This document shows positions 1-48,555 of a stretch of 48,555 bases of DNA, one piece after another. The DNA is taken from the NCBI GenBank assembly GCA_020426625.1, contig JAGQPR010000007.1, positions 1 to 48,555 on the forward strand. Reading direction: 5' to 3'. The number at the start of each line of letters is the position of its first letter. Positions within the stretch are counted from its first letter, which is position 1. This DNA comes from Planctomycetales bacterium (lineage in GTDB: Bacteria > Planctomycetota > Planctomycetia > Pirellulales > Pirellulaceae). Below the pieces are notes generated by a model, which was not told the DNA's origin, made no database searches, and was given only the letters and a program-made list of their open reading frames with translations. Made by a program: the position numbers and the translations under genes.

Positions 1-48
1 CTTCAGGGAATCCTTAGGCCTGAATTCTGCAGGCTGACGCCTGTTCCG

Positions 49-120
49 GGTAGTCGAGGGCTGGTTGTCCAGACCTTGCTGATAACGAGGTTGTGCCGAG
101 TTCGATCCTCGGGGCTACCA
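49..120 (+). tRNA. tRNA-Ile(GAT)-like gene
   Basis: The stretch folds as a cloverleaf. The acceptor GGTAGTC (49-55) pairs with GGCTACC (113-119) with one G-T pair, and A120 is the discriminator. The anticodon stem CCTTG/CGAGG encloses the loop CTGATAA, giving anticodon GAT at 81-83. The T-arm is CCGAG-TTCGATC-CTCGG. The D-arm (GGGC/GTCC with a short loop) is atypical. It is followed by CTT, as are the next three tRNA-like genes. The atypical body leaves open whether it is functional. Confidence 0.7.
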
Positions 121-219
121 CTTTGGAAGTTTGAAGTTCGAAGAGCGAAGTTTGAAACGATGCGAAGCATCCGCCAAACGAACCTAAAGCCTAAACGCCA
201 AATACCTAAAGCCTACTTT

Positions 220-292
220 GGGGTTGTGGTGTAACTGGCAGCATGACGGACTTTTAATCCGTTCGGCGAGAGTTCGAATCTCTCCGGCCCCA
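220..292 (+). tRNA. tRNA-Lys(TTT)-like gene
   Basis: The acceptor GGGGTTG pairs with CGGCCCC (285-291) using two G-T pairs, with A292 as discriminator. The anticodon stem ACGGA/TCCGT holds the loop CTTTTAA, giving anticodon TTT at 253-255. The T-arm GAGAG-TTCGAAT-CTCTC is perfect. The acceptor and D-arm resemble a glutamine tRNA body more than a typical lysine tRNA, so charging identity is uncertain. No CCA is encoded. Confidence 0.75.
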
Positions 293-303
293 CTTGCTAC
301 CCA

Positions 304-376
304 CGGCGTGTAGCTCAGTGGTGAGAGCGGTGTCCTTATAAGACACAGGCCGAAGGTTCAATTCCTTCCACGCCGA
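304..376 (+). tRNA. tRNA-Ile(TAT)-like gene
   Basis: The acceptor CGGCGTG (304-310) pairs fully with CACGCCG (369-375), and A376 is the discriminator. The D-arm is GCTC/GAGC, and the anticodon stem GTGTC/GACAC encloses CTTATAA. This gives anticodon TAT (337-339), which reads ATA. The T-arm is GAAGG-TTCAATT-CCTTC. Bacteria normally read ATA with a CAT anticodon modified to lysidine, so a TAT isoleucine tRNA is unusual. The cloverleaf is regular and plausible. Confidence 0.8.
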
Positions 377-475
377 CTTTGACAGACTTACGTCCTTAGT
401 CTTTAGACCATAGGAGATCGCGAAGCGATTCAAGACTGACCCAAAGCCTATAGCCTAATACCAATAGCCTAGTTC

Positions 476-548
476 GGGATTGTGGCAGACAAGGTAATGC
501 ATCGGTCTCTTAAACCGAACGATGTGAGTTCGATTCTCACCGGTCACA
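476..548 (+). tRNA. tRNA-Lys(CTT)-like gene
   Basis: The anticodon stem TCGGT/ACCGA holds the loop CTCTTAA, giving anticodon CTT at 509-511. The T-arm GTGAG-TTCGATT-CTCAC is perfect. The acceptor GGGATTG against CGGTCAC has a G-A mismatch at the second pair and two G-T pairs. The gene is therefore somewhat degenerate. It is followed by CTT and then by a palindromic repeat. Confidence 0.65.
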
Positions 549-552
549 CTTA

Positions 553-623
553 GCAGGCTTCAGTTTTCAGAAATCAGGCTTCAGGAAACAACAGAAACCT
601 GAAGTCTGATACCTGAAGCCTGC
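553..623. repeat. palindromic spacer repeat in tRNA cluster
   Basis: The ends GCAGGCTTCAG (553-563) and CTGAAGCCTGC (613-623) are perfect inverted repeats. Matching blocks ATCAG and CTTCAGG continue inward, so RNA or single-stranded DNA could form a long hairpin. Similar sequence (cttcagg, aggcctgaa) is seen at 1-48, cut by the window edge. From 624 to 862 I see no gene. A hairpin GCGGTT/AACCGC near 672-693 may be a tRNA relic. Confidence 0.6.
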
Positions 624-862
624 CCCCTGGCCCCCAGCACTGATCGTCTAGCGGCAATCGACCAACAGCACGCGGTTTCTGACGGAACCGCACGCTAGCG
701 CGTTGCGGCTAATGTGGCATCGGAATTACGATTTGTGACACTAGCGCCACACCACTTTTCATTGTCAACACGCAAGCTAAGTTCCGCCACTTTCAGTAAG
801 ACCTGTCGCCAAACCGAAAGAACAACTTTCGATTGGATATTTTTGTACATTAAAGGAGGTGT

Positions 863-911
863 GATGTATCGGGATGGCAATTCGATTGATGAGAATGAGG
901 CGGGCTGGTGA
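863..911 (+). CDS. possible 15-codon leader ORF coupled to next gene
   Basis: The best Shine-Dalgarno sequence of the region (AAAGGAGGTG, 853-862) precedes ATG 863. That frame closes after 15 codons at TGA 909-911, overlapping the GTG start (908) of the secreted protein downstream. This suggests translational coupling by a leader peptide. An alternative is a frameshift that separated the start from the main frame. Confidence 0.3.
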
Positions 912-1918
912 TCAATAGACATACTTCGTTTGCGACGACTTTACTGCTGAGAAAACTGGGATCCGGTTTCGTTCTTGTTGCTTGCATTGGTTTAGCTGAA
1001 GCTTATTCCCAGGAAGCTCCACCAAGCGGAGGCTCCACCATCGCAAGTCAGAACGCAGCGATGGTGCCGCGTCTCGCTGGTCCTTGGAAGAAACTGGTGG
1101 GACGCCCTCCACTTGAAAAATGGGCATCAGACAAAGCGGAGCCCGTTGATTTCACTTTGTTCCAGGCGGATAACGGTCGTTGGCAGCTAATCTCATGCAT
1201 TCGCCATACCACACACCCCGGAGGTACCCGATTGCTCTATCGTTGGTCCAATGAAGATCTTCTTTCAAACGACTGGAAGCCGGAGGGAATCTTCCTGTCG
1301 TCAGATCCAAAATTGGGTCATGCAGAAGGAACCGTCCAAGCACCATTTCATGTGAGAGATTCTGAGCAGCACTTCTTGTTCTACAATAGCCGCGGTGGGC
1401 ATTTGATGCGTAGCCCCCACGGCATCAACTTTGAACCGGTTGGAAGCAAAGCAATCTTTCCGATGGGTCGAGACGTCTGCATTCTTGACGATCGCGAACA
1501 TTCAGGGAAATGGATTGCTTATTACACCTCACCAGAGAAGGGTATCAATGCTGCAACACGCGACCACACGATCCGTGCCCGCACAGCAAAGAACCTCGTT
1601 GGACCATGGAGCCAGTCCGCTACTGAAATCCCACCGATCACGCCACCCGCGAAAGGCTATGCTTTTGTTTATGCAGAAAGCCCGCTAGTGGTACGTCGTG
1701 GAAACTACTACTACCGCTTCGAACAACTTGAAGTATTTCGATCAACGGATCCACTCAAATGGGACGGAGAAGCCGTCGTGAGTCTCGCTCCGAACGATCC
1801 GCTGAAACTTCTTGCACCAGAGATTGTCACTGACGCTGGCAATGATTACCTGGTGGCTTACCAATGGCGGGGGAAAGATCCCCGAGGCATCTATTTGGCT
1901 CCCTTGTTGTGGGAATGA
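908..1918 (+). CDS. secreted beta-propeller protein, GH43/GH32-like
   Basis: This is a 336-aa protein with an N-terminal signal peptide: a basic start, a hydrophobic core near residues 15-33 and a cleavage-like AEAYSQEA. The body is rich in repeating W, Y and G strands (for example LLYRWSNEDL, HFLFYNSRGG, WIAYYTSPEKG, YYYRFEQLEVFRSTD). This pattern resembles the five-bladed propeller of glycosidase families 43, 32 and 130. It is probably exported and acts on carbohydrate, but I cannot identify the catalytic acid residues with certainty. The GTG start overlaps the stop of a short leader frame that has the only good ribosome site. The gene stands alone beside the tRNA cluster. Confidence 0.6.
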   Translation: MINRHTSFATTLLLRKLGSGFVLVACIGLAEAYSQEAPPSGGSTIASQNAAMVPRLAGPWKKLVGRPPLEKWASDKAEPVDFTLFQADNGRWQLISCIRHTTHPGGTRLLYRWSNEDLLSNDWKPEGIFLSSDPKLGHAEGTVQAPFHVRDSEQHFLFYNSRGGHLMRSPHGINFEPVGSKAIFPMGRDVCILDDREHSGKWIAYYTSPEKGINAATRDHTIRARTAKNLVGPWSQSATEIPPITPPAKGYAFVYAESPLVVRRGNYYYRFEQLEVFRSTDPLKWDGEAVVSLAPNDPLKLLAPEIVTDAGNDYLVAYQWRGKDPRGIYLAPLLWE

Positions 1919-2030
1919 GATCCTCAATGTGGCAAATCTTTTAGTAATTGAGCAGAGCGGGTTGCGTCACAGCCTGAGATGAAGCGAACACAAGCTGAAC
2001 TCGATCGGCAAATACTTGTCTGGCTTAAAA

Positions 2031-2531
2031 ATGATTGCTTGCCTCGATGTTGGCTACACGGAAACCGCAGCGCGAGCTGCGTGCGTTGTCATCGCCCATT
2101 GGCGAGCCTCGAGCCCCGTCGCCGAACATATGGCGAAGATCCATGAGGTGAAGGAGTATCAGCCCGGCGAGTTCTATCGTCGAGAACTGCCGTGCATCCA
2201 AGTGGTGCTCGCGAAACTCGATCAACCACCGACTTACATCGTGGTCGACGGCTACGTGTGGCTGGATGGAAATGGCCGTCCTGGATTGGGAGCGCATCTC
2301 TACGAGGCGCTTGATCGCAAGATTCCCGTGATCGGTGTCGCGAAGAACCCGTTCAAAGAAACAGACCATGCCACTGAGCTTCGCCGCGGCGAGAGCGATC
2401 GCCCACTTTACATTACGGCAGTTGGACTTACGATCGCCCAAGCAGTGCTGAACATCAACGCCATGCATGGCCCACATCGACTGCCAACGATTTTGAAACG
2501 TGTTGATCAGTTGAGCCGTGGTGGAAATTAG
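2031..2531 (+). CDS. nfi: endonuclease V-like protein
   Basis: The protein is about 166 aa. Endonuclease V cleaves DNA or RNA near deaminated bases, especially inosine. Family motifs appear in order: an N-terminal CLDVGY with the first metal-binding Asp, then PGEFYRRELPCI with the conserved Glu, then VVDGYVWLD with the next Asp, then RPGLGAHLYEAL and PVIGVAKNPF. It is shorter than the roughly 220-aa enterobacterial enzyme, mainly at the ends. I prefer ATG 2031; an in-frame TTG at 2016 is an alternative, and neither has a strong ribosome site. It lies inside the tRNA/repeat region rather than in a repair operon. Confidence 0.75.
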   Translation: MIACLDVGYTETAARAACVVIAHWRASSPVAEHMAKIHEVKEYQPGEFYRRELPCIQVVLAKLDQPPTYIVVDGYVWLDGNGRPGLGAHLYEALDRKIPVIGVAKNPFKETDHATELRRGESDRPLYITAVGLTIAQAVLNINAMHGPHRLPTILKRVDQLSRGGN

Positions 2532-2656
2532 CGAACCCAATCGCTTGCCATGAGTCTTAATCGTCAACTTGTTTACATCCGAAGCCAACCGCAGATTTGG
2601 GAGTGGACCAATGCGATACGACAACGAGCAAAACGAAGACCATTGCTTTCGAGCCG

Positions 2657-2824
2657 ATGAGTAAACGCCGACGCGGCTTCCCGTCGGAGACTCATGTCAA
2701 GTGTGGACTGCGAATCGTCCACGGCGACAAGCAACTCGAAGAAAAGCTTGGACGCAATGATCCTTGCCCATGCGGTAGCGGCCTGCGATTCAAACGATGT
2801 TGCCTCAAGTCGGGCCACTTTTGA
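2657..2824 (+). CDS. small SEC-C zinc-motif protein
   Basis: This 55-aa basic protein ends in [19 protein letters not shown]. That is the SEC-C metal-binding motif (CxC...CC) best known from the SecA C-terminus and shared by many small proteins. The N-terminus is Lys/Arg-rich (MSKRRRG). I chose ATG 2657; the frame stays open back to TTG 2597. A 17-codon frame from ATG 2611 ends at 2664 and overlaps this start, so the two could be coupled. Its function is unknown; the motif suggests zinc-dependent protein or nucleic-acid binding. Confidence 0.6.
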
Positions 2825-2880
2825 TGGCTCCAATCGAGACGACTACTTTTAGGGAGAAAGAGTAGCGAGTCCCGATGGAT

Positions 2881-3301
2881 GAGTCTTGAGTTGAGCGGAC
2901 ATCAGGACGCTGAGCGGAGTGAGCGGATGAGACCGGCGAGCACCCTGGCTGTTTCATCTGCTTGGCTCGCGAGTTGTTCGGCCGAATCGCTGGACGTGTA
3001 CTCGAGGCGTCGTGCGATTGTTAGCTGATACTCAACCTCACGTATGGACCCGAATGCCATGTCAAGGAAGCGAAGGAAGTCAGCTTCCGAGTTCCTTGCA
3101 CATCCTTCGACGATATTCGACGCGATAGAAACGGAAGCTCGGCGAAGTTGCGAAATCAGCCCGAACACTTCGTCCTTCGGGAATATCCTGGTTGCTGAAT
3201 AGACGGACATGACAAGCTGATCCGCCAACTCGAAGGCTCCCAATTTTCGATGATCCCGCATATTTCATTCCCGTATTCTCAGGACTCACAACTCAAGACT
3301 C
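2881..3301. mobile_element. inverted-repeat-bounded element with four-helix-bundle gene, copy 1
   Basis: GAGTCTTGAGTTG (2881-2893) and CAACTCAAGACTC (3289-3301) form a perfect 13-bp inverted repeat around a gene for an S23/IVS-type four-helix-bundle protein. The arrangement resembles the stem-forming intervening sequences of 23S rRNA genes, but here it sits 12 bp upstream of a tRNA-Cys. Related arm sequence recurs without a gene at about 3663-3691. Mobility is inferred. Confidence 0.5.
2902..3261 (-). CDS. four-helix-bundle protein (23S rRNA IVS/S23 family)
   Basis: This 119-aa all-alpha protein belongs to the family encoded in intervening sequences of some bacterial 23S rRNA genes; the family also includes Avd of diversity-generating retroelements. 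Diagnostic strings are FELADQLVMSVY, FPKDEVFGLISQLRRA, SVSIASNIVEG and FLRFLDMAFGSIREVEY, corresponding to helices 1 to 3. The family length is usual. The gene is alone between inverted repeats. No reverse transcriptase or template repeat is present, so a retroelement role is not supported. Its molecular role is unknown. Confidence 0.85.
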   Translation of the reverse strand: MRDHRKLGAFELADQLVMSVYSATRIFPKDEVFGLISQLRRASVSIASNIVEGCARNSEADFLRFLDMAFGSIREVEYQLTIARRLEYTSSDSAEQLASQADETARVLAGLIRSLRSAS

Positions 3302-3312
3302 ACCTCTATCCT

Positions 3313-3383
3313 AACGCTGGAGCCAGATGGCCAGGCAACCGGCTGCAACCCGGTCGAAGTGGGTTCGACTCCCACGAGCGTTT
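3313..3383 (+). tRNA. tRNA-Cys(GCA)
   Basis: The acceptor AACGCTG (3313-3319) pairs with GAGCGTT (3376-3382) except for the last G-G position. The discriminator is T3383, the U73 identity element of cysteine tRNAs. The anticodon stem ACCGG/CCGGT holds the loop CTGCAAC, giving anticodon GCA. The T-arm GTGGG-TTCGACT-CCCAC is perfect. It starts 11 bp after the inverted-repeat element. Confidence 0.75.
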
Positions 3384-3462
3384 CTGACGAATCGACTGCA
3401 GGCTTGGATTACATATTGCTAATGTGAACCATCTGAGCTGTTACCTCGTCGATCCGTCTTTG

Positions 3463-3550
3463 GAAGTTTGAAGTCGGAAGAGTGAATGGTGAAAGGAGCC
3501 GATGCTGTAACTGCTCGGCTTCACGCTTCACCCTTCACTTTTCAAACTTC
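3463..3550. repeat. palindromic repeat of the GAAGTTTG family
   Basis: The left arm GAAGTTTG (3463-3470) continues as gaagagtgaa and ggtgaaagg. It is mirrored by cttcacccttcac and CAAACTTC (3543-3550). With mismatches the 88 bp form a long imperfect hairpin. The same left arm starts at about 121 and at 3724. It lies directly upstream of an isolated tRNA 3' half. Confidence 0.6.
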
Positions 3551-3593
3551 GTTCACGATTGACTGCCAGGTTGGACTACATCACGCGACGGTC

Positions 3594-3618
3594 GCGGGTT
3601 CGAATCCCGCCAAAGCAA
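3594..3618 (+). other. isolated tRNA 3' half (T-arm and acceptor 3' strand)
   Basis: A perfect T-arm GCGGG-TTCGAAT-CCCGC (3594-3610) is followed by CAAAGCA (3611-3617) and A3618. No matching acceptor 5' strand precedes it. Its exact complement TGCTTTG lies about 80 bp downstream at 3696, attached to a 5' tRNA half. Upstream bases 3570-3593 may hold anticodon-arm remnants, but I see no clear stem. Confidence 0.55.
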
Positions 3619-3695
3619 TTCGAGCTGTGAGGGATGAGCTGTGAGACTTGACTGAAAGTGCTCGAGTCTCAAGACTCAAACCTCAAGACTCTTTC

Positions 3696-3721
3696 TGCTT
3701 TGTAGCTCAGTGGGTAGAGCA
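3696..3721 (+). other. isolated tRNA 5' half (acceptor 5' strand and D-arm)
   Basis: TGCTTTG-TA-GCTC-AGTGGGTA-GAGC-A has the exact spacing of tRNA positions 1-26. Immediately after it the sequence turns into the GAAGTTTG palindrome, so no anticodon arm follows. The acceptor strand is the perfect complement of CAAAGCA at 3611-3617, which lies upstream. This is either a circularly permuted tRNA gene or two halves of tRNAs disrupted by repeats. Confidence 0.55.
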
Positions 3722-3723
3722 AC

Positions 3724-3814
3724 TTTGGAAGTTTGAAGTTAGAAGGGTGAAGTGTGAAAGGAAGTCTTGGTATTGGTTCTTGAAACTTCTTACTTCCCAC
3801 TTCGAACTTCCAAA
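3724..3814. repeat. palindromic repeat of the GAAGTTTG family, second copy
   Basis: TTTGGAAGTTTGAAG (3724-3738) mirrors CTTCGAACTTCCAAA (3800-3814) at 14 of 15 positions, with further matching blocks inside. It abuts the tRNA 5' half, as if inserted in the tRNA after position 27. From 3815 to 3962 I see no supported gene. Confidence 0.6.
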
Positions 3815-3962
3815 CTGCCGTTTTCATTTTCAATGGCTCGTGAGAGTAACCATGCGTGTGCAATTTCAATTCTTCGCCATTACGAAATCCGGGGCCGAGT
3901 AATCGGACGCCAAGCGAAGACGATCTGCACATTCAAACCACTTTCATCATGCGATATGAATC

Positions 3963-4117
3963 ATGAAAACCACAACCGAAACCAACTTCGCGACGAACGT
4001 GGCAGCACGCGTCGCCGGAGAAGACATCAAACCGGGCGACTACGTCACCGCCTTTACAGAGATCTGCGAATTACCATCGTTCGTGTGGATGGATTCGATG
4101 GGCAGCCAGCACCGGTG
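3963..4117 (+). pseudogene. 5' part of a small protein gene interrupted by an element
   Basis: From ATG 3963 the frame reads like an authentic protein start (NVAARVAGEDIKPGDYV, then TEICELPSFVW) until the inverted-repeat element begins at 4118. Beyond it, 4641-4742 has an open stretch ending in MTEVTLGVASAMRKLLG and a stop. That may be a 3' remnant of this or another small gene, although the two ends do not rejoin in frame. I do not recognise the family with confidence. The 51 codons before the element are probably the truncated N-terminus of a roughly 100-aa protein. Confidence 0.35.
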
Positions 4118-4638
4118 GATTGCAAATTGCAAAATGAACATTGTAAAAGTTAAATTGTTCCAGACATTGCGATTGGATTTCAAATTTAGGAGCGAACCAT
4201 GAAACCGGATGATCTTTCAGAGCGGTTGCTGGACCTGGCGGTGCGAGTTGGGAAAGTGGTTGATGCGTTGCCGGACACTCGATTGGGCAAGCATATTGCG
4301 GGACAATTGGTTCGTAGCGGAACAGCACCCGCACCGAACTATGAAGAAGCCTGTGCTGCGGAAAGTCGTCGAGATTTCATCCACAAAGTTCGGATCGCAC
4401 TCAAAGAACTCCGAGAAACGCGCTGCTGGATCAAGCTCATCATGCGGTCTGAATTGCTCCCAGAAGCAAGAATGAGCGAACTCGCGAATGAGGCCGACGA
4501 GCTCTGCAGAATCCTCGGCCAATCTTTGGTGACTGCCCGAAAAAACGAAGAACGCGCAAAAACCAAACGCGCAAACCCGATCCCCAAATGAACAACCGCA
4601 ATAACCAATTTGCAACGTTCATTTTGCAATTTGCAATC
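4118..4638. mobile_element. inverted-repeat-bounded element with four-helix-bundle gene, copy 2
   Basis: The 30-bp ends 4118-4147 and 4609-4638 are inverted repeats matching at 28 of 30 positions, with 22 perfect bases built on GATTGCAAATTGCAAAATG. They enclose one four-helix-bundle gene of a different subfamily from copy 1. The arms are unrelated in sequence to copy 1, but the architecture is the same. The element lies inside a small open frame that starts at 3963, which suggests insertion. Confidence 0.55.
4199..4591 (+). CDS. four-helix-bundle protein (S23/IVS family)
   Basis: This 130-aa helical protein has the hallmark strings LGKHIAGQLVRSGTAPAPNYEEA, ESRRDFIHK and IALKELRETRCWIKLI, placing it in the 23S-rRNA-intervening-sequence four-helix-bundle family. 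The C-terminus (residues 112-130) is a basic tail. A strong ribosome site (TTAGGAG) lies 6 bp before the ATG. It is the only gene inside the 521-bp inverted-repeat element. The function is unknown; related proteins bind nucleic acid or act as accessory factors. Confidence 0.88.
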   Translation: MKPDDLSERLLDLAVRVGKVVDALPDTRLGKHIAGQLVRSGTAPAPNYEEACAAESRRDFIHKVRIALKELRETRCWIKLIMRSELLPEARMSELANEADELCRILGQSLVTARKNEERAKTKRANPIPK

Positions 4639-4745
4639 TCTCCTACCACCAAACCACCGACACACCAGACACGCTCGACTACCCCAGGATGACCGAAGTC
4701 ACCCTCGGCGTCGCATCCGCGATGCGCAAACTGCTCGGCTAAACC

Positions 4746-5288
4746 TCAACGACAAACCCGTTGTTTTTGAGTTTGCCTGCAAGATCGCAACATGCGCAGT
4801 TGATGAACTGCGGCACAACCGACTTGAACAATTGCGTGCGACTCGATGTCGTGCGTCAAGTCTAGGACACCCTTGGGCGGCCCATGCGTAATGAGAATGT
4901 CGATGTCGTCGGGAATTGACTGCCAAACAAGATCCAGCTTGCCACGTTTCTTCATGTAAGCCCAATCGTGAAACCGTGGCGTGTAAGGCGACCCGAAGAT
5001 CTTCAGTCCATTCCACTCCATCTGATCATGGACCAGGAAGTGAACCGCCGGGTAGTCTTCCGCCCGAATCAGCCCTTGCTCAATCGCCGTTGAATGATTG
5101 CCTGGAACAAAGACTTTGGTGGGGGTGTCTAGATTGGAGTACCAATCGAAAAACCGTCTGGACTCGGGTTCATTCATCCATGCATTGCCATGAGTCGCTT
5201 CGTCTCCGCAATGGATGACCAAGTCGACGTCGGGCACTTTCAGGCCTAGATGTTCATTGTGGGTGTCAGAGATGAACCAAATCTTCAT
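4746..5288 (-). CDS. metallophosphoesterase, C-terminally truncated
   Basis: The calcineurin-like fold starts at MKIWFISDTHNEH (metal-binding D and H). It continues with VIHCGDEATHG, VFVPGNHST and ILITHGPPKG, so four of the five usual metal-binding motifs are present. The family normally continues to a GHxH motif, but here the frame ends after about 180 aa in an unrelated basic tail (from roughly residue 160). The final histidines are lost, so the enzyme is probably inactive. I chose ATG 5288; the frame stays open 33 bp further upstream. The truncation point faces the disrupted repeat region. Substrate unknown. Confidence 0.7.
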   Translation of the reverse strand: MKIWFISDTHNEHLGLKVPDVDLVIHCGDEATHGNAWMNEPESRRFFDWYSNLDTPTKVFVPGNHSTAIEQGLIRAEDYPAVHFLVHDQMEWNGLKIFGSPYTPRFHDWAYMKKRGKLDLVWQSIPDDIDILITHGPPKGVLDLTHDIESHAIVQVGCAAVHQLRMLRSCRQTQKQRVCR

Positions 5289-5342
5289 GTTCTTGGCAGC
5301 AGGTTCGCAATACGGACGCATAGACCTCGAGGGAATAAATGG

Positions 5343-5735
5343 TCAAGGAAAATCTGACACGCTGTCGACTGCGTGGTTCGTTTCGACCGTCTCTTCAACA
5401 CTCTGCGGCAAGCTTACGGTCTCGGAAAAGATATTGATCACGGCAACTCCGGCCACGATCAATGCTATTCCAGCAATGGCTGGGAAGTCCATTTTTTGAC
5501 CATAGATTTGCCAGGCAAGAATGGTAACGAGAGTTACGCCGACGCCCGACCAAATGGGGTAAGCGACTGCAACTGCAACTGTGCGAAGACACATTGAAAA
5601 GAAATAGAGTGACGTGAAAACGCAAACGAGGACTGCGATGCTGGGCCAAAGTCGCGTGAACGAATCAGTCGCCTTCAACGTCGTTGTTGCTGCGACTTCA
5701 AAGACGATTGCAATAGCCAAATAGAAAAAGCCCAC
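5343..5735 (-). CDS. SMR-family small multidrug efflux transporter
   Basis: This protein of about 130 aa has four hydrophobic segments. It matches the EmrE/Sug family: IVFEVAATTTLKATDSFTRLW carries the membrane-embedded Glu needed for proton-coupled drug export. AVAYPIWSGVGV, then WQIYGQKMDFPAIAGIALIVAGV, are the helix 3-4 signatures. The longer frame from GTG 5831 adds 32 hydrophilic residues absent from the family, so I start at GTG 5735. The C-terminus has a 20-residue acidic extension. It is divergent from the helicase operon. Confidence 0.8.
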   Translation of the reverse strand: MGFFYLAIAIVFEVAATTTLKATDSFTRLWPSIAVLVCVFTSLYFFSMCLRTVAVAVAYPIWSGVGVTLVTILAWQIYGQKMDFPAIAGIALIVAGVAVINIFSETVSLPQSVEETVETNHAVDSVSDFP

Positions 5736-5994
5736 GGTTGTTCCCGTAAGTGGTGATAGGGATTTTGAATGCCATCGCTCTCGTAAGCGAGATCGCAGAA
5801 GATATCCGATAGATCCAAGCTCATCGGGCACTCAATAACACTCCACGACGGAATTAAGTCGACGGGTGCTAGCAAGGCAATATTCGCCCCTGATACAATA
5901 CCCCGAATGGGGCGTATTCTTTGCGTACGGTAGTTTTGAATTCGCTCAAAACTGGAGAAATCGTCGACTAAAACTAGAAACGAGGGGTGAAGTT

Positions 5995-8900
5995 TTGCGT
6001 AAGGGACGAACGAATCATCCCTTTGTTGAGTCATCCGAGAACGGATGCGGCATCGGGAAAGTCATATCGATCGACGGTGAGACCGCAACCGTCGAGTACT
6101 TTCGCTCACCGGTCGACGATGAACCAGTGCGAAGGCAGGTTGCAACGCACAGCCTAACCCGCAAACTGCTGCACCCAGAGACGCGTGCGTATTATCGCAA
6201 TCCGGAAACTGACAGCATCGAGGTCGGTCGCGTTCTACATTACCAGAAAGATGACGACCTTTATCTCGTTCGGTTTCCGAACGACCAGCCGCGGATGCTT
6301 TCCAGCGATGAGTTTGAAGTCCGGTGCCGCCTTCCGATTGCGGAACCGACGGATCATTTGGCCAGCCAGGTCAATGAGACTGCCTTTTGGCATTCCGCGA
6401 GATCAGGATTCGTCCGGCACCTATTGGAACAGCACGGAACCAGTGGCGGACTGTCGGCGTTGCTCTCCTCATCCATTGAAATTGTGGCGCATCAAGCATC
6501 AGTAATTCGTCGAGTGTTGATGGATCCGTTTCAGCGATATTTGCTTGCCGACGAAGTGGGGCTGGGAAAAACAATCGAGGCTGGCGTCTTGATCAAACAG
6601 TTCACACTCGACGATCCGGATGACCACGGGACTATCGTCATTGTCCCCGAATCGCTGAGAGTTCAATGGCAGCAAGAACTAACCCATCGGTTTCATCTGG
6701 GCGCGTTGATAGGGAAGTCAATTCACATTGTTCCGAGTCATAACGAGAATGAACTGCAAGCCAGACTCCATGACGCACGCATGATCGTGATCGATGAAGC
6801 CCATCACCTAAGTTCCTGGGCTTGGTCTTCTGATTTAACTGAAAAAGCGATTTTCGATAGAGTTGCAAGCTCTACAGAGGATTTGCAGAGGCGAGTCTTG
6901 TTGCTATCTGCGACGCCGGTCCTTCACAACGAAAAATCATTCTTGGCGATGCTCCACCTGCTTGATCCACAAGTGTACCCCCTCGACAGTCTCGACACTT
7001 TCAAGCAGCGAGTGCAACTGCGGCAAGAAATTGCAGAACGAATGATGGACTTGCGAGAAGATGAGTCAAACTTCTTTCTCGGCGATACTCTGGAAGTGCT
7101 TGGCGATCTCCTGACGCACGATCGTGAGTTTCAGACGTTACGTGAACAACTCGCCAAGTTGATTGAGGAAGACGTCGACGAGCAAGACAATAACCGCATC
7201 CAATTGATCCGGTCGATCCGAACTCACGTAAGCGATATGTGGCGACTTCACCGTCGGATCTTGCGAAGTCGTCGCACTGATTCCACTTCTGCCTATCTAC
7301 CGGGACGAGGCGGTTCAAAGCGAATTACCTATGCATGCGATAACGAAAAGGGGCTCGCCGAAGCGATCGAACGTTGGCGGCTAAATGTGTCGGCATTCTT
7401 ATTCTCGGCGGAGGATCAAGAAAAGAAGGTGGCAAGTGAGTTGGCCCGCGTAATGGATGAATTGGCATCGTGCGAGCCAAGACAAGCTTTTGAAATGGCC
7501 TCTACACGTCTGCGAGAGGGCGACTCGAAAGCTATTGGTTCTCTGCCTCTATGCGTAGACGAGGCCGATGCGCTGCAACGAATCATTCGTGCAGCAAGAG
7601 ATTGTGACCACGCCGCAAGATTGCAAAAGCTCTATCAACTGGTCGGGGCAGGCGACGAGCAAGTTTCGTATGTGGTATTCGCCAGCGAACCAGAGACCGC
7701 GGATCTGATTTACGAATTTCTCGAACTGAGACTGCCGAAAGATCGGGTCCTGCGTCATTCGACAACTCGTTTTGAGTGGATGCAATTCAAGAGCGAACAC
7801 CGTGGCTATGTGCTCGTCTGTGACCGAGCAGCCGAAGAGGGGTTAAACCTGCAAAAGCGCGGTGCCTGTGCGATTCACTACGACCTGCCGTTCTCGCCCA
7901 ACCGCATTGAGCAGCGGATGGGTAGACTCGACCGCTTTGGTAGCGGAATGCCCGTGCAGTCAGCGGTTTTGGTTTGCGAAGGTTCCGCCGTTCAAAAGCG
8001 TTGGTTTGACCTAGTTGACGGTGCACTTGGGGTCTTCAATCGCTCGATTGCCAGTCTCCAATATGTTATCGAAGATGCGATGCAGGACGTGTTGAGCGGC
8101 TTTCTCGATTCAGGTGCAGACGTTTTCGCGGAAGCAAGCGAACGTCTTGGCGGCGACGAAGGACTTGTCGCCAACGAACTGAAGCGAATTCGCGCGCAGG
8201 ACGCGATCGACTCATTCGACACCGACGCGTTAACGCAAGATTTCGCGGATGAACTGGAAAATAGCGATCGCAAGCTGGGCCAGGCATCGTCAGAGGTTTT
8301 TGGCGATTGGGCGATTCGCAATCTCCGATTTCGTAGCACAGGTGAGGAGAAGCGTTCTGACGATGTTTTCACTTACGAATTCACGCGAAGAGTTGACCAT
8401 GGAGTGAGGCGTCCATTCGGAAGAGATACGCTAATCCCTGCTGATGAATTTGAGCGGGAATTTGCCGATTCAATCGACAAGCTTCCATTGGAACCTCCAG
8501 CAGTGTTTACAACGGTCCCGCTGACTTTCGATCGTGTGACATCGCAGCGTCGTTCTTGCCGGTTATTAAGAGTGGGCGATCCTTTTGTCGACGCCTTCGA
8601 AAGATTCACCCGTTGGGATGATCGGGGGATCTGCTATGCATTCTGGCGCTACGCACCAGAATTTCAATCTGACGACGATCCGGCCGTCTTCTTCAAATTC
8701 GATTTCGTTGTTTCGCCAGCGATTGGTCCGTTGGCAAGTCTGTGCAACCAACACGCCGGAGCCAGTTTGAACGCTGTACTGCGTCGCAGTCACGCGATCA
8801 TGCAACCGCGATTCACAACCATGTGGTTGGATGCAGATCTCAAACGCGTCATGTCTACTGACGCCCGAATGAAATGGCTGAAGCCCGTATTCAGCAAGCA

Positions 8901-9315
8901 CCGTACGACGATTGGGGAAGACTTCAATCTGAATCGTAGTCGTTGGGACGCCGCTTCCACCCTGTACGACATGTCGCTTTGGCGAGATCGTTGCATGGCC
9001 GCGCGGGAACGGTCAGAGAAACTTCTTCGCGAGCAGTCAGGCCTTCCCAAGTGGTCTGAAGAATGCATTGAAAAGGCTACTCACCAAGCCAGTCAAGTTC
9101 AACAGCAATTTCGATCTCGACTCGCAATGGCGAGCGGCCAGACAAGATCGTCGCTTGAAGTAGAACTTCAGTTTGAGTCTGGTCTACTGGACGCTCAGGC
9201 GGAACCGTTCCTTACGCTCAAAGTTGGTAGACTATTTCCCAGCCGAAAACATTGTCGAATCGCAAGCAATCACACCCCAAGTCAACGAACTAACCCGTTA
9301 ACCAAAGCAGCATAG
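5995..9315 (+). CDS. SNF2-family helicase, RapA/DpdE-like
   Basis: This is a 1,106-aa superfamily 2 ATPase. The N-terminus (residues 12-110) has two small beta modules (IGKVISIDGETATVEYF and VGRVLHYQKDDDLYLVRFPND), like the Tudor-type modules of RapA-like proteins. Helicase motifs are LADEVGLGKTIEAG (about 184-197), VIDEAHHL (264-271), LLSATPVLH (about 303), AAEEGLNLQ (about 612) and RIEQRMGRLDRFG (637-649). About 450 residues of unknown type follow. From memory, the layout resembles DpdE of 7-deazaguanine DNA modification loci. I chose TTG 5995 because AGGGGTGA precedes it and upstream residues are not family-like. It is the first gene of the operon that continues into Wadjet-like genes. Confidence 0.8.
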   Translation: MRKGRTNHPFVESSENGCGIGKVISIDGETATVEYFRSPVDDEPVRRQVATHSLTRKLLHPETRAYYRNPETDSIEVGRVLHYQKDDDLYLVRFPNDQPRMLSSDEFEVRCRLPIAEPTDHLASQVNETAFWHSARSGFVRHLLEQHGTSGGLSALLSSSIEIVAHQASVIRRVLMDPFQRYLLADEVGLGKTIEAGVLIKQFTLDDPDDHGTIVIVPESLRVQWQQELTHRFHLGALIGKSIHIVPSHNENELQARLHDARMIVIDEAHHLSSWAWSSDLTEKAIFDRVASSTEDLQRRVLLLSATPVLHNEKSFLAMLHLLDPQVYPLDSLDTFKQRVQLRQEIAERMMDLREDESNFFLGDTLEVLGDLLTHDREFQTLREQLAKLIEEDVDEQDNNRIQLIRSIRTHVSDMWRLHRRILRSRRTDSTSAYLPGRGGSKRITYACDNEKGLAEAIERWRLNVSAFLFSAEDQEKKVASELARVMDELASCEPRQAFEMASTRLREGDSKAIGSLPLCVDEADALQRIIRAARDCDHAARLQKLYQLVGAGDEQVSYVVFASEPETADLIYEFLELRLPKDRVLRHSTTRFEWMQFKSEHRGYVLVCDRAAEEGLNLQKRGACAIHYDLPFSPNRIEQRMGRLDRFGSGMPVQSAVLVCEGSAVQKRWFDLVDGALGVFNRSIASLQYVIEDAMQDVLSGFLDSGADVFAEASERLGGDEGLVANELKRIRAQDAIDSFDTDALTQDFADELENSDRKLGQASSEVFGDWAIRNLRFRSTGEEKRSDDVFTYEFTRRVDHGVRRPFGRDTLIPADEFEREFADSIDKLPLEPPAVFTTVPLTFDRVTSQRRSCRLLRVGDPFVDAFERFTRWDDRGICYAFWRYAPEFQSDDDPAVFFKFDFVVSPAIGPLASLCNQHAGASLNAVLRRSHAIMQPRFTTMWLDADLKRVMSTDARMKWLKPVFSKHRTTIGEDFNLNRSRWDAASTLYDMSLWRDRCMAARERSEKLLREQSGLPKWSEECIEKATHQASQVQQQFRSRLAMASGQTRSSLEVELQFESGLLDAQAEPFLTLKVGRLFPSRKHCRIASNHTPSQRTNPLTKAA

Positions 9316-9324
9316 GTGAATTCC

Positions 9325-9651
9325 ATGAGCATCGTAGTCGACGGATCCAGCCAGATGGCTGTGGCAATTCGGAAACACGAAAGCAATGAGCAGCTCTCCA
9401 AATTGCGACGGAGCTGGGAAGGCAACCTGGAAGTTGCTCAAGTCTGTGCCCAGCCACACTTCGGACGCATCTTGGTCGTTCTCAAAGACAAGAGCGGCTA
9501 CACCTTGCTGCGTTACTGGCCGGTTCCAGACTATGGAGCAGACCCAAATGGCGACGCTTTTGAGTTCGCGGTTAGCGCCGATGGTGACGGCGTTGATTTC
9601 GACACAGTTTTAAGCTGGTTGAACGACCCCAAGGCAGTTCGCAAAGGCTAG
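9325..9651 (+). CDS. unknown 108-aa operon protein
   Basis: The protein is small, acidic and probably beta-rich, and I do not recognise it. The central part reads FGRILVVLKDKSGYTLLRYW and the C-terminus DGDGVDFDTVLSWLND. It has no membrane segment and no cysteine cluster. ATG 9325 follows AGGTGA by five bases, better than GTG 9316. It sits 9 bp after the helicase and 25 bp before the MukF-like gene, so it is almost certainly co-transcribed. It may be an adaptor between the helicase and the SMC-like complex; that is only inference. Confidence 0.6.
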   Translation: MSIVVDGSSQMAVAIRKHESNEQLSKLRRSWEGNLEVAQVCAQPHFGRILVVLKDKSGYTLLRYWPVPDYGADPNGDAFEFAVSADGDGVDFDTVLSWLNDPKAVRKG

Positions 9652-9676
9652 ACACAGAGTCAATTAGCATCAAAAC

Positions 9677-10936
9677 ATGAAGCACAACGCCTCCGAATTC
9701 GTAAACTTCCTCGCGAGCCATTACCGGCCGATTGAGGCGATGTGTCGCGAGCGGGTGCGGTTTGAACGTGATGATGAGATTGCGTCCTTCCTGCTGCGAT
9801 TTGAAGACGATCACAAAAACGTCACTCGGTTGATCGGACGGATGCGTGAGGTTGGCGTTCTCCGCGAGCTTGCGGGACAGTGGTCTCCGCCTCCATTCTT
9901 AAGCGACTTCATGGACAAGCTGGCGGAACGACACGCGCTGGCAAGCCCCAAGGTAATTCAGGGCTGGATCGAAACGATTCGCGATTTCGTGGTCAAATTG
10001 GCGACCATTCTCGACACGGTTCAGTTCTCGCTCGACGAACTGCAAACCGACGAAGTCCATCACTTGATTCAGGAAATCGCCGACGTTTTTCAGACAATTG
10101 TGCGAACCGTCGAAGAAAACTGCGAGCGGATTGCCAATGAGGTCGCCGAATATCGGGCGATCGAAGACGCCCATCACCTACGAGCCAGGTTGTCTCGATT
10201 AGTTCAGTTGCAGAGCGAGTATCTCGATCCTGTCATCCGTATTCTGGACGTCAGTGGCGATTTGTTCGATTGCACCCAGCAAGTATCACACTGTTGCACC
10301 CGATTGATCGTTCGCAGTAGCCACGAAGCTGAGGACTCGGTTGCAGATGAAGCCGCGACCCTTCAGCGTGATGTTACGTGGCTACGCCGAGTGACGGTGC
10401 GACGCGCTGAGGAGGCGAGACGCGAACTTTCACCGTTGTGCGAGGCCGCGGGGAGGGAATCGAAGATTTCTGTTGGCGTTAACCGAGCATTGGAGCAAAT
10501 CCGAAGGCGAAATTGGCAATCGCTGCAGTTGAATGAATCGCTTTCCATCACGGACGAAAAAGACGGATCGTTATTCAGTGACGTTGCTGTGACGCGTTTC
10601 GCCGAGATTGCGGTAGAGGCGGCACCGGCGCAGGCTCCGACGATTCCCACGGATACGGTAGCGACGCTATCAAGTCCGTTGACAGTGGACGAGTTGATCG
10701 AGCAATTGGAGCTAGAGCAGCCGATCGACGACCTTCTGGAATGGATTCTAGAATACGACCCTAGTCTTACCGCAGACTCTGCGATGCGTTTGTTTCATGG
10801 CGTGATCTCTCACTTCGAGCAAGCAACTCCAACGGAGATTCGCCGCAACTACGACTGTGGCACACTTGCCGTCACGGCACAGCGCTGGAGATGGAGTGCC
10901 AAAGCAACTTCGCGGGCGAGAGCGTCGATCCAATGA
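9677..10936 (+). CDS. JetA/MukF-like condensin subunit (Wadjet-like)
   Basis: This 419-aa mostly helical protein begins a JetA-JetB-JetC-JetD-like series. Residues 1-75 look like a winged-helix segment (FVNFLASHYRPIEAMCRE, then VTRLIGRMREVGVLRE). Residues 90-290 are long amphipathic helices, and the C-terminus is helical (TVDELIEQLELEQPIDDLLEWILEY). Such organisation is typical of kleisin subunits that bridge SMC ATPase heads. The assignment rests mainly on order and the overlap with the MukE-like gene, not on a sequence signature. Its stop overlaps the next start (ATGA). Confidence 0.6.
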   Translation: MKHNASEFVNFLASHYRPIEAMCRERVRFERDDEIASFLLRFEDDHKNVTRLIGRMREVGVLRELAGQWSPPPFLSDFMDKLAERHALASPKVIQGWIETIRDFVVKLATILDTVQFSLDELQTDEVHHLIQEIADVFQTIVRTVEENCERIANEVAEYRAIEDAHHLRARLSRLVQLQSEYLDPVIRILDVSGDLFDCTQQVSHCCTRLIVRSSHEAEDSVADEAATLQRDVTWLRRVTVRRAEEARRELSPLCEAAGRESKISVGVNRALEQIRRRNWQSLQLNESLSITDEKDGSLFSDVAVTRFAEIAVEAAPAQAPTIPTDTVATLSSPLTVDELIEQLELEQPIDDLLEWILEYDPSLTADSAMRLFHGVISHFEQATPTEIRRNYDCGTLAVTAQRWRWSAKATSRARASIQ

Positions 10937-11613
10937 ACGATTCCGATACCGTCACGACCTACCCAACACATTTAGCTAGCGTCTTTCGCCTGCTTCGCAG
11001 TGGTCGCCATCTTTGCGTTGAAGACAAACCCGAATACCGAGATTTGCAAGTTCATTATGACCAATATGAATCGCTCTTTTTGGCACTCGGCTACAAGCTG
11101 AATCGCCATCACCAGAACTTCTTCTACTTCAGCGGTGGAAACACGCTGGCAACCAAGGGCTTGCAAAGCATTACTTTGTTCATGTTGATCCTGTTTCAAC
11201 ATTTGGAAGACAACAAGTTTGCCGATCCAGATCGTGCGTGGGAGCAGACGCTGACCAACCGCCTGTTTGCAATCGACGAATTACCGCATTTCAATACCGC
11301 TCAGCGCCGTAGCCAGATGTTTAGCTTGGATATATCGGAAGACAACGTTCGCGATAAAGTCTTGCGAACGATGACGCGACTGGGAATCATTCATTTGGTT
11401 GGAACCAAGCAGTTTCAGTTTCGTGCGGCCGTGTATCGGTTCGTCGAGCTTTGCCTGGACTACGCAACCGCAGACAGCCTCTCAGAAGCAAACGATTCAG
11501 AATTGGAGGAGCCAATTGCTGCCGAGCCGACAGGACAGAACGAATCGTCGCAATTGCCGGAAATGCCGAGTGATGACGAACAGTGGGAAGATGTTGAAGG
11601 TGACTACGAATGA
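10933..11613 (+). CDS. JetB/MukE-like condensin subunit
   Basis: The protein is 226 aa from the ATG overlapping the previous stop. It looks like a pair of winged-helix modules as in MukE, MksE and JetB (DUF4194): YRDLQVHYDQYESLFLALGY, then NRHHQNFFYFSGG, then QSITLFMLILFQHLED, and a second module VRDKVLRTMTRLGIIHLVG. Residues 185-226 form an acidic low-complexity tail. MukE-type proteins bind the kleisin and regulate the SMC ATPase. It overlaps the SMC-like gene by ATGA at its end. Confidence 0.65.
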   Translation: MNDSDTVTTYPTHLASVFRLLRSGRHLCVEDKPEYRDLQVHYDQYESLFLALGYKLNRHHQNFFYFSGGNTLATKGLQSITLFMLILFQHLEDNKFADPDRAWEQTLTNRLFAIDELPHFNTAQRRSQMFSLDISEDNVRDKVLRTMTRLGIIHLVGTKQFQFRAAVYRFVELCLDYATADSLSEANDSELEEPIAAEPTGQNESSQLPEMPSDDEQWEDVEGDYE

Positions 11614-14465
11614 CGCACTTTGGAGTCAACCGCCTTGTCCTACTCAACAGCGGGAACTATCTGCAAGCCAACATTTCGCTTGACCAGCCAGTTCACCTGT
11701 CGGCGAGTAACAATCGTGGAAAATCAACGCTTGTTAATTCTTTACAGTTCCTCTACATATCCGACCGTAGCAAGATGCGGTTCGGCAAACGCACGCTGGA
11801 AGATTCGCTCAAACACTATTTCGGCGAACAACGCTCTTACATCATCTACGAATGCCAAACACCCACCGGCGATCAGTGCATGTTGATTCGCGGGCGTGGC
11901 AATCTCGGCGGAAGTAGGTACGACCGGTACATTTACGATGGGAAGTATTCCGAGAACGACTTCATTGGTGCGAACCGCGAAATCACGGACTTTGAAGCCG
12001 TTTGCACGCGGCTTGCTGATCGCCATTTGAGCTTGGTGAAAGGCAGCGAGCTATGGAATGTACTGGCGGCAAATGCGCCAAGCAGCAGCGGACCATCGGC
12101 AGCAAGGTTGGGCCTGCTGCCGATCAAGCGACGCGATCAGTACACCGCTTTTTGTGACGTGTTTGTTCGATTGCTTTCCTTGCAAACCACTGACGCACGA
12201 GCGCTTCGCCAACTGGTAATCGAGTCACACGCGAGCGACATCGGCGAGCGTCGAATCGACATCGCTGGCGAGTACAGCGATGAGTTCGCGATGGCGGAGC
12301 GATCAGAGCATGAGCTTTTGTTTATGAGAAGTGTCGTTGAGCAAATTGACAAGGGAATCGAGCTGCGCCAGACCAAGCAAGAGATAGTCGAACAACTCTC
12401 CGCAAGTATGGCGTCCGTGTGGCAAGACGCCGCTGAAGTGCGGGTTCAACTCAGCGAACATTCTTCCCAACTTTTGAACGAAATCGAAAACAAGCGAAGG
12501 GGACGGGAAGCCGCGAACGCAGAAGAACGTGACGCACTGACACTGCAAGGCGAGCAAATCGCTGAGTGCAAGAGACTACAAAACGACTGGGACACCTTGC
12601 AGGAATCCAATGAACGCTGGGGGAATTACTCCGACGAATTCATTTCACAAATGCGACTTGCCGCTGACAAGGTCGCTCAAGACGCCAGTGATCTTCGACG
12701 GCAACTTTCGCAGTCGGAGAAACTTGACCTTGTAGCGATGCAGCGTTCCGTAAATCAGCTAAAGGCGAAAATCGAAACAGACAGACAGTACGTCGAGAAC
12801 TCCGAACGCACTCTAATTGCGTGGCTCGACCAAGCTGGTGTGACTCACGCGGACATCGCAAGCCTGCATCGTATCGCCCACCCTGAAATATTGAAGTCGA
12901 TCGTTGGTGAGTCCTCGGTCATTCAGGATGAGGACACTCTCGTCAAGCATGCAAAGTCGGTCGCAGCCAGGGTAACCGCTGAAGCCTACACGGATGAAGC
13001 TATCACGATCAAACTGTCGCCTCTCAGCGAATTTGAGATCGAGTCTTTGTTTGACGTCGATTCAGTACGAAACACTTTGAAGCTGAACGAGCAACGCCTG
13101 GTCGATGAAGAAGCTCGACTCGCAACCGCAAAAGATCAACAAGCTGCGCGTCAGCGCCTCAGTGAACTGGTAGTTGAATCGACCAAGAAAACCAACGAGC
13201 TTCGTGAATTTGATTCATACGTCGATGAGTGGGCGAAGCGTGAAGAGATAAAGCTTGAACTGGATGCAGCAAACGAAAATTTGGCTGATACGGTAAATCG
13301 CGTGAGCCAACTTGATACGCAAAAACGTGCTCTCGCGAAGGCGATCCTGAAACTTGAAGAGCGAGGAGGGCGGATTGACGAAAAGCAGGGTGTCGTCAAC
13401 ACGGCCGCTGTCAAATTTCGCGATACACTGACTGCGATTGGAATCGCGGGCGAGCTTGTCACAAGCCCCAACGAAGATCAAAACCAATCCGTCGATCGTG
13501 AACCCGAAGCAACGCTGCGATTTGCAGACAGCATTGCAAACCAACTTGGCAAGCTAACTCGGCGTGCAAGCGAACTCAACCAGATCGACCAACAGCTCTC
13601 GAGAGTCGAGTCTGGCATCCAAGCAGCGGCCCGAAAAGCCCAGACAACTCCGAGGTACTTCAATGACCCTGAGGAAGAATGGCGGCAGTTGACGGAAGCG
13701 CGACTCGCCTTTGATGATCTGGAAACCGCCGCGACCAAAGAATGGAATCATCTATTTACGACGCTCGGTGCCAGGATGAACGCGATCGTCACAGCAGTGC
13801 GAAAGATCAAAACAGAGGTGGAGAGAATCAAGCGAGGGCTCAAGGCGTATCAAGTCAGCAATCTGGCCGCAGTCGAGATATCTGTCGAAGAAACTCACGA
13901 TACCTATTCTGCGATTGAAGCACTATCGGAACCGGATAGTTTGTTCAATGATCGCGACTCCATCGAAATTGCCAAGCGTCGACTTCGTACCATGATCGAC
14001 TCAGCAGAAGTGATTGAATTGGAATCGCTGTTCGAGATCAAGATCAACATCCAGGACACAAGCGGCACATGGCGGCGAGCTGCCTCGCTGGACGAGATCG
14101 GCAGTACCGGCACTGGGATGACCGTCAAGGCGATGATCTTCATTCAGTTGATCCGTGCGATCGCTTCGGACGAACGGTTTCGACTTCACTTTTACATCGA
14201 CGGTCTTGGCGAGCTGGATGATGCCAACTTGAGTGCGACAGCGGGGTTGGCTGTTTCGCGAGGTATCTTGCCAATCACCGCCGACCCGCGTTTACACCTG
14301 GAACCACTCGCCCATCCCAGTGTCACTGTATACAGCCTCGGCCAATACTCCAACGACCAGTATTCAAACGGCAAGTTCTACATCGACGGTACACGCAGCT
14401 ACCAAGCTCGTCGAATTGCTTCGGACACCGGCTTAGATTCCCAAGAGGATTCCAGCGATGCGTGA
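11610..14465 (+). CDS. JetC-like SMC ATPase (MukB/DUF3584-like)
   Basis: This 951-aa protein has an ABC-type ATPase split by a coiled coil. The N-terminal P-loop ASNNRGKST (residues 32-40) lacks the usual first glycine. Residues about 230-780 are heptad-rich coiled coil interrupted near the middle. The C-terminal head carries a signature-like GSTGTGMTVKAM (about 829-840) and FYIDGLGELDDANL, where Asp864 is the Walker B aspartate. The next residue is Gly865 rather than the usual catalytic Glu, with Glu868 nearby. In Wadjet and Mks systems this subunit extrudes DNA loops. It is shorter than typical JetC (about 1,100 aa). Confidence 0.75.
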   Translation: MTHFGVNRLVLLNSGNYLQANISLDQPVHLSASNNRGKSTLVNSLQFLYISDRSKMRFGKRTLEDSLKHYFGEQRSYIIYECQTPTGDQCMLIRGRGNLGGSRYDRYIYDGKYSENDFIGANREITDFEAVCTRLADRHLSLVKGSELWNVLAANAPSSSGPSAARLGLLPIKRRDQYTAFCDVFVRLLSLQTTDARALRQLVIESHASDIGERRIDIAGEYSDEFAMAERSEHELLFMRSVVEQIDKGIELRQTKQEIVEQLSASMASVWQDAAEVRVQLSEHSSQLLNEIENKRRGREAANAEERDALTLQGEQIAECKRLQNDWDTLQESNERWGNYSDEFISQMRLAADKVAQDASDLRRQLSQSEKLDLVAMQRSVNQLKAKIETDRQYVENSERTLIAWLDQAGVTHADIASLHRIAHPEILKSIVGESSVIQDEDTLVKHAKSVAARVTAEAYTDEAITIKLSPLSEFEIESLFDVDSVRNTLKLNEQRLVDEEARLATAKDQQAARQRLSELVVESTKKTNELREFDSYVDEWAKREEIKLELDAANENLADTVNRVSQLDTQKRALAKAILKLEERGGRIDEKQGVVNTAAVKFRDTLTAIGIAGELVTSPNEDQNQSVDREPEATLRFADSIANQLGKLTRRASELNQIDQQLSRVESGIQAAARKAQTTPRYFNDPEEEWRQLTEARLAFDDLETAATKEWNHLFTTLGARMNAIVTAVRKIKTEVERIKRGLKAYQVSNLAAVEISVEETHDTYSAIEALSEPDSLFNDRDSIEIAKRRLRTMIDSAEVIELESLFEIKINIQDTSGTWRRAASLDEIGSTGTGMTVKAMIFIQLIRAIASDERFRLHFYIDGLGELDDANLSATAGLAVSRGILPITADPRLHLEPLAHPSVTVYSLGQYSNDQYSNGKFYIDGTRSYQARRIASDTGLDSQEDSSDA

Positions 14466-15036
14466 ATGGGAAATCGCTTTCCTGCGAAAGCTCCGCGACG
14501 CTTCCGCCGATGGCGTCACCCAATCCAGTATCCCCAAGCGTTGCCACGCGATCGTGAATGCACTCCGAGCGTGTGGAGCCGCCGACTACCTGCCATCGGC
14601 TGCAGGTCGCGGCATTCGTTTGAGAATCAAAAGCGAGACCTCCTTCAAAAGGTTCGTTGACTCACGCTGTCCCGCTGGCTTGGACATCGACCCGAGTGAG
14701 ATCCAAAGCCACGCCGACGCCATCGTGCATCTCGCAGACGCCAAGGCATTCAATCAGTCCATTGCCGAAGGTGTTTTCATCCGAGCGACCAAACCCAACA
14801 TCATCATCCAATCCGTTGACACCGGCGACACTATTCCCGTCAGCCAACTGACGGCAAGTACCGGCTGCGCCGCAATTCAGCTGTCCGACAAACGATCATG
14901 GACGTTTCAAGGCAGCGTTGCAGTCGTCGAGAATGCCGACGCCTTCTGGCTGCACGAGCGAGTGATCCCTTTTGTTGACCTCGTCATCTTCGCCAGCGGA
15001 AGAATGTCAGGCCGCCTACTCGACTGGTTTGCCTCA
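14458..15036 (+). pseudogene. JetD-like Toprim nuclease, 5' part (split by IS21)
   Basis: The first 193 codons encode an N-terminal helical/winged-helix region and the start of the Toprim domain: VAVVENADAFWLHER with the conserved Glu, then VIFASGRMSGRLLDWFAS. The frame runs into the transposon at 15037 and stops two codons later. The rest of the domain is found at 19251-19544. JetD-type proteins cleave the DNA trapped by the JetABC complex. The start overlaps the SMC gene by 8 bp. The deduced intact protein is 290 aa. Confidence 0.8.
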
Positions 15037-15301
15037 TGCTAACGATCGCTTAACAGCTACCGGTATCGATCATTAAGGATCGACCACATTCTGTTTACTT
15101 CCCCTCTTCCTTCGCCTCGTTTGCTTCGCTGGCGTTTGCTTCTGGTCAAAGGCAACTTTGATCGGTCTACTTCTCTGTTTTCTTCATCTGTTCGGCCGAC
15201 CGGCAGGCGGATTATTCTGGATATAGATACCTGCTGTTGAGATGTGCCCGAGAGGTCAACGCACGACCTCCCGGGCGGATCCGAGGGAGAAAGCACCTCC
15301 C

Positions 15302-15949
15302 ATGGGATACTCCCAGAATAATCAAAGTTCTCGCCAGGCCGCCACCGTCCGTCGACGCTGGCCCCTACGGCTGTGTCTGCGCAAGGGCTGTGGAAATCGC
15401 TTTCGACCGGGCGTCTGGAACCAACGCTACTGTCAAGAACCCGCTTGCCGGCGCGAAGTTCGACGGTGGTTTGCTGCCCGGCGGCAGCGAAAGCGAAGGG
15501 CTTCGGCAACGCATCGACAACAACATGCGCAAGCCGAACGACAACGAAGGATTCAGAAGAAGCAGCAAGCCAGCGGTCAAAACACCTCGCCCACCGCCGC
15601 AGCCGATCAACGCCGCGCGTGGTCACGCAGCAAACATTTTCACGAAGAATTTTGTGACCGGCCCGGCTGCTACCAGCCCCGCAGAACTTCTCCCCGCGCC
15701 CCGGCCAAATACTGTGACGACGACTGTCGGCAGGCCGTTCGCCGCGTGATGGATCGTGAACGTAAGTGGAAGCGGCGCAACACTTCGCCGCGTCGTCCGC
15801 CCTCCATGTTCAAGGACTCCCGGCACGGCAACAAGTCTGCCGCTTGGCGGTCACCAGAGGACAGTCAGCCGCATCGGCAAGCGGGCAGCGTCACCGGCGG
15901 AGGCGGCCAGCACGGACTCCGCAGTCCGCAACTATTCGCCGTCTTCTGA
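15302..15949 (+). CDS. IS21 passenger: Cys-rich, Arg-rich protein
   Basis: This 215-aa very basic protein has two putative zinc knuckles. The first is CLRKGCGNRF with RYCQEPACRREVRRW (about residues 25-55). The second is FCDRPGCYQPRR with YCDDDCRQAVRRV (about 115-150). Between them lies a KR/Q-rich helix. Proteins of this type accompany planctomycete IS21 elements, to my recollection. It probably binds nucleic acid; a role in transposition is inferred from position alone. ATG 15302 is the likely start. Confidence 0.6.
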   Translation: MGYSQNNQSSRQAATVRRRWPLRLCLRKGCGNRFRPGVWNQRYCQEPACRREVRRWFAARRQRKRRASATHRQQHAQAERQRRIQKKQQASGQNTSPTAAADQRRAWSRSKHFHEEFCDRPGCYQPRRTSPRAPAKYCDDDCRQAVRRVMDRERKWKRRNTSPRRPPSMFKDSRHGNKSAAWRSPEDSQPHRQAGSVTGGGGQHGLRSPQLFAVF

Positions 15950-16009
15950 ACGATCGCTATCTTGTCGAGCCGAAAACGTCACTGCCAATGACCTTCTCGG
16001 AGTCCGGAC

Positions 16010-16408
16010 ATGACCCACAAACGAATTCTCGTCGCCGATCGCGTGCGACAACCACCGGCCGACGGCTTCTCCTGGATCGACCGCCGCTTCCTGCATGAGT
16101 TTGCTGGCCGTCTCACGCACGATGCGATCGTGTTGTACTTCTTCCTGGCCGCCGTCAGCGACAAGCACGGCTTGTCGTACTGGAAAGACGCCACTGTCGC
16201 CGTGCGGTTGCGGATGCCGGAAGAAGCCGTGGTGGCGGCTCGCGATGAATTGCTGCAGCAGGATCTGGTGGCGTACCACCCGCCGCTGACGCAGGTCTTG
16301 TCGTTGCCCGTGCCGCAGCGGGTCGAGCGAGGCGGGCGAGGCGGGCGAGGCGGGCTGCACGGTTTGAACGCGCTGGCCGAGATCCTTTCGCCGCGGGACG
16401 AAGCGTAA
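16010..16408 (+). CDS. IS21 passenger: helix-turn-helix-like protein
   Basis: The protein is 132 aa with the core FSWIDRRFLHEFAGRLTHDAIVLYFFLAAVSDKHGLSYW, then VAVRLRMPEEAVVAARDELLQQDLVAY. This looks like a winged-helix DNA-binding domain of replication-initiator type. The C-terminus has an RGGRGGRGG run. GGAG lies 7 bp before the ATG. Its position before istA suggests regulation of transposase expression or target choice. Confidence 0.6.
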   Translation: MTHKRILVADRVRQPPADGFSWIDRRFLHEFAGRLTHDAIVLYFFLAAVSDKHGLSYWKDATVAVRLRMPEEAVVAARDELLQQDLVAYHPPLTQVLSLPVPQRVERGGRGGRGGLHGLNALAEILSPRDEA

Positions 16409-16462
16409 TCGAGTCCCTCGCCAGCTGGAAGCTTACGCCACGCAAACACAAGGAACCTCGTC

Positions 16463-17974
16463 ATGAAAGTCTCCCAATGGGCCGAGATCCGCCGGCTGCA
16501 CGAAGTGGAAGGATTGTCTCAGCGGGCCATCGCCCGCCAGCTGGGTTGCGACCGAGGGACCGTGAAGAAGGCGCTCGAACTGGACACGCCGCCCGACCCG
16601 TCACGCCGCGCCCGCCGCGGCACGATGTTGTCACCCTATCACGACAAGATCGCCGCCTTGCTGGCCCAATCACCCGGACTGTCGGCCGTGCGGATCACGG
16701 AAGAGATTCGCCGCGACGGTTACACTGGCAGCGAGATCACGGTACGGCGCTACGTCCGCCAGATCCGCCCGCCGCGGGGCCGCGTCTATCAGGAGGTGAC
16801 GTGGCAACCAGGTCAGGCGATGCAAGTCGATTGGGGTTGTTGCGGCAAGGTCCGCATCGACGACACCTGGCGGAACGTGTCGGTGCTGGTGGCCGTGTTG
16901 TGTTACAGCCGGCTGAGTTACATCGAGTTCACGCTGTCGCAACGCAAGGCCGAGTTTTACCGGTCGATCGACCACGCCTTGCAGTTCTTCGGCGGCAGCC
17001 CCCGGCGGATCATCTTCGACAATCTGAAAGCGGCGGTGCTGGGCGGCAGCGGTCGCGACGCCTGTTTGCATCCGGAGTTTCTGGCATTGTGCGGACATTA
17101 TTACCTGGAGCCGATTGCCTGCCAGCGTCGCGATCCAGAGTCCAAGGGAATGGTCGAAGCCCACGTCCGCTACGTGAAAGAAAACGCCCTGGCCGGCCGC
17201 GGCGACGAGTTGATTTGCTGGGACGATTATCGAAGGCTGGCGATCCGTTGGCGTGACGAAGTGGCCAACGTGCGGAAACATCAGACGACCGGCGAACGTC
17301 CGGTCGACCGCTTTGAAGAGGAACGTGAACATCTCCGCGCGCTTCCCCAGTTGCCGGCGGACACGGATGAAATCGTGTCCACGGTGGTCAGCGACCATCT
17401 CCGCGTGCGGTTCGACGGCAACCAGTATTCCACGCCGTCTGACGTCAAAGGCAAGCCGGTCATGGTTCGTGCCGACGCCGACACGGTGCGCGTGCTACAC
17501 GAAGGCCGCGAAGTCGCCCGTCACCGCCGCTGCTACGGCAAGCGGAAAGTGATCCGCGACGCCGAACACGAACTGCAGGCGCTGCGGCTGCGCAAACGGA
17601 ACCGGGCTCATCACCTGGAAGCAACCTTCGACGCCCTAGGCGAAGCGGCCCGCGCGTTTCATCTGGAACTTCAGCGACGGCCTGTGAAGACCAGCCATCA
17701 TCTGCGGCGACTGCTGGACCTGGCCCGCCTGTACGGCCGGGCCGACGTGCTGGCGGCGATCGCCCGGGCTCACGAACTGAATACGTACGACGCGGCCTAC
17801 GTGGAAACGTTGTTGCTGCAAGAGCGGCGTCGCCAGGAACTCCCTTCCCCCGTGCCCTTGCGGCCGGCGCGTCGCGAGTTGATCGACGAGATCGACCTCG
17901 AACCGTCCGATCCGTCCGTCTACGACCGGCTGTTTGGAACGCAGGACGAGGAAGAGGAAACCAATGACCAATGA
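16463..17974 (+). CDS. istA: IS21 transposase IstA
   Basis: This 503-aa DDE transposase is full length. The N-terminus has a helix-turn-helix (LSQRAIARQLGCDRGTVKKAL, residues 18-38). The catalytic acidic residues appear as Asp123 (MQVDWG), Asp186 (IIFDNLKAA) and Glu232 (SKGMVEAHVRYVKE). The C-terminal beta domain (about 310-360) and helical tail follow. AAGGA lies 8 bp before the ATG. With IstB it catalyses insertion of the element, so the transposon looks potentially active. Confidence 0.93.
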   Translation: MKVSQWAEIRRLHEVEGLSQRAIARQLGCDRGTVKKALELDTPPDPSRRARRGTMLSPYHDKIAALLAQSPGLSAVRITEEIRRDGYTGSEITVRRYVRQIRPPRGRVYQEVTWQPGQAMQVDWGCCGKVRIDDTWRNVSVLVAVLCYSRLSYIEFTLSQRKAEFYRSIDHALQFFGGSPRRIIFDNLKAAVLGGSGRDACLHPEFLALCGHYYLEPIACQRRDPESKGMVEAHVRYVKENALAGRGDELICWDDYRRLAIRWRDEVANVRKHQTTGERPVDRFEEEREHLRALPQLPADTDEIVSTVVSDHLRVRFDGNQYSTPSDVKGKPVMVRADADTVRVLHEGREVARHRRCYGKRKVIRDAEHELQALRLRKRNRAHHLEATFDALGEAARAFHLELQRRPVKTSHHLRRLLDLARLYGRADVLAAIARAHELNTYDAAYVETLLLQERRRQELPSPVPLRPARRELIDEIDLEPSDPSVYDRLFGTQDEEEETNDQ

Positions 17975-17989
17975 CCAGAGGACCCGACG

Positions 17990-18751
17990 ATGAGCAAACA
18001 GGACGCCTTACACGAAAAGTTGCTGCGTGACCTGGCGGCGTTGAAACTGTCTCGCATCGCGGAGATCTACCGCGACGTGCTCGACGAGGCGGCCCGCAAA
18101 AACAGTTCCTCTTTGGAAATCCTCGCCAGCTTGATTGGCGAAGAAGCGACCTTCCGCGCCGAGCGGGCGCTGCAGCGGCGCATCCGCCAGGCCCGGCTTC
18201 CCAAACCGAAGACGTTGCCCGATTACGACTTCACGTTCCCCAAGCGGATCGCGAAGCAAAAGATCCTGCGGCTGTTCGACTGCCAGTTCATCGACGACGC
18301 TCGTTGTGGCGTTTTCATTGGTCCGACCGGCACGGGTAAAACACACTTGCTGACCGCACTGGGTTACGCCGCGTGTGAAAAAGGAATCACCGTTCGTTAC
18401 AGTCGCGTGGTCGATATGATCAACGTCCTGACGACGGCTCAAATCAACGGCACGTTGGAGCGTGCCTTGAAGGTTTATGTGAAACCGAGTCTGCTCCTTC
18501 TCGATGAGCTGGGCTATCTTCCCATCGACAAACGCGGTGCGGATCTGTTGTTCCAGGTAGTGGCTTCCCGTTATGAATCGGGCTCGATCGTGTTGACCAC
18601 GAATCGGGCGTTCAAGGATTGGGGCCAGATCTTCGACGTGGACAACACCTTGGCCACCGCCATGATCGACCGGTTGATGCATCACGGGGAGGCGCTGGTC
18701 ATCCGTGGAGATAGCTATCGCATGAAAGACAAAGACCAGGACGAGGAATAG
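17990..18751 (+). CDS. istB: IS21 helper ATPase IstB
   Basis: This 253-aa AAA+ ATPase is the usual size. Walker A is GPTGTGKT (residues 111-118), Walker B is LLLLDELGYLP (Asp172, Glu173), and sensor 1 is SIVLTTNRAF. AGAGGA lies 7 bp before the ATG, 15 bp after istA. IstB selects targets and activates the transposase. Confidence 0.93.
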   Translation: MSKQDALHEKLLRDLAALKLSRIAEIYRDVLDEAARKNSSSLEILASLIGEEATFRAERALQRRIRQARLPKPKTLPDYDFTFPKRIAKQKILRLFDCQFIDDARCGVFIGPTGTGKTHLLTALGYAACEKGITVRYSRVVDMINVLTTAQINGTLERALKVYVKPSLLLLDELGYLPIDKRGADLLFQVVASRYESGSIVLTTNRAFKDWGQIFDVDNTLATAMIDRLMHHGEALVIRGDSYRMKDKDQDEE

Positions 18752-19245
18752 GGCTCGTCCGCTGCTGGCCCGTCTGCGTCGGTGCGTGCGACGCGGAGTA
18801 TCAGCACGCCTGGGTCTGTCACGTCGCCCGCCGGCAGCCCGGCCCACCCTTCGAGCCGAAGCGGTTCTATGCTTCTGGCAATTCTCGAAGCAGCCAGCGA
18901 GTTCAGGAAGTTTCGTCCGCTTTCCCTCTGCCCTGCGGCGTTGTTCTACGAGTGTTGCCGAGTTCTGGCACGATCGATCCCAACGTTGTCACCAGGTTGC
19001 ACAAGCCGAACGCAACATCGTGACCTCGTAGGCGGTGGACCGGCGATCGACGCGAGATGCTTAGTACGTGGACACTCCGCTCGCCCATTCCCTCACAGAC
19101 AACATCCCGACCATACTCTCCTCCACGGAAAACGACCGTGCCGAGCGGCCTAAATCCTTGCGCGATGACTGCACACACATAACCCAAACGTAAACCGGCA
19201 GGCTTCAACTGATCAAAAATGGCCGATTCAACCTGATCGGCCGCA
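18752..19245. other. right-end noncoding part of IS21 element
   Basis: These 494 bp between istB and the right terminus hold overlapping open frames on both strands, but none has a recognisable motif or ribosome site. The last 50 bp contain spaced TGATC repeats with TTGAA (on the minus strand) that match the left-end repeats. They are likely transposase binding sites. No gene is supported. Confidence 0.5.
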
Positions 19246-19250
19246 CCTCA

Positions 19251-19544
19251 CCCACAATGGAATCGTGCCCAATTCTCCACTGGGGCGATTACGACCCCGT
19301 AGGCATTGCCGAGTACCTTCGGCTCACCCAGCACTGCGGCGACCGCGTCCAAACCTACATCCCCAACAATTTGGAACTGCTCCTCAAACGCCACGGCAAA
19401 CGCAAACTCATCACCGACCAAGTCGAAATCCTCGGCCGCCTGCGAGGGCGATCAACCAACTCTCACGTCGCCAGGATGATTGAACTATTTGACAAGTACC
19501 GACGTGGACTCGAGCAGGAACTGCTGCTGCCCACGACCGAATGA
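19251..19544 (+). pseudogene. JetD-like Toprim nuclease, 3' part
   Basis: These 97 codons continue the Toprim domain: PILHWGDYDPVGIAEYLRL carries the DxD pair, and a helical C-terminus follows (LLKRHGKRKLITDQVEIL, then IELFDKYRRGLEQEL). The start at 19251 directly follows the duplicated CCTCA. Joined to codon 193 of the 5' part, the sequence reads FASPTMESCPILHW without a stop. The piece has its own ATG (19257) but no ribosome site, so it is probably not translated alone. Confidence 0.8.
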
Positions 19545-19591
19545 CGACTGCAGTCGCAAACCATATTTGGTTGGGGAGACCTTTTCAAAGG

Positions 19592-21586
19592 CTAATTTTC
19601 GGTTATGAGTTTGCCAATGACATCATTGCGTACGGCTTGCGTGGTCATTCGCGAAGAGTCATGACTGATGCTGGGGTGGACATCGGTGAATGTTACCTCA
19701 CCCAACGTAATCTGCTCGCCCGTCTTGGTGACAGAGAATTCCGCGAACCCCGTACAGCGCTGCGGATCGCTTCGGTACTCCGCAAGCACACCAATGAAAT
19801 TCTTGGCATCATAGTTCGCCGTATACGGAAGCCGAATCTTTGCCACCAAGCCGTTCTCTATCTCCTCCACACTTACTTCAGCATTCCCGGTAGAACCTTC
19901 GCTCCCGCGTTCTGAGCCGGATACGTTCATTGCTCCAAAAGCAATCTCCTTTTCCTTTTTCGTGGACTCCTCTGCTTTGAACTGTTTGTTGCTGAGGCGA
20001 TCGGCAACCATTGCTTTAAACTTATGCAATGCAGCCAACTCTTGTTCCGAAGGTGACACTGAGATTGCTGGGGGGACTGAATCCGGTTGCAATGGCCCTT
20101 TTGTCGTTTCAACATCCGGTAAGTCTTCTGGACTAACCTCAGTAATCTTGTTGTCAGCTGATTCCGCACTCGAATCTCCGCGGATTGCCCAAGAGTATGC
20201 AAGGGGTAGCGGCGACCAGGGGCACCAAAAAAGAAAGGCGAGGAACATTGCAATGGAAAGCCACTTCAACCGTTTCCCGTATTTGCGTTTTCGACGAATA
20301 GAATTAACTTGCACTCGCAAGTCGTCGCGTGTCTTGACCGCGGCGGCATGCTGCTTACTTCCTTTGCCCAAATGTGCCCAGGCACCGACTCTTCCACACT
20401 GAAGAAGGAATTCCTTTTCCACGCTCGAGAGATCGAAGTCGAGCGTTCCAATCGGGGCTGGATCAATGATCACAGTTTGGTCACGGTACCTTTTCAGAAA
20501 CTCCGGGTCGTGGCTCTCTGTCCATATGCTAACAAGATCGCTAATCACCCATCGGCTCTGCTTCGGTTTATACACCTCGGGTCCCAGATACATACCGAGG
20601 AACTTGGCATTGGCGTCCTCTTCCAAAAGTTGCTTGACTGGATAGTTCTGCTGTAGTCCGCCATCGAACGTCCTGAATCCCTGGTGTTGCTGTGGGACGA
20701 AAACAAATGGAATAGACATGCTGCATCGTGCTGCGTACGCTGCCGCAGCGTCGTCCGTTTCTGAATCAAATCGAAGTGCCGGCTTTTCTTTGCGGCTCGC
20801 AAAAACAGTTACCCTGGTCGGAAGTTCAGAAAGGCTTACTTGTCCTTGGCTCTCCAACTTTTCTGCGAGCAATACATCAATCCAATCCGTAAACGCATTC
20901 GCATGATTCATCCCGCTGTAGAAAAGAAGATTGATGGGTTTCTTCCAGAGCGGAGCATCGAAAAAGTCGCGAAAGTCCTTTTCTTGAAGAATCTCCTTGA
21001 GTTCTTTCGTGCTGTAGCCAGCCCCAAGCAGCAAGGCAGTGATCGCCCCCGCAGAAGTACCCACAAAACGATCGAACGAATAGTGCTCAAGCAGTATCTC
21101 TAACGCACCTACATACGCGAGCCCTTTGATACCTCCCCCCTTCATCACGAGCGCCACGCTGGCGATATCGTCCGGGAACCTCAGGATCGTAGCAGTCTCG
21201 AGTTCGCTCTCGTCTAGTGTTGCCTGAATCGCGACAACAAACATGGTCGGCTGATTGACGATGGACGACCAAGAGGCTGGCTTTACATCCGGGGGTATCA
21301 CCGCTTTGATAACCAGCCGCGGTTGCTCACCAGGACTTTTGCTTCGCCATTTTCTGCCATTAACTGACAGAGATTCTCTCAAAACGCTTTCGACCTGATT
21401 GATGGATTCCAAGCTGGCGACTTCGATGACTCCAGTCAAGTGCCCGTCACCTGCGTCGTTGTTGGCGACCTCGAAAGTTACCTTCGCGATCTCGTTCGCG
21501 TCCTGAATAGCGTTCGCAATTCGCTGCTGCAAAAGTGAAGACGCTGTCAGGAGCGGCGATACATCCGAATCTGATCTATCTGGCAC
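19592..21586 (-). CDS. membrane-anchored patatin-like phospholipase
   Basis: The protein is 664 aa. Residues about 143-410 form a patatin domain with the oxyanion loop GGGIKG (150-155), nucleophile motif GTSAG (Ser178) and FDGG dyad aspartate (Asp308), so all catalytic residues are present. One membrane segment spans about 442-466. An acidic, disordered stretch and a C-terminal domain (about 565-664, VEEIENGLVAKIRLPY) follow. The N-terminal 140 residues are unrecognised. Patatins in defence islands usually degrade membrane lipid as abortive-infection effectors. It overlaps its upstream partner gene by 11 bp. It converges on the jetD fragment. Confidence 0.8.
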   Translation of the reverse strand: MPDRSDSDVSPLLTASSLLQQRIANAIQDANEIAKVTFEVANNDAGDGHLTGVIEVASLESINQVESVLRESLSVNGRKWRSKSPGEQPRLVIKAVIPPDVKPASWSSIVNQPTMFVVAIQATLDESELETATILRFPDDIASVALVMKGGGIKGLAYVGALEILLEHYSFDRFVGTSAGAITALLLGAGYSTKELKEILQEKDFRDFFDAPLWKKPINLLFYSGMNHANAFTDWIDVLLAEKLESQGQVSLSELPTRVTVFASRKEKPALRFDSETDDAAAAYAARCSMSIPFVFVPQQHQGFRTFDGGLQQNYPVKQLLEEDANAKFLGMYLGPEVYKPKQSRWVISDLVSIWTESHDPEFLKRYRDQTVIIDPAPIGTLDFDLSSVEKEFLLQCGRVGAWAHLGKGSKQHAAAVKTRDDLRVQVNSIRRKRKYGKRLKWLSIAMFLAFLFWCPWSPLPLAYSWAIRGDSSAESADNKITEVSPEDLPDVETTKGPLQPDSVPPAISVSPSEQELAALHKFKAMVADRLSNKQFKAEESTKKEKEIAFGAMNVSGSERGSEGSTGNAEVSVEEIENGLVAKIRLPYTANYDAKNFIGVLAEYRSDPQRCTGFAEFSVTKTGEQITLGEVTFTDVHPSISHDSSRMTTQAVRNDVIGKLITEN

Positions 21587-22592
21587 TCTTCGCCCTCACT
21601 TTTTCCTCGGTCACAATTCCCTCGTACTTCAGCTTTCGCTGACTTTGACCAGTAAGCTTTACCGAGTTATTGATTGTGTCGAATGGTGCCATCACGGTAA
21701 CACCATCCTCCGTCTTAAAGACTCGCAATCCCGCTTTTGTTTCTAGCTCAGCTCGATCAAGCGGAAAACTGGTCGAAACTGCGGCCGGCGGTGCTTTGCT
21801 TAAGAACGTCGACTTCACCGAACCCGAAAGGTACTCGTTTGCAAACTTGCTCAATGACCAACTTTTTCTTTGCGAGGCTCGTACTGAGAGAATTGACGCG
21901 GCAATTTGATCCTTGTCGTCGCGGCTTGCCAGCGAGTCATGAGTCTCACGCAGGACGCGTGCAAGGAGCTGAGTGCCGGTCTTGCCGTTAATTAAGAAAT
22001 CGCATTCCAAGAATGATGTCACCCAGTAATTCGCAACCTTGTCTTTTTCGTCGATGACGTTGCCCGTCCAATAGGTTTCGTCATCGCGCAGGCCCTCGAA
22101 TAGAACGGCCTTGCGGAACTTTGATGAACGGCTAAACGCATTCTTGATAATTTCAATGTTGGCGCGTGAGCCCTTTGCTGAAAAACCAAACGGTTCGTCT
22201 TTGGGAAAGGCCCAACCGACGAACCTACGTTCAGCACCTTTGGCGTACGCAGTTAAGACGAGTAGACAGCTCGTTGAACGGTCGTCCATCGACATACCTA
22301 ATCGGGATGCCAAAAACATTGCTGCGGATTTCGCGGTAGCTGGTTGGCCGAACGTATATTCCAGTACCCGATCCCGAACTTCATTTGCCCCTACTTCGCC
22401 TTCTTCGTCGTTTTCAAACGAAGCTCGGAACGCCACTGGTGGTTGCTGATGTAAGCGTGACTTCACCAGGTATCTGTCTAGTTGAAGAACGAAGTCGTCG
22501 GGCGCTTTGAATGCACCGCCACTCGGGGCGGTTGCTTTGCCGGCAAGCCGCTGTGGAACTACTTCGTATGCGTGAATTCTCTTGAGGTCCAT
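21576..22592 (-). CDS. unknown partner of patatin-like gene
   Basis: This protein of about 338 aa comes first in a two-gene operon with the patatin effector. I do not recognise it firmly. A middle part (VGWAFPKDEPFGF, ILSVRASQRKSWSLSKFANEYL) faintly recalls NdpA-like 37-kDa nucleoid-associated proteins, but this is weak. No CD-NTase or TIR motifs are seen, so it is not an evident signal-synthesising enzyme. I chose ATG 22592; the frame is open to 22751, and QLRIFEGKLDS just upstream could also be coding. It may sense infection and control the lipase. Confidence 0.65.
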   Translation of the reverse strand: MDLKRIHAYEVVPQRLAGKATAPSGGAFKAPDDFVLQLDRYLVKSRLHQQPPVAFRASFENDEEGEVGANEVRDRVLEYTFGQPATAKSAAMFLASRLGMSMDDRSTSCLLVLTAYAKGAERRFVGWAFPKDEPFGFSAKGSRANIEIIKNAFSRSSKFRKAVLFEGLRDDETYWTGNVIDEKDKVANYWVTSFLECDFLINGKTGTQLLARVLRETHDSLASRDDKDQIAASILSVRASQRKSWSLSKFANEYLSGSVKSTFLSKAPPAAVSTSFPLDRAELETKAGLRVFKTEDGVTVMAPFDTINNSVKLTGQSQRKLKYEGIVTEEKVRAKSAR

Positions 22593-22759
22593 TGGCTTTC
22601 TCGTTGCAGAGTCAAGCTTCCCTTCGAAAATGCGGAGTTGCGCGAATGCAAGAGGCACAACTTGCTCGCATTTCGTGCACAGTCTCAAAATCGACAAAAT
22701 TGCGACAAATCCACGATTACATTGTTTCTTCGGCGAAATACCGCCGCACAAGGGGTTGT

Positions 22760-22780
22760 TATCGTGAGCTTTTCACGATA
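22760..22780. promoter_or_regulatory. candidate operator TATCGTGA-N5-TCACGATA
   Basis: The perfect 8-bp inverted repeat TATCGTGA/TCACGATA has a 5-bp spacer (GCTTT). It lies in the intergenic region between the minus-strand patatin operon and the plus-strand RloAB operon. Its core GTGA-N5-TCAC recurs 62 bp downstream. It could bind one dimeric repressor acting on both promoters. Confidence 0.45.
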
Positions 22781-22824
22781 GTATCCAATTTGGGTGTTAA
22801 GTGCAAGCAAAGTCCGCCCTAGGG

Positions 22825-22839
22825 TGTGACAAAATCACA
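22825..22839. promoter_or_regulatory. candidate operator TGTGA-N5-TCACA
   Basis: The perfect dyad TGTGA-CAAAA-TCACA ends 8 bp before the rloA-like ATG. It shares the GTGA-N5-TCAC core with the dyad at 22760-22780. The position would let a bound protein block translation initiation or transcription of the RloAB pair. It resembles a CRP half-site pair, but the spacer is 5 rather than 6. Confidence 0.45.
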
Positions 22840-22847
22840 AAACTATC

Positions 22848-24215
22848 ATGCTGATAAACTTCTCCGTTGAAAACTTTCGTTCGTTTGGGGATGAGCAGAC
22901 GCTAAGCTTGGTCGCGAGTTCCGCTCAGACCGGGCACGAGTCGCATTGCGTTCCGATCCCTTCGTCGGATGAGAAGGCGCTACGCGCGTCGGTGATTTAT
23001 GGGGCGAACGCGGCGGGGAAGTCGAATGTCGTGAAGGCGATCGACTTTGCTCGGGATTTGATCATCGATGGCGCGGGGCCGATGAAGCGGATTGCGCTGA
23101 ACCAGTTTCGATTCACGGATGAGCCGACAAAGCCGTCTTCGTTTGAATTCCGGTTCATGGTCGCCGATCGCGTCTTCGTCTACGGATTCGACATCACCAA
23201 AGATGACGTCACGGCGGAGTGGTTATCGGCGACGACGGCCAGTGGTCGTGAGTCAGACCTGTTCAAGCGAACGGGCAAAGAGATCGAGTTTGGTGACTTC
23301 AAGAAGTTTGGCGAGGAGGCGATGACTTCGTCAGATGCGTTGAAGGCGTTGAAGCTGCTTGGTGTGCGACCGAACCAACTTCTTCTCAGCAAGATTGTTG
23401 ACTTGGATGAGGAGCGACGTGGCGAGTTGCTTGACAGTGTCGTGTGGTGGTTCACGAAATGTCTAGTCGTGGTTTCTCCCGACGCCAGCTTTGGACCCAT
23501 CATCGAATACTTAGATGAAGAGTCGGCGTTCAAGAGCTTTGCGAGCGAGTTTCTCAACACAATTGGAACCGGGATCGGCGATCTGGGTATCGAACAGACT
23601 CCGATTAGTGCGGACCAATTGCCCAAGCAGCTTGTTGAAAGTTTGCAGTCTCTGAATGAAGTCGAAGTCACGCCGATCGCGGTTGGCGCGGGCATGAGCT
23701 TGCAGCTTGATCCTGACGATCCAGCAACGATCATTCGGCGCAACTTGGCGTCGACGCACCGCGTGGGCGACAATGAGTTCAGCTTGCCGTTCCAAGAAGA
23801 ATCCGATGGGACACAGCGGTTTCTCAACTTGTTGCCTGCACTTTTTCGGCTGCAAACGGGTTGTCAAGTCTTTGTGATCGACGAACTGGATCGAAGCCTT
23901 CATCCGCTGCTGTCTCACGCGCTACTGAGGTTCTTTGTGGAATCTTGCCCTGGAGCGTGTCAACAGATGATCGTGACTACTCACGAAACACATTTGCTGG
24001 ACCTCGATCTGCTTCGCCGTGATGAGATTTGGTTTGTCGAGAAGGACGATCGCCAGCAATCGCACCTCTATTCTCTGACTTCGATGCGGGTGCGAAAAGA
24101 CCTACGCATCGAGAAGAGCTATTTACAAGGACGTTTTGGTGCGGTTCCGTTCGTTGGCGGCATGGACAAGCTGCGAGAGCTGATCGAATGCGGATCAGGG
24201 TCGGACAATGCGTAA
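22848..24215 (+). CDS. RloA/AbiLi-like AAA ATPase
   Basis: This 455-aa ABC-type AAA protein starts with the typical MLINFSVENFRSFGDEQTLSL. Walker A is GANAAGKS (residues 52-59). The signature-like ESDGTQRFLNLLP lies at about 317-329 and Walker B is VFVIDELDRSLHP at about 341-353. The H-loop-like TTHETHLLD follows. It overlaps a RloB-type gene by 8 bp. Such ATPase-Toprim pairs (RloAB, AbiL, PARIS-like) act as abortive-infection systems. The upstream region has two matching dyads shared with a divergent patatin operon. Confidence 0.85.
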   Translation: MLINFSVENFRSFGDEQTLSLVASSAQTGHESHCVPIPSSDEKALRASVIYGANAAGKSNVVKAIDFARDLIIDGAGPMKRIALNQFRFTDEPTKPSSFEFRFMVADRVFVYGFDITKDDVTAEWLSATTASGRESDLFKRTGKEIEFGDFKKFGEEAMTSSDALKALKLLGVRPNQLLLSKIVDLDEERRGELLDSVVWWFTKCLVVVSPDASFGPIIEYLDEESAFKSFASEFLNTIGTGIGDLGIEQTPISADQLPKQLVESLQSLNEVEVTPIAVGAGMSLQLDPDDPATIIRRNLASTHRVGDNEFSLPFQEESDGTQRFLNLLPALFRLQTGCQVFVIDELDRSLHPLLSHALLRFFVESCPGACQQMIVTTHETHLLDLDLLRRDEIWFVEKDDRQQSHLYSLTSMRVRKDLRIEKSYLQGRFGAVPFVGGMDKLRELIECGSGSDNA

Positions 24216-24831
24216 GAAACGCCCGCTCAAACGGGTCGATGGCGTTCATCGCGACGCGATCTTGGTGGTGATCGCATCGGAAGATCGTTACGCCGTGAAG
24301 CAGTACTTCGACCTGTTCAAGTCGACTTCAATTCAGTTTCGCGTGTTGGAAACGGAGGATGGCAGCTCGTCTCCCGAGCATGTGATGGCTCGGCTGGATG
24401 AGTTTATGAAGGACCATGACTTTGGCGAAGGAGATCAGTTTTGGTTCGTGTCCGATACAGATCACTGGATCGACAGCAATCACATCCAGAACCTCGTCGA
24501 AGTCGCGCGGCAGTGCCGTCAAAAGGGGATCCAAGTCGCCTTATCAAATCCATGCTTCGAACTTTGGCTTCTGCTCCACTTCGCTGACTTTCCGACTGAG
24601 GACGGACTCTCATGTTCCCAGATTGGTGAACAAATTAGGAGCGTTGTCGGCAGTTACAACAAGACCAAAGTGTTTCGTTTACCAATCACAAACGACTCCG
24701 TAAAAGACGCTATCGAGCGTTCCATTGCCCACTTTGCTGAGTCCGATACGATTCCTGAGAAAACGCAAACTGCGGTTCATCTGATTATCAGGGATTTGGT
24801 CGATCAGGGCATCATCAAAATCCCAAGCTGA
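24208..24831 (+). CDS. RloB/AbiLii-like Toprim protein
   Basis: This 207-aa protein has the RloB signatures: an N-terminal strand with acidic residue (ILVVIASEDRYAVKQYF), FWFVSDTDHWID with the D-x-D pair of a Toprim domain, and SNPCFELWLLLHF. RloB is the presumed nuclease released or controlled by the RloA ATPase. It is translationally coupled to the ATPase. It ends 11 bp before the convergent nuclease-like gene. Confidence 0.85.
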   Translation: MRKKRPLKRVDGVHRDAILVVIASEDRYAVKQYFDLFKSTSIQFRVLETEDGSSSPEHVMARLDEFMKDHDFGEGDQFWFVSDTDHWIDSNHIQNLVEVARQCRQKGIQVALSNPCFELWLLLHFADFPTEDGLSCSQIGEQIRSVVGSYNKTKVFRLPITNDSVKDAIERSIAHFAESDTIPEKTQTAVHLIIRDLVDQGIIKIPS

Positions 24832-24842
24832 ATAATCGCCGA

Positions 24843-25799
24843 TCAACCAAACCAACTTGGTGCGACCAAAAACAGCGGGCCTTTGGGGTGGGTGCGGATG
24901 TGGTTGAACTGAGTTGCCTGCCATGCGGCGAAGGCTTCTGCGTCGACTGGTGATTTCTCTGGTGTTATGAGTCGCATGTTGAGCTGGCGTTGGAGGTGTG
25001 TTTGGGCTAGGTTGCCGTCGAATTTGGGTTCGCTTTCATCGAGTGAGGTATAGAGCGGCATCGACATGAGCTGGGGATGTGGTTGCGGGTTTCCGTCGGT
25101 GGTCGGTTTGGCGTTGATATAGGCGCAGAATTTTGAGGGGGCGAAGAGTCCAGTCTTGGCGTCGTGGACGAAGTACTTGATCGTGCGTTTTCCCCAGAGC
25201 GTTTGGCCGTGAGTGGTGGTCAGTTCTTCATTGAATCTCTGCACGTTGCAAAAGACTTCAAGTAAATCGCCTGCGTAGTGGAGTTGGTAGCCTTCGGTGC
25301 TGGACAGTGGGTTGGCGATCGTGATTGCACGGGTAAGCTCGGATGCCGTGTCTATCGAGAGGGCTGCGAGTTCGATCGCGGATAGATGGTTGAGGCGTTT
25401 GATCTCGGCGGGCTCTAGCGTGGGGAAGAGCACGGTTTGGAACGCACTCATGCCGACTCGCCGCATGAGGAGGATCGTGTTGGCGGCTAGATTGCGACGT
25501 CCGCGTGTAACGTGCGGGCTGACCATTGCGACGAACGTGTCAGTGACGGGCTGCGGCTGAAAGAGGTGTGAGGTAGCGAACTTGGCATGGTTGGCGACGG
25601 GATCGGCACGGCTTACTTCAAATTCAATCCAGATTCTTCGCGAACCATCGTCTCGCGTGAGCAACACGTCGGCGCGGGCGGAGTAGCCAAGCACACGTTG
25701 CCAGTGAGCGTCGAGTACGTCGACTTCGTGCTTGCAACTCCAACCTGTCGGACAGGAAGCTGCGAATCGTTCTTGCAGAAATCCGGTGAGGCTGCCCAA
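24843..25799 (-). CDS. PD-(D/E)xK-like nuclease, last gene of DGQHR operon
   Basis: The protein is 318 aa. The N-terminal part has a restriction-enzyme-like core: Asp44 in ADVLLTRDDG, then IWIEFEVSRADP with Glu59 and Glu61. This resembles a D-ExK fold with a variant last residue. The remainder is unrecognised; the C-terminus ends in HPKGPLFLVAPSWFG. The start is TTG 25799, two bases after the DGQHR gene, so the two are coupled. In DndB- and DpdB-type loci such nucleases cut unmodified DNA. The fold call is tentative. Confidence 0.55.
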   Translation of the reverse strand: MGSLTGFLQERFAASCPTGWSCKHEVDVLDAHWQRVLGYSARADVLLTRDDGSRRIWIEFEVSRADPVANHAKFATSHLFQPQPVTDTFVAMVSPHVTRGRRNLAANTILLMRRVGMSAFQTVLFPTLEPAEIKRLNHLSAIELAALSIDTASELTRAITIANPLSSTEGYQLHYAGDLLEVFCNVQRFNEELTTTHGQTLWGKRTIKYFVHDAKTGLFAPSKFCAYINAKPTTDGNPQPHPQLMSMPLYTSLDESEPKFDGNLAQTHLQRQLNMRLITPEKSPVDAEAFAAWQATQFNHIRTHPKGPLFLVAPSWFG

Positions 25800-25801
25800 G
25801 T

Positions 25802-26950
25802 CTATTTGCTCCGCTTGCTTTGCACGTACGCTCGAATGAGAACATTCGATAGTATGTTCGTGTGACGCGGACTATGCGAGATGTCGTTCCATTTGATGTT
25901 GTCCATCTCCTCCCAACGCCCGCTGGTCCAGCGGCAGATTGGGGCGACGAGTTTTAGCTCGCGAATAATGTCGGCCTTGGCCGATTTTTCTCTTAGGTTG
26001 ATGACCGGCATGATTCGGTCCATCAAACGCCCCATCGCGCGAATACCGGCCCCGTGCATGAGTCGGCTTTTTGTGGGTGGTTTACCCCAGGCTTCGGGGA
26101 AAACTTCGCGAACGGCCGACCAGTAGACAACCAACAGCGAGGTGATGCCGTCGAAATCAGTTTCGCCGGTCGAGATGTTGCGATAGGGGAACAGGCAGCC
26201 CGAAGGTTGCGACAGACTTTCCTCGACCATTTTGACGATGGAGTTGTCCGTGATTACCGTCTCGGACTTCTTGTCGTTGGGCGTCGAGGCCCGCTTGATG
26301 ATTCCAAAGAATGGAGATGTCTTTTCATGATTGAGCCAATCGCAGATCGCTGACGGGATCTTTTTGGCCGATAGATTGGCCGGCAGGTTGCTACTGACTT
26401 CGGGCAACAGTTCGGTGATCAGGCCGCGTGGCAGCGGTTTAGAGCTGTTGACTCGCAAGAATTGATCGCGTTGCAGGTCGACTTCGTCTGCAATGAACGC
26501 ATTGACTGGGATGGCAAAGTCCCGTCGTTTGCATTTCGACAAAGCGAGGGCGCGCTGTTGGCCGTCGACGATCCAAGCCGGTTTAGGCCCGTCCCCGGTC
26601 GGCACCTGTATTTCCAAGGTGCCCGCCTTGGCGAAACCGTCATCGGTTGATGGCCCGCGGCTTTGCTTGAACTTCACGCTGGACGAGAGCGCGAGGATAA
26701 TCGAGTTGGGGAAAATGATTGAGTCCGAATCCAGGTAATCGACAATGTTCTGGACGTGCTGGCGAACGTCGGCGCGCTGATAACCGATGAGCTTGCCAGT
26801 CTCATCTCGTGAAATGCGTGAAATATCGGCGACTTGCAGCAGTTCATCACTCGTAAGCGTGAACATGAACAGCGGATGATCCACGTCTTGGTCAATTCGT
26901 AACGCACGCCGCTGAATGATCCCACCGTTGCTGTTTTTGCGATTAGCCAT
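25802..26950 (-). CDS. DGQHR-domain (DndB/DpdB-like) protein
   Basis: The protein is 382 aa. Residues 125-140 (PAWIVDGQQRALALSK) match the DGQHR motif of DndB, DpdB and ParB/Srx-like proteins, with Gln replacing His. The N-terminal half has the typical IGYQRADVRQHVQNIVDYLD and the FPNSIILAL strand, and FLRVNSSKPLP follows. DndB regulates phosphorothioation, while DpdB takes part in inserting preQ0-type bases in DNA. It overlaps the previous gene by 8 bp. Adjacent queCED genes favour the 7-deazaguanine variant, but no transglycosylase is present here. Confidence 0.8.
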   Translation of the reverse strand: MANRKNSNGGIIQRRALRIDQDVDHPLFMFTLTSDELLQVADISRISRDETGKLIGYQRADVRQHVQNIVDYLDSDSIIFPNSIILALSSSVKFKQSRGPSTDDGFAKAGTLEIQVPTGDGPKPAWIVDGQQRALALSKCKRRDFAIPVNAFIADEVDLQRDQFLRVNSSKPLPRGLITELLPEVSSNLPANLSAKKIPSAICDWLNHEKTSPFFGIIKRASTPNDKKSETVITDNSIVKMVEESLSQPSGCLFPYRNISTGETDFDGITSLLVVYWSAVREVFPEAWGKPPTKSRLMHGAGIRAMGRLMDRIMPVINLREKSAKADIIRELKLVAPICRWTSGRWEEMDNIKWNDISHSPRHTNILSNVLIRAYVQSKRSK

Positions 26951-27887
26951 TGAGCTCCTCCATCACTTCATAGAAAAGAGCAGCGAATCGCTTCTGTTCA
27001 CAAGCTTTGTTATCGTTCCGCAGCATGCGAAGCAACGGCGTGTGACGCAAGGAATCATCCGCCCTTAGCTTCTGGCGGATGAAGCGGCGGACCTGTTCGT
27101 CCGATAGGGGTTTGCGGTCGAATTTCTCAAGTTCAGGTTGCTCCTTGAGAAGCTTGCGGTAACGAACCGCGAGCGTTGAAGCTCGTGGGGGTAGTCTCGA
27201 TTCCCGCAAAATTTTGTTAGCTAACCTTGTGTTCAGCGATCGGCGAGCACCGCCAGTCACTGCTTGCAGTCTTGCGTCGCACGGGACGAGATTGGAGTCG
27301 AGTCCCTCGAGTGAATTCGCGCCCGAGCAGACTATCGAAAGTTGATCGGGGTCGCTGAGGCTAGGCAGTCCAGCGCGAATATCATCCGCAATTGCTCGAA
27401 GGTAAGTTTCCGACGCTACCACCAACAAGGAACGTTTGGGGTAGGTTGCCATCAACGCCTCGAGACTACGTGGGCGATTCTTGAAATGAGCTTTCCATCG
27501 CGAGGTCGTTTGCCACCACTGCTTCGATGCATCTGGTCGCTCGTCCTCGGGTAGTGTTGCTGCGACGGAATCAGGGTGATTGCCAGAAAACGTTGCGGCG
27601 TACGGTGTGATGCAGTCATCGAAACGGACGAGGCCGAATCCGGCCGAATATACCCAGATGTCGATGTCAAAATAGGACGATCCAAATGACCGAACGTTAG
27701 CCCAGTGGTCCCCGGCGTAGAGATCTTCAACGAGGACCCGGCTACGCTTATTGCGATTGAGCCGCGTTTGCCACTGCTTGAAACGATCGCGCAGAGAAGT
27801 GCTTGTGACGTTGCGTAATTGGCATTCTTCAGCGACGGAGTGTCTCTTGTCCTTGGTGCATGTCACGACGACGTTGACGACACTCAT
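26943..27887 (-). CDS. unknown protein with YaaA/DUF6884-like N-terminus
   Basis: This protein of about 314 aa lies between queD and the DGQHR gene. The N-terminal part has VVVTCTKDKRHSV, then VEDLYAGDHWANVRSF and WVYSAGFGLVRFDD, a pattern I associate loosely with YaaA/DUF6884-type domains. Residues about 150-230 carry LLVVASETYLRAIADDI, and the C-terminal half is basic and helical. No TIM-barrel transglycosylase or zinc motif is visible, so it does not look like DpdA. I chose ATG 27887; the frame is open to 27998, overlapping queD. The function is unknown. Confidence 0.6.
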   Translation of the reverse strand: MSVVNVVVTCTKDKRHSVAEECQLRNVTSTSLRDRFKQWQTRLNRNKRSRVLVEDLYAGDHWANVRSFGSSYFDIDIWVYSAGFGLVRFDDCITPYAATFSGNHPDSVAATLPEDERPDASKQWWQTTSRWKAHFKNRPRSLEALMATYPKRSLLVVASETYLRAIADDIRAGLPSLSDPDQLSIVCSGANSLEGLDSNLVPCDARLQAVTGGARRSLNTRLANKILRESRLPPRASTLAVRYRKLLKEQPELEKFDRKPLSDEQVRRFIRQKLRADDSLRHTPLLRMLRNDNKACEQKRFAALFYEVMEELNG

Positions 27888-27924
27888 CCGACGGTCGCCT
27901 CTCTGGTGAACAAAACCCGTGCGA

Positions 27925-28287
27925 TCATTCGTGCTCTCCGCTGTAGGAGCATCCGCAGGTGCATGTTTCACAAACGACAACCTTGGAAAGCGGCGCAAGG
28001 TTTGGCTTTAACTGTCGCCAGATCCAAATCGCGATGTTTTCGCTCGTTGGATTTTCGAGGCCCTCGATTTCGTTGAGGTAGTAGTGATCGAGTCGGTCAA
28101 GAATCGGCTTAAAGGCGGATTTAATCTCAGCGAAGTCGATCACCCAACCGAACTTTTCATCAACCGGGCCTGAAATGTGAAGCTCAACGCGGAATGAATG
28201 CCCATGCAACCGAGCGCACTGATGCCCTTCCGGCACGTTCGGCAGTCGATGTGCCGCTTCAAATCGAAATTCCTTGTAGAGATCCAT
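27925..28287 (-). CDS. queD: 6-carboxy-tetrahydropterin synthase QueD
   Basis: The protein is 120 aa. Zinc ligands are in FEAAHRL and [10 protein letters not shown], and the catalytic-type Cys lies in [27 protein letters not shown] and [11 protein letters not shown] complete the family signature. QueD makes 6-carboxy-5,6,7,8-tetrahydropterin, the first dedicated step to preQ0. GGAG lies about 9 bp before ATG 28287. It is third in a queC-queE-queD operon. Confidence 0.92.
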
Positions 28288-28303
28288 AGCGATTGCTCCG
28301 TCC

Positions 28304-28939
28304 TTACGGCAGCCCAATCAATTTGTGAGTCTGGATGCTGAGTTCCCAGCGGGGATGCTCGAGACAATACTGTGTCGCCAGTTTTGTGTTCTGCTCTCGC
28401 GAATGGCCGTCCATCGGCTGCAGAAAAAAACGATCGAAATCGAAATCCTCGTACTTCGTTGGCTCGCCACCGACCTGCGGATAAACCAGCTTGAGCTCGT
28501 CGCCAGTTCGCAGAATGCACTCAGCGTTCGCCTTCGGGCTGACACAAATCCAATCAATTCCGGGCGGTGGCATCTTCGTTCCGTTGGTTTCAACAGCGAC
28601 TTCAAAGCCCTCGTCATGCAAGGCTTCAACTGCGGCCTCGTCAAGTTGCAACAACGGTTCGCCGCCGGTGCAAACGACTAACCTGTTCGCATTCCAGCTT
28701 TCAGGCCACATCGCGGCAACCGCAGATGCCAATTCGAGGGCGGACTTAAAGACACCACCGCCTGGTCCGTTGGTACCAACAAACTGGGTATCGCAGAATT
28801 GGCAGACCGCTGACGCACGATCTTCTTCGCGTCCTGACCAAAGGTTGCAACCAGTGAACCGGCAGAACACGGCTGGTTTGCCGGCGTTTGCGCCTTCGCC
28901 CTGGAGCGTGTAGTAGATCTCTTTGACGGAGTACTTCAT
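28304..28939 (-). CDS. queE: 7-carboxy-7-deazaguanine synthase QueE
   Basis: This radical SAM enzyme of about 211 aa has [25 protein letters not shown]. The cluster-binding Cys residues are in this region and in CQFCDTQF, with a longer spacer than the plain CxxxCxxC motif, as in Que[11 protein letters not shown] and VAVETNGTK complete it. QueE converts carboxy-tetrahydropterin to 7-carboxy-7-deazaguanine. The ATG overlaps the queC stop (ATGA). Confidence 0.92.
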
Positions 28940-29640
28940 GTTCCCACCAATCCAAAATCGACGTAGCGGGTCGGATCCGGCAAGCCACACTGCTCAAACC
29001 CCTGGCGTCGCAAAACACACGCGTCGCAACATCCGCATGCTCTTCCATCGCTATCCGCTTCGTAGCAACTCACCGTCGAAGCGTAGTCAACGCCGAGATC
29101 TGAACCAAGCTGAACGATCTCCACTTTCGTCTTGTCAATCAGCGGCGTGTGGATCGCGAGTGACTGCTCACCCGAGGTCGCCTGAGCAGTTGCCAAGTTC
29201 GCCATCGCCTGATAAGCAGCGATGTACTCGGGACGACAGTCTGGATAGCCCGAGTAGTCAAGCGAGTTCACGCCGATAAACAGATCGTTTGCTTCTCGCA
29301 CCTCAGCGAGCGCCAGTGCATACGACAGAAAGATCGTGTTGCGTGCTGGAACGTAGGTCTTCGGAATGGCTGCGTTCATCTCATCGAGCGTTCTTCCTTT
29401 GGGAACATCGATCGAATCTGTCAGCGCGGAACCACCGAACGCGCGCAAGTCGATGTCAATTAAAGTGTGATCTTCAACACCAAACAACTCGGCCGTCCGT
29501 CGCGCCGAATCCACTTCTGATTGGTGTCGTTGCCCATAAGCGAACGTGAGGGCCGAAATAGCGAATCCTTGCGATTTAGCGATCGCAAGCATCGTGGTCG
29601 AATCCAGACCACCACTCAGAAGAACGATTGCTTTCGACAT
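28936..29640 (-). CDS. queC: 7-cyano-7-deazaguanine synthase QueC
   Basis: This 234-aa protein has the PP-loop [10 protein letters not shown] at its N-terminus, followed by [12 protein letters not shown] and [15 protein letters not shown]. The C-terminal zinc site is [17 protein letters not shown]. QueC converts carboxy-deazaguanine to preQ0 with ATP and ammonia. GGGGAAAG lies just before ATG 29640. preQ0 feeds queuosine in tRNA, and in some loci DNA modification; the downstream DGQHR gene fits the latter. Confidence 0.93.
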
Positions 29641-29987
29641 CTGCTTTCCCCAGATACTTGTTCGGAACACGGGAATCGCCAGCCTGCACTTGCTAGCAAC
29701 CGATAAACTACAGCACAGAAGGCACTTGCGTCAACGCCTAACTGCACTCCCGAGTGGCGCAGTGTCTGTGCAGTTAATGCATTTCTCGATACGATACCGG
29801 ATCAGCAGTTATCAGTCCCATCGCCCTGGACCGGAAACCTCAACGCGTTTGTCAAAATTACGCGACCGCTGGGACACGTTTGCCCACACGCTCATTCAGA
29901 ATACAAAGGTGTCAAAGAAATAGACATTTCGTCAATCCGAAATTAAGGAGTCCTACCGGAAAACATTTTTACGGCTAAGAAACTGCC
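29641..29987. other. divergent intergenic region queC/mrr
   Basis: These 347 bp separate queC (minus) from the mrr-like gene (plus). No supported ORF is present, and I see no preQ1-riboswitch-like pseudoknot upstream of queC. TTGTCA-type and AT-rich patches at 29850-29960 could be promoters, but none is convincing. Confidence 0.4.
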
Positions 29988-30901
29988 ATGGCTGATCCAG
30001 ACTTTCAATCGATGTTCGTTCCGTTTCTTTGCGAATTCTCGGACGGGGAAGAGCATGCCATCAAGCAGGTCACCGAGGCGATTGCGGATGGGATGGATCT
30101 AACGCGGCAAGACCGCGAGGAGATGTTGCCTAGCGGTAGCCAGCGACGACTGGCCAATCGCGTCGGTTGGGCACGGACCCACCTAAAGCACGCCAAGTTG
30201 ATCGAATACACGGGGCGCGGCGTGATGAAGATCACTCAACGTGGACTAGATACACTGTCAAGCCATCCCAATGGCCTGACGCTTAAAAAGATCTTGATCA
30301 GTTTGCTGAACACTACGAGTGGCACCACAAAAAACGGCCATCATCTCCGGCATCCCCTGACGGCGATCAACGCGGCAGCACGTGTACACCTGAAGAGCAA
30401 ATCGCTAGTTTGACCACGGAATTAAATGCCAAACTTGCTGATGACATACTGGCGCAGGTTCGTGAAATGGACCCGTACAAGTTCGAGCAGTTGGTGATCG
30501 ATTTGTTGTTTGCGATGGGCTACGGAGGTTCACGAGCGGAAGCAGCGAAGGTCACTAAGGCGTCCAATGATGAGGGCATAGATGGTATCATCAGCGAGGA
30601 TCGTCTCGGTCTCGACATGATCTACGTTCAAGCCAAACGCTGGAAAGATAGTGTCGGACGAAAGGAGATCCAGGCGTTTGTCGGCGCGCTGGCTGGCAAA
30701 CAGGCGAGCAAAGGGGTGTTCATTACGACGAGCAATTTTCGTAATACAGCGATCGAGTACGCGGAGGCGGTGACACAGAAGGTGGTTTTGATTGACGGTG
30801 AACGCTTGGGGGAACTCATGATCGAGTACGACATCGGCGTGTCGCGAGACCAGGCTTTTGTGCTGAAGAAGATCGACTCGGACTACTTCGAAGATATGTA
30901 A
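29988..30901 (+). pseudogene. mrr: Mrr-type restriction endonuclease split by -1 frameshift
   Basis: Frame 1 (29988-30413) encodes the N-terminal winged-helix part of Mrr (FVPFLCEFSDGEEH, then LANRVGWARTHLKHAKLIEY). The catalytic part lies in a second frame (30410-30901): FEQLVIDLLFAMGYGGS, then DEGIDGIISED and IYVQAKRW (D...QxK nuclease), and FVGALAGKQASKGVFITTS. The second frame is open back to about 30290 and reads FAEHYEWHHKKR. One base is therefore missing in the run CTTAAAAAG at 30282-30290. Mrr cuts methylated DNA. It could be inactivated, or restored by slippage. Confidence 0.8.
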
Positions 30902-31835
30902 CAACCAGGACACCTGCTGTCTACCAATCCGAGGCGGAGGGTGAGTTGGGCCGGCACCGGCAGTTAGATCGTGGTTACGCGCGATAGTCGCTTCGCGAAT
31001 GTATTGCCGCAAACTGTTCGTTGTTGGTTCGCGGGTTGGAACTGGGGCTTGCCTTTCGCGGCTGTTGTTTTGGTTCCTAAGAGTGACGTTTGTGCCGTTT
31101 TTGGCCGGAACGGCCTCTGACTTTTTAAGCTGTTTGGAGGTCAGGGTTTAGGAAAGAGAGAACCTCGGAAGCGTCTCACGCTGGGGGTTACACTCGGGGA
31201 GGTGGATGGGCTTGTTCGTGCAATCGGATCAGTTACTCGCGATGAAGCAGTTCCGCAAGTCAATGAATGAGTCGTTACGCCGCATCGGTGTTGAACTGCA
31301 GGACCAAGCGTACGCCACACTCTGATGTGGAACCAGCACCAATTCGGTCGGCTTTTGTTGCTCGGCGCGGCAAGCTTCAGCATGCCACGCAATTCGTTTC
31401 AATGCCCCTCCACGCGATTGCTTGCACACACCATCTATTGCTTCACTCACGCGGCAAGTCAAGAATTCCGACTGTGGTTTTTTGCACTTATGAACCTTAA
31501 CGCTGAATAATGTCCGTTGTCCAGCAATAAATGCTATCTTACGAATGATGTGGTCAATGCAACCAACATGTGACATGACGAGCTCGGTACGAATCGGCAA
31601 TCCAACCGCTGCTCGCAATGCCGAGCAATACGTGTCATAAACAAGGCTCGCTGTACTTCATGAAGTTCTTTGAAGGCAAAGCAATGAACATTTTGCTTGA
31701 CAAAACTCGTTCATAGAACGACGTAGTTGCAACTCGGCCTCTAAGAGCCAGATGCTGGCTACCATTGACGCGTTTGGTTGATCAAGAAGAATGGCAACTG
31801 ATGTCTGTACTACTGTGTGAATGGTTGGGTGACAC
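30902..31835. other. 934-bp stretch without supported gene
   Basis: Several short open frames lie on both strands, but none has a recognisable domain, good ribosome site or protein-like composition. The largest is 129 codons on the minus strand at 31229-31618. Inverted GGCCGGAACGGCC-type sequence at about 31100 could be a terminator after mrr. It probably holds decayed sequence and the topB promoter. Confidence 0.4.
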
Positions 31836-34250
31836 GTGAAAGTGATACTTGCCGAAAAGCCATCCGTGGCCCGTGAGCTGGCTGCCTTCCTCAAGGCAAC
31901 TTCGCGGCGTGACGGCTACTTTGAAGGCAACGGCTATCAAGTCACCTGGGCTCTGGGGCACCTCGTCGAGCTGAAGGAACCGGCTGACTATGACCCGTCA
32001 TTGAAGACTTGGTCGCTGGATACCTTGCCATTCATCCCCGATGAGTTCGAGTTAAAGTTGCGTGACGACAAGGGAACCAAGCAACAATTCGGAATCGTAA
32101 GGCGACTGTTTCACGCGGCGGATGGGCTGATATGTGCTACCGACGCGGGCCGTGAAGGCGAACTGATCTTTCGCTATATCCTCACCCTCACGGGCTGCAC
32201 TCGCAAACCAACTCAAAGGCTTTGGCTGAGTTCACTCACACCTCAGGCGATTCAATCTGCGTTTCGTTCGCTGCGGCCGTTGTCGGATTACGACAATTTG
32301 TATGCCGCCGCCAAATGTCGAAGCGAAGCCGACTGGATCGTCGGTCTGAATGCGACGCGTAACTATACGTTGCGTTATGGGACTGCGGGGATTCTCTGGA
32401 GTCTGGGGCGTGTACAGACTCCCGTGTTAGTCATGATCGTACGCCGCGACGACGAGATTCGAACGTTTAAGCCGCAGCCATTTTGGGAGTTGCTGACGAA
32501 CTACCGCAAAGTGTGCTTCCGCTACACCGGTGATCGCTTCGACATGCAGATAGAGGCACAAGCCTTGCTTAACCGGGTCAGCAAACATCTGCTCGTTATC
32601 CAGAAGATTGAAAAACGACCTGAGAAGTCGCTGCCACCTCAGTTGTTCGACCTGACGGAGTTGCAACGGGATATGAACCGTCGCTTTGGAATGTCGGCCG
32701 CCAGTACACTACAAAGTGCCCAGTCACTTTATGAAGCGAAACTGATTACGTATCCCCGCACCGACTCACGCTACCTAAGTACCGACGTGCAGAAAGAGGT
32801 CCCAGGAATCTTGCGGCAGCTGCAGTCGATCAAACCCAACGAAATAGCCAAGCTCGACTTGAAGGCCCTCCCGTTTAATGGGCGAATAGTCAATAACCAG
32901 AAAGTAAACGACCACCATGCAATTGTCCCAACCGGTGCCGCCCCGGGAGCATTGCGTGACCAAGACGAGAAGGTTTACTCAGCGATCGTGGTGCAATTGA
33001 TCGCAGCATTCTATCCGCCGTGTTTGAAGGAAGTGACGACAGTCGACGCTATATCCAATGACGTGCCATTTCGCGCCCGTGGTGTGCGACTGGTTGAGCC
33101 CGGATGGACCGAGTTGTTTCCTCGCAAATCTGCGGAGCCGAATGGGGAAGACGAGCAAGCTTTGCCGAATTTTGCATTACGTGAGAGTGGACCCCACGAG
33201 CCGGTCATAAAGCCGGGGCAAACGATTCCACCCAAGCACTTCAGCGAGAACACTCTGCTTGGCGCGATGGACACCGCCGGTAAGCTCGTCGAGGAAGGCG
33301 AGCTACGGGAAGCGCTCAAGGAGAAGGGACTTGGCACTCCGGCAACGCGTGCGGCCATCATTGAAACGCTATTGAAGCGCCAATACATTCAGCGAGAGAA
33401 GAAGAACCTCATCGCGACAGAACTTGGCCGGTACCTCGTGGCGATTGTGCAGGATCACAACCTCAAATCACCCGAGCTCACCGGAGAATGGGAGTCAAAA
33501 CTCAATAGGATTGAAGCTGGCCACGCAGCGCCCGAAAGGTTCATGCGCGAGATTGCTGAATATACGCGCGGAATCATTCAGTCCAGCGACAATAAGGCGA
33601 TCGACGAAACAAAACTTGGTGAATGCCCACAATGCGGACATCCCATCATTGCAGGCAAGCAGGCCTATGGCTGTTCGGCGTGGCGCGCAGGGTGCCGGTT
33701 TGTACTTCAGCCGACCTACCGCGACAGCCAATTAGACACTAGTCAAATTCGCGAACTACTGCAGAATGGCGTGCTTAGTGAGCCAATTAAGCTCGGCGAT
33801 GGCCACCAATGCTTCTTGAGTTTGTTGGAATCCGGCGCGTTAGTCGAGATCGCGGTTCCTCAAGGTGACGAACAGAGCGATGGAAAGCCCTTAGGCTGGC
33901 GGAAGAAATCGACGAGTACTCGAAGCTCTTCAAAGAAGACGCGTGCTGCGGAGGGTTCGAGTCGACCAAAGACGAGGAAGACTTCTGCTGATCTCGGACC
34001 TTGTCCACTTTGCGGGGCGCAGGTTATCGAGCAGCCGAAATCGTTCAGTTGCAGTCACTGGCGAGAAGGTTGCGGCTTGACGATCTGGAAGTCGATTTCC
34101 GGCAAACGGATTTCCGTTCGCACCGCCAAGACACTTCTGCGCGACGGGAAGACTGCCGAGTTGAAGGGGTTCAAATCCAAATCAGGTCAGCCATTCAGTG
34201 CACGCCTGAAGCTGATCGATGGAAAAGTTAACCTAGATTTCGATAATTGA
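31836..34250 (+). CDS. topB: DNA topoisomerase III
   Basis: This 804-aa type IA topoisomerase starts at GTG 31836. The Toprim domain has ILAEKPSVARELAAFL and DAGREGELIFRYIL. The active-site tyrosine is Tyr306 in LITYPRTDSRYLS. NDHHAIVPTG, then GTPATRAAIIETLLKRQYI are further family motifs. Two C-terminal zinc-ribbon-like repeats begin at CPQCGHPI and CPLCGAQV, separated by a Ser/Arg/Lys-rich linker. It removes negative supercoils and decatenates DNA. Position next to a defence island hints at a mobile-element-type TopB. Confidence 0.9.
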   Translation: MKVILAEKPSVARELAAFLKATSRRDGYFEGNGYQVTWALGHLVELKEPADYDPSLKTWSLDTLPFIPDEFELKLRDDKGTKQQFGIVRRLFHAADGLICATDAGREGELIFRYILTLTGCTRKPTQRLWLSSLTPQAIQSAFRSLRPLSDYDNLYAAAKCRSEADWIVGLNATRNYTLRYGTAGILWSLGRVQTPVLVMIVRRDDEIRTFKPQPFWELLTNYRKVCFRYTGDRFDMQIEAQALLNRVSKHLLVIQKIEKRPEKSLPPQLFDLTELQRDMNRRFGMSAASTLQSAQSLYEAKLITYPRTDSRYLSTDVQKEVPGILRQLQSIKPNEIAKLDLKALPFNGRIVNNQKVNDHHAIVPTGAAPGALRDQDEKVYSAIVVQLIAAFYPPCLKEVTTVDAISNDVPFRARGVRLVEPGWTELFPRKSAEPNGEDEQALPNFALRESGPHEPVIKPGQTIPPKHFSENTLLGAMDTAGKLVEEGELREALKEKGLGTPATRAAIIETLLKRQYIQREKKNLIATELGRYLVAIVQDHNLKSPELTGEWESKLNRIEAGHAAPERFMREIAEYTRGIIQSSDNKAIDETKLGECPQCGHPIIAGKQAYGCSAWRAGCRFVLQPTYRDSQLDTSQIRELLQNGVLSEPIKLGDGHQCFLSLLESGALVEIAVPQGDEQSDGKPLGWRKKSTSTRSSSKKTRAAEGSSRPKTRKTSADLGPCPLCGAQVIEQPKSFSCSHWREGCGLTIWKSISGKRISVRTAKTLLRDGKTAELKGFKSKSGQPFSARLKLIDGKVNLDFDN

Positions 34251-34259
34251 CGGCGGTGA

Positions 34260-35030
34260 TCACGATTTTGGCGCCATGTCGCCGATGGAATTCAAGCGAC
34301 TTCCCGGACGAATGTGAACGGCGGAGCCATCTGCAAGAAAGGCTGAAGTCGGTGGGCCGTTCAGGAATGGAGCGAAGTCCTGGCCATAGGTGCCCGCCAC
34401 ATCGCAGTCCAGGTTGCTGCTGATTACGCGCCATACGTTCCAACGCGGATGTTCGACACGGTACTCGAGTGTCGTGCCGTTTCGCTGCTTGCAATATCCG
34501 TAGTAATGCTCAGTGATGAACGTCTCTTCGCTATCGTCGTCCGGTAGGCTGAGTTCACCTTCGACAGTGACCGAAACACTTTGCTGGCGGCCATTCATTT
34601 TCCAACCATACGAAACGGTAGGGCGGGATGATGTGCCGATTTCGTCCAGATGGTTCATGGGCATAGTCACGTAATTCTCGTTGTAGAGTGTTCGGGCCAT
34701 CCAGGTAATGGCCGGCTTCGGCACGATCTCCTTGACGAATACGACACCTCGCCGGGGACCATCGGCCATCTCGCGTCGCACATAAAATCGCAGGTTGACC
34801 TCTTCAAAGCATTGGTGAAATGGCACCGGAATACCCAAGAGTTTCGCGCCGCGAAACTGGAAGCCAACGATGCTGGCAAAATATTTTCCGTTAAAGCTGT
34901 CGAGCACGGTTCCAGGCGGAACTAACGTTTGCAGCACATTTGAATCCACTTCGTAGTTGAGCATCACGAGGTGAACCCAGCGAGCTTTCAAAACGGAATA
35001 GCGAGCGATGGATTGAATCGGTTGGTTCAT
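34260..35030 (-). CDS. DUF2071 (YqjF-like) protein
   Basis: This 256-aa protein has the acetoacetate-decarboxylase-like DUF2071 fold: WVHLVMLNYEVDSNVLQTLVP, then FASIVGFQF, then CFEEVNLRFYVRRE and GVVFVKEIVPKPA, and near the end FAPFLNGPPTSAFLADGS. The role is unknown. It is the second gene of a pair with a membrane protein (ATGA overlap). A second DUF2071 protein lies 900 bp away on the other strand. It ends 10 bp after the convergent topB. Confidence 0.8.
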   Translation of the reverse strand: MNQPIQSIARYSVLKARWVHLVMLNYEVDSNVLQTLVPPGTVLDSFNGKYFASIVGFQFRGAKLLGIPVPFHQCFEEVNLRFYVRREMADGPRRGVVFVKEIVPKPAITWMARTLYNENYVTMPMNHLDEIGTSSRPTVSYGWKMNGRQQSVSVTVEGELSLPDDDSEETFITEHYYGYCKQRNGTTLEYRVEHPRWNVWRVISSNLDCDVAGTYGQDFAPFLNGPPTSAFLADGSAVHIRPGSRLNSIGDMAPKS

Positions 35031-35764
35031 GGGTCGAATTGGTTTCTGTCCGTGTGCAGCCAGCAGTCGCTCGGGTTACTGGCCAGGATCGAGCCGGAAA
35101 CTCCAATGTACGCAATGATCGATACTATGGGCAGGGCGACGAAAAATAGCAGCATGACAGCTAGTGAGATGTACTCCATGGCTGGAGTCATTCGACCACC
35201 ATTCCCCGTGAGCGCAATCAACATCGCCGTTCCACCTAGTAGACCGGGTACCACGAGACTTGTCCCCAAGATGAAAACGCCGTGGTTGAGCCGCTGTGGT
35301 AGAAAGACAAGTCGAGAAAGCTTTTCCTCATCGCCGCCCGTCCATTGATGGGTTTTGGGGTGGATCCAAACTCGGATGGAATGACGCCAGGCCTGGAACG
35401 CTGCGTAGAGTCCGATTAGGGTCGTCAGAACTATGCCGCCTGCAATCGTCAACATGGCTGTCGCAAACTTGGTCATGTCGGGCTGGATACCAATTCGAGT
35501 GTTGATGATGATCAAGATCACAACTGTCGTGAATGCTGAGGCCGCAGCCAGCCAAAGGGCATCGGCCAGATAAAAATACCACAGCGTATTGGCACGCATC
35601 CGGTAGCCTAGACTCAATTCATAGGCGCGAAGCCACCAGCCCGTTCTTAACGCGGGGAGCGCTGCGCTGACCGACGGAATCAGCGTTGCTACGACGACAC
35701 TGGATGTTAGCCAATAAATGAGCAGCAATATGGGCAATACAGCAGGCCACAGCCAAATTGTCAT
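35027..35764 (-). CDS. multi-pass membrane protein
   Basis: This 245-aa protein has about five hydrophobic segments, for example WPAVLPILLLIYWLTSSVVV at residues 5-24 and LTIAGGIVLTTLIGLYAAF near the middle. No catalytic motif is recognised. ATG 35764 has AGAGGA at a good distance; ATG 35815 is an alternative. It overlaps the DUF2071 gene by ATGA, so both are made together. Confidence 0.65.
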   Translation of the reverse strand: MTIWLWPAVLPILLLIYWLTSSVVVATLIPSVSAALPALRTGWWLRAYELSLGYRMRANTLWYFYLADALWLAAASAFTTVVILIIINTRIGIQPDMTKFATAMLTIAGGIVLTTLIGLYAAFQAWRHSIRVWIHPKTHQWTGGDEEKLSRLVFLPQRLNHGVFILGTSLVVPGLLGGTAMLIALTGNGGRMTPAMEYISLAVMLLFFVALPIVSIIAYIGVSGSILASNPSDCWLHTDRNQFDP

Positions 35765-35927
35765 TCCCAATCCTCTACCACGTGTCGGAGCATCCAGGTA
35801 GTTATCGTGCATCATGTTGAATAACGTCACTGGTCCCGGGCGTGAAACGACTGAAGGCCACTCTGTTAAGCTGGGCTCAGGTAGTACGGTTACAATCTTA
35901 CCCAAAGTCTTAGCAAAGGCATCGACC

Positions 35928-36683
35928 GTGCGAATTCCGACTATCCGGGGAACTATAGATCGCCGCATCTTGGCGAATTTTCGAGTTGATCCGCAGGTTC
36001 TGGCGAAGATCTTACCAGCGCCCTTTCGTCCACAGACGGTCGCGGGATTTGGAATCGCTGGCATCTGCCTGATTCGACTAAAGCACATTCGTCCGAAGAA
36101 TTTCCCAGCCTTCCTTGGTATTTCCTCAGAAAACGCGGCACATCGAATCGCCGTCGAGTGGGACGCGGATGGTGAACTGCGTTCGGGTGTCTATATCCCG
36201 CGTCGCGATACCTCATCGGTTCTCAACGCTTGGGCCGGTGGCCGCATTTTTCCGGGCGTACATAATCGCGCTAGGTTTGATGTCCACGAAACGGAGACCG
36301 CCTTCCGAATCGAGATGAACAGTCTTGATCGTTCGGCACGTGTCCTAGTTGACGGGCAAATCGCAACCAGCCTTCCACGCAACTCTGTCTTTGCATCCGT
36401 GGCTGAGACCTCGCAGTTTTTCGCGGCCGGATCGTTAGGTTATTCTCCAGCCGGCGAAAAGCGTGGGTTCGATGGATTGGAGTTGAGGACTTTCGATTGG
36501 CGGGTGGAACCGCTGCAAGTTACGAGCGTGGAATCGTCTTTCTTTGATGACCGAGATGTGTTTCCGCAAGGCACCGTTGAATTCGACAATGCGTTACTGA
36601 TGCGTGAAATTGAACACGAATGGCATAGCCGCGAATCCCTCTGCTGTGTACAGGAACAACGGCGGGCGAACGTCGCCAACTAG
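35928..36683 (+). CDS. second DUF2071-family protein
   Basis: The protein is about 251 aa. It starts IDRRILANFRVDPQVLAKILP and continues GFGIAGICLIRLKHIRP, SENAAHRIAVEW, GVYIPRRDTSS and AGGRIFPG, then FDNALLMREIEHEW. This is a different DUF2071 branch from the gene at 34260. GTG 35928 follows AAAGG and fits the family start; the frame is open to 35814. It overlaps the convergent membrane gene by 4 bp. The function is unknown. Confidence 0.7.
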   Translation: MRIPTIRGTIDRRILANFRVDPQVLAKILPAPFRPQTVAGFGIAGICLIRLKHIRPKNFPAFLGISSENAAHRIAVEWDADGELRSGVYIPRRDTSSVLNAWAGGRIFPGVHNRARFDVHETETAFRIEMNSLDRSARVLVDGQIATSLPRNSVFASVAETSQFFAAGSLGYSPAGEKRGFDGLELRTFDWRVEPLQVTSVESSFFDDRDVFPQGTVEFDNALLMREIEHEWHSRESLCCVQEQRRANVAN

Positions 36684-37414
36684 CACTCACCCTGTGTCAG
36701 CAATTTGCGAAACAAGACCAAGTGCCCAAGCAACGCACCGGCTACGGCTACCGAGACAATCCAACTGAATGGGAAATTGTAGACCAGTAGTACTTGCGGC
36801 TCGTTCACGTACTGCCGGAACGGGAAAGGGCTGGACGTGAGAGCAATCATTATAACGATAGCTAGTAGACTCGACCCTACTAAGTTGAATAACCAGACAG
36901 CCGCTGGTGGGATCTGACCGAGCATGGCCCATGTTCCTACGACGATGGCCAGAATGCCCGTCGCGATGTCAAAATTGTGGCCTTCGTAGGTCATCTGGAC
37001 TGGTAACGTCCCGCCCTCGTACCAATTATGCAGAATCAACTCCAGTGGCAGCCGAAAAGCGTGGAAGCCGATCAAGGCGGCTAGCGGCAGCCTGGCTAGC
37101 CGCAATCCCGAGGTTGATAACGCGATAAAGACGGTTAAGAGAAAGCTCGCTCCTAAAAGAAACATGGGCGGTGGAGGAAGCATCTTCGTTTCTAGAATAC
37201 CGGACAACGGGACAACCGCACCGATAGCGAGCCAGAGTGACATGCAAGTTGCGGCACCTATTCCCCAACGTCGCGTTGTAGCAACTGGTTCGCCGGTCGG
37301 GCCGCCGCGCCAAATCCCAGCTACGATCGCGATTGATACGAACGCGATGACTGCTATGAAGGCCAAGCGTGAGCCAAGCGAGGGACTCACCATGTCGGGA
37401 ATATCTGGGATCAT
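36680..37414 (-). CDS. hypothetical multi-pass membrane protein
   Basis: This protein of about 244 aa has six to seven hydrophobic segments (LAFIAVIAFVSIAIVAGIW, MFLLGASFLLTVFIALS, LFNLVGSSLLAIVIMIAL, FSWIVSVAVAGALLGHLVLF). Loops contain FHAFRLPLELILHNWYEGG. I do not recognise the family. ATG 37414 is chosen; the start is not well defined. It faces the second DUF2071 gene and may belong to the same functional group. Confidence 0.6.
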   Translation of the reverse strand: MIPDIPDMVSPSLGSRLAFIAVIAFVSIAIVAGIWRGGPTGEPVATTRRWGIGAATCMSLWLAIGAVVPLSGILETKMLPPPPMFLLGASFLLTVFIALSTSGLRLARLPLAALIGFHAFRLPLELILHNWYEGGTLPVQMTYEGHNFDIATGILAIVVGTWAMLGQIPPAAVWLFNLVGSSLLAIVIMIALTSSPFPFRQYVNEPQVLLVYNFPFSWIVSVAVAGALLGHLVLFRKLLTQGEC

Positions 37415-37498
37415 GGGTAGTTGATTTGACCGGAAGCGATGCGTTTTCAAACAATCTGAAAAGACGGATGAAAACTGCACGCGACTGGCCAAGCAGTT

Positions 37499-38024
37499 TC
37501 AACCACGTTCATTATTATTACAGTGGAGGGAACGGCTCACACTACCAGGAATGCAAAAGCCCACGCCAACTCCTGCAAATTTAGCTTGTAGCTTAGTTAG
37601 ACTCTGCTGCTCCTCTCGCCAGGCGACAGACTCGTAGTTCTCCCGGAATTCCGACAAGCGGAGCTCCCGGAGCTGGTCGGTCAACAATTCCTTCGTATCC
37701 TGGTCTTCATAACTGCCCTCCTTGGCATGAGTTGAATAAACATCCTGACAATCAACGACTTGGTCACTACAGCCCAATGCCTGTCTCAGTTCGTCGGTTG
37801 CTTCCATCGTATTCACAGCCTCGTCCCCCTGTATCGGTGTACCAGCTGTCGGTCTGATCCAGAAGACTGCCAAAGTTAGTTAGCTTTACCGGCTCGACAT
37901 CAACGTCGGTCACCCTTGGTAGCGGGCTGCAATCAGATTGCACAAGTTCTTGCACCCGCGCCGAGCTCAGTGGCTCTGGGCCAGCCAATAGTCCTCGCAA
38001 AGTCTCACGCTTGCGGTCCTGCAC
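37499..38024 (-). pseudogene. possible IS21 relic (istA end / istB start)
   Basis: Two overlapping minus-strand frames are open here. The upstream one (37767-38024) ends like an IstA C-terminus (DVEPVKLTNFGSLLD). The next (37499-37873) contains ELLTDQLRELRLSEFRENYE, which resembles the N-terminal helices of IstB, and then becomes unrelated. No full transposase gene is present. It is different in sequence from the IS21 at 15037. The assignment is tentative. Confidence 0.35.
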
Positions 38025-38243
38025 CGGGAGGGGACGTTACTTCCTCACCTTTCATCCTCACTACCTCTCTGCCTCCTGGCAAGTGTTACAGCTCTTCAAC
38101 CAACGACGTCGAGGATACGCCTAATACGTCGGCTGCAAAACTCGATACAGAGCCTCTGGCTAAGAGTTACTCTGGCGGGAGCCGCCCCCGCTCGTCTTCA
38201 AAACATTTCCAGTCCGGCACGCACATGCCCAGGTTATCCGAAA

Positions 38244-38582
38244 TCAGACGGCAAGCCAGAGAAACATTATTATTAGAACCGGAACAAGCGTACCAACCAG
38301 TGAAAGCCAAACGGGATTTGGTGACGAAGAACGAAACCAGCGAACGGAACACCATCCGAGCAACATAGAAGCATTGGTAGATACGGAGATATAGACCAGA
38401 TTCATCGGAATGTAAGCACGGACGGATTGCATCGGCCAGTAGTACAATGCGATCGTCCCTACGCACAAGCGAAAAGTCAAAAAGCAAAAGCAAAAACAAA
38501 ATGCAAGCGTCGCAATGCCGCCGAAGACGCGTAAGACGATGCCAACCGTAAGTCCGTCACGATGTTCAATCAATTCGTTCAT
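38244..38582 (-). CDS. small membrane protein
   Basis: The protein is 112 aa with three hydrophobic segments (VFGGIATLAFCFCFCFL, MNLVYISVSTNASMLLG, WLSLVGTLVPVLIIMFLWL). There is no recognised motif. The composition favours a real small membrane protein, but there is no operon context. Confidence 0.45.
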   Translation of the reverse strand: MNELIEHRDGLTVGIVLRVFGGIATLAFCFCFCFLTFRLCVGTIALYYWPMQSVRAYIPMNLVYISVSTNASMLLGWCSVRWFRSSSPNPVWLSLVGTLVPVLIIMFLWLAV

Positions 38583-38730
38583 GGATGAGTTCCATTCGAA
38601 GAGGAATGTGGTGCAAACGAGTCTTGATGGTTACAGGCGGGTAATGGTGGCAGTAACGGATTTCGCGAGAATGATTCGTTAGCAAGCGGAGCGGCATCGC
38701 GAACTTCCGTTCAACGTGTGGTTCTGCAAA

Positions 38731-39165
38731 TCATTTAATCCATTCATCAGCGAGATCACTAATCTGCGTGTCGAGTTTCTCAAGTATCTGTTGGTCATAG
38801 CCTACAATCTCGAAACGGATTTCGCGTTCGCGGTCAATTAGATATGTTCACGGTATGGATTCTTTTGCAAATTCGAAGTACAAGCGTCGTTCAGGGTCTG
38901 CGATAAACGGGATGCGGTAACCGTTCTTGGAGACAAAGGCATCGAGCGTCTCCTGCGATTCTTCTCGGCCAACCACAAGAAATAGAATCTCTTTGTGATC
39001 AACATATTTTTCGGCAAATTCTTGAAGATGCGGCATTTCAGCCAAGCATGGGCCACACCAAGAGGCAAGAACATTTAGTACACCTATTTTCGGCGGGTCC
39101 ATACGAACGCCCAGCTCGGCCAGTAACGTATCAATCTCAGGTACGTTACTTCCAACCGGGAGCAT
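38731..39165 (-). pseudogene. TlpA-like thioredoxin gene with in-frame TGA
   Basis: The thioredoxin fold is clear: LNVLASWCGPCLAEMPHLQEF has the redox CxxC, and ILFLVVGREES and IPFIADPERRLYFEF follow. At 38848-38850 a TGA interrupts ESIP; directly after it the same frame reads TYLIDREREIRFEIVG and continues 38 codons to a natural stop at 38731. Family members have a residue, often Arg, at that site, so CGA to TGA is a simple explanation. The 5' end also looks short (an in-frame TAA upstream). The product may be a nonfunctional 105-aa fragment. Confidence 0.75.
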
Positions 39166-39315
39166 CGACGTTTCCGGCAGAAACCTTTCTTTTTCCAGAT
39201 CGTATTTCGCCGTTTATTCCGTGCCTAATGAAGGGCCAATGTGTGTTCTGCTTCTCGGTTTGTTAAGCCCGCAGTAGGTTGTCAATTAGGCTATTTGTCG
39301 ATGTTCTCTGTCGGG

Positions 39316-40548
39316 TTACGGATCAGCTGCGATTTCACAGGTCTTGTCAACGTGATCGAGTTTGAACAACGGGAGCGGCTCGATGTCCTTTAGAGTAAGT
39401 GGCAAATCGCAACCAAGCCAGTTCGCTGCAATCGCGGCGTAGATGCTGCGGAAATCGATGTTGTGTTTCAGGTCACCGTCCTGCAAGTCTGTTAACGACG
39501 GCAAAATCCCATGGGTACGGCTCGCTAGAGCGTTACCTGCGAGGAACACCGGCCCCGCAGTGCCATGGTCTGTACCTGCGGAAGCGTTTTCCTCGACACG
39601 ACGACCAAATTCGCTAAACGCGAGAACTGCGATTCGGTCATCGAGTTTGGATTCGAGCATGTCATCCATGAACGCCGTAAGTGCAGTCGAGAAGTCCCGG
39701 AGCAAATTGCTATGATTACCAGCTTGTACCGCATGTGTGTCAAAGCCTGGAAGCGTCGTGTAGTAAACGCGTGCTCCCGATTCCGCTTTGATCAATCGAC
39801 TGACCAAGCTTAGGCGTTCGCCGAGTTGGGTTGCAGGGTAGCGGCCCGCCAAGCCAGAATCCAAAAGCGACTGGATTTTCTCGACTGCGGACTGAGCATC
39901 CTTGACGCTGCGGGTCAGAAAATCCGTCAACGAGTTTGACTCTACGTCCCCGAGTGGTTGCGAATGATCAGAAGCTGCGGGTTGCAACTGAAACGATAAG
40001 TCCGATGCATGTGAGATGGTGGTGGCGGTGCATTGTCGACCTGCTAGCGCGCTCGGAAGACTTTCGTCGCCTACATGGATCGCTTGAAGTTCGCCACGCA
40101 AGTTGAGTTGGCTCAGAGAATCGCCAATCCAGCCATTGCCTACCTTCCGTATAGACTGTTCGGTACTACCAGCATGCCAAATCCGCATGCTTTCGAAATG
40201 CGAGCGATTCGGGTTTTGGTAGCCGACACCATGAACGATCGATAGCCGTCCGTCTTCAAACAGTTCGCTTACATCCCGAAGACTTGCATGAAATGCGAAC
40301 GCGTCGGTTAGCTTGATCAATTGCGAATCCGGAAGCCGCAATTCTTTTCGATATTTCGCATAGCCTTCGTCGCGATAGGGGACCACCGTGTTGATCCCAT
40401 CGTTGCCGCCATCGAGCTGAATGACTACCAAGATGCGTCCACCGCTGTCCCATTGGTTCGCGACTGCAGCCCGCGTCAAAATCGCAGGAAACGTCGGCGC
40501 GAGTGAGATGATCGCTGAGGACGCGATAAATTTCCGTCGCTTTATCAT
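39316..40548 (-). CDS. DUF1501 secreted protein
   Basis: This 410-aa protein has a Tat-like leader (KRRKFIASSAIISLA) and DUF1501 motifs: VVIQLDGGNDGINTVVP, ESMRIWHAGS, LPGFDTHAVQAGNH, LAFSEFGRRVEENASAGTDHG. The fold is sulfatase/phosphatase-like (alkaline phosphatase superfamily). In planctomycetes such proteins pair with DUF1800 or DUF1549/1553 partners in expanded families. It lies 27 bp after the DUF1800 gene in one operon. Confidence 0.9.
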   Translation of the reverse strand: MIKRRKFIASSAIISLAPTFPAILTRAAVANQWDSGGRILVVIQLDGGNDGINTVVPYRDEGYAKYRKELRLPDSQLIKLTDAFAFHASLRDVSELFEDGRLSIVHGVGYQNPNRSHFESMRIWHAGSTEQSIRKVGNGWIGDSLSQLNLRGELQAIHVGDESLPSALAGRQCTATTISHASDLSFQLQPAASDHSQPLGDVESNSLTDFLTRSVKDAQSAVEKIQSLLDSGLAGRYPATQLGERLSLVSRLIKAESGARVYYTTLPGFDTHAVQAGNHSNLLRDFSTALTAFMDDMLESKLDDRIAVLAFSEFGRRVEENASAGTDHGTAGPVFLAGNALASRTHGILPSLTDLQDGDLKHNIDFRSIYAAIAANWLGCDLPLTLKDIEPLPLFKLDHVDKTCEIAADP

Positions 40549-40575
40549 TATTCATCCTTCTTGGTGATCTAGGGC

Positions 40576-41889
40576 TTAACAAACAAACGCTTCCGGCAAG
40601 CTAAGAGTGTGGGCAATGAACTCGCTCAGCTTCATGGCTTCTACCTTTGAGCGTTGGCGGTTAGGGTTGCTCAGCAGCAGCTTTTGAAGTTGCTCCGCCC
40701 GCCCGAGCTTTTCGACCGATGGACTCCACTCGACCGTTGTCGATGGTACGCGCAATTGCCCCGTCACCATGGCGGCTGCAAAATTGGAACGACCAACGAC
40801 TGTGCGCGAAGTCAGCCAGGCCCGCCCACCGTTCCAGCCACTCACGTTTGGCGGATAAAACAGATCTTGTCCGAGGCGACTGCACCATTCCGCAAGTACC
40901 AGTGTGCTCGGTGGGTTGTCCAGCATCTCTAGCGAACGAATCGCTGTGGCAGTAAACTCGACCGGACTACTAACGCGACTACCAATGTTTGCATCGGAGA
41001 AGAAGAGCTGCGAACAAAGGATGGTTTCGACAGCCCATTGAATGCTCAGATCGTTTCTCTTTAAGCCAAGCGACAACTCATCGATTGCTTCTGCGTCGGC
41101 AACATCTTCACCCATAAACAGGTCGCAAAGCGTTCCTGCGAGTCGACGGCTGGTTGCATCTTGGCCAAGCAAAAGATCACACAGCTTCTCTGAATCAAAA
41201 GCTCCAACGACACCGAGAATTGCCAGCTCGCCCTGGTCGTGGCGCTCCATATTGTACTCAGCCTTCATGTTGCGAATTCGCCAACCCGTTAGTGCTCTGG
41301 CCGCCTCTTGGACATCGCTCTCGGCATAATTTCCGACACCTAGTGTGAACAATTCCATCAATTCGCGAGAAAGGTTTTCATTGGGCTGGGATTTCTGGTT
41401 GAGTCCCGCGTCCAACCAGACGAGCATAGCTGGGTCTTTGACTATTTCATGCAACAGATGTCCAAACTTCGCGGACGCACGACTCCTGAATAGCTCGTTT
41501 TGCTGTTGCATCAAACGCAGGTTTTGCACCTTGCGATTGCTTGTTGCGAAGTGGTCGTGCCACAACAAAGCAAGCTTCTCTTGTAAAGGATCAGGAGTAA
41601 ACAAGATGCGAAACAACCACCAAGCCTTCAACCGACTTGCATCGCCTCCCGCAACTGCAGATTCACCGATGATTCTAGAAATACTTTCAAAGTCTTCACG
41701 TTGTCCGTACTGACGCGATGTCCCCGTTAGCAACCGTCCGACCGATGCCTCCCATCCATCGTCAACATCGCGTTGTAGTTCTCCCCAGGTTGCCCCAAAG
41801 CTAGCCCTGCGATGCAAGTGATTGGCCCTGGAAAGATTCCATGGTTCATCCGTGGTCGGTGTATAGCGTTGCCAACGTTTGGATGTCAT
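40576..41889 (-). CDS. DUF1800 protein
   Basis: This 437-aa protein has the family start NLSRANHLHRRASFGATWGEL, LLWHDHFATSNRKVQN, NENLSRELMELFTLGVGNYAESDVQEAARALTGW, and PPNVSGWNGGRAWL. DUF1800 genes almost always precede DUF1501 partners, as here. The function is unknown; export and a role in polymer degradation have been suggested for the pair. I see no obvious signal peptide in this frame. Confidence 0.9.
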   Translation of the reverse strand: MTSKRWQRYTPTTDEPWNLSRANHLHRRASFGATWGELQRDVDDGWEASVGRLLTGTSRQYGQREDFESISRIIGESAVAGGDASRLKAWWLFRILFTPDPLQEKLALLWHDHFATSNRKVQNLRLMQQQNELFRSRASAKFGHLLHEIVKDPAMLVWLDAGLNQKSQPNENLSRELMELFTLGVGNYAESDVQEAARALTGWRIRNMKAEYNMERHDQGELAILGVVGAFDSEKLCDLLLGQDATSRRLAGTLCDLFMGEDVADAEAIDELSLGLKRNDLSIQWAVETILCSQLFFSDANIGSRVSSPVEFTATAIRSLEMLDNPPSTLVLAEWCSRLGQDLFYPPNVSGWNGGRAWLTSRTVVGRSNFAAAMVTGQLRVPSTTVEWSPSVEKLGRAEQLQKLLLSNPNRQRSKVEAMKLSEFIAHTLSLPEAFVC

Positions 41890-41963
41890 AGCACTATTTT
41901 CCGGAAATGACTTTCGATTACCCGTTCACGAATCCCAGTCGTTACGTCCAGCGCGAATTGCAA

Positions 41964-44900
41964 CTAAGGCAATTCGCCAGCTGTTTCGACTTCGTTTAGG
42001 TCATCTTTATCCTTTAGGTCCCCAAGATGGTAGATCGCACCGGGCTTCGGGCGAATCGTTGCGGTAAAGTTCGGTCCCATTTCCGAATATGCAAAAACTC
42101 TAAAAGCACAGCCGCTTGGAATCGACAGGCTAAATTTACCATTCGCATTTGTGCTTACGGATCGAAGTTCTCGATTCCAAGAGTCTCGCTGCATCTCCAG
42201 GACAGGTGACACTCGGATGTTCACTTTGTCGACAGGTTCCCCATTGCTATCTACAACGCGCCCGTTTACCTTCGCGCATTCTTGCAATCGGAGTGCTTGT
42301 TTTCCGGGGTCTGAGTCTTTGACCGTCAATGCAATCCCACATTCATTCTTTTCGTCGATCAGCACAACCAAACGAGGTTCATCGGGCTGCAAGCCGATCA
42401 CTTCAACTGTCGATTCATTCGCTTCGATCGTTGTAAATTTGGGTGGAAACGTCAGACCTAGTTGCTGGATCTTGGTCGGCCGCGTACCACTTTCTCCCCA
42501 AAGTGTGAGTTTCTTCGTTCCGCCTGACTTGAATACAACATCTTGGCTTGTCTCCGCCAAACCCTCGTCGATATTTATCTCAATCAAAGCATCGAAGTAG
42601 TCCGCAGACCAGCCGTTGAACAACTTGCGCATTTGTTCACCACCAATCTCATCCAGTAATCTTGGCTCGCGATTCGGCATATATTTCAAGCGATCCTGCT
42701 GATCTTGCGCGAGAGCTGATAGAACGCCTCGCCCCGGAATAGCCTTGATGCGGAAGAAACCGTCCCGGTTGGTGAGTTGTTTTTCGTTGGGCGCTCGTCC
42801 TGCAATTCTGGGATCGAAATTCGAATACGCTTCGGCGTACTTGTTCTCGCGGAAAGGGTAGTAATCGACGATTGCGACGACTGGGCTTCCGGATTCATCG
42901 GTGACTCTGCCACGAATCCACACTGCAGGAGTCAACTCGATTTCCGCTGGCGCTAGTTCTGGACTCGAAGTAACTGGGAACTCAAAGTCCGTATCGAAAT
43001 AAGGACTATCCGGACCGGCGATGATGCTGATCATGTGCCCGCCGCCCAGCGGTGCACTTGATAGTTCGAAACGTCCCTCGGAGTCAGTGAGCGTTCGTTC
43101 CGCCGCGTTGGCCGCTAACCAGTTCTCTCTCCCCGTACGTCGCAACATGACTGGCAATCCAGTTATGGGCTGTTTCGTTTGAGCATCCAGAATCCGGCCT
43201 GTGACCGCCTGGGCTGGGCTCACAACCAGAGTTGGATTGGCACCGTGGTGCGTGAAGTCTCTCGAGAAGATGCCGGCGGCGTAGGCGGTCACGCTCTTCA
43301 TTTCGCGGGCAACAATCAGCGCTTCGCGGCTAGCAATACCGGGGCCTGACAAGGAAACTCTCAGCAAGCAATCTTTGCCGACACCGACTAGCCGGAACTC
43401 TCCGTTGCTAGACGTCGTCTCAGCGTCAGGCAGCGATTCGCCGAGTGGTATAGTTGCCACTGCCGGAAACTGAGTGCCTCGAATCCGCTCGTCACGGCCA
43501 AACCTTGTTGCCATATTGTTTGCTTCCGTGAATAGTTCAGGCTTCTCATTGGCGATCCATTCGGTCACGGCCTCTTCGCTCTTGGGAACTGACAAAATTT
43601 CGACTCGGATCTCGACTCCACTTACGGGATTTCCTTCCGTATCGACAACGCGTCCCTTGATTGGCATCTCTTCAAGCAAATTCAGATCAATAGTGATTTC
43701 CTTTTGCTCAGCCTTAGTTCGAGCCAGAGCGAGATCAACAGTGACTGCACCACAGCCAGCCTTCTGTGCAACCATCATGAGAACCTCGTTGTTTCGAGGG
43801 GTCACAGTGATTGAATAGGTGCCATCTGACTGCGACTGAGCTGAAAGGGATCTCGACACTGTCCCGTTGACCTTCACGTCGAACGAAACAGCTACGACAT
43901 AGACAGTTGCATCTCCAACCGGCTTACCATTGGCGTCGAATACTGTGCCCTTGAAAGAGCGTTCATTGTCACCAACATTGGCAACCTCAGTTTCCCGTGC
44001 TGTCAAAGCAGAATTTTCCGTGTCTGATCGCTGTACTGTCGTCGACTGTTCTGTTTGGTCAGCAGCAATGGCTGGCCCATTGTGGAATGTTAACCAAGCC
44101 AGCAGGATCGGCAGAACTGCGACGCAGGTCGCTAGTCCAGCGCCAGAAGGCGTCGAGGATTCACCCGGATGAACAATGCGATGAATCCGCCGATAGAGAG
44201 AGCCACCGTTTGCCGCCATGGCTAATCCAGCATTTCCCGAACGGACGAGTTCCAAGTCTACTAAAGCCTTGGCGTACGACTTACGTCCGCAAATTGCGAG
44301 TGCGATATCGTCGCAACAATTCTCGCGTTCCTGCCTTACTATCGACGTGATCCACCAGACGGCAGGGTGATAGAACAGCAAAGTCTCGATTGCCGTTTGA
44401 ACGAGATTCATCGCAAAGTCGTGACGGCGAATATGGGCAAGCTCGTGCGCTAAGATCGCCTTCAGTAGATCCGGCGAAAAGCCGGTAAGCAGCGAAGCCG
44501 GAAGAAGAACAATTGGGCTGACAACTCCGATCACGGATGGCGTCTCGACGATCTTCGAACTGGCGACTTGAATGACCTTTCCCAACCCGATGCGTTCGCA
44601 AAGCGCGGGCATCAAACTTGTTATCCACTGCTTCTCAATTAGCTCCGCCGACTGCCGCATCTGAACACAGCGATGGACCGACAGCAAAGGGCGCATTGAA
44701 AATGTAATGACCCCAACGGACCAAAGAATCGCGAGCCAAGGTTGAATCTGGTTCCAGGTGGAAACTGCGAAGACTGAGGCAACCTTCGAGCTAGCTCCCG
44801 CAACTTCGTTACTTGTTTTCGACCGCTCTTCGCGTAAATCCGTTGGTTCCAACAAGAAACCTTGCATTGCGTTCTCAACAAACCCGTGTTCCACCTGCGC

Positions 44901-45194
44901 AGCGAATAGAGGCTGAGTTGAATGCGTTCCCGGACCGAATTGACTTGCTTCCGGTATGCTTCGCGGTACTCCAGTCTGGAGGGCGAAAACGAGTGTGAAT
45001 GTGACTAGCGGCAACAGCAGCATCAGTACGAGCGATCCATAGGACGCGATGTAACGACTATTGGCTGTCCACCGTCGGGCTCGCGTCGCGATTACGACAA
45101 ACACGGCAGCGACGAAGAGAATCTGCCAAAGGGAGTGTAAGAGCGCGATACCGACGGCTTGCGTTATCGGGTTTTCGATGAAATGAGTCATCAC
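41964..45194 (-). CDS. BlaR1-type M56 peptidase with carboxypeptidase-regulatory repeats
   Basis: The protein is 1,076 aa. The N-terminal 340 residues contain four membrane segments and the gluzincin motif HELAHIRRHD (His250-Glu251...His254), typical of BlaR1/MecR1. The remainder is a series of beta-sandwich repeats (for example FKGTVFDANGKPVGDATVYVV, IKGRVVDTEGNPVSGVEI, VTGRILDAQTKQPITGLPV, IRGRVTDESGSPVVAIVDY, VNGRVVDSNGEPVDKVNI). These replace the penicillin-sensor domain of classical BlaR1, so the signal is unlikely to be a beta-lactam. It overlaps the BlaI gene (ATGA). It presumably cleaves BlaI on sensing an unknown ligand. Confidence 0.9.
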   Translation of the reverse strand: MMTHFIENPITQAVGIALLHSLWQILFVAAVFVVIATRARRWTANSRYIASYGSLVLMLLLPLVTFTLVFALQTGVPRSIPEASQFGPGTHSTQPLFAAQVEHGFVENAMQGFLLEPTDLREERSKTSNEVAGASSKVASVFAVSTWNQIQPWLAILWSVGVITFSMRPLLSVHRCVQMRQSAELIEKQWITSLMPALCERIGLGKVIQVASSKIVETPSVIGVVSPIVLLPASLLTGFSPDLLKAILAHELAHIRRHDFAMNLVQTAIETLLFYHPAVWWITSIVRQERENCCDDIALAICGRKSYAKALVDLELVRSGNAGLAMAANGGSLYRRIHRIVHPGESSTPSGAGLATCVAVLPILLAWLTFHNGPAIAADQTEQSTTVQRSDTENSALTARETEVANVGDNERSFKGTVFDANGKPVGDATVYVVAVSFDVKVNGTVSRSLSAQSQSDGTYSITVTPRNNEVLMMVAQKAGCGAVTVDLALARTKAEQKEITIDLNLLEEMPIKGRVVDTEGNPVSGVEIRVEILSVPKSEEAVTEWIANEKPELFTEANNMATRFGRDERIRGTQFPAVATIPLGESLPDAETTSSNGEFRLVGVGKDCLLRVSLSGPGIASREALIVAREMKSVTAYAAGIFSRDFTHHGANPTLVVSPAQAVTGRILDAQTKQPITGLPVMLRRTGRENWLAANAAERTLTDSEGRFELSSAPLGGGHMISIIAGPDSPYFDTDFEFPVTSSPELAPAEIELTPAVWIRGRVTDESGSPVVAIVDYYPFRENKYAEAYSNFDPRIAGRAPNEKQLTNRDGFFRIKAIPGRGVLSALAQDQQDRLKYMPNREPRLLDEIGGEQMRKLFNGWSADYFDALIEINIDEGLAETSQDVVFKSGGTKKLTLWGESGTRPTKIQQLGLTFPPKFTTIEANESTVEVIGLQPDEPRLVVLIDEKNECGIALTVKDSDPGKQALRLQECAKVNGRVVDSNGEPVDKVNIRVSPVLEMQRDSWNRELRSVSTNANGKFSLSIPSGCAFRVFAYSEMGPNFTATIRPKPGAIYHLGDLKDKDDLNEVETAGELP

Positions 45195-45577
45195 GCATCC
45201 TCCTCAAGTTGCTCGAGCAATTGACGGATCTTGGCAACGTCTTCTTTGGAAGCTTTGGTCGACGACAAAGCCTGTAGAACGAGGCTTGATGTCGAGCCGT
45301 CATAAACCTTTTTAATTAGGTTGTTGAGCATCTGTTTCTGAGTCCGCGACTGCGACGCGGCAGCCTTGTAAATCTGCGGCCGGACCGAGTCGTCTCGCGA
45401 TACAAGCCCCTTGTCCAGCATGACAACCAGCATCTTCACTGTCGTGGCATAGGTCGTGTCGCGCTGATCCACCAAGTGTTCGTGGATTGCGCGCACCGTA
45501 CTGGGACCATTTTCCCATAGCGCTCGCAGAATCTGCAATTCAACTTCTGTTGGTTGCGTTGATGGTGGACGCGGCAT
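45191..45577 (-). CDS. BlaI/MecI/CopY-family repressor
   Basis: This 128-aa protein begins at MPRPPSTQPTEVELQILRALWENGPSTVRAIHEHL. It has the winged-helix TYATTVKMLVVMLDKGLVSRD and a C-terminal helical dimer domain. AGGAG lies 9 bp before ATG 45577. It is the cognate repressor of the M56 operon. The promoter just upstream has three GAATTC-centred dyads, likely its operators. Confidence 0.9.
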   Translation of the reverse strand: MPRPPSTQPTEVELQILRALWENGPSTVRAIHEHLVDQRDTTYATTVKMLVVMLDKGLVSRDDSVRPQIYKAAASQSRTQKQMLNNLIKKVYDGSTSSLVLQALSSTKASKEDVAKIRQLLEQLEEDA

Positions 45578-45602
45578 TTTTCGTTTCTCCTGATAGCAGA
45601 GT

Positions 45603-45668
45603 AGAGAATTCCTTCTCCATACGAGCTTCAATGTTAGCGAAAGAATTCTCCAAGTCAATAGAGAATTC
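45603..45668 (-). promoter_or_regulatory. promoter with three GAATTC dyads upstream of BlaI-like gene
   Basis: On the minus strand TTGACT (complement of 45653-45658) and TAACAT (complement of 45631-45636) form a promoter with a 16-bp spacer. GAATTC occurs at 45606-45611, 45643-45648 and 45663-45668, each within an AGAATTC or GAATTCT extension. One copy sits between the -35 and -10 hexamers, one just upstream, one downstream. This is the layout of an autoregulated repressor operon. Confidence 0.5.
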
Positions 45669-45674
45669 TTTCTT

Positions 45675-45929
45675 TTATCTGGCATGTTTGACCGACGCTA
45701 AATTTTCAGAACGGGATTGCTCTTGAAGCATCTCCTGAGCTCCATCACGAAGGATCATGCTGAGCACGTCACGAGGACATTCAGCCGCTGTCTCCTGAGC
45801 AACAATCGGTGTCTCGTTCTCAACTTCAACCGAGCTACTGACTGTCTCTGAACCAGATTTCTGAGTACTCTTCTTCACGGGTGGCGTTCCTTTCGAATGA
45901 AATTGGTCTTTGTTTGCAAAGCAAGTCAT
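45675..45929 (-). pseudogene. IS256-family transposase N-terminal remnant
   Basis: The 84-codon frame ends in CPRDVLSMILRDGAQEMLQE. That resembles the first helix of IS256-type transposases, where the sequence normally continues into an EAEV segment. Here it turns to QSRSENLASVKHAR and stops. No catalytic domain is present nearby. It is probably a leftover of an old insertion. Confidence 0.4.
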
Positions 45930-46439
45930 CTCGAAATACGCCGCCTTCTTTCAACCCTCAACCAAACACAACTTTCGGCAGTAACTCAACGGCGCACACC
46001 GGGTGGAGCAAGAAGAGTTGGATTTCAAGAACGCCTGCAATTCCCACTCCGATGCGGTACACCCAACGATGGGCGTGATCTTGTGCGGTGCAAGTTGAAG
46101 TTCCTTACTTAGTTCCGGTCTTTTTCACGACGAGGCAGTATGCCAAATGTAACTCTGAAGAAAGCTAGTACGAGGCGAGGGCAACTGCGGCGAGGTGGCA
46201 CACCCAGGGAAGGAAGCCTGCGAGGATGATCGAAAAGCCAGCGGGTTTGTGTTTCTGGACATTCTCTCGCCAAGACCCGCCAGGTCACGAACAGAAACCA
46301 CATAGAGGCCGATGGCTCCAAGTGCGTGGGCTGCTGACCACGAAACCGAACCGGAAGATGTGGAATCTGGACGGGGACAGATCACGTGTCTCAACGCGAA
46401 GCCTTCGCTTCTATTTGAGGCGTCCCTTATTTGGGGAGA

Positions 46440-46714
46440 TCTAGATACGTACCCGTGAGCAGGGCTTGCCCGAAAGGCGGGGCCGCTGCGGAAACGCAGA
46501 CCGCGCAAAGAGAAGTGAGCAAACGTCGTAGTACCGAGCGTCCGCATTCCAGTGGAAACGGAATGGACTGACGTCACAGGACAAGGAACGAACCACCGAT
46601 GAGCTCAGACAAGCCGAGCGCGACGCTTGCATCCTTAAGGCGAACCGCCCAGTGCGGACCCGCATGCTGAGGCGGTGTGGCAGGGTTACGTAGCAATACT
46701 GCCCCCATGCCGAT
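46440..46714 (+). ncRNA. probable group II intron 3' remnant (domains V-VI)
   Basis: A domain V-like hairpin begins ACCGCCCAGTGCG and closes with CGCATGCTGAGGCGGT (about 46645-46678). It has a 2-nt bulge on the 3' side and a tetraloop at the tip. A GGCAG...CTGCC hairpin follows, and then a terminus CCCCCATGCCGAT (ending 46714) like the 3' ends of bacterial group II introns. Upstream, 46456 onward starts GTGAGC, a possible intron 5' end. No reverse transcriptase frame is present, so it would be an ORF-less or decayed intron. From 45930 to 46440 I see no supported gene. Confidence 0.4.
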
Positions 46715-46751
46715 TCGCATGGTTCGTCACAAATTCGAGCCTAAGCATCAT

Positions 46752-47267
46752 TTAGCGAGGAACCTCGAGAGCGTATATTTTTGAGGAAGGCAAGCGTTTA
46801 GTGATTCCATCCGGCAGTTTCAGCGTGTTGTCTGTGTGGTCAAACGTAATTGTTTCACCAACAACCGTGGTCGGCTTACCGTCAATCACAACAGTGATTT
46901 GGGCGTTACCAGACAATATCATGGGACGATCATCCATTGACCAAGATATTTTCGTCGCTGTCGCCGAGAGCCCGCGCATTCGCAATACGCAATTGCCGGA
47001 AAGCATGAAGGCATATCGTTCGCGATCAATCTGGGTGAGCGTCATGCCGTCGGCGGTTGCGGAAATATCGCCGAAGTTAAGCGCCGTGGTTCCATCGGCT
47101 TGACATTTCCAGCATGATGCCAACGATTCCGTTTTTTCTGGCTTGATGATCGAAGTGACGAGTTGTTTCCCAGTAATCCGCAGTGGGCCATCGGAAAACG
47201 CGGAAAGTCCATCAGGGGAATTTGCAACACTTGATAGTACGACGCAGATTAGGAAAGATGCAAACAC
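46752..47267 (-). CDS. secreted OstA/LptA-like hypothetical protein
   Basis: This 171-aa protein has a signal peptide (MFASFLICVVLSSVANS). The rest is beta-rich with LRITGKQLVTSI, FMLSGNCVLRMRG, LSGNAQITVVIDG and VVGETITFDHTDNTLKLPDG. This strand-turn pattern resembles OstA/LptA-type periplasmic proteins. It is a tentative structural analogy. The gene appears alone. Confidence 0.5.
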   Translation of the reverse strand: MFASFLICVVLSSVANSPDGLSAFSDGPLRITGKQLVTSIIKPEKTESLASCWKCQADGTTALNFGDISATADGMTLTQIDRERYAFMLSGNCVLRMRGLSATATKISWSMDDRPMILSGNAQITVVIDGKPTTVVGETITFDHTDNTLKLPDGITKRLPSSKIYALEVPR

Positions 47268-47385
47268 GATAGAATCCTTTCAGTGAATTGGGACGAAACG
47301 GGTTTTGAATAGCACAATTTGCGACCAAAGATCAAGTGATGAAGTCCTTACCCATCACCCGGTCAGCGCGGCTGGCCCTCTATGT

Positions 47386-48207
47386 CTAATCGCCCCGGCT
47401 CGCCGAATCGGGTTCATCGGGTTGTTCTCCGCGCTTGCCATGGTCAATCGCCAACGCAGGATGCTCGTTCGCCGACAAACCAGCTTTGCGAATCGCGTTA
47501 ACAGTCCGATCGGTCGAATACCCCACCCAGGCATCGATAATCGTCCCGGAACGGTCCACAATGTAGTTCATCGGTATGGCCCCCACGCCGTACACGTCGA
47601 GATAGACGCGTTCTGCTTCTGGCGACTGATCAATGACATTAAGGTAAGTGATTCCTTTCGAGCCCAGCAATTTTTGCACGCGTCTTTTTTCGTCAGTCAC
47701 ATTGATGCCAATCAGCGTTAGACCGGAATCCCTGAGCTCTTCATGAAAGCTTTGCAGATGAGGGAGTTCTTCGATGCAAGGCGGGCAGCCCAATCGCCAG
47801 AAATTCAGCCAGACAACATTGCCGCGAAATTCAGACAGGCGAACTCGTTTTCCATCGATCGACCTTAAAGCGAACTCCGGAGCCTGCGAGCCGATCGGCG
47901 GCCAATTGAGATTCTTCTTCGGCAGTACCCACTGCTGCCATCCAGCCGGCGGCGTCCAGGAAAACATCTTATCGGCAATTTCTTCGTTGAGCCGCACTTG
48001 CGACCATTCTTCACGGGTCACGACTTCATTCTGCAGACGGACGATTTCAAGGACACGGCGGGGCAAAAAATCAAGGTCAGCGATCCAATAGTACTGTGAC
48101 CTTTGGCGATCCAGGATCGAAACCTCGATCTTGTCGCAATCGTCACCGTGAATTGATTCGCTCCCAAGGTACCGAAAGCCGTCAATGTGTTTCGCCAACG
48201 ACTCGAC
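47386..48207 (-). CDS. TlpA-family redoxin, 5'-truncated
   Basis: The C-terminal half is a TlpA-like thioredoxin: IGSQAPEFALRSIDGKRV, then VVWLNFWRLGCPPCIEELPHL with CxxC, and GVGAIPMNYIVDRSGTI. The N-terminal part (IEVSILDRQRSQYYWIADLD, then MFSWTPPAGW) resembles a LolA/DUF2092-type beta domain. Upstream of about 48207 the open frame continues to ATG 48483 but in low-complexity sequence antiparallel-frame to a CHC2 gene. The real start is therefore missing; the gene seems cut by the neighbouring insertion. Confidence 0.65.
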   Translation of the reverse strand, partial: VESLAKHIDGFRYLGSESIHGDDCDKIEVSILDRQRSQYYWIADLDFLPRRVLEIVRLQNEVVTREEWSQVRLNEEIADKMFSWTPPAGWQQWVLPKKNLNWPPIGSQAPEFALRSIDGKRVRLSEFRGNVVWLNFWRLGCPPCIEELPHLQSFHEELRDSGLTLIGINVTDEKRRVQKLLGSKGITYLNVIDQSPEAERVYLDVYGVGAIPMNYIVDRSGTIIDAWVGYSTDRTVNAIRKAGLSANEHPALAIDHGKRGEQPDEPDSASRGD

Positions 48208-48286
48208 ATGTCCATGCCGATGGCGGTTTGAACGCGGGCCAGTTTGGCGGGGTGGCTGGAGATTGGGTTGCGGGAATTGTGGTTGA

Positions 48287-48555
48287 TTAAGGCTTGGGTT
48301 TGGGTTGCGCGATCTGGGGTATGGGTTCGATGGCGAGATTTTGGCAGAGGTTGATCGTTGCGAAGTAGATGCTCTGGTGGGAGATTTCAGCCCAGAGGTC
48401 CAGTGCGTTACCGGAGCGGTGACAACGGAAGCAGCGGAAGATGTGGCGGGTGATGTGCACAGAGAAGCAGGCGTGCGTGGCATCCTGCGTGGTGTTGGGG
48501 CTGCATAGAGGGCAGCGGCCGCGCCATTGATCTTGGCGGATGTGCGAGGGGCGGA
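48287..48555 (-). CDS. CHC2 zinc-finger protein, C-terminal part (runs off window)
   Basis: The frame enters from the window edge and reads HIRQDQWRGRCPLC, then ACFSVHITRHIFRCFRCHRSGNALDLW, and ends at TAA 48287. The Cys/His spacing and the RCFRC...GNALDLW core match the CHC2 (DnaG-type) zinc finger, as also found in transposon-associated proteins of planctomycetes. The gene continues beyond 48555. Its stop lies 80 bp before the truncated redoxin. Confidence 0.65.
   Translation of the reverse strand, partial: RPSHIRQDQWRGRCPLCSPNTTQDATHACFSVHITRHIFRCFRCHRSGNALDLWAEISHQSIYFATINLCQNLAIEPIPQIAQPKPKP

Follow-up and report, generated by a model that had tools for sequence, protein, structure and literature searches.

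The window, a 48,555-nt stretch of contig JAGQPR010000007.1 from the 8.4-Mb draft genome of a Planctomycetales bacterium (GCA_020426625.1), contains two genes for S23 four-helix-bundle proteins, and its genes have their nearest relatives in planctomycetes such as strain CA13. Both S23 genes matched PF05635 (6.8e-33 for gene A and 6.7e-16 for gene B) and TIGR02436, and gene A additionally gave weak matches to PF22296 and to the Avd model; 2gsc is a solved relative of its protein. As described in an earlier note on this DNA, the two genes belong to different S23 subfamilies (32% identity over 72 aa) and lie in opposite orientations. Each is the sole gene between a pair of inverted arms, and the resulting units are referred to as elements A and B (Table 1).

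Table 1. Features of elements A and B and of the gene-less hairpins in the window
Feature	Position	Strand	Remarks
Gene A, S23 four-helix-bundle protein, PF05635/TIGR02436, 119 aa	2902-3261	-	Profile matches
Element A 3' arm (gene sense), array of ~7-nt units	2860-2895	-	By inspection; conserved in G005 and CA13
Element A 5' arm (gene sense), array of ~7-nt units	3278-3306	-	By inspection; conserved in relatives
Element A perfect inverted core	2880-2893/3289-3302		14/14 bp
tRNA-Cys (GCA), outer side of element A	3313-3384	+	
5' remnant of the host gene that element B interrupts (conserved, ~121 aa)	3963-4117	+	Intact in L036-L046
Element B 5' arm, 7-nt units ATTGCAA ATTGCAA AATGAAC ATTGTAA AAGTTAA	4118-4157	+	Paired part 4118-4147
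Gene B, S23 four-helix-bundle protein, PF05635/TIGR02436, 130 aa, subfamily other than that of A	4199-4591	+	
Element B 3' arm, inverted array	4599-4638	+	Paired part 4609-4638; 28/30 bp with 5' arm
Gene-less hairpin behind tRNA-Lys, CTTCAGG language	553-623	.	Arms 553-582/594-623
Gene-less hairpin, GAAGTTT language	3458-3550	.	Arms 3463-3493/3520-3550, 77% complementary; lag-7 tract 3516-3546
Gene-less hairpin in the language of element A	3622-3692	.	By inspection; absent from the program's inverted-repeat list
Gene-less hairpin, GAAGTTT language	3724-3814	.	Arms 3724-3758/3780-3814; lag-7 tracts

The inverted repeats reported earlier around both genes are real, with the correction that the perfect core of element A is one base pair longer than the 13 bp originally given. 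The 3' arm of element A consists on the + strand of the units GAGTAGC GAGTCCC GATGGAT GAGTCTT GAGTTGA, and its 5' arm, read as the reverse complement of the + strand, of GAGTCTT GAGTTGT GAGTCCT GAG. Element B uses a unit language common to other elements of its subfamily, such as those at loci L132, L135 and L136, and its inverted-repeat score of 26 exceeded those of all 460 random windows of equal size (maximum 23). The score of 14 for element A reaches by itself only the ~95th percentile of random windows; the repeat is made convincing by the degenerate 7-nt arrays into which its arms extend and by the orthologous copies at the same site in G005 and strain CA13, which score 15-17. Gene A is under strong purifying selection, with a dN/dS of 0.062 between the window and G005, 0.041 between the two CA13 copies, and 0.08-0.11 in comparison with L025 of G027 (dS close to saturation).

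The placement of both elements in a tRNA cluster applies to element A, which adjoins tRNA-Cys, whereas element B lies inside a truncated copy of a ~121-aa gene near that cluster. This host gene is intact (120-123 aa) in at least 10 relatives and encodes a conserved planctomycete protein (VAARVAGEDI..GDYVTVL..ELPSFLW...VCLPFVYAK) for which Pfam gave no match. In G007, the stop codon of this gene is closely followed by another S23 element. The tRNA clusters of these planctomycetes also contain repeated units that start with GACTGCCGGTTCGGAGTACAT and end with CTCTGGTCANNACTTCGTCG, located at 3394-3440 and 3561-3724 of the window and at L023, L025, L036, L041, L151 and other loci. Several of these carry the 3' half of a tRNA ahead of a 5' half and look like circularly permuted tRNA genes; with ARAGORN, 6 of 12 T-arm units were called as tRNA (with intron) only after rotation, and none before. 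Some cluster units, at L052 and L060 (on the downstream side of the SEC-C gene) and at L023, contain a sequence similar to a conserved segment of 23S rRNA (GGTCCTAAGGTAGCGA or near it), with no rRNA gene detected there. Rfam searches of the window, L052 and L060 at the gathering threshold returned nothing but tRNA.

The survey of other S23 genes proposed in the earlier note revealed inverted repeats around most of them. The surveyed loci are best-scoring matches, many of them from draft or metagenome assemblies. Inverted flanks with a score of at least 17 were present in 170 of 233 S23 genes from many phyla, compared with ~1% of random windows (99th percentile, 16-17), while clear arms were absent in about a quarter of the genes. 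The inverted-repeat median was 21 against a direct-repeat median of 11, and inverted similarity was the higher of the two in 182 cases versus 42 (p 5e-21). Among the 93 genes from planctomycete relatives, 65 exceeded the random 99th percentile, with a median of 23 as compared to 10 for cross-paired and 11 for random flanks. The autocorrelation of their flanks was highest at lag 7, followed by 14 and 21, and reached 0.665 at lag 7 versus 0.459 more than 1 kb away. A further 101 genes were taken from genome and viral collections covering many phyla, with record names that include Desulfobacterales, Nitrospirota, Acidobacteriota, Chloroflexi, Bacteroidetes, Kaiserbacteria, Cyanobacteria and Verrucomicrobia; 75 of the 101 were above the same percentile, with lag-7 values of 0.67 versus 0.45. 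Genomes belonging to the same phylum as a Treponema locus also had inverted arrays.

Each arm is a degenerate tandem array with a unit of ~7 nt, the two arms of an element run in opposite orientation, and the unit differs in nearly every element. Within the 119 clear period-7 elements, the units in the two arms of one element agreed at 5.5 of 7 positions, versus 3.6 of 7 in mixed pairs; 85 of the units contain AG in the sense of the gene, and they otherwise differ greatly between elements. In four elements (L149, L150, L153 and L160), from records of several phyla named as Desulfobacterales, Deltaproteobacteria, Brocadiaceae and Anammoxibacter, the outermost ends have the common motif ACTACTCAGGTG, inverted on both sides.

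The earlier note had recognised the inverted repeats, but not their build from period-7 arrays or the way in which the period tracks the protein clade. Period 8 prevails in some S23 protein clades and period 6 in a few, and mapping the period onto a tree of 188 proteins required 7 changes, compared with 17.3 after shuffling (0/200 as low). The unit sequence also follows the protein (Mantel r 0.30, 0/999), a relation that holds among close relatives only, since unit sharing is at background below ~50% protein identity; unit sequence changes faster than period. Co-inheritance can account for part of the association of period and unit with protein clade, and the persistence of the period beyond that of the unit sequence suggests constraint. 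bAvd (PF22296) genes from the same phylum served as a control and were scored with a nearby reverse-transcriptase-like YxDD motif as marker. Only one of the 21 bAvd genes with this motif reached a score of 17, and the remaining four high-scoring bAvd genes had no such motif nearby. The reverse-transcriptase-linked bAvd relatives in the same phylum are thus without arms. The elements share the four-helix-bundle fold family with the DGR accessory protein Avd/bAvd, but differ from the DGR arrangement, in which a reverse transcriptase and template/variable repeats accompany the gene, in having inverted arrays and only S23, no reverse transcriptase, between them. The solved relatives 2gsc and 2rld have five chains each, and the title of the Xcc0516 paper, as given in the reference list of PMC10053308, speaks of five four-helix bundles. 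The medians of 5.1 and 4.7 units per arm are biased by the detection threshold, and a match of exactly five units per arm to the pentamer is therefore left as a hint.

Three loci were identified with both empty and filled alleles, and at two of these the alleles occur within a single genus. The X-tyrS junction is filled in G053 (TGA, 5' array, S23, 3' array, ATG) and empty in G321 of the same genus (TAA GCCTGCGC ATG). The junction preceding a pglX-type methyltransferase gene (PADLOC PglX, 8e-220) is filled in G007 and, by a different S23 subfamily, in G032; it is empty in G001, which belongs to the genus of G007, in G041, and at three loci with overlapping ATGA. Site A, with the order SEC-C gene, element, tRNA-Cys, is filled in the window, G005, CA13 (two copies) and G027, and empty in G021 and G053. 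The source genome further contains two closely similar elements, each behind a different tRNA-Pro gene; their similarity climbs sharply at the array. The search of related genomes thus yielded the empty sites expected of a mobile element, as the earlier note had suspected, and speaks against synteny without insertion. It is very probable that this element class exists and is mobile.

No clear target-site duplication was seen in the empty/filled pairs, whose boundaries are approximate. One empty spacer equals one arm unit, against a background rate of ~1%; this is a single suggestive site, and an origin of the array units from the target is not claimed. A clean replacement of arms at site A was also considered and set aside: the 3' arm of G027 has its best pairing partner in the 5' arm of the same element (14 vs 5-7), and the comparison is one-sided, as the reverse direction (12-16 against others) gave no discrimination.

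The elements lie between tRNA genes or fill the junction of two successive genes, fitting closely to the stop codon on one side and the start codon on the other. Among 181 armed elements, both neighbours were on the S23 strand in 74 and both on the opposite strand in 8 (p 1.6e-14), and this orientation bias suggests that the S23 gene is read from host transcripts. In the 74 co-oriented elements the median distance from the upstream stop codon to the beginning of the 5' array is -1 nt, and that from the end of the 3' array to the downstream start codon is 4 nt, a fit that is owed in part to short operon spacers. This fit to operon junctions had escaped the first reading of the window, which was correct in that the setting is not limited to rRNA: most surveyed family members have inverted flanks, and an rRNA location emerged for no tested locus (23S probes, all loci; Rfam, a subset). 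The few matches to a sarcin-ricin-loop probe were isolated and are therefore attributed to chance. An intein-like, in-frame insertion into coding genes was rejected, as flanking frames are mixed and the majority of elements are intergenic.

Their operon position and sense orientation, together with the strong purifying selection (dN/dS 0.04-0.11), could also be explained if S23 were a resident, non-mobile DNA- or RNA-binding regulator and the arrays the operators of its own operon. We regard this as highly improbable: the pglX junction holds two S23 subfamilies in two genera and is empty in others, the neighbours are unrelated from element to element, the insertion of element B breaks a host gene, and one genome carries two closely similar copies.

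The gene content and plan of the elements resemble those of the intervening sequences (IVSs) with an S23 ORF in the 23S rRNA of Coxiella and Leptospira. The Coxiella IVS measures 428 nt, the stems of such sequences are cleaved by RNase III, and their origin is still called unclear (PMC4990558). Shared features are the S23 protein, complementary ends around a single gene, a similar size, a sporadic distribution and suspected mobility. The elements in the window differ in lying beside tRNA-Cys or inside a protein gene and not in rRNA, perhaps in having period-7 arrays as arms, and in arms that give no sign of selection for RNA pairing. They work partly like 23S IVSs but, given their location, are not classed as members of that group.

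Selected pairing in RNA should produce more G.U pairs than A.C mismatches. No such excess was detected in 172 arm pairs, with 279 G.U and 303 A.C (expected ratio 0.97, p 0.34). The predicted folds of the two elements were only moderately better than those of shuffled sequences: that of element A was hardly better (z -1.48), and that of element B reached z -2.63. The lack of a G.U excess and the modest folds indicate that the resemblance between the arms is probably maintained at the DNA level. It is therefore unlikely that the elements act as RNA-level IVSs, in which the arms would pair in the transcript and RNase III would excise the gene, or the stem would bridge the junction and keep stop and start codons adjacent. 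The fold of element B, the family and plan held in common with rRNA IVSs (PMC4990558), and the occurrence in transcribed tRNA spacers and sense-direction operon junctions would agree with such a role; the base-pair counts, the fold of element A and the location outside rRNA of all tested loci do not. The part of the earlier note that proposed IVS-like RNA processing is thus not upheld.

Gene-less derivatives, hairpins or solo arrays akin to the S23 arms, occur in the tRNA region of the window (Table 1) and, in several genomes, at the junction of two genes that we take to be apgM and lysC. The hairpin in the language of element A has the units GAGCTGT GAGGGAT GAGCTGT GAGACTT ... AAGACTC AAACCTC AAGACTC. 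Solo 7-nt tracts without an S23 gene were seen upstream of lysC at L289, L292, L294 and L315, and the same junction holds a full S23 element in L287/L015. In Geobacter metallireducens, the excerpted text of PMC2700814 describes tandem 7- or 8-nt units in two opposite-strand arrays at variable distance and in many copies, as putative sites for global regulators (IHF/HU). The present elements agree with this description of tandem 7-/8-nt units paired on opposite strands, and differ in their S23 gene, which that excerpt does not mention. Both the gene-less forms and the Geobacter repeats would be accommodated if the arrays were an independent MITE-like hairpin family moved in trans by another factor, with S23 as a passenger or stabilising cargo. 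Since, however, period and unit track the S23 protein, the gene is under strong purifying selection, and S23 is surrounded by arrays while its reverse-transcriptase-linked relatives are not, we consider this improbable.

As small intergenic hairpin-forming repeats with gene-less copies, the elements recall MITEs and REP/RAYT, and like DNA transposons and MITEs they have empty and occupied sites in relatives. They differ in that only S23 lies between the arms, with no DDE or HuH transposase (for REP/RAYT, no TnpA-REP gene, but PF05635 only), and in that the units vary among elements, so that period-7 arrays take the place of a fixed TIR or class-wide terminal sequence. The TAACTGA heptamer repeats of Beggiatoaceae and Cyanobacteria are likewise intergenic 7-nt tandem repeats, but are direct instead of inverted, have a single sequence, and come without a reported link to S23 (PMC4679880). 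A literature search, in which subscription journals were thinly covered, found no report linking PF05635 to inverted heptad arrays. The elements possibly represent a new element class.

Accordingly, we hypothesize that A and B are copies of a widespread small mobile DNA element of ~0.4-0.6 kb, in which one S23/PF05635 gene lies between two terminal, mutually inverted arrays, each with about four to five units of ~7 nt, and that the S23 multimer encoded by an element recognises the arrays of that element and drives or licenses movement. We give this proposal about an even chance. The action of the protein, as we infer it, would be as follows: S23, pentameric in its solved relative, would bind the arrays of its own element with approximately one subunit per unit, and the multimer would bridge the two ends. 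We know of no catalytic site in S23; as no nuclease or transposase lies between the arms, cutting and joining would probably be carried out by host recombination or replication enzymes. The arms could stay similar to each other because they serve as inverted binding-site arrays, or through copying between arms in a DNA hairpin. Insertions would survive where they are least harmful, in tRNA spacers and at sense-direction operon stop/start junctions, and at the latter the host transcript would express the S23 gene. Tentatively, and leaning somewhat against it ourselves, we also raise the broader idea that PF05635, a large family whose members are chiefly known as rRNA-IVS or 'four helix bundle' proteins, is the hallmark of a categorically new transposase-less mobile class in which the protein sets the period, one pentamer subunit per unit, and of which rRNA IVSs, tRNA-spacer hairpins and paired heptanucleotide repeats would be branches or derivatives.

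These observations provide a concrete and testable context for a large family of uncharacterised proteins, in which the model predicts a protein that measures the repeat period and not one fixed sequence. If this is true, the rRNA IVS would be one particular form of a widespread element, and an origin would be available for the paired heptanucleotide repeats seen in unrelated genomes.
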